From: Bacillota bacterium | GTDB taxonomy: Bacteria; Bacillota; Dehalobacteriia; UBA4068; UBA4997 | Assembly (NCBI GenBank): GCA_021771915.1 | Contig: JAETNY010000009.1 | Location: 1 to 40,037, forward strand | Length of the DNA stretch: 40,037 nucleotides | Direction of reading: 5' to 3' | Shown here: positions 1 to 40,037 of the stretch, one piece after another | Position numbering within the stretch: the stretch's first letter is position 1 | How the letters are laid out: every line of letters begins with the position of its first letter | Translations under genes and position numbers: made by a program | The notes under the pieces: generated by a model | Databases searched by the model: none | Told to the model about the DNA's origin: nothing | What the model saw: the letters and a program-made list of their open reading frames with translations, nothing else

Positions 1-103
1 CTGTAAAACTTCCCGCTTTCTCCGAGCCTAACACCAACTCGTCTATTTGCTCTAACAGTGTATTCATCTCAAACAAATACGCTTCCAGCATATCATTATC
101 CAT
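1..103 (-). CDS. cheA: Chemotaxis histidine kinase CheA, N-terminal fragment
   Basis: Only the first 34 codons lie in the window; the gene runs off the left edge. The reading starts MDNDMLEAYLFEMN and continues LLEQIDELVLGSEKAGSF. This matches the first helix of the Hpt (P1) phosphotransfer domain of clostridial CheA-type kinases; the phospho-accepting histidine would lie outside the window. CheA passes phosphate from chemoreceptor arrays to CheY. The ATG at 103-101 follows a GAGGGTGG ribosome-binding site eight bases away, which fixes the start. A sigma-D-like promoter lies about 45 bases upstream, as expected for a chemotaxis gene. The family call rests on a short N-terminus, so another Hpt-domain protein remains possible. 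Confidence 0.6.
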   Translation of the reverse strand, partial: MDNDMLEAYLFEMNTLLEQIDELVLGSEKAGSFT

Positions 104-148
104 TCTTCAGTCCACCCTCTTATTTGTTGAATTTTCCTTTCATAATAT

Positions 149-175
149 TTATCGACAAGTTGAAGAAAAAAGTTA
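149..175 (-). promoter_or_regulatory. Sigma-D (sigma-28) type promoter for cheA
   Basis: On the minus strand there is TAAC (175-172), exactly 15 bases, then GTCGATAA (156-149). The Bacillus sigma-D consensus is TAAA-N15-GCCGATAT, so the match is strong in both boxes and in spacing. Transcription would begin near 142, leaving a leader of about 40 bases before the cheA start codon. Sigma-D control is usual for chemotaxis genes. Confidence 0.55.
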
Positions 176-315
176 GTAATATTTTTTTATTTTTTTCAGA
201 TTGGCAAAAAATAATAGTAGAAAATTCTTTAATTAAATGATATAATAAATGGGTGTATATACAATTACCGGTTTTTTAAGTTTTTTCTACTATTTTAAAA
301 TGAAAGGATGATATT

Positions 316-3300
316 ATGCTGAAGAAGTTCAGTAAACTCAAAGCCGGCCTGCTGGCGCTTTCGCTGGCGATAATGCTGGCTTTGGCGCCAACCGGCACAG
401 CGCTTGCTGTGGACGCCTGGCTGCAACCCTCGCTGGACAAAATGCTGTCCTGGGGCGTTTTGAACGGCGACGCAAACGGCGACCTGCATATTAACGACCC
501 CATCAGCCGCGCCGAGTTTACCGCTATGGTCAACCGTGCCTATGGTTATGATGAAACTGCGCCCACGCCCTTTACAGATGTAGCGGAGCGCGCCTGGTAC
601 GCCGAGGATATCGCTATCGGCTACGGCACCGGCTATTTTAACGGCACATCGCCCACACTGGCCGAGCCGGAATCCTCCTTAACCAGAGAACAGGCCATAA
701 CGGTTCTGGCGCGCAATCTGCGTCTGGAAGAGGCCGCCGGCGAGGTAACCAACTTCCGTGACGGCCGCAATTTCTCCAACTGGAGCCGCGGCTACATAAA
801 AACCGCCGTCAACCGGGGGTTAGTCAATGGCTATGAAGACGGCACTTTCCGCCCGGGCAGCGATATCACGCGCGGCGAAATGAGCAAACTGCTGTCTGAC
901 GCTATCGGCACACTGGTGGATACGCAGGGTACTCACACGCTGGGCAGCGTTTGGGGCAACGTCACCATTACCACGCCTAACACCAAACTGCGCAACACCA
1001 CCATCGGCGGCGACCTTTACCTGGCCAGCGGCGTTGGTCTGGGCGGCGTGGAATTGGAAAATGTTAAGGTACTGGGGCGCATTATCGTGGCCGGCGGCGG
1101 CGAGAGTGAGGGCGGCGACGCCAGCATTTTAATGCGCAATGTAGACGCGCCGGAAATGGTCATCAACACCCTCTCCGGTCAATACATATCCGTCAGAGTG
1201 GAAAACGACAGTGAAATTGAAAACACCAAGGTGTATACCAACGCCTATCTAGAGGATAATACACGCAACCGGAGCGGTCTGGCTAATGTATATCTGGAGG
1301 GAGAGGAAGGCGCAATTTTCACCGTGGCCGGCAACATGAAAAATGTTGTTAATAAAACTCCGCGCTCCAAACTGACAGTTGGCCGCGGCAGTGTGGATAA
1401 ACTGACGATTGATGAAATGGCAACCGCCTCCACGCTGACCATTGACCGCGACGCCGTGGTTGATGAACTTAATCTGGACGCCGGCATTACCGTAAACGGC
1501 GACGGCGACATCGGTACGCTGAACGTCAGCGCCCCTGGCTCCAGAGTTACCATGCTGCCGGATAATATCGTTATCCGCCCCGGCATCACCGCCAACATTC
1601 ACGGGCAGGTTATGGACAGCGTTCTGGGCGAGGAATCTTCCAGCCAGCCACGTCTGCTTTCCGGCTATCCCAAGGGCGATGATATTGCTCCCACCACCAT
1701 TAACGCTATATTCTCGGGCAACAAGCAGGGTACGGTTTATTGGGCTATCACGCCGGAGATTAACGGCCCCGTTACCGACGCGGACACTCTGATTAAACCG
1801 CCCTCCTGGGGACCGACAATTACCCGTACCGGCAATCTGCGGCTGACGGCTTCTGATACGGAAGTAAGCACCAGAATTTCCGGTCTGGTTTCTGACGGTT
1901 CTTATTATCTGACCGCCGTACTGCGCGATGAACGGGAGCAGACCAGCCCACTGAAACATATCCTGTTCACCACGCCGGACAACACCATACCCAACTTTAC
2001 CTCAGGTTATCCTTACATGAGCAAAATCACCAATACAGACGCTCAGGTTACAGCCATGACCACCAAGGATTGTTACCTGTATTGGGCGGTTCTGCCGCAG
2101 GGCAGTTCTGCGCCCACCGCCAATGATTTTCTGGCTAACGCCATCACTGGCAATCTGGGCTTCGGCAGTGTTTTCATGACCAAAAACGAACCGGACACTT
2201 TGTATGTAAACGACGAGTTGCTGGAGGAATTGAAAACCTACGATTTGTATTTATGGCTGACTGACGCTGACGCCGGTCTGCAATCCAATGTGCGCAAGCT
2301 GACTTTCACCACTGTGGATAAAACGCCGCCGGTATGGGTTAACGATTTGCGCGTTAAACAGGAACAACCCACCAACATCGGCTTTATCGGCGCGCTGAAT
2401 GAAAATTGTACCGTTTACTGGGTGGCTGTGCCGCATGGCACCATTTATCCCAAACCGCAAATAACCGATAATGATAATAATAATGATGATGAAAACAGCG
2501 ATAATGAAGACGAGGTAATCGTGGTGGATTTGGCTAGCGAATACGCCAAAATGCAGATTACCTATGGTCTGAACGCTTTACGCAACGGTCAGGTTGCCGC
2601 GCGCGGAAACACTGATTTTAATATGAATGTCAGCGGACTGACCGTGCAGACGACTTATGACATTTATTACGTGGCGATGGACTCCGCCGGCAACTATGAA
2701 GAAACGGCGCATATGATTACGGCCAACACGCTGGACAACATTGCTCCCACCGTAACCCAGGAGTTTACCCGTTTCTCCAGTGACGATACCAGCCGGCCCT
2801 ATGCCAATACTGCAATCAAGCTTATTTTCAGCGAGAACGTAATGTATGCGGATACCAATACCACTTTCCATGCGCTTTATCAGAATGTTAAGGACGCGCA
2901 AACCACCGCAGAAATTGAAAAAGCCAAGAATGAAATGGCTGCCGCGTTGCGTGAAACTATCTGGTTATACAGCGCCTCCACCGGCAACCGCCTGCCCGTT
3001 CGCGTTAACGAGCGCACAGACGATGACCGGCTGAATGAAGACTGGGTAATTGATTATCGTAACGTCACCATGGAGTTGGACGAGGGCAAGCTTATTCTGA
3101 CTTTCCCCTCTGAACCAGACGTTTCCGACCCACTGAACAGCGCATTGAATTTGGCGGCCGGCAACAGCTATTATTTTGAACTGCATGATATTACCGATGC
3201 GTCCACCAACCATAACCGTATGGGCGTTACGGAGTTGCCGCGCTTTACAACCATTGCCGCGCAAGCCTGGTTGGAACAGCTGAACATTACCAAGCTGGAA

Positions 3301-5226
3301 TATCAGGGAGAAACGCTGGACGCGGATATTGTTTTCTCAATCACGCCGCTTTCCACCTCCACCGTGGAGGACACTGTGGACTGGGATATGCTGCTCTGGC
3401 TGGATTGCTCCGCCGACTTTGAGTTATACACACGCAGCCATCTGGCTGACGCCGCCCCAGACCCGGAATGGCAGAAAGTAACCGATAATCTGTTCTCGAT
3501 TACTTCGCCCAGCGGCCAGTTTGAGGGCTTAAGCCTTAACCGCACTATCAATCAACAGGACGATTTCCCTCAGCTAAATGAAAGTCTTGAGGACGGCCAT
3601 GTTTATGAATATGCTGTACACTTTGTTAACATCGGCAACCTTTCTGACCGCAAAACCTGGAGCCAGCGCGTTAACCTCTGGGTATCGGTAATGGCCGGCA
3701 GTTCCGTCAGCCTGGGCAATCTGGCTTCCAATGTATCCGCCAGCTATGAAGATATGGTGGCTAATGAAGAAGTCAGCGATATTGGTACCCCGGCTCAGTT
3801 CCGCCCCTATAAGCAGTTCGATGACCAGCGTGCGCCGCATTTTGAAAACGGCCACCCGGAATTTGAACCAGGCGATACTTCCACCTATATGAACCTGATG
3901 CTTGACCGCACTGGCACAGTTTATTATGTTATTGCCCCGGTAGGCGTAATAACCACCAGGGACCAGGATAATCAGGAGCCAAATCTGGCCGATGTGCCAA
4001 CCAACGGCGGCAGCGGCGATTATCTTGTTAAAGAACCTACTTACCGTGAAATTGTTACGCCAACCAGCTATACCAATCCCAGAATTAAAAAGGGCAATGT
4101 AACGGTTGGCACCAGCGTTAACCCCATTCTGGTAACGGAATTAGAGCCGGAAACCCAGTATTATGCTTATCTGGTTACCAAAGGCGCGGGTCAGGTATAT
4201 TCTGACGTTTACCTTTATACTTTCCGCACCGAAGCAGTGGTGCGCCCGGTTATCACTCTGGATTTGAGCAACCCGACGGTTACCATTACCGCCGACCGGC
4301 AGAGTAATGTTGACTATCTGCTGATTAACTATGACGCCAATATGGACTCACGCTTAACCAAACAGTTCAAGGACGTGGCCGATTATGACAAAAATCCGCC
4401 ACAGGAATACCTAACTGACTTTACGGTACTTGAGGCCATGAACACCGACGTTACCAATAACAACCGCTCCACCGGCAGCGTTTTTGACTTATATGCCACG
4501 CAAAAAGCCCAGGAGGATATGGCCAACTATATCCGTGCCACCACGCCCAACGGCACTAGCATTATCGGCAAGGGTTCAACCGCGATTAACGCCGGTCAAT
4601 CCATATCCATAGATTGCAGCCGCCAATGGAACCTTTCCGGCGGTGCGCAATACGCATTCCTGGCTGTTGGCCGCAGCACTTTGGGCTCCGGCGATGCTTT
4701 CCGCGCTATCTGGCCGGTGGAACTGAAAGATGACACGCCGCCAATGGTGCAGGCGATTAATCATACTCTGGAATTTGTGCAGGGTACTAATAACACCAGA
4801 GTTTCCGGTGAAATTACCATTCAGTTCACAGAGCCTATCTATCGTATTGATAAAGGTACTACGCCGCCCACATTGCAGAATATTGACGCTGGCCCACTGC
4901 GCTCGCCTGACCGTCTGAACAGCTTCGTCAGCATTCAAAATCTGGTTAGTTCCAAAAACCCGGCTTCACCGGACTCTATCATAAAATACGTAGAGTATCC
5001 CGGCCAGGTTAACCAGCCGGCGCAGGTTTTACAGCTCAGGCTGAACAATGCGCCAACCGGCACCAACATCACATGTTACAACAATATTTGTGATGCAGCC
5101 AGCAATGTAAACCAGACTTCTTTCAACGTATCCATAAAAATTGTGCCAAGAACAGTTGGTCAGACAACATTATATGATATTGAAGTAAATATTCCACCGC
5201 AGTGGGACGCGCGCACCAACCGTTAA
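316..5226 (+). CDS. Large S-layer-homology (SLH) surface protein with Ig/Fn3-like repeats
   Basis: This 1636-residue exported protein has a signal peptide at residues 1-31 (KK start, long hydrophobic core, cleavage after ALA). Three SLH domains follow at about residues 33-200, with motifs such as ISRAEFTAMVNRAYGY and GYEDGTFRPGSDITRGEM. They should hold the protein on pyruvylated wall polymer. Residues ~205-430 are rich in short G/N/V-containing strands and look like a right-handed beta-solenoid. The rest is a string of beta-sandwich modules recognisable by recurring phrases (TVYWAI, LYWAV, TVYWVAV, TVYYVIAP and DKTPP or DDTPP linkers). A D/N/E-rich insert sits near residues 715-732. The ATG follows AAAGGATGA. 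A strong terminator follows the stop, so the gene is probably monocistronic. The ligand or function beyond surface display is unknown. Confidence 0.88.
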   Translation: MLKKFSKLKAGLLALSLAIMLALAPTGTALAVDAWLQPSLDKMLSWGVLNGDANGDLHINDPISRAEFTAMVNRAYGYDETAPTPFTDVAERAWYAEDIAIGYGTGYFNGTSPTLAEPESSLTREQAITVLARNLRLEEAAGEVTNFRDGRNFSNWSRGYIKTAVNRGLVNGYEDGTFRPGSDITRGEMSKLLSDAIGTLVDTQGTHTLGSVWGNVTITTPNTKLRNTTIGGDLYLASGVGLGGVELENVKVLGRIIVAGGGESEGGDASILMRNVDAPEMVINTLSGQYISVRVENDSEIENTKVYTNAYLEDNTRNRSGLANVYLEGEEGAIFTVAGNMKNVVNKTPRSKLTVGRGSVDKLTIDEMATASTLTIDRDAVVDELNLDAGITVNGDGDIGTLNVSAPGSRVTMLPDNIVIRPGITANIHGQVMDSVLGEESSSQPRLLSGYPKGDDIAPTTINAIFSGNKQGTVYWAITPEINGPVTDADTLIKPPSWGPTITRTGNLRLTASDTEVSTRISGLVSDGSYYLTAVLRDEREQTSPLKHILFTTPDNTIPNFTSGYPYMSKITNTDAQVTAMTTKDCYLYWAVLPQGSSAPTANDFLANAITGNLGFGSVFMTKNEPDTLYVNDELLEELKTYDLYLWLTDADAGLQSNVRKLTFTTVDKTPPVWVNDLRVKQEQPTNIGFIGALNENCTVYWVAVPHGTIYPKPQITDNDNNNDDENSDNEDEVIVVDLASEYAKMQITYGLNALRNGQVAARGNTDFNMNVSGLTVQTTYDIYYVAMDSAGNYEETAHMITANTLDNIAPTVTQEFTRFSSDDTSRPYANTAIKLIFSENVMYADTNTTFHALYQNVKDAQTTAEIEKAKNEMAAALRETIWLYSASTGNRLPVRVNERTDDDRLNEDWVIDYRNVTMELDEGKLILTFPSEPDVSDPLNSALNLAAGNSYYFELHDITDASTNHNRMGVTELPRFTTIAAQAWLEQLNITKLEYQGETLDADIVFSITPLSTSTVEDTVDWDMLLWLDCSADFELYTRSHLADAAPDPEWQKVTDNLFSITSPSGQFEGLSLNRTINQQDDFPQLNESLEDGHVYEYAVHFVNIGNLSDRKTWSQRVNLWVSVMAGSSVSLGNLASNVSASYEDMVANEEVSDIGTPAQFRPYKQFDDQRAPHFENGHPEFEPGDTSTYMNLMLDRTGTVYYVIAPVGVITTRDQDNQEPNLADVPTNGGSGDYLVKEPTYREIVTPTSYTNPRIKKGNVTVGTSVNPILVTELEPETQYYAYLVTKGAGQVYSDVYLYTFRTEAVVRPVITLDLSNPTVTITADRQSNVDYLLINYDANMDSRLTKQFKDVADYDKNPPQEYLTDFTVLEAMNTDVTNNNRSTGSVFDLYATQKAQEDMANYIRATTPNGTSIIGKGSTAINAGQSISIDCSRQWNLSGGAQYAFLAVGRSTLGSGDAFRAIWPVELKDDTPPMVQAINHTLEFVQGTNNTRVSGEITIQFTEPIYRIDKGTTPPTLQNIDAGPLRSPDRLNSFVSIQNLVSSKNPASPDSIIKYVEYPGQVNQPAQVLQLRLNNAPTGTNITCYNNICDAASNVNQTSFNVSIKIVPRTVGQTTLYDIEVNIPPQWDARTNR

Positions 5227-5240
5227 AGCCAAACAGCAAC

Positions 5241-5276
5241 AGCCCCGGAGTTTAAACTCCGGGGCTGCTATTATTT
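5241..5276 (+). terminator. Rho-independent terminator of the SLH gene
   Basis: A perfect GC-rich inverted repeat, AGCCCCGGAGTTT with its complement (5241-5266), starts 15 bases after the SLH stop codon and is followed by a T-rich stretch. It separates the SLH gene from the antisense-RNA modules. Confidence 0.85.
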
Positions 5277-5289
5277 AAGTGAAATTTGC

Positions 5290-5318
5290 TTGACAAACAA
5301 CAACAACTTTTGTATAAT
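5290..5318 (+). promoter_or_regulatory. Consensus sigma-A promoter for antisense RNA 1
   Basis: TTGACA (5290-5295), 17 bases, TATAAT (5313-5318): a perfect consensus promoter. The same sequence, with two changes in the spacer, recurs at 5606-5634 in front of the second antisense RNA. Confidence 0.85.
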
Positions 5319-5324
5319 ATAAAC

Positions 5325-5415
5325 AGGTGAGGTCATAATAACGATGGCTCGCCTTTTGCAATCAAAAAATTTTAATTTTCTGAGTCGCTACTTGCCCGAG
5401 CAGCGGCTCTTTCTA
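5325..5415 (+). ncRNA. Putative antisense antitoxin RNA 1
   Basis: The inferred transcript starts about seven bases after the perfect -10 box and ends at the hairpin 5382-5409, which is followed by a T-rich run; length is roughly 90 nt. It opens with a hairpin (AGGTGAG 5325-5331 pairing with CTCGCCT 5348-5354). It is complementary to the 3' end of the 30-aa peptide gene on the opposite strand (5388-5480), including its last codons and stop. Convergent overlap of a toxin mRNA 3' end with an antisense RNA is the layout of TxpA/RatA-type type I systems. A protein ORF could be drawn from 5344, but it lies entirely antisense to the module and is not favoured. Confidence 0.55.
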
Positions 5416-5420
5416 TGTTT
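5382..5420. terminator. Hairpin shared by antisense RNA 1 and toxin mRNA 1
   Basis: GAGTCGCT (5382-5389) pairs with AGCGGCTC (5402-5409), with one G-U pair. On the plus strand TCTTTCTATGTTT follows, a modest terminator. On the minus strand a TTTTTT run lies about 15 bases beyond. The stop codon of the 30-aa peptide lies at the edge of the stem. Confidence 0.45.
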
Positions 5421-5480
5421 ACGCTTCAGTTCGATTGTAAACGTAAAGTTCCCAATACGAATCGTCAACCGCAGTGACAT
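5388..5480 (-). CDS. Putative type I toxin peptide 1 (30 aa, basic)
   Basis: This small ORF begins MSLRLTIRIGNF and ends KSRCSGK. The first half alternates hydrophobic and polar residues (LTIRIGNFTFTIEL), like an amphipathic strand. The second half is strongly basic (KRKHRK). The ATG follows AAAGGGGGTGAGGCCA, a very strong ribosome-binding site. The gene has its own promoter (5566-5594), a 12-codon leader ORF immediately upstream, and a perfectly promoted antisense RNA covering its 3' end. That combination is what supports it as a type I toxin; I cannot assign it to a named toxin family from sequence alone. Confidence 0.55.
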   Translation of the reverse strand: MSLRLTIRIGNFTFTIELKRKHRKSRCSGK

Positions 5481-5485
5481 TGGCC

Positions 5486-5524
5486 TCACCCCCTTTGCAG
5501 AGGATATAGCGAACCGCCTGCCAT
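5486..5524 (-). CDS. 12-aa leader ORF upstream of toxin 1
   Basis: ATG at 5524 follows AAGGGTGAGG and encodes MAGGSLYPLQRG. Its TGA (5488-5486) lies five bases before the toxin 1 ATG, and the toxin ribosome-binding site lies inside the leader's last codons. Such an overlap can couple toxin translation to translation of the leader, as in mok/hok-type loci. No function is claimed for the peptide itself. Confidence 0.4.
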   Translation of the reverse strand: MAGGSLYPLQRG

Positions 5525-5565
5525 TATTAACCTCACCCTTGCCCTTTTTCAGAGAGCCTGGCTAT

Positions 5566-5594
5566 ATTTTACAATATTAGACATAAAAAGTCAA
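5566..5594 (-). promoter_or_regulatory. Sigma-A promoter of toxin mRNA 1
   Basis: On the minus strand: TTGACT (5594-5589), 17 bases, TAAAAT (5571-5566). Transcription would start near 5560 and read through the leader ORF and the 30-aa peptide, giving a transcript of roughly 200 nt. Confidence 0.65.
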
Positions 5595-5605
5595 GCGCAA
5601 AACAC

Positions 5606-5634
5606 TTGACAAACAATAACAGCTTTTGTATAAT
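5606..5634 (+). promoter_or_regulatory. Consensus sigma-A promoter for antisense RNA 2
   Basis: TTGACA (5606-5611), 17 bases, TATAAT (5629-5634). The block CTTGACAAACAA through TATAATATAAA is the same as at 5289-5321 except for two spacer bases, so the two promoters are copies of one another. Confidence 0.85.
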
Positions 5635-5648
5635 ATAAAAAGAAAGCA

Positions 5649-5671
5649 GGGAAACTGCATGACAGTTGCCC
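5649..5671 (-). terminator. Terminator of toxin mRNA 2
   Basis: On the minus strand, GGGCAACTG pairs with CAGTTTCCC (one mismatch) and is followed by TGCTTTCTTTTTAT, a typical terminator. It would end the toxin 2 transcript so that it overlaps the antisense RNA along nearly its whole length. The same stem forms the 5' hairpin of the antisense RNA. Confidence 0.6.
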
Positions 5672-5720
5672 ACTTTCCAGTAGTTACAGGCAATTCAAAA
5701 CAAAAGTTTCAAATCACATT

Positions 5721-5759
5721 GTGAACCGTCTGGGGTCGACAGACGGTTCACTTCTTTTT
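5721..5759 (+). terminator. Terminator of antisense RNA 2
   Basis: GTGAACCGTCTG (5721-5732) and CAGACGGTTCAC (5740-5751) form a perfect 12-bp stem with a 7-base loop, followed by TTCTTTTTT. The toxin 2 stop codon (TCA on plus, 5748-5750) lies inside the stem. Confidence 0.85.
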
Positions 5760-5828
5760 TCTCTCAACAATATATGTAAATACCGCAAAGGCAAAACCAA
5801 GGATACTACAAATACTGCCTAAAGTCAT
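5748..5828 (-). CDS. Putative type I toxin peptide 2 (26 aa, membrane)
   Basis: The peptide begins MTLGSICSILGFAFAVFTYI and ends VERKKK: one hydrophobic helix followed by a basic tail. This is the classic form of small membrane-acting type I toxins, including short holin-like toxins. It is unrelated in sequence to toxin 1. The nearest ribosome-binding site (GAAAGGGG) is 16-18 bases before the ATG, which is long; an in-frame non-ATG start slightly upstream is possible and would lengthen the helix. A 7-aa leader ORF with a very strong ribosome-binding site precedes it. Its own consensus promoter lies at 5954-5982, and the antisense RNA covers the 3' end. Confidence 0.55.
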   Translation of the reverse strand: MTLGSICSILGFAFAVFTYIVERKKK

Positions 5829-5852
5829 AAGAAATATATATATCAGCCCCTT

Positions 5853-5876
5853 TCAGAAATATTTTCTGCGGAGCAT
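5853..5876 (-). CDS. 7-aa leader ORF upstream of toxin 2
   Basis: The ORF encodes MLRRKYF and is preceded by GGAAAGGAGGGGGTG, the strongest ribosome-binding site in the module. Its stop codon overlaps the start of the purine-rich stretch in front of toxin 2 (TGAAAGGGG). This resembles leader 1, where a short frame with a good ribosome-binding site ends at the toxin ribosome-binding site. It may couple or limit toxin translation. Confidence 0.35.
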   Translation of the reverse strand: MLRRKYF

Positions 5877-5953
5877 CAATACACCCCCTCCTTTCCGCTC
5901 GCGCAGAATATCACTGGGGCAACCGTACATACTGCCATTTCCCTGCTTTTTAT

Positions 5954-5982
5954 ATTCTACATTATACAACATAATTTGTCAA
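5954..5982 (-). promoter_or_regulatory. Sigma-A promoter of toxin mRNA 2
   Basis: On the minus strand: TTGACA (5982-5977), 17 bases, TAGAAT (5959-5954). The toxin 2 transcript would begin near 5947 with AAAAAGCAGGGAAA, resembling the start of antisense RNA 2 (AAGCAGGGAAA). The two opposing transcripts therefore carry similar 5' ends. Confidence 0.7.
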
Positions 5983-6008
5983 GCTGACATAACAAAGCGG
6001 CCTGATTA

Positions 6009-6037
6009 TTGACAGCGTAAAACCAATGTATTATAAT
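6009..6037 (+). promoter_or_regulatory. Consensus sigma-A promoter of the serpin gene
   Basis: TTGACA (6009-6014), 17 bases, TATAAT (6032-6037), placing the transcription start near 6044. This rules out the upstream ATG at 6026 as the translation start, since it lies between the two boxes. Confidence 0.85.
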
Positions 6038-6064
6038 GAAAGAAAAAACATAGAGGTGATAGTT

Positions 6065-7345
6065 ATGAACAGAAAGCTGATTATGCTGTTATGCACAGTA
6101 ATGCTGCCAACATTGTTGCTGGGCTGCATGCCAGGCCAAACCGGCCAGACAAATCTGATGACAGACATTCAGACAAACCAGACCAGGGAAATACCCACAA
6201 ACAAAATACCGATGGACACAATTCTGTTAAGCACCACCGTCCAGCCAACTATCAGTGATTTTTCCGTAAAACTTTTTCAGCAAAGCCTGGACGAAAAGCA
6301 AAATACTTTAGTTTCGCCCTTATCTGTTTTGCTGGCGCTGGCCATGACCGCCAATGGCGCTGAGGAAAACACACTGACGCAAATGGAAGCTGTTTTTGGC
6401 GCGCCTTTAGACAGTTTGAACCTGTATTTGCAAACCTATGCCGCCCAACTGCCCCAAACAGAAAAATGCAAACTTAGCATCGCCAACTCCATTTGGCTGA
6501 AAACCGACCCGGATATCAAAGTTAAGCAGGATTTTCTGCAAACCAATGCCGATTATTACAATGCCAGCGTTTATCAGGCACCTTTTAACACCAAAACCCT
6601 GAAGCAGATTAACGAATGGGTTGAAACAAACACCGATGGCATGATTGATAAAATTTTAGATGAAATTTCGCGCGACGCAGTGATGTATTTAATCAATGCG
6701 CTGGCCTTTGACGCTGAATGGGAGGAGCCTTATACCGATATTCAGGTGCGCGAGGATATTTTTACCACCACCGATGGCCGGGAACAAAAAGTAGATTTTA
6801 TGTATGGCAGTGAGTATCAATATTTGCAGGACGAAAACGCACAGGGCTTTATTAAATATTATAATAACCGTGATTATGCCTTTGTGGCGCTGTTGCCTGA
6901 TGAGAACGTCAGCGTGGCCGAATATGCAGCGGAACTGAACGGTGAAAAGCTTAACAGAATATTGAGTCAGCCCCAGTGTGTGGAGGTACATACGGCTATT
7001 CCCAAGTTTGAAAGTGAATATACGTTGGAAATGAGCCAGCTGCTGCAAAAAATGGGCATAGTTGACGCTTTTGACCCAGACCGCGCCGATTTCAACGGCA
7101 TGGCCAGCTGGCCGGCAGACACCAATCTTTATATTGACCAGGTTCTGCATAAAACCTATATTTCCGTAAATGAACGCGGTACCAGAGCCGGCGCGGTAAC
7201 CGCCGTGGCCATGAACAAGGCCACCTCCATTCGCCCGGTAGAGTTCAAAACAGTTTATCTGAACCGTCCGTTTGTATATATGCTGATTGACAGCAGAAAC
7301 AACCTGCCCCTGTTTATAGGCACGGTTATGACTGTAAAAAATTAA
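6065..7345 (+). CDS. Serpin-family protease inhibitor lipoprotein
   Basis: This is a 426-residue serpin exported as a lipoprotein: residues 1-21 end in the lipobox LLGC, with Cys21 as the lipid anchor, followed by a T/Q/N-rich linker. The serpin fold starts near residue 57 (SDFSVKLFQQSL, NTLVSPLSVLLALAM). Later landmarks are NSIWLK, INEWVETNTDGMIDKIL and the C-terminal signature LNRPFVYMLIDSRNNLPLFIGTV split over two strands. The reactive-loop hinge NERGTRAGAVTAVAM has the conserved Glu and Gly and small residues at P12-P8, as in inhibitory serpins. Counting from the hinge Gly puts P1 at or near Ala in NKATS, suggesting an elastase-like target; this is inference. The ATG at 6065 follows GAGGTGATAGTT and sits 20 bases downstream of the predicted transcription start. 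Its role may be protection against host or rival proteases at the surface. Confidence 0.9.
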   Translation: MNRKLIMLLCTVMLPTLLLGCMPGQTGQTNLMTDIQTNQTREIPTNKIPMDTILLSTTVQPTISDFSVKLFQQSLDEKQNTLVSPLSVLLALAMTANGAEENTLTQMEAVFGAPLDSLNLYLQTYAAQLPQTEKCKLSIANSIWLKTDPDIKVKQDFLQTNADYYNASVYQAPFNTKTLKQINEWVETNTDGMIDKILDEISRDAVMYLINALAFDAEWEEPYTDIQVREDIFTTTDGREQKVDFMYGSEYQYLQDENAQGFIKYYNNRDYAFVALLPDENVSVAEYAAELNGEKLNRILSQPQCVEVHTAIPKFESEYTLEMSQLLQKMGIVDAFDPDRADFNGMASWPADTNLYIDQVLHKTYISVNERGTRAGAVTAVAMNKATSIRPVEFKTVYLNRPFVYMLIDSRNNLPLFIGTVMTVKN

Positions 7346-7352
7346 ACCAAAT

Positions 7353-7430
7353 CGACCAGTCGCTCCCCTAAAGGGCGCGGCTGGTCGAAATGCTTCACAC
7401 TAATGCCAGCCTTTTCCCGGGTTGGCATTA
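7353..7430 (+). terminator. Two hairpins after the serpin gene
   Basis: A 15-bp stem with two G-U pairs (7353-7387, CGACCAG ... CTGGTCG) is followed by a second stem (7401-7430, TAATGCCA ... TGGCATTA). Neither has a clean T-run, so they are probable 3'-end structures rather than textbook intrinsic terminators. Confidence 0.5.
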
Positions 7431-7457
7431 ATATTTCGGCAAATTTAATTATAACCC

Positions 7458-7486
7458 TTGCATATTGTCGCCCGGCATTATATAAT
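7458..7486 (+). promoter_or_regulatory. Sigma-A promoter of the FliK-like/FlhB-like/PilZ genes
   Basis: TTGCAT (7458-7463), 17 bases, TATAAT (7481-7486). It lies about 85 bases before the first start codon of the three-gene plus-strand cluster. Confidence 0.6.
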
Positions 7487-7571
7487 TATATATTAGGGAT
7501 ATTTCTTTAAGTTATTTTTATAATGATAACCCCTGTTTTAGCTATTTTGTTACTGAAAGAGAGTGTTGGCC

Positions 7572-9011
7572 ATGCCAAACTTAATGGGTGTAACCAACCC
7601 GGTGCCCGGTCAGGATAATACCAATATTAACCGGCAGCTGCCTAATAACCCCAATACGAATACCAATATTCAAAACGCGCCTAATTTAGACCGTGTTAAT
7701 CGCATGGATAACCGCACAGAGCAACAGTTGGCCGGCGACTCCACCGGCCCCGGCAAAGCCTTGCGCTATGACAGCAACTTCCAGGCGTTTATGCAAAAGC
7801 TGCGCGATATGCCAGAATTGGGGCGCGTGTTGGCGCAATTAATGCTGGAATACAAGTCCATTGTATCCTCTGGCATGCAGCAGGGTATCGCCCAGGAAAT
7901 GGCGCAGTTGTTAAAAATGCTGCCCATGAATGAAAAAGAACTGGGACAATTTTTTAAGCAGCAATTACAGGACGGTGAGCGTTTTAACGGCCCCCTGTTC
8001 AATCTGTTGCGAGAAGCCTATTCCCAAAGTCAGTCAGAAACGATTAAAGGGGATATTCTGCAATTTTTAAAACGCTATGCGGATTATACATCTTCCGACC
8101 ATATTCAGGGTAATCTTATTCGCACCTTAACCAATATCAGCCGCTATATACCAGCCAGCTTCGGCAGTCAGCTTTTGGCGCTGGCGCAACAACTGGGTGA
8201 AACTTTTGCCGGCGGTGACCGTGCCGCAGCGCTGAAAATGCTGCAAAGCACTATTTTACCGTTTTTAAGCAATTATACGGAAAAAACACATGACATGGGC
8301 ATGTCGCGCACGTTAATTTCCCAGTTGGCGTTGGATATTTCCCGTTTTGAAAACGGCTCCACAGAGGGTTTGCTGCAAGCATTTAAACAGCTTATCGGCC
8401 ATAACACGCTGCGCAGCCGTCTGGGAAATTTAACGCCGGAAACACTGCTGAATTTTATCAAAAACAGCGATTTTGTCAAGGCTCCCCAGGAGAACGACTT
8501 TGCCAACCAACTTACGCAAACCATTCACCACGCATTGCGCGGTGATGGCGGCATAGAAGCGCAGGAATCATTCCGCGATATTTTGCAGGCGCTGTTAATC
8601 AATGAAAGCGTTTATATGCCGCTTAAACACATGCTTATTCCGGTTGACTGGCAGGATAAAATGATGTTCTCAGAGCTCTGGATTGACCCGGACGCCGAGG
8701 ATAATATGCACCATGGCGGTGACGCGCGTGATAACACTTTCCGCCTGCTTTTTAAAATAGATATTCAGGGACTGGGCTTTTTTGATATCGTAATGGCCAG
8801 CCGCGGCGAGGAAGTGGAAATGTTAATTTCCTGCCCGGAAGAAGTGGCCAAAGCCGCTAATGTCGTTCAGGGCGAGATGAACCGCATTTTGACTGAAAAC
8901 GGCCTGCGCCCCACTGGCGTACAGGTACTGAAAATGCAACAGCCTCTAACCATATCTGCCGTTTTCCCCAAAATTGCCGAAGGAGAGAATAGTTTGAATG
9001 TCCAGATATAA
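7572..9011 (+). CDS. FliK-like (flagellar hook-length control C-terminal type) protein
   Basis: This 479-residue soluble protein has an Asn/Pro/Thr-rich, probably disordered N-terminus (residues 1-60). A long helical middle follows, then a C-terminal ~100 residues with the beta-rich pattern GLGFFDIVMASRGEEVEML and a helix ending LTENGLRPTGVQVL. That C-terminal pattern resembles the FliK C-terminal domain, and the next gene is an FlhB-tail homologue; the same gene pair type (ylqG-ylqH) occurs in Bacillus. I chose ATG 7572 over the upstream GTG because AAAGAGAG is then correctly spaced. It overlaps the next gene by 14 bases, so translation is probably coupled. The family assignment is moderate and partly contextual. 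Confidence 0.55.
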   Translation: MPNLMGVTNPVPGQDNTNINRQLPNNPNTNTNIQNAPNLDRVNRMDNRTEQQLAGDSTGPGKALRYDSNFQAFMQKLRDMPELGRVLAQLMLEYKSIVSSGMQQGIAQEMAQLLKMLPMNEKELGQFFKQQLQDGERFNGPLFNLLREAYSQSQSETIKGDILQFLKRYADYTSSDHIQGNLIRTLTNISRYIPASFGSQLLALAQQLGETFAGGDRAAALKMLQSTILPFLSNYTEKTHDMGMSRTLISQLALDISRFENGSTEGLLQAFKQLIGHNTLRSRLGNLTPETLLNFIKNSDFVKAPQENDFANQLTQTIHHALRGDGGIEAQESFRDILQALLINESVYMPLKHMLIPVDWQDKMMFSELWIDPDAEDNMHHGGDARDNTFRLLFKIDIQGLGFFDIVMASRGEEVEMLISCPEEVAKAANVVQGEMNRILTENGLRPTGVQVLKMQQPLTISAVFPKIAEGENSLNVQI

Positions 9012-9375
9012 CACACCAAACCCCACCGGCCGCGCCGTGGCCTTGCGCTATGACGGCGGCGCCAACACCGCGCCGATTGTTGTGGCCTCCGGCATGGGCT
9101 ATCTGGCCGAAAAAATTGTTGAAGTCGCCGCTGATAACGGCGTGCCGGTTTATGAGGATAACTCTCTGGCCACCATGCTATCACAGTTGCAGCTTGGCCA
9201 GCAAATTCCGGACTCACTTTTTCAAGCCATTGTAGAAATTTACGTATATTTTTTGAATTTTGACCCCAACGACCCGGACAAGGCACGCCGCGAGCGAGAA
9301 GCTGCCATGGCCGCCAGCAAAGCAGCCCAGACAGAAACCGCCGCCGAAAACCAGGCTCCGGCTGCGGTTGAATAA
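8998..9375 (+). CDS. FlhB C-terminal-domain homologue (YlqH-like)
   Basis: This 125-residue protein corresponds to the cytoplasmic tail of FlhB/YscU export-gate proteins without the membrane part. It carries RAVALRYDGGANTAPIVVA, then YLAEKIVEVAADNGVPVYED and LSQLQLGQQIPDSLFQAIVEIY, the usual order of the FlhB cytoplasmic domain. The NPTH autocleavage motif of true FlhB is absent; the N-terminus has only NPTG. Residues after ~100 are Ala/Glu-rich and probably disordered. The ATG overlaps the preceding FliK-like gene. In full FlhB the tail contacts FliK to switch substrate class, so the adjacent FliK-like gene suggests the two act together. Confidence 0.82.
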   Translation: MSRYNTPNPTGRAVALRYDGGANTAPIVVASGMGYLAEKIVEVAADNGVPVYEDNSLATMLSQLQLGQQIPDSLFQAIVEIYVYFLNFDPNDPDKARREREAAMAASKAAQTETAAENQAPAAVE

Positions 9376-9392
9376 AATAGGGAGGTTTAATT

Positions 9393-9983
9393 ATGGAAAG
9401 TCGCTTTTTAATTTCCAGCAATGAGCATAAACCGCTGGCTCTGGCCACGTTAACCAGTCCGCCAAAGGAAAAACCACTGCTCTTAGAAATCTACAATTAT
9501 GAGCCAGGCGTAACTTCTAACGCTTTATCAATTCAGCAAAAAATCTGTTTAATTGATATCGACCATGACATCGCTATGGAAGCCGTAATCGTTAATCGTG
9601 GCGGCGACCGTCTGCTGGTACAGCCCGGCCAGCAGCTGGGGCCAGAGGCACGCAAAAACCTGCGTGTTCGTACCAGCTTTGAAAGTCTGATTTTTCCGAT
9701 AACCGGCAGCTGGCAGGGACAGCATACATTTATCAGCCACGATTTGAGCAGCGGCGGTATCGCTCTGCGTACTGATGCGCCGCTGGAATGTGGCGAAAAG
9801 CTGGAACTTATTATTCCGGTTATGGAGCCGCCGCTTTTGGTTAAAGCCACAGTTTTGCGGCCGCTGCCCGGAAAATTACCAGACCAGCAGAAACTTTATG
9901 CCGCTCAATTCTATGATTTAACCTATGATGAAGACGCGCTTATTCGCAAAAGCGTATTTGCTATTCAGCTTACTCCTCATTAA
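9393..9983 (+). CDS. PilZ-domain c-di-GMP receptor, YcgR-like
   Basis: This 196-residue protein has an N-terminal YcgR-N-like beta domain (residues ~1-85) followed by a PilZ domain. The PilZ signature is present: RKNLRV (an RxxxR type motif, near residue 89) and HDLSSGGIAL (D/NxSxxG, near residue 121). Both bind c-di-GMP in characterised PilZ proteins. The ribosome-binding site GGGAGG lies before ATG 9393. It is the third gene of a plus-strand cluster with FliK-like and FlhB-like genes, pointing to c-di-GMP control of motility. A bidirectional terminator follows. Confidence 0.85.
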   Translation: MESRFLISSNEHKPLALATLTSPPKEKPLLLEIYNYEPGVTSNALSIQQKICLIDIDHDIAMEAVIVNRGGDRLLVQPGQQLGPEARKNLRVRTSFESLIFPITGSWQGQHTFISHDLSSGGIALRTDAPLECGEKLELIIPVMEPPLLVKATVLRPLPGKLPDQQKLYAAQFYDLTYDEDALIRKSVFAIQLTPH

Positions 9984-10000
9984 AATTAACCGATTAAACA

Positions 10001-10033
10001 AAAACCCACTGAAATTTAATCAGTGGGTTTTTC
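10001..10033. terminator. Bidirectional terminator between two PilZ genes
   Basis: AAAACCCACTGA (10001-10012) and TCAGTGGGTTTT (10020-10031) form a perfect 12-bp stem with T-runs on both strands. It ends the plus-strand PilZ cluster and the minus-strand PilZ gene, which converge here. Confidence 0.9.
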
Positions 10034-10044
10034 CATATTAATAT

Positions 10045-10695
10045 TCAGCGCTGACGACGCTGACGCATATCTCTCTGACAACGGAAAATATAACTGCGCA
10101 AACCAGACTCTGCCGCCGGTTTCAAATTGATAAACCGGCAACCATGACCAAAACGCGGCAAACGCTTCTTGGGCGGCAACTCTTCCTGGCGCAGCACCAC
10201 CGCCGTTAACTCAATCGGCTTCGGTCCCTCTTTCAACTCAAAATGAACTTCTGAATCCACCGGCAAAGCATATTGGCAAACAAAATAAACGCCGCCGGCA
10301 CTCAAATTTTCCGTAACAGCTGTAAACGCGCCTTTCGGCGGCGGCGCAGCAGAAGCCGAGGCCATCTGCACAGCTGAAATTTCAATCTCAGCGTTAGTTG
10401 GTACTTTTAAATCCTGCCGCCTTTGAATGGTTTCCAAAACCTCTGTAATCGTAAAGGAGCAGGACTTAACATCTCCCTCATTGCCATGCGGACGCAGCTG
10501 GCAGCGGCAATGCACCAAACCAGCCGTTGAATCATAAAAAATAGCCATATGTTCGCCAGTATCAGAAAGTTCAAAGCTGCAAGGAACCTCCAGCAGCTGA
10601 TACATACCAGCTGAATCCCAATAAACATGGGCTTCACAAAGCGGTGTTCCATCTACGGCATATATTTCTGCTTTGTTGCAATTTGTCAGCTCCAT
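10045..10695 (-). CDS. Second PilZ-domain protein
   Basis: This 216-residue protein has an N-terminal beta-rich domain (about 1-95) and a PilZ domain. Its motifs are RRQDLKV, near residue 92, and ENLSAGGVYF, the D/NxSxxG element. The usual last Arg of RxxxR is Lys here, which may alter c-di-GMP binding. The C-terminal CRFINL phrase and basic tail fit the family. The ATG is preceded by GCAGGGGG. It converges on the other PilZ gene and lies about 100 bases downstream of the ComFB-domain gene in the same orientation. It may belong to the parA transcript or have its own weak promoter. Confidence 0.8.
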   Translation of the reverse strand: MELTNCNKAEIYAVDGTPLCEAHVYWDSAGMYQLLEVPCSFELSDTGEHMAIFYDSTAGLVHCRCQLRPHGNEGDVKSCSFTITEVLETIQRRQDLKVPTNAEIEISAVQMASASAAPPPKGAFTAVTENLSAGGVYFVCQYALPVDSEVHFELKEGPKPIELTAVVLRQEELPPKKRLPRFGHGCRFINLKPAAESGLRSYIFRCQRDMRQRRQR

Positions 10696-10796
10696 TATGT
10701 AAACGCCCCCTGCCCAATTATCTTAATAAAACTACTTTTTTAGTGTATTATAACAAATTTCGCAACATAAAACAACGACAATTTATCGACATAAAA

Positions 10797-11744
10797 TTAT
10801 CTATGACGCGGATTGGCTTTGACAATATAGCATGCTTTTGTTAATTCCGTCGCCACCAAACTGCTATAACGCCGTTCATAAAGCGTCATCATTGGCACTC
10901 GCTCTGAAGCAGGAAAAACCGTATATCGGGGGCGCAAATTGGTCAGTGCAAGCGCCTTAACATCTTCCAGACAACGTGTACATGAGCAAAGCCCTAATTT
11001 TTCAACATAACGCGGCGCCATGTTTTCCACCAGCATCTGCATTATATTTATAAAGGTTAATTCTTCCTGCATAGGCGGCAATGGCGGCGGCTCGGGAATG
11101 GTAAAGGAGGACATAATTGCAGAAGATGACAAATTAAAATGCGGCTCCGGCTGCGGCGGTATAATAGGCTGCGGTGCAGGCACGGGTTCCGGCTCAACCA
11201 CCGGCTCCGGTTCAGAAACAGCTGGTTCCGGCTCAACCACCGGTTCGGGTTCAACAACCGGTTCTGCCGATAATACAGCTTCTGGGGCTGGCTCAACAAG
11301 CGGCTCCGGCGCAATAACCGGTTCGGGTTCAACGAGCGATTTTGCCGGCATTGCCGGCTCCGGTTCAGGAGCAGCTGGCTCCGGCGTAATAACCGGCTCC
11401 GGTTCAACGGCTGGTTGAACAGCCGCCGGGGGTGTTGCCGGAGGCGCCTCCTCATCTAACTCCTGCTCCAAAGCCCCCCTAATTTGTTCCGCCAGCGTTT
11501 CATCATGATGATGCGCCACCTGTAAAATAGGCGGAATAAGCGGCTGATGCACCTGAGCGGCCTGCTGATTAATTTCAGCTGCTTCAACAGCATCACTGCT
11601 GGGGCCTGGTGCGGCGGCGGCCTCCGCCGGCTCCTCCGCATTAGCGGCCGCTGCTCTTTGCGCCGCCGCCTGTTTTTCTGCCGGTGATGTCAACAAATTT
11701 AGAACATGAGCCGTCTTACTGCTCTTATCCTGTTTTTTAGCCAT
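10797..11744 (-). CDS. ComFB-domain protein with a Pro/Glu/Val-rich linker
   Basis: The protein has 315 residues. Residues 1-100 are Ala/Gln-rich and probably disordered. Residues ~100-200 are a low-complexity linker built of EPEPV, EPVI and PAPEP repeats. The C-terminal ~80 residues are a ComFB domain: INIMQMLVENMAPRYVEK, then CSCTRCLEDVKALALTNL and RPRYTV. ComFB was named for late competence; in cyanobacteria its homologues have been described as cyclic-dinucleotide receptors. The gene starts two bases after the parA stop, so the two are co-transcribed. Association with ParA and two PilZ genes suggests a polar, c-di-GMP-linked role; that is inference. Confidence 0.72.
   Translation of the reverse strand: MAKKQDKSSKTAHVLNLLTSPAEKQAAAQRAAAANAEEPAEAAAAPGPSSDAVEAAEINQQAAQVHQPLIPPILQVAHHHDETLAEQIRGALEQELDEEAPPATPPAAVQPAVEPEPVITPEPAAPEPEPAMPAKSLVEPEPVIAPEPLVEPAPEAVLSAEPVVEPEPVVEPEPAVSEPEPVVEPEPVPAPQPIIPPQPEPHFNLSSSAIMSSFTIPEPPPLPPMQEELTFINIMQMLVENMAPRYVEKLGLCSCTRCLEDVKALALTNLRPRYTVFPASERVPMMTLYERRYSSLVATELTKACYIVKANPRHR
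11150..11420 (-). repeat. Low-complexity EPEPV-coding repeat tract
   Basis: Short degenerate repeats (CCGGCTCCGGTTCAAC and variants on the plus strand) encode the Pro/Glu/Val-rich linker of the ComFB protein. The tract also creates a spurious Gly/Ser-rich open frame on the plus strand. Such tracts change length easily by slippage. Confidence 0.7.
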
Positions 11745-11746
11745 AA

Positions 11747-12541
11747 TTACTCTTCACTCCTAACCATTGGCTTGGCGCTAATTAAACGTTGCTGCAAAAG
11801 TTCATTCAGCAAAGCCTGGAAGTCTAAAGAGGGTTTAGAGGTCGGCGCATAAGTCAACACGCTTTCACCATGCGCCGGCGCTTCAGCCACGGCCACACTG
11901 GCGCGTATTTTAGCATTAAAAACCCGACTATCCAGCTGTGCGGCAATCTGCTCAGATAAATCCAGAACCTCCCGGTTCAAATTAAGCCGCGGATTAAACT
12001 TGTTCAGCAAAATGCCCAAAACGCGCAGGTCAGGATTATAACAACGGCGCACGGTATCAATCGTTTCCCGAATTTGAGAAATCCCAAGCAGACTCAAAAT
12101 CTCCGGCGCCATGGGAATAATCAGGCTGTCTGCCGCCACATAAGCGTTAACGGTCAATATGTTCAGAGCCGGCGGCGTATCAATAATCACAAAATCATAT
12201 TCATTTTGAACTTCTTTCAACTGGTTTTTCAATAAAAACTCCCGGCCTGGCCGATTAAACTCCAGTTCAGCACCGGAAAGCAGAATATTAGAAGGTAAAA
12301 TATCACCACATTCAGTTTCAACAATAACCTCTGTAATGTTTTTGCTGCCCTTCATTACATCATAAACGGTTGCGCAGTTTTCAATATCCAACCCCAAGCA
12401 AAAGCCCAAACTGCCCTGTGGGTCAAGGTCAACCCCCAAAACACGGAAACCGCGCTGGTGCAGAGACACCAGCAAAGAGGAGGAGGTGGTGGTTTTTCCC
12501 ACGCCGCCCTTTTGGTTGGTAATAGCAATTATTGTAGACAA
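11747..12541 (-). CDS. ParA/Soj-family ATPase
   Basis: This 264-residue protein begins STIIAITNQKGGVGKTTTS, a deviant Walker A (KGGVGKTT). GVDLDPQGSLGFCLGL (Walker A') and DFVIIDTPPALNILTVNA (Walker B) follow. These mark ParA ATPases that partition DNA or position complexes such as flagella and chemoreceptor arrays. I chose the TTG at 12541 because GGAGGGG lies five bases upstream and homologues begin here; an ATG-started extension upstream would add about 27 implausible hydrophobic residues. No parB or parS is visible nearby. The downstream partner is a ComFB protein, so protein positioning is at least as likely as chromosome segregation. Confidence 0.85.
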   Translation of the reverse strand: MSTIIAITNQKGGVGKTTTSSSLLVSLHQRGFRVLGVDLDPQGSLGFCLGLDIENCATVYDVMKGSKNITEVIVETECGDILPSNILLSGAELEFNRPGREFLLKNQLKEVQNEYDFVIIDTPPALNILTVNAYVAADSLIIPMAPEILSLLGISQIRETIDTVRRCYNPDLRVLGILLNKFNPRLNLNREVLDLSEQIAAQLDSRVFNAKIRASVAVAEAPAHGESVLTYAPTSKPSLDFQALLNELLQQRLISAKPMVRSEE

Positions 12542-12851
12542 ATAAACCCCTCCATTAACAATAATTATAAATTTCAGCACTAAATATAATATATGGAATA
12601 TAACAATCCGACTATTAAGCAAAGTATCATTTTTATTATACTACTTCTTATTAAAAAAAAATAGAGGGAAAAGCGTTTTTTTTCGCAAATCGACAAAAAA
12701 ATTCCGCCAAAAAATTTATCCCGTCTTTAATTATATAAAATCTGCAAAAAATTTCTTAAAAACAATAATTATAGACTGTTTTTTTTTGCGAAACATGATA
12801 TAATATAATGTAATGGAATTTTATAATACATTTTAAGGAAGTGGCGTTTAT
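12542..12851. other. AT-rich divergent intergenic region
   Basis: About 310 bases separate parA (minus) from the ABC ATPase gene (plus). The stretch is very AT-rich with A- and T-runs. TATAAT boxes at 12799-12804 and 12804-12809 could serve the ABC gene but have no good -35 box. No ORF or hairpin of note is seen. Confidence 0.5.
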
Positions 12852-13598
12852 ATGCCAACTGTTCGTCTGGAGAATGTCACCAAATTTTTCAAGTTTGAAC
12901 GCAAAAAACATATGGCCGTACAAGATATCAACCTGACTATCGAACAGGGAGAATTTGTTTTTTTAAACGGCAGCAGTGGCGCTGGCAAAAGCACGGTTTT
13001 GCGTCTTTTATGTGGTGAAATATCGCCGGATAGAGGCACAGCCTATTTAGATAACACCAATATTAGCCATCTTTTCGGCCCCTGGCAGATACGTCTGCGC
13101 CGCACTTTCGGCGTTGTCTGGCAGGAGCCGCGCCTGATTAGAAAGATGAACATTTATAATAACCTGCTGCAAACGGCACGCGCCGGCGGTCTGCGCAGCA
13201 AATCACCGCGCGCCGTGGCCAAAGCCCTGGCGCTGGTTGGTATGCAACATGTGGAGCAATGTTATCCGGCAGAACTGACATTAAGCGATATCCGCCATGT
13301 GGAGTTGGCGCGCGCTCTGGTTTGCAGCCCACCCATTCTGTTGCTGGACGAACTAACCGCAAATTTAGATGACGACAGCATCTGGGATATCTTCCACCTG
13401 CTAATGGAACTAAACAATAAAGGCATTACGATTGTTATGATAACCCACGCCAGCCGCTATGTCAACATTATGCGCAAGCGTGTTATCACTCTGGTAGACG
13501 GCCAGCTGATCGGCGATATACATAACGGCCGCTATGCCCAAACCACTGCCAGCCAGCCCAAGATTATTTTTAAAACCAGCGCCGGCAGCCGCAAATAA
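12852..13598 (+). CDS. Orphan FtsE-like ABC ATPase with degraded signature motif
   Basis: This 248-residue ATP-binding protein is most like FtsE. It has Walker A GSSGAGKST (residues ~40-48), Walker B PPILLLDELTANLDD (catalytic Glu kept) and the switch His in MITHAS. The Q-loop region reads VVWQEPRLI. The ABC signature, normally LSGGE/Q, is replaced by LSDIRHVELARAL, so the second half-site for ATP is degraded. No permease such as FtsX is next to it, whereas ftsE usually precedes ftsX. The ATG follows GGAAGTGGCG. It may regulate a complex rather than power transport, or pair with a permease encoded elsewhere. Confidence 0.78.
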   Translation: MPTVRLENVTKFFKFERKKHMAVQDINLTIEQGEFVFLNGSSGAGKSTVLRLLCGEISPDRGTAYLDNTNISHLFGPWQIRLRRTFGVVWQEPRLIRKMNIYNNLLQTARAGGLRSKSPRAVAKALALVGMQHVEQCYPAELTLSDIRHVELARALVCSPPILLLDELTANLDDDSIWDIFHLLMELNNKGITIVMITHASRYVNIMRKRVITLVDGQLIGDIHNGRYAQTTASQPKIIFKTSAGSRK

Positions 13599-13729
13599 TA
13601 ATTCAGCAGACCTGCTGATTAACAAAAATCCGCCGGGCCAGCATTGCCCATACACGAAGCAGACCATGGCCAGCGCCGCATTATGCCCCTTAATAACCGC
13701 AACATAAAGCAAAAAATCTCTCTAAACAA

Positions 13730-13775
13730 AATACAAGCTATACCCCTGCCTGTTAAGCAAAGTATAGCTTGTATT
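13730..13775. terminator. 14-bp terminator hairpin
   Basis: AATACAAGCTATAC (13730-13743) and GTATAGCTTGTATT (13762-13775) form a perfect stem with an 18-base loop. T-runs follow on the plus strand (TTTTTCT), and T-rich sequence follows on the minus strand, so it can stop transcription both ways. Confidence 0.8.
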
Positions 13776-13811
13776 TTTCTACTTTTTATCTACTCCTGCA
13801 ATTTTTGCCGC

Positions 13812-13856
13812 TTATTTCATACTCCGAACCGCACCGATAATTATAATTTTTTTCAT
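13812..13856 (-). CDS. 14-aa mini-ORF with strong ribosome-binding site
   Basis: GTGGGTGATAGTT precedes an ATG encoding MKKIIIIGAVRSMK and then a stop. The upstream element is the same extended ribosome-binding site found before the serpin and the exported-protein genes. A strong hairpin follows about 40 bases later. It may be the start of a decayed exported-protein gene or a genuine short peptide; I cannot decide. Confidence 0.25.
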   Translation of the reverse strand: MKKIIIIGAVRSMK

Positions 13857-13900
13857 AACTATCACCCACTTTTTTCTTCTATCATGACAGAAACACGCAA

Positions 13901-13939
13901 AAAAGCAACGATATAGCCTGAAAGCGTATCGTTGCTTTT
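13901..13939 (-). terminator. Terminator of the small lipoprotein gene
   Basis: AAAAGCAACGATA and TATCGTTGCTTTT form a perfect 13-bp stem, followed on the minus strand by TTTTTT. It lies about 25 bases past the stop codon of the minus-strand lipoprotein gene. Confidence 0.85.
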
Positions 13940-13962
13940 AATTGCAAACCAGTAAGCAGCAA

Positions 13963-14313
13963 TTATTTTTGCTCCTCCTCCGGTTTCGGATTTACCAGAT
14001 TTTTTTCTGCATCATAAACCCAGGCTTTGCTGATTTGGCCGTTCTCTCCATATTCATAATCTATGTACCACAGCATAGTGCCATCATCAGCATAACCAAT
14101 ATTCCGCGCCAAAAGTCTGCCCTGCTCCAACATCTCAACCGTCCAGGGGGCGCCGTCAAAATCCAGAGATACAACCTCAGCCAGCGTTTTCTGCTCTGCG
14201 GCCCCAGCATTTTCTCCATTTTGCGTATCCGCAGAACAACCACACAGCGCGCCACACAACAAAAACACCAGACAAAAACTTAAAAATCTTTTTCGCAGCT
14301 TTTTTTTCATCAT
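13963..14313 (-). CDS. Small predicted lipoprotein (116 aa)
   Basis: The signal sequence MMKKKLRKRFLSFCLVFLL ends in the lipobox LCGC, giving a membrane-anchored protein of about 90 mature residues. The mature part has a Gly/Ala/Glu-rich linker, then a compact domain (EVVSLDFDGAPWTVEML, NIGYADDGTMLWYIDYEY, KAWVYDAEKNLV) of unknown family. The ATG at 14313 follows GGGGAGTG; the open frame continues upstream but crosses the promoter and operators. It is transcribed divergently from an XRE regulator gene across two matching palindromes, so that regulator very likely controls it. Function is unknown. Confidence 0.72.
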   Translation of the reverse strand: MMKKKLRKRFLSFCLVFLLCGALCGCSADTQNGENAGAAEQKTLAEVVSLDFDGAPWTVEMLEQGRLLARNIGYADDGTMLWYIDYEYGENGQISKAWVYDAEKNLVNPKPEEEQK

Positions 14314-14379
14314 CTTAACACTCCCCAGTCCTGTTTTTTGTAATATTACTATAAATCCAATCATTTTTTGGCTGTTATA

Positions 14380-14429
14380 ATTATACTCAATCTTTGAGTA
14401 TTTGTCAATACTCAATTTATGAGTATTAT
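14380..14429. promoter_or_regulatory. Divergent promoters with two 19-bp operator palindromes
   Basis: ATACTCAATCTTTGAGTAT (14383-14401) and ATACTCAATTTATGAGTAT (14408-14426) are near-identical palindromes, 25 bases centre to centre. The minus promoter is TTGACA (14408-14403), 17 bases, TATAAT (14385-14380), with the first palindrome in its spacer. The plus promoter is TTGTCA (14402-14407), 16 bases, TATTAT (14424-14429), with the second palindrome in its spacer. A bound repressor would block both the lipoprotein gene and its own XRE gene. Confidence 0.8.
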
Positions 14430-14460
14430 ATGATATTGTAAAAACCTGGAGGACAAAAAA

Positions 14461-14679
14461 GTGGATTACCGTACACGTATTCGTAATATCAGAGAAGACC
14501 ATGATTATACCCAGGCGCAAATCGGCCAGATTTTGCATAAATCGCAGCAGGGCTATAACCATATTGAAGCTGGCCGCGCCGAATTAAAAATTGACGATTT
14601 AATTATCCTCTGCCAGTTTTATAACCTTTCCGCCGATTATGTAATCGGGCTGATTGATACGCCAACAGCCCTAAAATAA
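14461..14679 (+). CDS. XRE-family HTH transcriptional regulator (72 aa)
   Basis: This single-domain Cro/C1-type helix-turn-helix protein contains RIRNIREDHDYTQAQIGQIL, then QQGYNHIEAGRAELKIDDL and FYNLSADYVIGLID, the standard five-helix XRE pattern. It starts at GTG 14461 with GGAGGA eight bases upstream. It has no extra sensory or dimerisation domain. It probably represses its own promoter and the divergent lipoprotein gene through the two palindromes in between. Confidence 0.88.
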   Translation: MDYRTRIRNIREDHDYTQAQIGQILHKSQQGYNHIEAGRAELKIDDLIILCQFYNLSADYVIGLIDTPTALK

Positions 14680-14700
14680 TTTTAAGTTCAGTTCAAAAAA

Positions 14701-15057
14701 TTATGATTTGGCCCGGCTGAACAAGGCCGCCAGAAATGAGAAAATAATCGCGGCGGAAACACCGGCTCCGGTTACTTCAAAAATACCGGTGAGCAGCCCC
14801 AACCAGCCATTTTGTGAAAACTCCTGCATTGCGCCTTTCACCAGAGAATTGCCAAAGCTGATAATCGGCGTGGTGGCGCCGGCGCCGGCCAGTTCAATCA
14901 GCGGCTGATACCAGCCCAGACCGCCCAAAATGCAGCCCAACACCACAAAGCTGACCATTGTATGCGCCGGGGTAAGCTTGCAGCCCTGCATCAACAGCTG
15001 CCCGGCCACGCAGAACAGGCCGCCCACCACAAACGCCCAGAAGAAATTTTGCAACAT
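14701..15057 (-). CDS. spoVAE: Stage V sporulation protein AE (SpoVAE)
   Basis: This 118-residue membrane protein is the last gene of the spoVA operon. Residues 1-22, 30-50 and the C-terminal 25 are hydrophobic helices, with the conserved stretch GAGATTPIISFGNSLVKGAM in the middle. SpoVA proteins form the inner-membrane channel that moves Ca-dipicolinic acid into the forespore and out during germination. Its ATG directly follows the spoVAD stop (TAAATG), with GGGAGGTGG as ribosome-binding site. Its sequence is clearly related to SpoVAC (same GAGxxxPIxxFxNS core). Confidence 0.93.
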   Translation of the reverse strand: MLQNFFWAFVVGGLFCVAGQLLMQGCKLTPAHTMVSFVVLGCILGGLGWYQPLIELAGAGATTPIISFGNSLVKGAMQEFSQNGWLGLLTGIFEVTGAGVSAAIIFSFLAALFSRAKS

Positions 15058-16086
15058 TTACTCCACCTCCCAGCTAACGGCATGCGCAATGCCGGGTATA
15101 CTTTCCTTTTGCTGTACAGAAAGCGGCGAGAGCAACGCGCCGGTGGCTATCAGCAGGACACGCCGCAAATTGCCAGCGGCCAGCTGCCGCCTTATATGCC
15201 CACAGGCCGTGGCTGCGATACAGCCGCAGCCAGAGCCGCCAGCCAAATTCTTCGGCTCATCACTGAAAATCATTTTGCCGCTGTCATTAAGCTGCTTTTC
15301 AGGCAGAAAAAGCCCCTCTTTCAGCAGCAGTTCCTGCAAAAGCGGACTGCCCACGCGCCCCAAATCGCCGGTCAGAATTAAATCATAATAATCCGGCGGC
15401 ACCTGCCGCTCCTTAAAATGCGCCAACAGGCAGGCGCAAGCCGCCGGCGCCATAGCCGCGCCCATATTAAAGGGGTCTGTTACGTTTAAATCTACCACCT
15501 TGCCTATCGTAGCCGAGGTTATCTTTACCGGCCGCAGTTCTGTCTTATGCGCCGTCTGGCCGATTACCGCCGCCCCGGCGCCGGTCACCGTAATTTGGGT
15601 GGTTTCGTTTTTCTGCGCGCCATATTCATTGGGATAACGGAACTGCTTCTCCGCCGCGTTGGTATGGCTGCTGGTGCTGGCCAAAGCCTGCCGCGCCGCA
15701 CCGCTGGCCACCGCCAGCGCCGCCAAAGCCTGACCCTCGACAAAGGTGGAACAAGCGCCAAAAATACCCAGATAAGGCAGACCCAGACTGCGCGCCGTAA
15801 AACTGCTGCTGGTAATCTGGTTCAGCAGGTCGCCGGAAAAATGCAAATCAACCTCATCACGCCCCAGCCCGGAATAACGCACCGCCAAATTACAGGCTTC
15901 CTCCAACATTTTCTGCTCGGCAGCTTCAAAACTTTTCTGACCCAAATAATTATCCTTGTGTATTACATCAAAATCCTCCGCCAAAGGCCCGGCGCCCTCG
16001 CGCTTGCCCACCACGGCCGCGCTGCCCAAAAGCAGCGGCGCCGGCGCAAAAAGCCAGGTCTGGCGGCCAGCCTGCATAACACTCAT
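15058..16086 (-). CDS. spoVAD: Stage V sporulation protein AD (SpoVAD)
   Basis: This 342-residue soluble protein has a thiolase/ketosynthase-like fold and binds dipicolinic acid in characterised spores. Motifs seen include GKREGAGPLAEDFDVIH, GIFGACSTFVEGQALAA and GSGCGCIAATACGH. Length matches the family (about 340). The ATG overlaps the spoVAC stop by four bases (ATGA), so translation is coupled. SpoVAD sits on the forespore inner membrane with the other SpoVA proteins. Confidence 0.95.
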   Translation of the reverse strand: MSVMQAGRQTWLFAPAPLLLGSAAVVGKREGAGPLAEDFDVIHKDNYLGQKSFEAAEQKMLEEACNLAVRYSGLGRDEVDLHFSGDLLNQITSSSFTARSLGLPYLGIFGACSTFVEGQALAALAVASGAARQALASTSSHTNAAEKQFRYPNEYGAQKNETTQITVTGAGAAVIGQTAHKTELRPVKITSATIGKVVDLNVTDPFNMGAAMAPAACACLLAHFKERQVPPDYYDLILTGDLGRVGSPLLQELLLKEGLFLPEKQLNDSGKMIFSDEPKNLAGGSGCGCIAATACGHIRRQLAAGNLRRVLLIATGALLSPLSVQQKESIPGIAHAVSWEVE

Positions 16087-16589
16087 AAAGCGCCACCTCC
16101 CAGACTATAATAAAGCGCCGTCACAATGCTGACAACAAAGGCCGCCGCCGCGCCAAAGACGATTACCGGCCCGGCCACTTTGAACATATTGCCGCCCACG
16201 CCCAACACCAGACCCTCGCTGCGGTATTCCAGCGCCGCCGAGGAAACGCTGTTGGCAAAGCCGGTTATCGGCACGGCACTGCCAGCGCCGGCCAGCTGGG
16301 AGATATGGTCATAAACTCCCAACATCGTCAGAATAACAGCCAGCAAAATCATAATCGCTGATGTTGGCGCACCAACATTTTCCAGATTAAAACCCTGCCG
16401 CAGCAGAATTTCCTGCACACCCTGCGCCAGCAGGCAGATTAAACCGCCTGTCCAAAACGCATTAAAACAGTTGCGCAACAAATGTGACGGCGGCTTCTGA
16501 CTTTGCTGCATATTTTGATAGACCTGCTCCGCCGCTCGCTGACGCATAGCGGCGCTGCTGGGATTGGCCTTTTGCGCTTTTTTGCTCAT
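16083..16589 (-). CDS. spoVAC: Stage V sporulation protein AC (SpoVAC)
   Basis: This 168-residue membrane protein has a basic, Gln-rich N-terminal tail of about 35 residues and then four hydrophobic segments. The conserved core QLAGAGSAVPITGFANSVSS marks SpoVAC, the mechanosensitive channel subunit for dipicolinate passage. The ribosome-binding site GAAAGGAGTG precedes ATG 16589. It is first in a three-gene operon spoVAC-D-E; the AA, AB and AF genes of Bacillus are absent, as is common in Clostridia. A candidate sigma-G promoter lies 60 bases upstream. Confidence 0.94.
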   Translation of the reverse strand: MSKKAQKANPSSAAMRQRAAEQVYQNMQQSQKPPSHLLRNCFNAFWTGGLICLLAQGVQEILLRQGFNLENVGAPTSAIMILLAVILTMLGVYDHISQLAGAGSAVPITGFANSVSSAALEYRSEGLVLGVGGNMFKVAGPVIVFGAAAAFVVSIVTALYYSLGGGAL

Positions 16590-16643
16590 AAAAACACTCC
16601 TTTCAACTCCAAAACCAACTTTTTCGCCAAAAGTATCAAAAAA

Positions 16644-16673
16644 TATTCTGCCAGAAACAAAGCAATTTTATAC
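16644..16673 (-). promoter_or_regulatory. Candidate sigma-G promoter of the spoVA operon
   Basis: On the minus strand: GTATA (16673-16669), 18 bases, CAGAATA (16650-16644). The sigma-G consensus is GYATR with a CATnnTA -10 at 17-18 bases, so the -35 fits fully and the -10 has one change at a conserved position. spoVA is a known forespore sigma-G target. Confidence 0.5.
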
Positions 16674-16738
16674 CTGCATAAATCAAGCGCTGGCCAGGCA
16701 AAATAAAAGCATAATTTTGGATAATGGAGGCGCTTACA

Positions 16739-17503
16739 TTGCTTTTAATAATTCGCACAGCCATTTTATACGCCGTAACCATGGTTTCCATGCGCGTCAT
16801 GGGCAAACGGCAGATTGGCCAGCTGCAACCTTTTGAACTGGTGGTTATCCTGATTATCTCGGAAATGGCCACCATGGGCGTGCAGAGTAACGGCACGCCT
16901 CTTTTAAACAGTCTGCTGCCGATTATTACCATTACCGTGCTGCAAATTGCCATCGCCCTTATCAACCTGAAAAGCGAGAGTTTTCGGCTGATGGTCTGCG
17001 GCAAACCAAGCTTTGTTATCCGCAACGGCGAAATTCTGGAAGAACAAATGCGCCGGCTGCGCTTAAACACTAACGATTTGCTGGAGCAGCTGCGCGCCAA
17101 AGGTTATTTTAATGTGGCGGAGGTTGAATTTGCCCTGATGGAAACCAACGGCCAGCTTTCCGTGATGCCGCGCGCTGATAAAAGACCGGTGCAGCCGGCG
17201 GATTTGGCGCTGCAAATTCAGCATGAAACGCCGGCGCTGACCCTGATTATCGACGGCCATGTACAGGAAAAGCACCTGCAAAATCTGGGACATGACCAGC
17301 ACTGGCTACAAAAAAAACTGGCCGCTTATAGTATAAGCTCGCCAGCCGATGTGTTTTTTATGAGTATTGATAATCTTGGGCATATTTTCTGCCAGCTGAA
17401 AAGCCGGGGCAACGGCAGCCCGGCGCCGATACGTGAGGGTGCGCAAACCGCACCGGCCGGCTCCGGCCATGGCTGCACGCCGGCGCAGGCCAATCATTCC
17501 TGA
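16739..17503 (+). CDS. DUF421 (YetF-type) membrane protein
   Basis: The 254-residue protein has three N-terminal membrane helices (residues 1-80) containing RVMGKRQIGQLQPFELVVIL, the hallmark of DUF421, followed by a soluble domain with FVIRNGEIL and LRLNTNDLLEQLRAKGYFNV. The C-terminal 30 residues are Gly/Pro/His-rich. I chose TTG 16739 because ATGGAGGCG is a good ribosome-binding site for it and the family starts near here; an ATG at 16724 has no such site. DUF421 proteins of spore formers, including the 2Duf proteins of the mobile spoVA operons, influence spore germination and heat resistance. The gene is divergent from spoVAC and 30 bases before a DUF4363 gene. Confidence 0.85.
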   Translation: MLLIIRTAILYAVTMVSMRVMGKRQIGQLQPFELVVILIISEMATMGVQSNGTPLLNSLLPIITITVLQIAIALINLKSESFRLMVCGKPSFVIRNGEILEEQMRRLRLNTNDLLEQLRAKGYFNVAEVEFALMETNGQLSVMPRADKRPVQPADLALQIQHETPALTLIIDGHVQEKHLQNLGHDQHWLQKKLAAYSISSPADVFFMSIDNLGHIFCQLKSRGNGSPAPIREGAQTAPAGSGHGCTPAQANHS

Positions 17504-17533
17504 TAAACAGCTATTGAAAAGGAGGCATTATAA

Positions 17534-17932
17534 ATGCGTTTGGGTTATAACGCCCGGCTTAGTCTGGGGCTGATAGTGGTAACAGTGCTGACGCTGGTTT
17601 TCTGCTGGCAAACTTCCGTTTATATTGAAAAAACCGCCGATAATCTGGCGGTTTATCTGACTGAAGTGCGCGGCGCGGTACAGGCCGAGGACTGGCCGGC
17701 CGCCGACCACTCCCTGCAACAGGGATTGAGCGGCTGGCAGCAGGCGCGCCCTTTCTGGCTGGGACTGTTAAATCATCAGGACGTTATCAATATTGATTTG
17801 GCGCTGCACAGCCTGGCCGCTTTTGCGCAGGAACAGCGCTCTGACGAGGTTTTTAATCAGCTTTCCCTGCTGGATTATTACCTCAAGCTGGCCGTGGAAA
17901 GTGATAAGGTCAATTTAAGCAACCTTTTTTAA
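17534..17932 (+). CDS. DUF4363-type small membrane-anchored protein
   Basis: This 132-residue protein has one N-terminal membrane helix (LSLGLIVVTVLTLVFCW) and a helical extracytoplasmic domain rich in Trp, Leu and Gln (LQQGLSGWQQARPFWLGLL). Size and pattern match DUF4363 proteins that accompany DUF421 genes in clostridia. AAGGAGG precedes the ATG. It probably forms an operon with the DUF421 gene, and the position next to spoVA suggests a spore-membrane role; that is inference. Confidence 0.72.
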   Translation: MRLGYNARLSLGLIVVTVLTLVFCWQTSVYIEKTADNLAVYLTEVRGAVQAEDWPAADHSLQQGLSGWQQARPFWLGLLNHQDVINIDLALHSLAAFAQEQRSDEVFNQLSLLDYYLKLAVESDKVNLSNLF

Positions 17933-17934
17933 TT

Positions 17935-18026
17935 TTTTTAAATCTTGACAACCAAGATAAAGTACTTTTTAAATCCTGACAACCAGAACAAAATACTTTT
18001 TAATATTGACAACCTAATAAACAGAG
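17935..18026. repeat. Three tandem 31-bp imperfect repeats
   Basis: Unit 1 (17935-17965) and unit 2 (17966-17996) are 31 bp each, of the form TTTTTAAATCYTGACAACCA plus an A-rich tail ending in TAC. A third, shorter copy begins at 17997. All contain YTGACAACC. Unit 1 also holds the small inverted repeat ATCTTG-acaac-CAAGAT. They lie between two convergent genes and begin three bases after the DUF4363 stop codon. Role unknown. Confidence 0.75.
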
Positions 18027-18063
18027 AGTGCTAAAGCGCAATGATAACGAAATAGATGCGCGG

Positions 18064-18666
18064 CTATTGACCCTTTACCAAAAAGCTGGCCAAAAATTCA
18101 ATTTTACAGGCCAACTCCAACTCCTCCATACGATAAAACGCCTGCCGCAGATTAACGCCCCAGGCCACCGAGCCATGCGCCTCCAGCAAAGCGCCACGAT
18201 AATTCCGGGCGGCTTCACCCACAGCCGCGCCAAGCTGTTCCGTACCCGGTTTGGCAAACGGCAGCAACGGAATTTCCCCCAGACATTCCGTAACCTCCGG
18301 CAGGCAACTACCCTGCAAAGTGCGCCCGGCCGCCGCAAAAGCCGTGGCAAACGGCGAATGAGCATGCACAACAGCCTGTATCTCCGGGTTATGCTGATAA
18401 ATCTGCAAATGCATCGGCAATTCTGAAGTTGGTTTCAAACCAGGCGCAGCCACATTAGGCAGCATATGCCCCTGCATATCAACCAGCAGCAAGTCAGCCG
18501 CCGTCAGTTCGCCCTTGGAACGTCCGGCCGGAGTTACCAGAATTTCATTTTCATTCAAACGTATGCTAATATTACCGTCATGCCCGGCTATCATGCCGTT
18601 CAACAGCAAACGGCGGCCGACCTCAACAATTTCCGCAGCAGCAGCCGTCAGAGTAAATTGCTTCAT
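18064..18666 (-). CDS. Class II aldolase/adducin family sugar-phosphate aldolase
   Basis: This 200-residue zinc aldolase resembles fuculose-phosphate aldolase. HDGNISIRL binds the phosphate and PAGRSKGEL follows. Metal ligands are in SELPMH (Glu), VVHAHSPFATAFA (two His) and LLEAHGSVAWG (third His). It lies 65 bases downstream of mtnA in the same orientation. MtnA plus a class II aldolase is the core of the 5-deoxyribose (DrdA-type) and methylthioribose DHAP-shunt pathways. These split the ketose 1-phosphate into DHAP and acetaldehyde or methylthioacetaldehyde. MtnB dehydratase belongs to the same superfamily and cannot be fully excluded. Confidence 0.82.
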   Translation of the reverse strand: MKQFTLTAAAAEIVEVGRRLLLNGMIAGHDGNISIRLNENEILVTPAGRSKGELTAADLLLVDMQGHMLPNVAAPGLKPTSELPMHLQIYQHNPEIQAVVHAHSPFATAFAAAGRTLQGSCLPEVTECLGEIPLLPFAKPGTEQLGAAVGEAARNYRGALLEAHGSVAWGVNLRQAFYRMEELELACKIEFLASFLVKGQ

Positions 18667-18731
18667 ATCTACACATCGCTTTCTGTATCATTTTATTTTC
18701 GGTTTAAGCCGACTAAATATTATATGTCCGT

Positions 18732-19820
18732 TTACAGCTTTTTAGAACCACCAATAACCTTAAACATAGCTGACAAATTTTCCGGATACGGCGGATAAAC
18801 CACACCGCGCTCCGTAATAATGCCGGAAATCAACTCGGCCGGAGTAACGTCAAAAGCCGGATTAAATACATTAATACCCTCTGGAGCCATGCGCTGGCTG
18901 TACCAGAGTTCACAGACCTCCTCCGGTTCTCTCTCCTCTATCACAATATTCTTGCCATTACGGCAATCCAAATCAATGGTGGAGCCGGGCGCCGCCACAT
19001 AAAAGGGGCGCTTGAAATGACGCGCCAGAATAGCCAGACCGCTGGTGCCAATTTTATTCGCCACGTCACCATTAGCGGCAATCCGGTCCGCCCCAACGAT
19101 AACCGCATCAACCCAGCCGCGCGCCAAAACCGTTGCCGCCATATTATCACAAATCAGCGTAACATCAAGACCGGCCTGCTGCAACTCCCAGGCCGTCAGC
19201 CGCGCGCCCTGCAACAGCGGACGGGTTTCATCAACAAAAACGCGCAGGTTCTGCCCCCGCTCCCTGGCCAGATACAGCGGCGCCAAAGCGGTACCATATT
19301 GCACCGCCGCCAGCTGCCCAGCGTTACAATGCGTCAGAACCGCCTGAAAATCAGCCAACAGCGGCTGGCCATTTTCGCCAATCGAACGGCAGCACTCAAT
19401 ATCTTCATCACGTATGGCGTTGGCCTCGGCAATCAATGCCGCTTTAACCTCTGTCAGACTGCGTTCCTTATTTTCCAGCGCCGTGCGCTTCAGACGCTCC
19501 AAAGCCCAGCCCAGATTAACCGCCGTAGGACGGGCAGAGGCCAAATAGGCCTTACAGCGGCAAAACTTCTGATAAAATTCAGGAAAATCCAACGCCAAAA
19601 TCCGCCGCGCCGCCAAAGCCAGCCCCCCGGCCGCCGCCACACCAATCGCCGGCGCGCCACGCACCGCCAGCGTCTTAATCGCCTGCCAGATATCCTCCAA
19701 CTCACTTAACTCCAACCAGACCAACTCGTTCGGCAGACGGGTCTGGTCAATCAGGCGCAGCTTGGTTCCCTCGGCATTCAAGGAAACGGTGCGCCACTGG
19801 TTATTATCTATCCTGACCAT
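18732..19820 (-). CDS. mtnA: S-methyl-5-thioribose-1-phosphate isomerase (or 5-deoxyribose-1-P isomerase)
   Basis: This 362-residue aldose-ketose isomerase of the eIF2B-like MtnA family shows LAVRGAPAIGVAAAGG, then LTHCNAGQLAAVQYGTAL (catalytic Cys) and VDAVIVGADRIAANGDVANK (catalytic Asp). Length matches the family. It converts methylthioribose-1-P to the ribulose form in MTA salvage; some homologues act on 5-deoxyribose-1-P. GGGAGGTG precedes ATG 19820. The aldolase gene follows. No MTA nucleosidase, kinase, MtnW or MtnD lies in the window, which favours the short shunt over full methionine salvage. Confidence 0.9.
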   Translation of the reverse strand: MVRIDNNQWRTVSLNAEGTKLRLIDQTRLPNELVWLELSELEDIWQAIKTLAVRGAPAIGVAAAGGLALAARRILALDFPEFYQKFCRCKAYLASARPTAVNLGWALERLKRTALENKERSLTEVKAALIAEANAIRDEDIECCRSIGENGQPLLADFQAVLTHCNAGQLAAVQYGTALAPLYLARERGQNLRVFVDETRPLLQGARLTAWELQQAGLDVTLICDNMAATVLARGWVDAVIVGADRIAANGDVANKIGTSGLAILARHFKRPFYVAAPGSTIDLDCRNGKNIVIEEREPEEVCELWYSQRMAPEGINVFNPAFDVTPAELISGIITERGVVYPPYPENLSAMFKVIGGSKKL

Positions 19821-19865
19821 ATATACACCTCCCAGTTTAACTAAAACATAGTGTCTATCGGCAGT

Positions 19866-21233
19866 TTAACTGTACATTATCAAAATAACATCAGGGTCGG
19901 CCGCTTCAATATATTGCGGCAGATTATCAATATTATAATAACGCAAATCCACCATATAAAGCTTATCCACCATTGTGGAAAGAAATGCGCCATACGGCAG
20001 ACCATAGGAATCTTTAACCAGCAGCACCGTCAGGCCGTCCTCAATGTTCAGATTATCGGCCACCACCGTGGGATAATCTGCGCCCCAATAAGTGCCGTAA
20101 CGATTGGTATAAACTGAAGGCTCCGTCAGCAAATCCTTGTTAATAATCGTGGTGATAAAATCGCCATAATAAATGGTCAACTCGCCGGTGTGCTGCTTCA
20201 ACTCCAAATGATATTTGGTATCAAACTTGGGAGTCAGCAGGCAAAAATTGTCCAATCCGGCATAATATGGCCCCACGCGCCGCCCCTGACTGCCCAGAAA
20301 GTTTTCACCATAATCTGTCACGCGCCAGTTGGCCGGGTCAGTATAAGCGCCGTCCGGGTCTAATTCCCAGCCAAAAAGTTCCTCCAATTCCTGCACAGTG
20401 CGTCCAACCGCCCAAAGCGCAGTTTCCACACGCCAATGGTGGTCTGTGCGATAAAACATGCGCTCCTTATCCAGATTGTCCTCCTCGGCGGCCTGCCGCA
20501 AATCCAGATACGGCACCTCAGCAGCGTCCAGCAGGGCAAAATTCGCCGCCACATTTTCCGCCGAATGGTCATTCAGCGTATCCGGAAACTCAGTATAGCC
20601 GTCAATAAACTTGGTGGGCGGCTGCACATATAAAATCGGAATATCCAACTCCTTAATCGTTTCAATCTCCTGCACAATCTGGCGCGGCTGGGCGGTAAAG
20701 GTAATAAACTGCAGCCAGTCATGATTATCCTTAACCACCGAATAAGAATAATCTGCGTCGCGCACAAAATGCTTATCAAGCAGGTTCATTTCCCAGCCAT
20801 GCAGTTCTACAAGGCGGTCTTTAAGCGCCATATACTCGGTTGTCCGCTCCTCCCAGTGCTCAACCAGCGCCGCTCCGGCTTCATGCCAGACCAAATCCTT
20901 TTCCGCCGCCCCATCAGAAACCTTTTCAATCTCTTTATAAAAAACGTCAATATTCAGGATATAGGTGCTGAAGAACATGCCGAAAATAACCAGTAGAAAA
21001 GCTGCCGGCAAAAACCAGCGCTGCGGCGCCTCCTCTGTCTTTTTTGGTCGGAAAATTTTAGCCACAATATCCGGCAACGAAGTTGCGAAAGTCCCGTTAC
21101 CCACCACCGGACTGTCAATTTCCGGCGTAATTGGTTTGTCCTCCGCCACCGGCTCATTATTTTCCGGTGTTATTTCTTCATTTTCCGCCACTGGCTCGTC
21201 ATTTCCCGGCAATTTCTGCATATCATCTGCCAC
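19866..21233 (-). CDS. DHHW-family (AlgJ/AlgX-like) O-acetylation partner protein
   Basis: The 455-residue protein has a ~70-residue acidic cytoplasmic tail with two near-copies of an EPVAEnxxITPE unit, one membrane helix (WFLPAAFLLVIFGMFFSTYI, near residue 75) and a large extracellular domain. The domain holds the family motifs FYRTDHHWRVETALW (DHHW) and LLVKDSYGLPYGAFL (catalytic Ser region). These SGNH-like proteins act with an MBOAT to O-acetylate an exported polysaccharide or wall polymer. It is 45 bases downstream of the MBOAT gene. The acidic repetitive tail is unusual for the family. Confidence 0.85.
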   Translation of the reverse strand: MADDMQKLPGNDEPVAENEEITPENNEPVAEDKPITPEIDSPVVGNGTFATSLPDIVAKIFRPKKTEEAPQRWFLPAAFLLVIFGMFFSTYILNIDVFYKEIEKVSDGAAEKDLVWHEAGAALVEHWEERTTEYMALKDRLVELHGWEMNLLDKHFVRDADYSYSVVKDNHDWLQFITFTAQPRQIVQEIETIKELDIPILYVQPPTKFIDGYTEFPDTLNDHSAENVAANFALLDAAEVPYLDLRQAAEEDNLDKERMFYRTDHHWRVETALWAVGRTVQELEELFGWELDPDGAYTDPANWRVTDYGENFLGSQGRRVGPYYAGLDNFCLLTPKFDTKYHLELKQHTGELTIYYGDFITTIINKDLLTEPSVYTNRYGTYWGADYPTVVADNLNIEDGLTVLLVKDSYGLPYGAFLSTMVDKLYMVDLRYYNIDNLPQYIEAADPDVILIMYS

Positions 21234-21278
21234 CGGTTTTATCCCCCTTAAATAAAAATCTGCTTTTCAATTCAAATA

Positions 21279-22730
21279 TTAAAAATTGAAGTAAATAAAC
21301 GGGTTATAGCTGCCCTTGGCCAGCGCGGCCAGCACCAGCACCAAAACCACCAGCAAAACGCCATCTCGCACTATGCCCAGCGGCGCCCCCAGCCAGCCCC
21401 GGCCAACCTGCACCTTAAAACGCTGACACAGCGATTTAATCGCCGGCACCAAAGGCAGGCAAGCCAGCAGAGCCACCGCCAAATGCACACGGTTCTCCAG
21501 CAGCTGGTAAATAAATATCTCATCAGTCAGCGGATTATTATACAAACCAAACATCAAACCGATATGCTGCAAGGCAGAAGGCAAATCCGACGAACGGAAA
21601 ATAACCCAGCCGATAATCACCACAAAAAGCGTAAAAACATTGCCCACCAGCGGAATTTTAGCCAGCAGCTTATTCAGCCCGGTCAGTTTTTCCAGCGTCA
21701 GGAAACAGAAATAATACAGCCCCCAGACAATAAACGTCCAGTTAGCGCCATGCCAAAGACCGGTCAGCAGCCAAACCAGCAGCAAATTCAGCACCAGCCG
21801 CTGTTTACCGAACCGGTTTCCGCCCAGAGGAATATATACATAATCGCGGAACCAGCTGGAAAGCGAGATATGCCAGCGCCGCCAGAAATCGGTCACAGAG
21901 CGCGCAATGTAGGGATAATTAAAGTTGGGCAGGAAATGGAAACCGAACATACGCCCCAGACCCAGCGCCATATCTGAATAACCGCTGAAGTCAAAATAAA
22001 TTTGCAGCGTATAGCCGATAGCCGCCGCCCAGGCCGCCGCCACCGACATTTCCTGCGCATAAACATAGGTGCCGCTGTCCAGAATTTTATCAACCACCAG
22101 CGCAAAGTTATTAGCCAACAAAACCTTTTTGCCCAGACCGATAATGAACAAGTCCACACCAGCCGCAAAATCCTGCCATTTCTCTCGCCGGCCGTCAATC
22201 TCAGCCGCAATCGTATTATAGCGCACAATTGGCCCGGCAATCAGCTGCGGAAAAAAGGCCACATAAAGGCCAACGTCCAACACATTAAGCCGCGCCTGCG
22301 CCTGACCGCGATAAACGTCCAGCACATAACTCATACCCTGAAAGGTAAAAAAGGAAATACCAATCGGCAGAACAAAACCGGGGTCGGCCAAATTCAGGCC
22401 AAAGGCAGAATTCAGATTGCTGATTACAAAACTGGAATATTTATAAACCGCCAACAACCCCAGGTTAAAAACCAGCATCGCCGCCAAATTCAAACGCGAC
22501 GGCCAGCGGCCGGCGCTGTCGTGAAAGGCCGCCGCCAGCAGACCAAAGGCATAATTGCCCACAATACAGGTCAACATCAGCAGCACATAAAGCGGCTCGC
22601 CCCAGGCATAAAAGAACAGGCTCATCAACAGTAAAAAATGATTACGTAACCGGCGACCCGGCAATAAATAATATACCAGCAAGGTAAATGGCAAAAAAGC
22701 ACATAAAAATTCTACACTTGAAAAAAGCAC
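21279..22730 (-). CDS. MBOAT-family O-acyltransferase (AlgI-like)
   Basis: This 483-residue multi-pass membrane protein has many helices. Motifs are DFWRRWHISLSSWFRDYVYI with PLGGNR, and LTGLWHGANWTFIVWGLYY, which carries the catalytic His. It moves acyl groups across the membrane to a secreted polymer, in concert with the DHHW protein encoded next. I chose GTG 22730, seven bases after GGAGGG; the TTG six bases further upstream sits too close to that site. Homologues start with LFSS-like residues, as here. The polymer modified cannot be inferred. Confidence 0.9.
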   Translation of the reverse strand: MLFSSVEFLCAFLPFTLLVYYLLPGRRLRNHFLLLMSLFFYAWGEPLYVLLMLTCIVGNYAFGLLAAAFHDSAGRWPSRLNLAAMLVFNLGLLAVYKYSSFVISNLNSAFGLNLADPGFVLPIGISFFTFQGMSYVLDVYRGQAQARLNVLDVGLYVAFFPQLIAGPIVRYNTIAAEIDGRREKWQDFAAGVDLFIIGLGKKVLLANNFALVVDKILDSGTYVYAQEMSVAAAWAAAIGYTLQIYFDFSGYSDMALGLGRMFGFHFLPNFNYPYIARSVTDFWRRWHISLSSWFRDYVYIPLGGNRFGKQRLVLNLLLVWLLTGLWHGANWTFIVWGLYYFCFLTLEKLTGLNKLLAKIPLVGNVFTLFVVIIGWVIFRSSDLPSALQHIGLMFGLYNNPLTDEIFIYQLLENRVHLAVALLACLPLVPAIKSLCQRFKVQVGRGWLGAPLGIVRDGVLLVVLVLVLAALAKGSYNPFIYFNF

Positions 22731-22970
22731 AGGCAAAACCCTCCGCAGCCAGATTATACGGTTATCTTAAACCGGACATCTGAATATCACATAAAAAACT
22801 TATGAACAGCTGCTGAATATTTATTGATTTTTTTCTGAATAAATTATCCAAACAACAAGACAATCTCTTAACACTATGCCAAAAGACTTGTACTAATTAT
22901 TTTACACTTTAATTGAAAAAAATACAACACTCAACCCCAAATTTTCCCCAACTTTTTTTCTTTTCAGACA

Positions 22971-24623
22971 TTATTTTTGCCCAATATTTTTAGAATTACC
23001 TTTGGCGTCCATATGAGCCGAAACATTTTTGCGCTCCAGCCGTTTAACCTCCAACTCAAACCAGAAACAGCTGCCCAGACCCTCCGTGCTTTCCACACCA
23101 TACGCGCCGCCATGCAAGTCCAGAATATTTTTCACAATCGCCAGCCCCAAACCATTGCCGGCATGCGTGCGCTGATGATTGGCGCTGCCCTTGTAATAAC
23201 GCCGCCAAATATCCTTAATCTGTTCCGGCGCAATACCCTCGCCGGTATCAATAACCTCAATGCGCACACGGCTGCCATGGTGCAGCAGCAGCTGGCGTAT
23301 CGTCACCAGTTTATCCGTACCGGTATAGGTTACGGCATTGTTAATCAGATTATAAATAACCTGCGTCAGCTTTATTTCATCAGCCTCCACCCAAAGGCGC
23401 GCCGTCGGCTGAAAATCAATCGTGTAGCCCTCCGTTGCCATCAGCTTGTTAAAACGCACGATAATGCTCTGAATTAACTCCGTTAACTCAAACTCATGCA
23501 ACTCCAGCTTAATTGCCCCGGCCTGTAATTTTGACATATCCAGCAAATCACTGACCAGCACGGAAAGGCGCTCCGTTTCATCAATGATTACCTGCACATT
23601 TTCCGGCGTGTTTTCCCCCGGCAAATCACGCATAGCCTCGCTATACGCTGTAATCAGCGTCAGCGGCGTGCGCAGGTCATGTGAAATATTGGCAATCAAA
23701 TCCTTTTGCAGCTGCTCGGTTTTGGCCAACTCCACCGCCGCATAGTTTAATGAGTCGGCCAGCTGTTTAATCTCCTTATCGGCATGCGGCACGCTGAAAT
23801 CCAGCTCAAAATCACCCTGCGCCAACCGCCGGGAAAGTTTGTTAATATGAATAATCGGCCGCGAGATATGCCCGGCCAGCACCAAAGCCATGAAAAAGCC
23901 CAGCAGCATCATAACGCCGGTCAGCAGAATAAGCTGCAAACGCAGCGTGCTGACGGTGGAATCCAGCGGCGCGATATTACCGTTAATCATAACAGCATAG
24001 CGGCCGCCGTCCTCTGGCGTATCCACCAGCTGCACGGAAACCAGCATCGTAGGCGTATCATAATTATGCTTAAGCGCGCCGATAATACTCCGGAAACGAT
24101 TGCCCAACAGCAGCGCCAACTCATTATCCGATTTCTGCTCCGGACTAAAATCCAATTCATAAAAAACATTGCCCTCATTATGCTCCGCCGCCAGCGCTAA
24201 AATCATCACTTCGTCAGCCGTCAACTCATGAATAATACACATGCCAGCCACGTCCACGCTTTGCGCGCGCAGATTAAGCCCGTCATAAGAATCCAGCTTG
24301 GCCACCAACACGCAAAGATAATTGTTGCGCGCCGCAGAAAACATCAGGCCGCCCAAATCATCACTGCCAAAGCCGTTGGTTTGCAGGCTCTGGCATAATT
24401 CCGCAGAAACCCGATGAATGGCGTTGGTTTTAACCTTTTTATAAATTGTATCCAGAAAAACCGTTTGCACCAGCCAAAGCAGCACTAGCATAATCAGGGA
24501 AAAAAGCATAAAATAGGCAAAAATCCGCCATTTTATGCCGCCGCGCATTCTGCTGCTTTCCTCAACGGAATTTACTTTGTATTTAAATGTTTTACGTTTT
24601 CTTTTCAGCTTAAATTTTTCCAT
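22971..24623 (-). CDS. Sensor histidine kinase
   Basis: This 550-residue membrane kinase has a Lys/Arg-rich N-terminus, TM1 at about 32-55, an extracellular sensor of about 175 residues, TM2 near 230-252 (LILLTGVMMLLGFFMALVLA) and HAMP (HISRPIIHINKLSRRLAQG). The HisKA box NISHDLRTPLTLITAY carries the phospho-His. The HATPase motifs are NLINNAVTY, DTGEGIAPEQ and GNGLGLAIVKNIL. It follows the response regulator by 14 bases, so they form one operon. The last ~25 residues are Lys/Asn-rich and probably flexible. The signal is unknown; nearby MBOAT and DHHW genes suggest envelope sensing. Confidence 0.92.
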   Translation of the reverse strand: MEKFKLKRKRKTFKYKVNSVEESSRMRGGIKWRIFAYFMLFSLIMLVLLWLVQTVFLDTIYKKVKTNAIHRVSAELCQSLQTNGFGSDDLGGLMFSAARNNYLCVLVAKLDSYDGLNLRAQSVDVAGMCIIHELTADEVMILALAAEHNEGNVFYELDFSPEQKSDNELALLLGNRFRSIIGALKHNYDTPTMLVSVQLVDTPEDGGRYAVMINGNIAPLDSTVSTLRLQLILLTGVMMLLGFFMALVLAGHISRPIIHINKLSRRLAQGDFELDFSVPHADKEIKQLADSLNYAAVELAKTEQLQKDLIANISHDLRTPLTLITAYSEAMRDLPGENTPENVQVIIDETERLSVLVSDLLDMSKLQAGAIKLELHEFELTELIQSIIVRFNKLMATEGYTIDFQPTARLWVEADEIKLTQVIYNLINNAVTYTGTDKLVTIRQLLLHHGSRVRIEVIDTGEGIAPEQIKDIWRRYYKGSANHQRTHAGNGLGLAIVKNILDLHGGAYGVESTEGLGSCFWFELEVKRLERKNVSAHMDAKGNSKNIGQK

Positions 24624-24637
24624 GATATTCTATCTTT

Positions 24638-25342
24638 TTATTCAGTTTTGCTCTCAAAGCGATAACCCACGCCGCGCAGCGTTACAATGCACTTGGCATA
24701 TGCCCCCAGGCTTTTGCGCAACAGCTTGATATGCGTATCCAGCGTGCGGTCGTCGCCATAATAATCATAGCCCCAGATTTCTGTGATAATCTTTTCCCGG
24801 GTTAAAGCCCGGCCGCGGTTCTGCACCAGATAAAACAGCAAATCATACTCCTTGGGCGACATATTGCGCCGCTCGCCGTCCACATAAACCAGCCGCGCCG
24901 AAAAATCAATACATAAACCGCCCATCTGCAAAACCTCATGCTCCACAGCGCTCTCCTGCTGCGCAGCCGCTTTCTGACTGCCGGCGCGGCGCAGAATAGC
25001 GTCAATCCGCAGCATCAACTCACGCGGTGAAAACGGCTTAACCACATAATCATCGCCGCCGGCTTCAAAGCCATGTATGCGGTCATATTCCTCGCCGCGT
25101 GCAGACAGCATCAACATCGGCACGTCACGCATCTTCCGAATTTCCCGGCAGGCAGAAAAACCGTCTAATTCCGGCATCATAATATCCATAACAATCAAAT
25201 CAACATCAGCATTAGCCCGACAATAGTCGATTGCGTCCATGCCGTTGGCGGCCTCAGCCACTTCATAACCCTCAAACTGAGCATATTTTTTAATAATCTG
25301 ACGAATACCAGCTTCATCGTCCACAATCAGCAGCTTGGTCAT
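24638..25342 (-). CDS. OmpR/PhoB-family response regulator
   Basis: The 234-residue protein has a receiver domain (acidic pocket LIVDDEAG, phospho-Asp in LIVMDIMMPELDG, LSARGEE, Lys in YVVKPFSPREL). A ~25-residue linker leads to a winged-helix domain (MSPKEYDLLFYLVQNRGRAL, RTLDTHIKLLRKSLG, TLRGVGYRFE). AGGGGTGAG precedes the ATG. It is the first gene of the pair with the histidine kinase. A 36-bp inverted repeat in front of it may be its own binding site. Confidence 0.94.
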   Translation of the reverse strand: MTKLLIVDDEAGIRQIIKKYAQFEGYEVAEAANGMDAIDYCRANADVDLIVMDIMMPELDGFSACREIRKMRDVPMLMLSARGEEYDRIHGFEAGGDDYVVKPFSPRELMLRIDAILRRAGSQKAAAQQESAVEHEVLQMGGLCIDFSARLVYVDGERRNMSPKEYDLLFYLVQNRGRALTREKIITEIWGYDYYGDDRTLDTHIKLLRKSLGAYAKCIVTLRGVGYRFESKTE

Positions 25343-25378
25343 GGCATCTCACCCCTAAATTTATTTATATTCATTTTA

Positions 25379-25434
25379 ATTATAACATAAGTCCGGGCAT
25401 AACAAAAGACCAGATTTTACTGGTCTTCTGTTAT
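25379..25434 (-). promoter_or_regulatory. Promoter and long palindrome before the response regulator
   Basis: TATAAT is present on the minus strand at 25384-25379, with a poor -35 (TTTTGT or TTGTTA). Covering the -35 area and upstream is a dyad, ATAACA-x-AAGACCAG-6 bases-CTGGTCTT-x-TGTTAT (25399-25434). Fourteen base pairs on a single axis suggest an operator, possibly for autoregulation. It lacks a T-run, so it is unlikely to be a terminator. Confidence 0.5.
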
Positions 25435-25765
25435 AGTTGTATAGGACTTGGTTATAATGATGAAAAAGTTATTTTAATCAGAAAAGTTTACAAAAAAATG
25501 AAGAATAAGTTGGTTCTTTTAATCAAGTTTCTTTAGTTTCAGTTCTTTTTAAGTTTCTTTTGTTTTTTAGTTGGTTTTTAATTTTCAGTTATGTTTATTT
25601 TTGGTTTTCTTTTTTATTCGCTACGCGCCACCTCCTTAAACCGGCCGGCGTATTATAGTTTGTTGCCGGCACTCTATACACTCACAAGCTACGAGTATAT
25701 AATAATATATCTATGTGAAGTTTATATGAACAGAAAGTGTTTTTTTGGGAAAATTTTTATGGTAC
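25435..25765. other. T-rich non-coding tract
   Basis: About 330 bases without a credible gene. 25490-25615 is strongly T-rich on the plus strand with loosely repeated phrases (AGTTGGTTCTTTT, AAGTTTCTTT, AGTTGGTTTTTA). A TATAAT at 25453-25458 has no good -35. On the minus strand a near-perfect ribosome-binding sequence AAGGAGGTGG occurs near 25633-25643 but leads only to five codons. It may be decayed coding sequence or an untranslated RNA. Confidence 0.4.
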
Positions 25766-25794
25766 TTGACATTTCCGGATTTTTTTATTAAACT
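25766..25794 (+). promoter_or_regulatory. Sigma-A promoter of the DAHP synthase gene
   Basis: TTGACA (25766-25771), 17 bases, TAAACT (25789-25794). The -35 is perfect and the -10 is moderate. It lies about 70 bases before the start codon. No attenuator or T-box structure is seen in the short leader. Confidence 0.55.
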
Positions 25795-25863
25795 AATAAC
25801 ACGCTTAATACTCTTTATATTTATTAAAGCCTAAGCGAAATGTAGAAAGGAAGTATGGTAGAA

Positions 25864-26877
25864 ATGATTGTAATTTTAAAACAAAACGCCGGACAAACAC
25901 AGGTACAGCAGCTGATTAAGGATTTTGAGGCTCAGGATTTAACTATCCACTTCAGTCAGGGCGCCAACACCACCATTTTGGGTCTGGTTGGCGATACCGC
26001 CCATCTGGACATGGAAAAAATTCTTACCAATGATATTGTGCGCGATGTACGCCGCATTTCAGAGCCTTATAAAGCCGCCAGCCGCAGCTTTCACCCACAG
26101 GATACGATTGTGGAGGTGGGCGGCGTTAAAATCGGCGAGGGCACCTTTACAGTAATCGCCGGCCCCTGTTCAGTGGAAAGTCAACAGCAAATGGAAACCG
26201 TGGCGGCTTCAGTTAAAGCCAGCGGCGCCGCTTTTCTGCGCGGCGGCGCTTTCAAGCCCAGAACCAGTCCCTATTCTTTTCAGGGATTGGAGGACGAAGG
26301 GATTCGTCTGCTGCTGACCGCCAAAAAGGCCACCGGTCTGCCTATCGTAACGGAAATCATGAGCGAAACCCAGCTGGACGAGTTCGCCGATGTGGACGTT
26401 ATTCAGGTGGGCGCGCGCAACATGCAGAATTTCCGCCTGCTAAAGGAACTTGGCCACTGCGATAAGCCAATCCTGCTGAAACGCGGACTGGCTAACACGA
26501 TTGAGGAATTGCTGATGAGCGCTGAATATATTCTGGCCGGCGGCAATGAAAAGGTCATTCTCTGTGAGCGCGGTATCCGCACCTTTGAAACCTGTATCCG
26601 CAACAATCTGGATATTTCAGCTATCCCGGTATTGAAAAAGCAGTCGCATCTGCCGGTAATTGTTGACCCCAGCCATGCGGCCGGCAATACCTGGCTGATT
26701 GAACCGCTGGCTCGGGCGGCGCTGGCCGCCGGTGCGGACGGGTTGATGATTGAAGTGCATAACAACCCCAAAGCCGCCCTCTGCGATGGCGCGCAGAGTC
26801 TGGATTTGCCACAGTTTGCCGCTATTATGGAAGATATTAAAAAACGCGTGGCCTTTGAAGGCAAACAACTACAATAA
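25864..26877 (+). CDS. aroF: 3-deoxy-7-phosphoheptulonate (DAHP) synthase
   Basis: The 337-residue enzyme is of the type with an N-terminal ferredoxin-like regulatory domain (residues ~1-70, IVILKQNAGQTQ) and a TIM barrel, the same length and layout as the Thermotoga enzyme. Catalytic motifs are IAGPCSVES, GGAFKPRTSPYSFQGL, NMQNFRLLKELG, PILLKRGLANTIEE, LCERGIRTFE and VIVDPSHAAG. It joins PEP and erythrose-4-P, the first step of the shikimate pathway. I chose ATG 25864 because AAAGGAAG is well spaced to it; the ATG at 25855 is too close. It has its own promoter and terminator. Confidence 0.93.
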   Translation: MIVILKQNAGQTQVQQLIKDFEAQDLTIHFSQGANTTILGLVGDTAHLDMEKILTNDIVRDVRRISEPYKAASRSFHPQDTIVEVGGVKIGEGTFTVIAGPCSVESQQQMETVAASVKASGAAFLRGGAFKPRTSPYSFQGLEDEGIRLLLTAKKATGLPIVTEIMSETQLDEFADVDVIQVGARNMQNFRLLKELGHCDKPILLKRGLANTIEELLMSAEYILAGGNEKVILCERGIRTFETCIRNNLDISAIPVLKKQSHLPVIVDPSHAAGNTWLIEPLARAALAAGADGLMIEVHNNPKAALCDGAQSLDLPQFAAIMEDIKKRVAFEGKQLQ

Positions 26878-26882
26878 AAAAG

Positions 26883-26917
26883 CAACCTCCGGCCTTTACG
26901 CCGGGGGTTGTTTCTTT
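26883..26917. terminator. Bidirectional terminator after DAHP synthase
   Basis: CAACCTCCGGC (26883-26893) and GCCGGGGGTTG (26900-26910) form an 11-bp stem with one G-U pair. TTTCTTTT follows on plus and TTTTTT on minus. It also terminates the minus-strand glyA-comEB-wecB-atpI operon, whose last ORF ends at 26923. Confidence 0.88.
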
Positions 26918-26922
26918 TATCT

Positions 26923-27042
26923 TTAATAATTTTTACGAATTTGCATAAGCCGAAAAACGTCGTTAAACATATCGTCCTGGTCTTCCAAATCAATCACTAT
27001 ACCAAATCGCTCCTTAATCTGATTAAAAGCCAGACAAATCAT
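26923..27042 (-). CDS. 39-aa ORF coupled to the AtpI-like gene
   Basis: The start codon overlaps the AtpI-like stop (ATGA), with AGGAAA just upstream. The peptide begins MICLAFNQIKERFGIVIDL and has an acidic patch (EDQDD) followed by MFNDVFRLMQIRKNY. It is amphipathic rather than transmembrane, ends at a strong terminator, and could be a small partner protein. I do not recognise the family. A longer open frame upstream in the same phase overlaps the AtpI-like gene and is ignored. Confidence 0.5.
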   Translation of the reverse strand: MICLAFNQIKERFGIVIDLEDQDDMFNDVFRLMQIRKNY

Positions 27043-27371
27043 TTTCCTGATTTCCGGGCATATTCCGCTTCTGCTTTGGCTTTCTCCGCCTGCACACGCC
27101 GCTCCAGCCGGCATAAATCGGCATACAGCATGTAAAAGGAATAGAAAATCACCAGCACGATAATAGCCGCCGCGCCCAGACCAGTACCACCCAGCCAATG
27201 CCTATCAATCCAGCCGCCCAGCCAGATACCAAGGAAACCTACACGCACGGCAAAGCTAAGGCCAAAACCCAGCATCAACTGCCAGGAAGCATTAGCCGCC
27301 GCACGCTGCGCACTGCGCACCTTTTTCTCCAACTCCTGCCGGCTGTTATTATTTTCTTTAGACTCGCGCAT
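27039..27371 (-). CDS. AtpI/AtpZ-like F0F1-ATPase accessory protein
   Basis: This 110-residue protein has two membrane helices (LMLGFGLSFAVRVGFLGIWL and AAIIVLVIFYSFYMLYADL) joined by the short GGWIDRHWLGG loop. Its N- and C-terminal tails are highly charged and coiled. This matches the small AtpZ/AtpI family found upstream of ATP synthase operons, thought to help ring assembly or Mg uptake. wecB lies just upstream, an order common in clostridia. Here, however, no ATP synthase gene follows: the transcript ends after one small ORF. Confidence 0.75.
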   Translation of the reverse strand: MRESKENNNSRQELEKKVRSAQRAAANASWQLMLGFGLSFAVRVGFLGIWLGGWIDRHWLGGTGLGAAAIIVLVIFYSFYMLYADLCRLERRVQAEKAKAEAEYARKSGK

Positions 27372-27382
27372 AACAGCCGCCT

Positions 27383-28513
27383 CTAAAGACGTTCCTGCAA
27401 AATATCCCGAATATACCGCGCCGCCTTACCATCGCCATAGGGATTGGCGGCATGCGCCATCTGGCTGTAAACCGTATCGTCAGTTAAAAGCAGGCGTATG
27501 CCGTCATAAACCGATTGCTGCCGATTGCCAATCAGCCGCACCGTGCCTGCGGCCACGGCTTCCGGCCGCTCCGTAACCTCGCGCAGCACCAGCACCGGTT
27601 TGCCCAACGCCGGCGCTTCCTCCTGCATACCGCCGGAATCCGTTACCACCAACGAACTTAAACTCATCAGCTGTGCAAACGGACGATAATCAAGCGGCTC
27701 AATCAGATGGATATTCGGCGCCGCGCCCATAATCTGCCGGGCGGCCTGGCGTACCAGCGGATTTTTATGCACCGGGCAGACAATCTCCACCGACTCCTGA
27801 AACTCCTCGGCCAGACTGTTGACCGCCGCAAAAATTTCCTGCATGGGCTGTCCCCAGTTCTCGCGACGGTGACAGGTTAAAAGCAGCAGCTTCTTTTCCC
27901 AATTAATGCGCTGCCAGGTTTCCGTTCCCAGATACTGCGCCAAATCGCAGCCTTTATCAACCGTTTGCAGCAGCGCATCAATCACCGTATTGCCGGTGAC
28001 GAAAATCCGCTCGGCCGCTGTGCCCTCGCGCAGCAAATTATCACGCGCCGTTTCCGTGGGCGCAAAATGAAAATCCGTCAGCTGGGAGGTTAAACGGCGG
28101 TTCATCTCCTCCGGATAAGGCGCATATTTATCCCCGGTACGCAAACCGGCTTCCACATGACCAACCGGCACCTGCTCATAAAAGGCCGCCAGCGCGCCGG
28201 CCAGAGTGGTGGTGGTATCGCCATGCACCAGCACCAAATCCGGCCGCTGCTCGGCAATTATCTGCTGCAAACCGTTCAGGGCGCGGCTGGTAATCTGCGC
28301 CAGCGTTTGGCCGGGCTGCATCATGTTCAAATCAAAATCCGGCTTAATAGCAAAACAATCCAGCACCTGGTCCAGCATCTCCCGGTGCTGCGCCGTTACC
28401 GCCACCAGCGCGTCAAAATGCTCGTCCGCCTGCAATGCTTTCACCAGCGGAGCCATTTTGATAGCCTCCGGCCGAGTACCGAAAATCAATAAAATTTTCT
28501 TTTTCTGCTCCAT
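27383..28513 (-). CDS. wecB: UDP-N-acetylglucosamine 2-epimerase (non-hydrolysing)
   Basis: The 376-residue enzyme makes UDP-ManNAc for wall teichoic acid, secondary wall polymer or capsule. Motifs: FGTRPEAIKMAPLVKAL, VHGDTTTTLAGALAAFY, GHVEAGLRTGDKYAPYPEEMNR, and VTDSGGMQEEAPALGKPVLVLR. ATG 28513 has GAGGTGG upstream and is preferred to the GTG three codons earlier. It is in an operon after comEB. UDP-ManNAc could feed the wall polymer that SLH proteins bind. Confidence 0.95.
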   Translation of the reverse strand: MEQKKKILLIFGTRPEAIKMAPLVKALQADEHFDALVAVTAQHREMLDQVLDCFAIKPDFDLNMMQPGQTLAQITSRALNGLQQIIAEQRPDLVLVHGDTTTTLAGALAAFYEQVPVGHVEAGLRTGDKYAPYPEEMNRRLTSQLTDFHFAPTETARDNLLREGTAAERIFVTGNTVIDALLQTVDKGCDLAQYLGTETWQRINWEKKLLLLTCHRRENWGQPMQEIFAAVNSLAEEFQESVEIVCPVHKNPLVRQAARQIMGAAPNIHLIEPLDYRPFAQLMSLSSLVVTDSGGMQEEAPALGKPVLVLREVTERPEAVAAGTVRLIGNRQQSVYDGIRLLLTDDTVYSQMAHAANPYGDGKAARYIRDILQERL

Positions 28514-28542
28514 TATATCCACCTCTGTTTGAGCCTGCTTAA

Positions 28543-29034
28543 TTATTCTGCCGACTCCGTAATCTGGCCGGCTTGTTTCTCACGCAGTTCCGCCAGACTG
28601 ATTAACTCCATACCGGCCTCCTGCGCCAGTTCACAGGCCAATTCATCAGGATATGGGCCGTCAAAAACCACGCGCCGAATACCGCTGGTTACCATCGCTT
28701 TAACGCAGGTGGTACAGGGCTGATTAGTAACATAAATAGTTGCACCGTCCAGACAAATACCATGCTTGGCCGCAGAATTGCAAATATTAGCTTCAGCATG
28801 CTGGGCGCGGCAGATTTCCTGCCGCTGGCCGCTGGGTACGCCCAACTGCTCACGCAGGCAGCCGCCTTTCTCATCACAATGCGGCGAGCCGGGCAGAGCG
28901 CCGTTATAACCGCTGCCGATAATCCGGTGGTCCGGGCTGACGGCCACCGCGCCCACGCTGCGGCGCAGGCAGGTTGTGCGCGTGGCCACCTGATAGGCCA
29001 GACGCATAAAATATTCGTCCCAGGATTCTCGCAT
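28543..29034 (-). CDS. comEB: dCMP deaminase (ComEB-type)
   Basis: This 163-residue zinc enzyme deaminates dCMP to dUMP for dTTP supply. It shows CLRRSVGAVAVSPDHRIIG, the HAEAN catalytic motif (zinc His and proton-shuttling Glu) and NQPCTTCVKAMVTSGI (PCxxC zinc ligands). The insert CDEKGGCLRE is typical of the dCMP subgroup. It lies 12 bases after glyA and 29 before wecB in one operon. Confidence 0.93.
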   Translation of the reverse strand: MRESWDEYFMRLAYQVATRTTCLRRSVGAVAVSPDHRIIGSGYNGALPGSPHCDEKGGCLREQLGVPSGQRQEICRAQHAEANICNSAAKHGICLDGATIYVTNQPCTTCVKAMVTSGIRRVVFDGPYPDELACELAQEAGMELISLAELREKQAGQITESAE

Positions 29035-29046
29035 AATAACCCCTCT

Positions 29047-30300
29047 TTAATCTAATTCCGGATAAAGCGGATAAGCCGCGCAAAGTTCACGCACAATACC
29101 GGCTGCCTCTTGCAGCTTGGCCTCGTCCTCGCCATAGCTTAAAGCCAAGTCAATCGCCTTAGCCACCTGACGCATTTCCGCCTCGCCAAAGCCGCGCGTG
29201 GTCATAGCCGGGCTGCCCAGACGGATACCGCTGGTGATAAAGGGGCTTTGCGTATCAAACGGCACCGCGTTCTTATTGCAGGTAATGCCAATAGAGTCCA
29301 GACGATGTTCCGCATATTTACCGGTAATGCCCTTGCTGGTCAGGTTCACCAAAATCAAATGATTATCCGTACCACCAGACACCAGATGGAACCCAGCCGC
29401 CAGCAATTCCTCGGCCAGCGCCTGTGCATTAGCCAGAATTTTCTGGCCATATTCCTTAAAATCAGGCTGCAAGGCCTCGCCCAACGCCACCGCTTTGGCG
29501 GCAATTATATGCATAAGGGGGCCGCCCTGACAACCGGGGAAAATAGCCTTATCAATATCCTTAGCCAGCTTTTCGCCGCAGAGGATTAAGCCGCCGCGCG
29601 GGCCGCGCAGAGTTTTGTGAGTCGTGGTGGTAACCACGTCAGCATGCGGCACCGGGCTTGGGTGCAGACCAGCCGCCACCAAACCGGCAATATGCGCCAT
29701 ATCTACCATTAAAAGCGCGCCAACCTCTTTGGCAATATCCGCCAAAGCCGCAAAATCAATAATGCGTGGATAAGCCGAAGCGCCGGCCACAATCAGCTTG
29801 GGGCTTTCCGCTTTGGCAATCTCACGAACATGGTCATAATCAACAACCTCGGTTTCCGGTTCCACACCGTATGCCGCAAAATTATAGGTTTTACCGGAAT
29901 AGTTAACCGGGCTGCCATGCGTCAGATGACCGCCATGCGCCAGGTTCATGCCCAGCACCTTATCGCCTGGCTGCAACAGCGCAAAATAAACCGCCGTGTT
30001 GGCCTGCGCACCGCTATGGGGCTGCACATTGGCATGCTCCGCGCCAAAAAGCTTCTTAGCGCGCTCTCTTGCCAAATCCTCCACCACGTCCACATACTCA
30101 CAACCGCCATAATAACGCTTGCCCGGGTAACCCTCGGCATATTTATTGGTCAGCACACTGCCCTGCGCCTCCATTACGGCCAGGCTGGTAAAGTTCTCTG
30201 AAGCGATTAACTCAATTTTATTGCGCTGCCGGGATAATTCCTGCTGCATTGCCGCAAAAATTTCCGGGTCAGACTGCTCTACAAAATGCAATTTGTTCAT
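29047..30300 (-). CDS. glyA: Serine hydroxymethyltransferase
   Basis: The 417-residue PLP enzyme interconverts serine and glycine and charges tetrahydrofolate with a one-carbon unit. Seen are [22 protein letters not shown], the PLP lysine in [13 protein letters not shown], and DNHLILVNL. Length is standard. It is first of the glyA-comEB-wecB-atpI-type operon, linking one-carbon, dTMP and wall precursor supply. Confidence 0.97.
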
Positions 30301-30336
30301 AATGTTTGATACCTCTCTTTTTTGCTTTATCTTTAT

Positions 30337-30365
30337 ATATTAATTGATTATGCGTCTAAAGTCAA
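30337..30365 (-). promoter_or_regulatory. Possible promoter of the glyA operon
   Basis: On the minus strand: TTGACT (30365-30360), 17 bases, TAATAT (30342-30337). The -10 is weak, but the location, about 35 bases before the glyA ATG, is suitable. Confidence 0.4.
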
Positions 30366-30373
30366 TCTTTTTT

Positions 30374-31597
30374 TCACTCCGGCAGTTGATAAACCAGCAG
30401 AAATTCCTTATCTATATTCTGCCTGCAACGACAAAACAGCTTAAAGTGCAGTTCATTGCCCTCCGCACCGCTAAAACTGAAATCCGGTGTGGGGCTGCCC
30501 ATAGGCATGCCGCTGCTCAAATATTGCCAGTATAATTCAAAATTCTCCGCCTTAATCTCATAATCAGTATTGGCCTGCAAAAACGCCTCCGCTTCCGCCT
30601 TAACTTCCGGCGTTACCAGCAGTTTCTCCATGTTCTGCAAGGTTCCGCTCTGCTTATCATAAAGGTCAAAGGAGGCTCCGTCGCCCCAGAGTATAAAGCG
30701 CTCGTTTGCCCACCAAACATATTTTCTGGCGTATTCGTACTGATAAATCTCCGCCGCCTTATATTCGGTAACCGCGCCGGTTTTATCATTAATGCAGACC
30801 GCGCCAATCTCATCATCAGAAATCCAGATGTTTTCACCCTGCACAAAAGGCTCCGGCAAATCGACAATCATAATTGTATGCACACAATATGTTGGCACAA
30901 CGCCGCTCTGTCCGGCCGCCGGAACATAAGCGTTTAAGTCATAACAAAAACTCAACGAGCCGCTGCCGATACCGCCAACCTGCACCAGATAATTGCCGGC
31001 CGGCGTCTGCTGTACGCTTAAAGCAAAAGGCTCATAAAAACTGGCAGAATCAGTCAATGATGGCAAATCCAGCTTGCCCAGCAGCTGACCGTTCTTGCTG
31101 AAATCGCCGGTCAGCTGGTCCAGCTTAAAAACCTCGCCGCTGCTTAAAGTATATTTCAGTTTGGGCGAGGTCAGCCAAACCGCATTATTGCGCCAGTCCA
31201 AATCATATTGCAGCAGAGTTTCCGTTATAAAGCGCAGTGGCACATAGGTTATGCCGCGGCTGATAAAAGCCGCCTGTTCCAGTTCATACCTGCTGTGTTC
31301 TATCGAATTTTCTTTCTCACGGACAACTTCCGGGGTTTTTGAGCCAATTTGCATGGTCAGAATACCGCCGTCTGGCAAATAAGCAGTAATTGTCTGTGTT
31401 TTTTCCTCCCATTCCACCGCTCCGCCCACGGTTTCAAACATGCTGCGCAGCGGCAGATAAGTATAACCACCTCGTTCCAAACCGGTCGTTACGCGCTCGC
31501 CGTCCAGATATACCGGCACATTGGCCGCCAGACAGGTCTGCGCCGCGCCAAACGTCAACACTACCAACAGCAGCATTGTCAAAAAAAGTTTCTTCAT
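30374..31597 (-). CDS. Secreted copper-amine-oxidase-N-like paralogue 1
   Basis: The 407-residue protein has a signal peptide (MKKLFLTMLLLVVLTFGAA, cleavage after LAA). Two CuAO-N-type repeats follow: VPVYLDGERVTTGLERGGYT with YLPLRSMFETVGGAVEWEEK, then FISRGITYVPLRFITETLL with WRNNAVWL. Despite the Pfam name, such domains are generic clostridial surface modules, and no oxidase catalytic domain is present. The rest (about 160-407) is a beta-rich domain shared with the next three genes (TPAGNYLVQVGG, WWANERFILWGD, TPEVKAEAEAFLQ). It is the last gene of the operon. Its function is unknown. Confidence 0.8.
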   Translation of the reverse strand: MKKLFLTMLLLVVLTFGAAQTCLAANVPVYLDGERVTTGLERGGYTYLPLRSMFETVGGAVEWEEKTQTITAYLPDGGILTMQIGSKTPEVVREKENSIEHSRYELEQAAFISRGITYVPLRFITETLLQYDLDWRNNAVWLTSPKLKYTLSSGEVFKLDQLTGDFSKNGQLLGKLDLPSLTDSASFYEPFALSVQQTPAGNYLVQVGGIGSGSLSFCYDLNAYVPAAGQSGVVPTYCVHTIMIVDLPEPFVQGENIWISDDEIGAVCINDKTGAVTEYKAAEIYQYEYARKYVWWANERFILWGDGASFDLYDKQSGTLQNMEKLLVTPEVKAEAEAFLQANTDYEIKAENFELYWQYLSSGMPMGSPTPDFSFSGAEGNELHFKLFCRCRQNIDKEFLLVYQLPE

Positions 31598-31617
31598 TTC
31601 ACTATCACTCCTTAAAG
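31507..31617 (-). repeat. Repeated 5' cassette, copy 1
   Basis: A segment of about 110 bp covers the ribosome-binding site (AGGAGTGATAGTGAA), start codon, signal peptide and first mature residues. It is nearly the same at 32822-32933 and 34091-34202. Identity falls off further into the genes, so these 5' ends look recently copied or kept alike by gene conversion. Confidence 0.75.
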
Positions 31618-31620
31618 TAG

Positions 31621-32913
31621 TTATATTGCCTCAGCAAACATCTCGTTAAGCGGCAGCTGTATGCTCATACTATGAGTCGCATAATTTTCGCTGTTTGGTA
31701 CATAATACCGCAACTCCAGGCTAAAATAAAGCATACCGTCTTCGTAATGCGAGAACGCAAGACAGGGATAAGATGTGTACGGCGGCCTTTCTTCCTCCTG
31801 CCCAAGCTGCTGCCAAAATGCCGCCAACTCCTCCGGTTGATTGTAAACTTCTGGAGCAATTTTCAGCAGCAGTTCATTAGCACGCCGCTTAACATCATCG
31901 GTAAGCAGCAAATCGGTTATCGGCCGGCTCTGCTCTTTCTGCAAATCATAAAGCACAAAATCCCGATAATCACCTAACAGCAAATAGCGCTCAAAACCCG
32001 TCCAGTAACAATAAACCGGCTTTTCCTGCACCGCCTTGCCCAGGGCTTTCGCCTGTATGGCCGCCGTGTCATAATATACAGCCTGCACCGGGGAGTTATC
32101 CTTGATATGCCAAAGCGCGCTATCGCCATTCAGCCAAAACTCAGCGCCATTGCGCATATAATTAGGCGCTTCCACCCGAAAACTGCCGCGCCAGTCCTGT
32201 GAGGCCGCATAAACCTGCCCGTTTGCGACGTCAACAAAATAATTCGTCACCGCCTGCTGCTGCGGATACGGCTCTTGGATAATGGAGTAGTCTACCAAAT
32301 AATTGCCGTTTTCTGTTCGCTCAACCCTCAGGCAGGCTATCTCATTAGGCGAATCGGGTCGTTCCGGCAGAGAAAGCTGCGCCAAAATCTGCGCTTCTTG
32401 CTGCCCGGTTTGCCGGCGGCTTAAAATACCGCTGCTCAAATCCAGCAAATAAACCTCACCGTTAGCAATCCAGCCGTCCCAGAAAATTTTGTTGGTATAA
32501 ATATGCTGTTCATTGGTATCAAGACAATCCGCTCCCAAATTCAACAGAAAAATTAATGACTCAAGCGAAACCCAGGTGCTGCCATTGCGCAGAAGCGGCG
32601 CGCCATCAAAACCATAATGGCGAACAAAACCGTCCGGCCAAAATCTGCCGGCAGTGTTCTGGCCAATAGTCATATGCAGCTTGGAATCGTCCGCCATGGT
32701 AATGACTACGGTTTGCGTTTTGGCGTCCCATTCCAGCTTAAGCCCCAGCGCCTGCAAAGCAGCGCTTATCGGCACATAAACCTCTCCCTCATGCTCCCAG
32801 CCAGTCAACTGCTTATCATCAATATACACCGGCACATCGGCCGCCAGACAGATCTGCGCCGCGCCAAACGCCAACACCATCAACAGCAGCATTGTCAAAA
32901 AAATTTTTTTCAT
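31621..32913 (-). CDS. Secreted copper-amine-oxidase-N-like paralogue 2
   Basis: The 430-residue protein has a signal peptide almost the same as paralogues 1 and 3 (MKKIFLTMLLLMVLAFGAA). One clear CuAO-N repeat follows (VYVPISAALQALGLKLEWDA, KTQTVVITM); a second region (LLRNGSTWVSLESLIFLLNL) is diverged. The C-terminal part keeps the family layout (NGNYLVDY, RYLLLGDYRDFVLYD, LLLTDDVKRRANELL) but is the most divergent of the set. I start at ATG 32913 after AGGAGTGATAGTGAA; an upstream in-frame ATG lacks a ribosome-binding site. Confidence 0.75.
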   Translation of the reverse strand: MKKIFLTMLLLMVLAFGAAQICLAADVPVYIDDKQLTGWEHEGEVYVPISAALQALGLKLEWDAKTQTVVITMADDSKLHMTIGQNTAGRFWPDGFVRHYGFDGAPLLRNGSTWVSLESLIFLLNLGADCLDTNEQHIYTNKIFWDGWIANGEVYLLDLSSGILSRRQTGQQEAQILAQLSLPERPDSPNEIACLRVERTENGNYLVDYSIIQEPYPQQQAVTNYFVDVANGQVYAASQDWRGSFRVEAPNYMRNGAEFWLNGDSALWHIKDNSPVQAVYYDTAAIQAKALGKAVQEKPVYCYWTGFERYLLLGDYRDFVLYDLQKEQSRPITDLLLTDDVKRRANELLLKIAPEVYNQPEELAAFWQQLGQEEERPPYTSYPCLAFSHYEDGMLYFSLELRYYVPNSENYATHSMSIQLPLNEMFAEAI

Positions 32914-32933
32914 TTCACTATCACTCCTCAAAA
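32822..32933 (-). repeat. Repeated 5' cassette, copy 2
   Basis: This is the second copy of the ribosome-binding-site plus signal-peptide cassette. Its closest match is copy 3, including the AAAATAATTTA stretch just upstream. Confidence 0.75.
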
Positions 32934-32937
32934 TAAT

Positions 32938-34182
32938 TTATTGTAAAGTGTAACTAAGCGGAAATACCTGCCGCGCCTGACCGCCGTCCGAAGTTGCATA
33001 ATAGCCGCAAATCAGCTCAAAATTAAGCTTGCCGTTCTCCTCGCCTGTAAATTTCAGATATGGTACCGGGTCAACTTTATAAGCGGCGCCCAGCCCCTCC
33101 CAATAATAATCAGCATTATTTACATCAAAGGTAATACTGGAATTATCCGCCATGAAATTGTTAGCTTTTGCCTTAACCTCGTCTGTCAGCAGTAGCGGCA
33201 CCAAATCATGTCCGGTTTGGTTCTGCATATCATAAAGCACATAGCCGCCGCCATCGCCCAGTAAAATCAGCCGGCCGGCCGTCCAGCGAACAGAGCCGCA
33301 GGCGTACTCATCACCGGTTACCTGGCTGGCCCAAGCCTGCGTGTCCACCTGATTAATCTGACCGCTGGCCTCATCAATGCAGAAATTATGGCTGTATCCG
33401 TTCAGCCAAACCTTGCCCTCACTACACACAATACCCGGCAAAAAATCGTCGAGCATAGATGTATTACAATCAGAAAGTCCTTTTTGTCCGTCGGCGCTGA
33501 TCCAGCAGTTCCATTGCAGGCTATAAGCCATAAAGCCCAGACTAGTGCCGCTCCCATCAAGCAGATAGCTGCCGGCCGGCGTACGCCGCACCTCAAATCC
33601 ATAAACATGCTGGGCGTGATACCCGGCATAGCCTGGCACTTTGGCCTGATTGGTGATTAGCTTATCATTCAGCCAAAGTTCGCCGTTGGCCATGTTCAGG
33701 ATATATTTATCCTCACCCTGCGTATATTCCAGCCGCGGCTGGGTGATATAAACCGCATTATCGCGCCAGTCCACCTCATAACCAAGCACATCATCACTTA
33801 TAAAACGCAGTGGCACATAAGTTATACCCCGACTGACAAAAGGCGGTTGCTCCATATAAGGATAACTCGGGTTATCATACTCTTCATCACCAATTCTGTA
33901 GTGATATTGCGCGTCCGCATAATTATTTCCCACCTGCATGGTAAGCACACCACCGTCCGCAAAGGTGGCGATAATCTTCTGCTCCGGCTCGCTCCATTCC
34001 ACGCTTGCGCCGACGGTTTCAAACATGGTACGTAGCGGCAGATATGTATAACCGCCTCGCTCCAAACCAGTCGCCACGCGCTCACCCTCCAGATACACCG
34101 GCACATCGGCCGCCAGACTGGTCTGCGCCGCGCCAAACGTCAACACCATCAACAGCAGCATTGTCAAAAAAAGTTTCTTCAT
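32938..34182 (-). CDS. Secreted copper-amine-oxidase-N-like paralogue 3
   Basis: The 414-residue protein has a signal peptide, then two CuAO-N repeats (VYLEGERVATGLERGGYT, YLPLRTMFETVGASVEW and FVSRGITYVPLRFISDDVL, WRDNAVYI), closely matching paralogue 1. The C-terminal domain has RTPAGSYLLDGSG, LILLGDGGGYVLYDMQ and LLLTDEVKAKANNFM. It lies 24 bases upstream of paralogue 2 and 41 downstream of paralogue 4. AGGAGTGATAGTGAA precedes the ATG. Confidence 0.8.
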   Translation of the reverse strand: MKKLFLTMLLLMVLTFGAAQTSLAADVPVYLEGERVATGLERGGYTYLPLRTMFETVGASVEWSEPEQKIIATFADGGVLTMQVGNNYADAQYHYRIGDEEYDNPSYPYMEQPPFVSRGITYVPLRFISDDVLGYEVDWRDNAVYITQPRLEYTQGEDKYILNMANGELWLNDKLITNQAKVPGYAGYHAQHVYGFEVRRTPAGSYLLDGSGTSLGFMAYSLQWNCWISADGQKGLSDCNTSMLDDFLPGIVCSEGKVWLNGYSHNFCIDEASGQINQVDTQAWASQVTGDEYACGSVRWTAGRLILLGDGGGYVLYDMQNQTGHDLVPLLLTDEVKAKANNFMADNSSITFDVNNADYYWEGLGAAYKVDPVPYLKFTGEENGKLNFELICGYYATSDGGQARQVFPLSYTLQ

Positions 34183-34202
34183 TTCACTATCACTCCTTAA
34201 AA
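34091..34202 (-). repeat. Repeated 5' cassette, copy 3
   Basis: This is the third copy of the cassette covering ribosome-binding site, start and signal peptide; see 31507-31617. The first codons of paralogues 1 and 3 are almost the same at the DNA level. Confidence 0.75.
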
Positions 34203-34223
34203 TAATTTATATAAACGCCTTTT

Positions 34224-35420
34224 TTATTTAGGCAGCTTATAAACCAGCGAGTACTCCTTATACACATTGCTCAAACCGTAATTATCATTTTTGCGATAGT
34301 TGCAGATTAAAGAGAAATAAAGTTTTTTGCCCTCGGCATAGTTAAAATGCAGCTCCGGCACCGGGTCAGCCATTGGCAGGCCAATATTGAGATAACTCCA
34401 ATACCATTCAAACTCGCTATCACTAATCGGAAAATCCCACTCAGACTGCAAAAATTCCTCGGCCTCGGCCTTAACCTCCGGGGTCAGCAAAAGCGGCGTT
34501 AAATCCAGCAGAGTTTCCTTTTTGCGGTCATAAAGCCGCAGACCGCTCAACAACATATAGCGCTCGTTGGCCCACCAGCAAATCCACTGCCCCTCGCCCG
34601 TGAAACGGGTAATCTCGCCGGTGCTATCGTTAACGCAGATTGAGCCGTCGTCGTCCGCCAGCCAGAGACTTTTCCCCTGCCAGAAAGGTTGCGGCATGGG
34701 CTCAATAATACTATGCACACAACAGGTCTGCACCTCGCCGCCGGCCGCCGGTATCCAGGCCGCCAGCTGATAGCTGAAGCTTAAAGCGCCGCTACCCATA
34801 GCCCCGGCCTGAAACAAATAATTGCCGGCCGGTGTTCTGTGTATGCCAAACTTATCCGGCGGATACCAGCTGACTGGCTCGCCGGCAGAGGGCAAATTCA
34901 GCCGGCATAATTCGCAGCCGTTAAGATATAAAACGCCCGTTAACAGGTTCAGCGTAAACCTTTCGTCAGACGACAGGTTATGGTATAGCTTTGGCGCATT
35001 CAGCCAAACCGCATTGCCGCGCCGCTCCAGATTATAGCCCATAACCATTTCGTCCGCCGCCAGACTTAATGGCATATAAACAACGCCCCCACGGCTAAAC
35101 GGCGGCTGTTCCGCATAAATTTCAGCCGCATATTCCCCTTTATCTAGCCGGCCCTCCGTCTGTCCCATCTGCATAATCAAAGTACCGCGCAAAGGCAAAA
35201 CGGCCTTAATCTGATTATCCGCAAAAGCGGCCTCCGCGTCCGCCAGGCAGAAAAATTCCCACATTGGCAAATACAAGTCGCCGTCCTGTTCAAGCGCCGT
35301 CGCCACGCGCCGCCCGTCCAGAAACACCGCCGCGCCGTTCTCCGGCAGGGCAACCGTTGGATTTAGCGTGGCAACGCTAAAGTTCAGCATCATTAACACC
35401 GCCATAAAAAATTTAACCAT
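34224..35420 (-). CDS. Secreted copper-amine-oxidase-N-like paralogue 4
   Basis: The 398-residue protein has a different, shorter signal sequence (MVKFFMAVLMMLNFSVATL) but the same architecture. VFLDGRRVATALEQDGDLYL and FSRGGVVYMPLSLAADEM are the two CuAO-N-like units, followed by a C-terminal domain with TPAGNYLFQAGAMGSG, WWANERYMLLSG and LLLTPEVKAEAEEFLQSEW. The C-terminal half is very close to paralogue 1, which suggests duplication of the pair. GAGTGATAGTTAA precedes the ATG. Function unknown. Confidence 0.78.
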   Translation of the reverse strand: MVKFFMAVLMMLNFSVATLNPTVALPENGAAVFLDGRRVATALEQDGDLYLPMWEFFCLADAEAAFADNQIKAVLPLRGTLIMQMGQTEGRLDKGEYAAEIYAEQPPFSRGGVVYMPLSLAADEMVMGYNLERRGNAVWLNAPKLYHNLSSDERFTLNLLTGVLYLNGCELCRLNLPSAGEPVSWYPPDKFGIHRTPAGNYLFQAGAMGSGALSFSYQLAAWIPAAGGEVQTCCVHSIIEPMPQPFWQGKSLWLADDDGSICVNDSTGEITRFTGEGQWICWWANERYMLLSGLRLYDRKKETLLDLTPLLLTPEVKAEAEEFLQSEWDFPISDSEFEWYWSYLNIGLPMADPVPELHFNYAEGKKLYFSLICNYRKNDNYGLSNVYKEYSLVYKLPK

Positions 35421-35492
35421 TTAACTATCACTCACAATCTCCCACAATTTATAAATTTATTTTAGCACCATTTGGGCAGATAAGCAACATTA

Positions 35493-35981
35493 TCACAAAT
35501 CAACAGTAAAAATAACCTGCAAATGCTCTTTATCAGCATTATCATAAAACGGCGTAATACCGGCGCAGCTTTCTAGCAGATAATCCAAATCGGTAACATA
35601 GGGCGGCAAATCCGCCGTATCCGTAATTTTGGGGAAATTCTGCCGTACCTGTTCCGCCAGGCTGAAATGACAGAGCCAGTAGGCAATATCCTTAACCCAG
35701 ATGTGGTCTTTCAGCGTGATAATTTCATTTTCCGTATCCACCAGAAACTCGCCGCCCACCAATATATTCAGCGGCGTTCGATTGGTTTCTCGCCATTTGC
35801 CGCCGCCCAGACAAAGCTGGATACCATACCAGGCCTTGTCCAGAGCACAACTGCGCGGCGTGCCAAAAAGCCGCTCCTCAAACTCCTCCAGCATATAATC
35901 ATAACGCTCCGCCTCCGGTCTGGCACAAAGTTCCGCCAGTTCCTTATCCGTCAGCGCATATAAAACTCCCAAACGTGACAT
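35493..35981 (-). CDS. DUF1877 (YfbM-like) protein
   Basis: This 162-residue protein has no signal peptide and is the only apparently cytoplasmic product within the exported-protein operon. LGVLYALTDKELAELCARPE at the start and LDKAWYGIQLCLGGG in the middle match DUF1877/YfbM. It starts 10 bases after the preceding gene's stop. DUF1877 has no firmly established biochemical function; such genes are often near immunity-like or surface loci. Confidence 0.75.
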   Translation of the reverse strand: MSRLGVLYALTDKELAELCARPEAERYDYMLEEFEERLFGTPRSCALDKAWYGIQLCLGGGKWRETNRTPLNILVGGEFLVDTENEIITLKDHIWVKDIAYWLCHFSLAEQVRQNFPKITDTADLPPYVTDLDYLLESCAGITPFYDNADKEHLQVIFTVDL

Positions 35982-35991
35982 ATTAATCTCC

Positions 35992-37257
35992 TTAATCTGC
36001 TGCCGTTGCGTCCGGCGCCAGCTTCAATTTTACAACATAATCATCAGCCAGTATTAAAAGGTGCTGGCCGTCCGGCGATATAGCGCCCTTTTCAAAATTC
36101 CACAAACCCGGATAATTTTCTGTCAAACCGTCCGTTTCTGTGCCAAAAATAATCTTGTTGGCATTATCCGCATAATTACAAGCCACAATCCGGCAAGCGT
36201 CCGTGTTATCTCCGGCAAAATGCTCGGAAAAATAAATTGTATCGCCATAGGCCGCCAACAGGCCGCCGCCGTTATTATCATCAGGCGTACACTCGCCTAA
36301 CACTCTGCCGTTCAGATTGACAATCTGATAATGCGTGCCGTCCTCGCAAACGGCACACATTACAACATAATCACCAGCCACATTTTGCACCGGCTGCACT
36401 TCCTTATAAGCAAGCCAGGAAACGCTGGTCGGCCATTCGGCATATACGCGGCGCTGCTGCACCTTAACTTCGCCGCTGTTCACTGGCAGGGTTACCTCCA
36501 GCAAATCGCCGCTGTCAGTACCCAGCAACAGCCAGCGGTCCGGCCTTTGCACCGTGGGCGGCATAAACAGGCACCAGGAGCAGTTCATTTTGGCCAGCCT
36601 GACCTCCATACCGGTTTTTTCATCATATAAATTGATAAAATGCGTTATACGCTGCAACTCCTTAGGGTCCTGCTCAAAGCGAGTTAACAGATACCGGCCA
36701 TCGCCCAACCAAAACGCCTGGTCATCTCTATTCAGTTCGAGGCTGTCCGGCACGGCAAATTCCTGCGCCTGCCCGGTAACATTATCATAAACCAGAAAAG
36801 TATGTTTTCTTTGATTATAAAGCACCAGCTGCTGACTGGCCGACAGATAATAGCCGCTTAAATAACAATCATTTTCATATAAACTATCCTCCGGCCAGAC
36901 ACAAAGCTGTTCCGGTTCCGCTCCGTCCGCCATACGGAAAATTTTGCCCTGCCAACCGTCAGCTGTTCGGCTAACGCCATAAAGCAAATAGTCCGTATCA
37001 TTATAATAGTAAGCAGCTTCCAAATCAAAGCTTATAGCCTCGTCGTCTGCTCCCGGCTCGCCGTCAGGCCATTTAGCGTCCGGCAGCCCCGGCACCTGTG
37101 TAACCTGAACAACCTGCGCAACCTTTTCGGCCGAACGCTCAAGCTTTGCCGACTGCTCGGTTTCCGCCGGCGGCTCTTTGCCCAAATCCAGCCAGAACAG
37201 CAAACCACAGGCCACGCACAGAACAAACGCAAACGTGAAAATCATTTTTGTTTTCAT
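35992..37257 (-). CDS. Membrane-anchored extracytoplasmic propeller-like protein
   Basis: The 421-residue protein has an N-terminal hydrophobic anchor (MIFTFAFVLCVACGLLFWL), a charged linker and a beta-rich domain. Repeated strand patterns (YLLYGVSRTADGWQGKIF, QLVLYNQRKHTFLVYDN, AISPDGQHLLILADDYVVKL) suggest a beta-propeller. It is a paralogue of the next upstream gene. Its ATG overlaps that gene's stop (TAATG). Whether Cys in VACG is a lipobox is doubtful. Function unknown; possibly binding or sensing at the surface. Confidence 0.65.
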   Translation of the reverse strand: MKTKMIFTFAFVLCVACGLLFWLDLGKEPPAETEQSAKLERSAEKVAQVVQVTQVPGLPDAKWPDGEPGADDEAISFDLEAAYYYNDTDYLLYGVSRTADGWQGKIFRMADGAEPEQLCVWPEDSLYENDCYLSGYYLSASQQLVLYNQRKHTFLVYDNVTGQAQEFAVPDSLELNRDDQAFWLGDGRYLLTRFEQDPKELQRITHFINLYDEKTGMEVRLAKMNCSWCLFMPPTVQRPDRWLLLGTDSGDLLEVTLPVNSGEVKVQQRRVYAEWPTSVSWLAYKEVQPVQNVAGDYVVMCAVCEDGTHYQIVNLNGRVLGECTPDDNNGGGLLAAYGDTIYFSEHFAGDNTDACRIVACNYADNANKIIFGTETDGLTENYPGLWNFEKGAISPDGQHLLILADDYVVKLKLAPDATAAD

Positions 37258-38450
37258 TAATTAGTCAGCTCCGTTTCCGCCATAATTTTCGCCAAAGGCA
37301 AACGCATAGTATAACAGTGCCCTCTTAGCATCAACTCATTTCCGTCCGGGCTAACAGTACCGCCAAAGTAAAAATAATAAGGATTTTTGGCCGTCCGACT
37401 GTTATAAACCAACTCCCAATCGCCTGATATATAATCATAACTCCAAACCTGCCCATAATGCTTATCCGGTTTTTGATAATTGTAATGATAATATATCGGA
37501 AAGAACATTTTATCACCATAGCAGCCCAGAAGTTTAATATCATTAGCATATCTGGCTTCGCCAATATGGTTGGAAACAACATGCCGGCCAATCTCCTTAT
37601 TTGCAGCCAAATCAATCACCTGATAAACGGTTTCATCATCACAGTAGATTGTGAGCAGAACGCGCTCGCTTTCAGCGCCAGGCACCGCCAGCACGTCATT
37701 GTATGAAATAAATTCTGCCGCCGCCGGCCACTCCTGCGCACAATGATGAACCTCCGTTTCCGCGTCAGCCCCGGTCAGTTTAAGCACACATAAATCCCCT
37801 GCATCGCTTAAAAGCGGCCAAAGCCCGGTGGAAGTCTGCCCACAATCTCGCAGCCAACCGCCGTTCAACTCCGCCAAAAACTGCTCCTCTGCCCCGGCTT
37901 TGTCATAAAGGCTCAAACGCAGGCGCTCATTCGCCATACTTCTCCCCAGAAGATACTGTTCGCCGCCCAGCCAGATTACTCTGTCTTTTGCGCTCAAACT
38001 AAGTTCCTCCGGCATTTTTACCTGCTCAACATCGCCCGACTGCACGTCATAAAACACAAATTGCTGCTTAATCTGAGTATATAGCGCGCATTTGCCATAC
38101 TGTGGCAGATATGAGGAATAAAACAACCACTCGTCTTTAGGGGTCATCTGCTGATAAACCAGACGGGCAGCGCCGTCTTTCAGCCTGAACAGCAGGCGGT
38201 CACTGCCCTGCGCCAAACCAACACTTGCATACGCCAGCCAGTCATTCTCACCCAAATAATAGCAATCATACACAAACATTGCGGCATTAATCTCCTGAAC
38301 AGTATCGCCCTGATAATATTCTGCCGGCTGCTCCAGCAACAGCGGAGAAAGCTGAACCGTCCCGGTTTCCGTTTCCTGCTTTTCAGCGCAGCCGGCCAAC
38401 AGCAGCGCCAAGGTCAGCAACAAAAACATCGCCATAAAAACTTTTTTCAT
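37257..38450 (-). CDS. Propeller-like lipoprotein
   Basis: The 397-residue protein has a clear lipoprotein signal (KKVFMAMFLLLTLALLLAGC) and a beta-rich domain resembling the downstream paralogue. Shared phrases include QQFVFYDVQSGDVEQVKMP, VYQVIDLAANKEIG and TVSPDGNELMLRGHCYTM. I chose ATG 38450, which follows GGTGATAGTG; the upstream ATG at 38462 would place the ribosome-binding site inside the gene. It is the first gene of a probable seven-gene operon running to 30374. Confidence 0.7.
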   Translation of the reverse strand: MKKVFMAMFLLLTLALLLAGCAEKQETETGTVQLSPLLLEQPAEYYQGDTVQEINAAMFVYDCYYLGENDWLAYASVGLAQGSDRLLFRLKDGAARLVYQQMTPKDEWLFYSSYLPQYGKCALYTQIKQQFVFYDVQSGDVEQVKMPEELSLSAKDRVIWLGGEQYLLGRSMANERLRLSLYDKAGAEEQFLAELNGGWLRDCGQTSTGLWPLLSDAGDLCVLKLTGADAETEVHHCAQEWPAAAEFISYNDVLAVPGAESERVLLTIYCDDETVYQVIDLAANKEIGRHVVSNHIGEARYANDIKLLGCYGDKMFFPIYYHYNYQKPDKHYGQVWSYDYISGDWELVYNSRTAKNPYYFYFGGTVSPDGNELMLRGHCYTMRLPLAKIMAETELTN

Positions 38451-38487
38451 CACTATCACCATTTTCTGTATTTATTATGCTATAAAT

Positions 38488-38516
38488 ATTATAACACTGA
38501 AAAAATCTTTTTTCAC
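38488..38516 (-). promoter_or_regulatory. Possible promoter of the exported-protein operon
   Basis: On the minus strand: GTGAAA (38516-38511), 17 bases, TATAAT (38493-38488). The -10 is perfect and the -35 weak. It lies about 38 bases before the first start codon of the seven-gene array. Confidence 0.4.
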
Positions 38517-38606
38517 CTGTTTTCAAAAATTTTTCCATACCCATATATTGATTAAACAACGCCGCTTTCAGTATAGTTATAATATAGAAAAAAGAGGCCG
38601 ATAATT

Positions 38607-38711
38607 ATGCCGGAAGAAAATGAAAGAAAAGACGTTCAAAAAGCCATGGCTTACACGGCCTCGGAACTTAAAGCGCTAATTGACGCTTATATATCCGGCG
38701 CACGGCAATAG
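38607..38711 (+). CDS. 34-aa ORF of unknown function
   Basis: The ATG follows AAAGAGGCCGATAATT. The peptide begins MPEENERKDVQKAMAYTASE and ends LKALIDAYISGARQ: a charged, helical, soluble peptide. A TATAAT at 38578-38583 is suitably placed but its -35 is poor. A terminator follows eight bases after the stop. It stands alone between two minus-strand operons. I recognise no family. Confidence 0.5.
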   Translation: MPEENERKDVQKAMAYTASELKALIDAYISGARQ

Positions 38712-38718
38712 AGAGAAA

Positions 38719-38750
38719 AAACCACCCTCGCGCATTTGCAAGGGTGGTTT
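38719..38750. terminator. Bidirectional terminator
   Basis: AAACCACCCT (38719-38728) and AGGGTGGTTT (38741-38750) form a 10-bp stem. On minus it is followed by TTTTTT and ends the fumarase operon; on plus it ends the 34-aa ORF transcript. Confidence 0.85.
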
Positions 38751-38772
38751 ATTATATTATATTTTAAGGCAA

Positions 38773-39330
38773 TCAGTCTTTTTTGTAAGGCAAACGGCCG
38801 GTTTCATAGAGATTGCCGCCCTGGGCGTCAACCGCCACAAAGCAGACCAAATCCTCAACCTCCAGTTTATGTATTGCCTCGGCGCCCAAATCTTCATAGG
38901 TGATGACCTCGCAGGTTTTAACCGCCTTGGCAATAACCGCCGCCGCGCCGCCAATGGCCGCCAGATAAACGCCTTTATATTTCTGCATGGCCTCGATAAC
39001 CTCTTTGGAGCGCGGCCCTTTGCCAATCATGCCTTTCATGCCCTGCTCCAGCATGGTAGGTGTGTAAGGATCCATACGGTAAGAGGTAGTCGGGCCGCAG
39101 GAGCCAATCGGCTGGCCGGGTTTGGCCGGGCTGGGCCCAACGTAATACATAATCTGGCCTTTAACGTCAATCGGCATTGGCTCATTGCGTTCCAGACATT
39201 CCACCAGACGTTTATGCGCTGCATCACGGCCGGTATAAATAACGCCGCTGACGCTGACTACATCGCCGGCTTTCAGCTTCATAACGTCCTCATCGGTGAG
39301 GGGTGTTTTCAATTTGATAATTTCCGCCAT
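38773..39330 (-). CDS. fumB: Fumarate hydratase class I, beta subunit
   Basis: The 185-residue C-terminal subunit of the oxygen-sensitive [4Fe-4S] fumarase/tartrate dehydratase type starts KLKTPLTDEDVMKLKAGDVV and has VIYTGRDAAHKRL, GQPIGSCGPTTSYRMDPYTP and GKGPRSKEVIEAM. Length is standard for split enzymes. It follows the alpha-subunit gene by 15 bases. The enzyme interconverts fumarate and malate, and fits anaerobic metabolism. An L-tartrate dehydratase assignment is less likely but possible. Confidence 0.9.
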   Translation of the reverse strand: MAEIIKLKTPLTDEDVMKLKAGDVVSVSGVIYTGRDAAHKRLVECLERNEPMPIDVKGQIMYYVGPSPAKPGQPIGSCGPTTSYRMDPYTPTMLEQGMKGMIGKGPRSKEVIEAMQKYKGVYLAAIGGAAAVIAKAVKTCEVITYEDLGAEAIHKLEVEDLVCFVAVDAQGGNLYETGRLPYKKD

Positions 39331-39345
39331 CGCAAATCGCCTCCC

Positions 39346-40037
39346 TTACAGTTCAATACTCTTATGTCTTTGGCTATGACAGTTCATGGTAACAAAAACC
39401 GGCAGAGAAGCAATATGACAGGGGAAATATTCCACATTCACCGCCAGCGCCGTGGTAACGCCGCCCAGGCCCTGTGGGCCAACGCCCAGCTTATTGATGC
39501 GCTCCAGCAGCTCGGTTTCCATTTTGGCATAGTTCGGGTTGGGGTTATGCTCGCCAATTTCCCGGTTCAGCGCCTTTTTGGAGAGATAAGCCGCATAATC
39601 AGCCGTGCCGCCCACGCCTACGCCTACAATAACCGGCGGACAGGGTTTGCCGCCAGCCACGTTAACAGTTTCTACAACAAAATCCATAACGCCTTGCAGA
39701 CCGTCGGCCGGGCGCAGCATTTTAACCGCAGAACAGTTTTCCGCGCCGCCGCCCTTGGGCAGCAGGGTAATTTTCAGACCGTCGCCCTCGGTAATCTCGG
39801 TATGGATAACCGCCGGAGTGTTGTCTTTGGTGTTCACGCGCTCAAAAATCGGCTCGGCCACCATGGATTTGCGCAGATAACCATTAGTATAGCCACGGCG
39901 TACGCCCTCATTAATCGCGTCTACCATGCCGCCGCCGGTAACTACCAGCTCCTGACCCATTTCAATAATAAACAGCGCCGTGCCGGTATCCTGACAAAGC
40001 GGCATCTGTTCTTCCGCCGCCACCTTATAGTTCTCGC
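39346..40037 (-). CDS. fumA: Fumarate hydratase class I, alpha subunit (5' end missing)
   Basis: The gene enters from the right edge; the visible 230 codons are the C-terminal part. The frame reads ENYKVAAEEQMPLCQDTGTA, with the Cys that ligates the Fe-S cluster. GYTNGYLRKSMVAEPIFER, LLPKGGGAENCSAVKML and GVGVGGTADYAAYLSKKAL follow. The true start lies outside the window; any ATG or GTG start within it would truncate the enzyme. It is co-transcribed with the beta subunit. Confidence 0.9.
   Translation of the reverse strand, partial: ENYKVAAEEQMPLCQDTGTALFIIEMGQELVVTGGGMVDAINEGVRRGYTNGYLRKSMVAEPIFERVNTKDNTPAVIHTEITEGDGLKITLLPKGGGAENCSAVKMLRPADGLQGVMDFVVETVNVAGGKPCPPVIVGVGVGGTADYAAYLSKKALNREIGEHNPNPNYAKMETELLERINKLGVGPQGLGGVTTALAVNVEYFPCHIASLPVFVTMNCHSQRHKSIEL

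Follow-up and report, generated by a model that had tools for sequence, protein, structure and literature searches.

A variable array of exported proteins with shared leaders and divergent bodies in an uncultured genus of gut bacteria

The leaders and the bodies of the P proteins, a family of exported proteins encoded in tandem by an uncultured genus of gut bacteria, have separate histories. This is the strongest new result of the present analysis. The window (the whole stretch of 40,037 nt that was analysed) comes from a gut bacterium whose genome is placed among uncultured Peptococcaceae, near Candidatus Avidehalobacter. The best explanation, to which a probability of about one half is given, is a variable, genus-specific repertoire of surface proteins, presumed to bind ligands; homologous recombination at the leaders would shuffle it into new assortments. 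The surface display of the genus appears to undergo continual reshuffling.

Organization of the locus

The named neighbours of the array are fumA, fumB, glyA, a dCMP deaminase gene and wecB. Between fumB and glyA lie seven ORFs, all on the minus strand and mostly encoding exported proteins predicted to be β-propellers. Two propeller proteins come first, one a lipoprotein and one membrane-anchored; a DUF1877 protein follows, and then the four exported proteins P4 to P1. The first gene, WD2 (37257-38450), specifies a propeller-family lipoprotein with the lipobox LAGC; it starts with ATG, and a further in-frame ATG occurs at 38462. WD1 (35992-37257) and the gene for the cytosolic DUF1877 protein (35493-35981) come next. 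The P genes occupy 34224-35420 (P4), 32938-34182 (P3), 31621-32913 (P2, starting with ATG, with the frame also open at a TTG at 32931) and 30374-31597 (P1). Spacing in array order is a TAATG overlap, then 10, 72, 41, 24 and 23 nt, so that the seven genes and their gaps are as the first-pass annotation had described them. A single transcript is plausible. In a consensus scan, a promoter-like site with an extended -10 element (TG.TATAAT) is found just upstream of WD2 (38488-38516, minus strand). The same type of scan places a strong terminator-like hairpin (13 pairs and a T run; 38719-38750, minus strand) 3' of fumB, which would set the array apart from that gene, with terminator-like matches over the whole region at the chance level (11 found, 10.8 expected). 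No RNA element in the window was matched in Rfam.

The two upstream genes had been read as propeller-like paralogues. WD1 and WD2 are indeed paralogues of each other, with 28% identity, and WD1 is modelled as a 7-bladed WD40-like propeller (pLDDT 80, pTM 0.79). A structure search with this model returned 565 PDB matches at E ≤ 0.001, with 7-bladed propellers on top (TM about 0.45-0.6). When the heads of the P proteins were compared with the WD propellers by hhalign for a possible shared ancestor, the probability was 60% across 60 columns only. The cytosolic DUF1877 gene recognized at the outset matches PF08974 over the entire profile (1-163 of 163; 79.8 bits against a cut-off of 22, E 3e-22). 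No other array gene is as well conserved (98% identity, dN/dS 0.053); it is missing from six of the nine genus genomes. In one relative, G005, it sits in another PF07833 array, and it is found with such arrays at two different chromosomal sites.

Stalk and head of the P proteins

CuAO-N-like repeats had been noted in all four P proteins. P1, P2 and P3 score significantly with the corresponding family, PF07833 (E 7e-16, 3e-11 and 2e-16; 58.5, 43.7 and 60.4 bits against the curated cut-off of 24.2), but P4 falls below the cut-off (12.5 bits, E 0.14) and is counted in the family on its full-length alignment with the other members and its C-terminal domain. PF07833 is seen at E ≤ 1 in 15 of 16 aligned members. 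In the predicted structure of P1, residues 45-131 match E. coli amine oxidase in its N-terminal domain (1qaf; 76 residues aligned, 21% identity, Z 9.4, rmsd 2.0). A sequence search of solved structures gave weak matches to PaSOD-1 (8imd, E 0.002, in the stalk region) and to a cathepsin D (E 0.05). The PF07833 domain of the Paenibacillus PaSOD-1 has been analysed as a homodimerisation domain (PMC10432803), and PF07833 is frequent in cell-wall hydrolases (PMC4137172). In the same genome as the array it is also carried by proteins that resemble, by sequence, amidases and other wall-associated enzymes. The stalk of the P proteins is likely to be wall-associated or dimerising.

The common C-terminal domain is real: its profile recovers each of the four copies in the window, with E values no higher than 6e-85. 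As first reported, it has no recognizable name: Pfam offers none and no enzyme family is matched there. In the P1 model this domain is all-β (pLDDT 86) and consists of about five repeats of four strands, plus one helical insertion. Residues 144-407 look propeller-like; the best propeller matches have Z values of 7-8, a range that unrelated models also reach, and Foldseek gives TM values of only 0.2-0.27. A small β-propeller is a prediction from the model. The structure prediction that had been suggested as a check yielded a propeller-like model, with propeller matches at Z 7-8 only. A domain that has no Pfam name and that all sequenced genomes of the genus retain gains in this way a structural guess.

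Distribution in relatives

Relatives, traced through the neighbouring dCMP deaminase, come from herbivore and bird guts. Each compared genome is a single metagenome assembly, in most cases a fragmented one, and each chimera described below rests on one contig. By the C-terminal profile, the P family occurs in 9/9 genomes of the genus and in 0/26 others of the order; elsewhere there are rare, distant single genes. The fumB-glyA site holds 1, 3 or 4 P genes depending on the species, and the extra genes also differ, so that the count of paralogues in relatives, likewise suggested earlier, shows copy number and gene set to vary between species. Divergence of the array proteins is far above that of the products of flanking genes.

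Separate histories of leaders and bodies

The leader is a segment of about 100 nt that comprises the ribosome site (an extended Shine-Dalgarno sequence) and the signal peptide. Taken from -20 to +80 around the ATG, leaders of a common type occur on the minus strand at 31518-31617 (P1), 32834-32933 (P2) and 34103-34202 (P3). These three are 91-95% identical over 105 nt, and the bodies behind them have 28-40% amino acid identity. For the clade mates of P1, P2 and P3 in G005, leader similarity is only 68-80%. (Pairwise leader values of 1.00 that came from alignments of 2-4 bases were left out.) Some 100-180 nt from the ATG, identity of the leader type has already dropped to the background level. 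In the tree, P1 and P4 (alpha clade), P2 (beta) and P3 (gamma) fall in separate clades, each with genes from G005/G006. The bodies are therefore older than the species, and the idea that the four P genes all stem from a recent tandem duplication is rejected. Only the leaders look recent.

The nearest relative, G007, lacks P2 at its position, and its P1 is a chimera in which the P2 leader is fused to a P1 body. Upstream of +43, seven of eight diagnostic sites are P2-type (+33 disagrees); from +61 on nearly all are P1-type, the few exceptions being scattered. The crossover would lie at +43 to +60, about 31537-31554 in the window. WD2 is replaced in G007 by a version 39.5% identical. In the P3 body, 4/315 third positions differ from G007, compared with 144/1378 in the flanks (Fisher p 1.7e-9). 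Leader-bounded discordance like that of G007 appears in two further lineages. The beta gene of G005/G006 has 95-97% identity through the leader and about 50% from about codon 34, so that this second species pair shows a replaced body, and two copies in G001 have leaders 97% and bodies 39% identical. With gene sets that differ by species, divergence exceeding that of the flanks and leaders discordant with bodies, the locus deserves the term 'diversifying' that the first-pass annotation had applied to it.

Values of dN/dS are 0.19-0.31 in the array and 0-0.054 in the flanks. None exceeds 1 in whole genes or in 50-codon windows, and strong positive selection is rejected. Relaxed constraint would also fit the pattern.

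Interpretation and alternatives

In the explanation preferred here, the four exported P proteins would each present a small propeller-like head on a PF07833 stalk, with the two larger, membrane-anchored propellers alongside. Co-expression of the array proteins is probable, and their most likely role is to bind ligands outside the cell. Near-identical leaders would equip every copy with one set of signals for translation and export and could double as homology for recombination; divergent bodies may then be gained, lost, exchanged among lineages or relocated to other loci behind one leader type. We infer ligand binding, one transcript for the seven genes, a homologous (RecA-type) mechanism and selection for variety.

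That last element is dispensed with if the P genes are a dispensable, fast-drifting surface family in which tandem-repeat recombination leads to duplication and leader gene conversion. This is somewhat unlikely. It agrees with dN/dS below 1 everywhere, with the single P copy between fumB and glyA in some species, and with a stop-interrupted P copy in G002 and stop-interrupted frames among WD and P relatives; however, dN/dS of the size found in the array is still a sign of constraint, none of the nine genus genomes is without a P gene, and old clades persist side by side across species. Variation might also follow diet or host, if the array were a nutrient-capture or carbohydrate-active operon whose propellers bind or cleave a specific polymer. 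Glycan-acting proteins are found among propeller folds, oligogalacturonate lyase and BtuG appear among the propeller matches for the P1 model, and the hosts are herbivores and birds. Those matches are, however, many and tied, no carbohydrate-active family is above its cut-off (CBM_X2 reaches E 0.1 only), and Pfam and NCBIfam reveal no transporter or hydrolase in the array, which leaves this operon an improbable one.

Misjoining of short reads at repeated leaders, producing false chimeras and missing genes, is very unlikely, even though all relatives are metagenome assemblies and contigs end near P genes in some of them (e.g., G004). The pattern is present in three species groups, the leaders within one genome differ at several sites and are not exact repeats, the low-divergence tract of P3 lies inside one gene and needs no misjoin, and the likeness of the P1-P3 leaders within one contig cannot stem from a misjoin between species. 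The array had also been likened to defence or immunity loci; in such a locus the cytosolic DUF1877 protein would have the immunity or signalling role. One small cytosolic protein amid variable surface proteins, recurring with PF07833 arrays at two sites, suits that reading, but it is extremely improbable and was discarded: no array protein has a PADLOC match at E ≤ 0.01, PHROG gave no match of value, neither Pfam nor NCBIfam detects a toxin domain, and DUF1877 is the least variable gene and is absent from most of the genus. The two open-access papers found to name DUF1877 do not treat it as immunity.

Comparison with known systems

Surface variation through shared 5' regions is known mainly from phase-switching pathogens. 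The pattern points to the same trick in an uncultured, monoderm genus of gut commensals, with genes that look co-expressed. If true, commensals would have a testable route by which to alter binding or display with no dedicated recombinase, and the question of which ligands (host mucus, diet polymers, phages) drive change would have a new target.

PF07833 surface proteins of Bacillota likewise have a signal peptide and a PF07833 module, to which outer domains of many kinds are fused. The array differs from them in its tandem arrangement, its one nameless C-terminal domain, its expansion in one genus and its homogenised leaders. Of two distant relatives in another family of Bacillota, G155 combines a PF07833-like stalk with the C-terminal domain (P profile E 7.6e-5), and G120 has a 37% match to the C-terminal domain of G155. 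These homologues rule out a strict restriction of the architecture to the genus. In contrast to the array, each of these two genomes has one convincing copy, and no tandem array was seen around the G155 gene; the genus-specific feature is the expansion of the P family, not its architecture. In its modelled fold WD1 is similar to Sec12, YncE and further propellers of seven blades. By sequence, the WD proteins have no match above cut-off to a propeller family of Pfam; one member reaches E 0.024 with PD40.

The Vpma and Vsp proteins of Mycoplasma are multigene surface lipoproteins with a conserved 5' region and signal sequence, divergent bodies, and recombination at the 5' region (PMC2268961). 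The array is like them in that its divergent genes share a conserved 5' region. In those systems a site-specific recombinase inverts genes before the one promoter, from which they are expressed one at a time. In the array, by contrast, all genes have one direction and look co-transcribed, and the changes are deletions or replacements between species. Phase inversion is rejected, with all genes on one strand and no inverted repeat of at least 24 nt; there is no recombinase among the named neighbours. What is tentatively proposed is an always-on, co-expressed repertoire, a cassette system for surface propellers, in which whole bodies would be exchanged behind a shared leader, between species and between loci, by ordinary homologous recombination without recombinase, inversion or phase switch.

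Array Layout and Transcription Signals

Seven co-oriented genes on the minus strand occupy 30374-38450, as the first-pass annotation described, and the gaps it reported are reproduced; the array lies between fumB and glyA. In transcription order these are the propeller paralogues WD2 (37257-38450) and WD1 (35992-37257), a DUF1877 gene (35493-35981), and P4 (34224-35420), P3 (32938-34182), P2 (31621-32913) and P1 (30374-31597), which encode exported proteins with a stalk and a C-terminal head. The array is flanked by fumA/fumB-type hydratase genes upstream and glyA downstream; beyond glyA lie genes identified by sequence as a dCMP deaminase and wecB (UDP-GlcNAc 2-epimerase). Transcription of the whole array as one unit is plausible, since a terminator-like hairpin is found 3' of fumB and a promoter-like site with an extended -10 is found 5' of WD2. 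Terminator-like matches across the region occur at chance level. The fumB-array gap also contains a 34-codon open frame on the opposite strand (38607-38711, plus strand; MPEENERKDVQKAMAYTASELKALIDAYISGARQ), preceded by GAGG, which may be due to chance. Elsewhere in the window, a full serpin (6026-7345; PF00079, E 5e-90) is encoded near a 1636-aa SLH-domain protein (316-5226).

Stalks, Heads and Propellers

The copper-amine-oxidase-N-like domain attributed to all four P proteins gives a good PF07833 match in P1, P2 and P3; P4 falls below the cut-off, although it aligns with the P family from end to end. In an AlphaFold2 model of P1 (16 family members; pLDDT 86, pTM 0.77), residues 45-131 can be superposed on the E. 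coli copper amine oxidase N-domain (1qaf; Z 9.4, rmsd 2.0, 76 residues, 21% identity), and the structure thus confirms the Pfam call. A stalk domain of this type in PaSOD-1 has been analysed as a homodimerisation domain (PMC10432803), and cell-wall hydrolases often carry one (PMC4137172). It is also found in the window's genome on proteins whose sequences resemble those of amidases and other wall-associated enzymes. About 18 further genes there match the P profile in the N-terminal (PF07833) part only, on proteins resembling, by sequence, amidases, glycoside hydrolases, a CAP-domain protein and a leucine-rich-repeat protein.

The head remains as nameless as first noted, the ~260 residues outside PF07833 matching no family in Pfam or NCBIfam. 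Residues 144-407 of P1 are modeled as all-beta, in roughly five repeats of four strands each plus a single helical insertion, which is suggestive of a propeller fold. They match many propellers at Z 7-8, a range that unrelated models also reach, and Foldseek TM-scores are low. The two propeller-like paralogues are borne out: WD1 models clearly as a 7-bladed propeller, and WD2 is 28% identical to it. WD2 has a lipobox in its sequence, while WD1 has a membrane anchor and no lipobox.

The DUF1877 protein matches PF08974 over its full length, and its genes are repeatedly linked to PF07833 arrays. For example, the sole DUF1877 gene of the related genome G005 lies in another PF07833 array, adjoining a lysS-greA pair (named by sequence). 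This second array is kept in two species, on contig C7 of the window's genome (1240-6077, L139) and contig C88 of G005 (L160); it includes the DUF1877 gene in G005 and lacks it in the window's genome.

Distribution of the P Family

The relatives found with the neighboring dCMP deaminase are MAGs of uncultured Peptococcaceae, recovered from animal guts and including one named Candidatus Avidehalobacter gallistercoris. The C-terminal profile matches in all nine genomes examined from the genus (1 to 6 copies each), in 0 of 26 other genomes of the order, and once, weakly, across 398 genomes sampled from the phylum. The matching protein comes from G155, a member of another Bacillota family, and shares the P layout of a PF07833-like stalk followed by the C-terminal domain; G120, of the same family as G155, has a 37% relative of its C-terminal domain. 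The architecture thus predates the genus and extends beyond it, the genus-specific part being its expansion. The G155 homologue is distant and single-copy (contig C1, 3692270-3693440 region; L175 7268-8440) and adjoins another PF07833 protein.

Paralogue counts between fumB and glyA vary by genome: four in the window and its nearest relative G007, three in G001, and one each in G002, G003 and G008. G005 and G006 have a single P copy next to glyA and a group of three or four P genes and one WD gene beside an NAD-synthase-like gene; the two-gene WD unit is located elsewhere. With the DUF1877 gene of G005 in a different array, the modules joined in the window thus appear as separate units in relatives. 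G002 also contains a decaying copy (contig C210, L051 4487-6481): a P relative interrupted by a stop, after which comes another PF07833 frame.

Leaders and Bodies

Around the start codon (about -20 to +80), P1, P2 and P3 are at least 90% identical; this leader spans the ribosome site and signal peptide. Identity then drops to background, within ~100 nt for P2 and more slowly (~180 nt) for P1-P3. Over 105 nt the three leaders are 91-95% identical; the bodies are 28-40% identical in protein. In a body tree built without signal peptides (support at least 95 for most of the groupings given here), P1 and P4 group with nad3 of G005/G006, P2 with P5 of G007 and nad2, and P3 with nad1 and the glyA-adjacent genes of G005/G006. 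The bodies therefore predate the divergence of these species. For clade mates in G005, leader similarity is just 68-80%. Either the leaders must have been homogenized or bodies must have been swapped behind them. Two adjoining copies in G001 have leaders 97% identical and bodies 39% identical.

Individual cases point to recombination, perhaps of RecA type. In G007, P2 is absent and P1 comes directly after P3. At sites separating window P1 from P2, G007 P1 is a chimera: of the 8 positions up to +42, 7 are P2-type (the exception is +33), and from +61 on almost all are P1-type, with a few scattered exceptions. The simplest account is leader-leader recombination, with a crossover between +43 and +60 within the signal peptide. 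Such a crossover would remove one whole gene or, in the opposite direction, insert one. The beta-clade gene is 95-97% identical between G005 and G006 across the leader and drops to ~50% near codon 34, the pattern that replacement of the body would leave. In the P3 body, 4 of 315 third positions differ between the window and G007, compared with 144 of 1378 for the flanking genes (Fisher p 1.7e-9), and the neighboring P1 and P4 diverge more than the flanks; the low divergence of P3 fits exchange between lineages.

The array evolves fast at the protein level. Between window and G007, dN/dS is 0.19-0.31 for P1, P3, P4 and WD1, 0.40 for WD2 (dS saturated), 0.053 for DUF1877 and 0-0.054 for flanking genes. 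Positive selection gained no support from this comparison, in which no 50-codon window of the array genes exceeded 1.

Proposed Working and Known Systems

The P proteins would be displayed, stalk plus head, on the cell or within its wall. Binding of ligands or partners is the usual role of propeller heads, and the P heads may act likewise. The common leader would hold translation and export constant as heads vary, and the variety itself may be of benefit. The variable site and the leader/body discordance uphold the diversifying part of the earlier interpretation; its defence or immunity-like part failed PADLOC and PHROG tests.

The closest mechanism is that of the mycoplasma Vpma/Vsp families, where conserved 5' regions and signal sequences likewise precede divergent bodies (PMC2268961). 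Switching there is by recombinase-driven inversion in front of a single promoter (PMC2268961). In contrast, all genes of the array are co-oriented, and no inverted repeats were found. The P array is not a member of that system, but it works partly like it.
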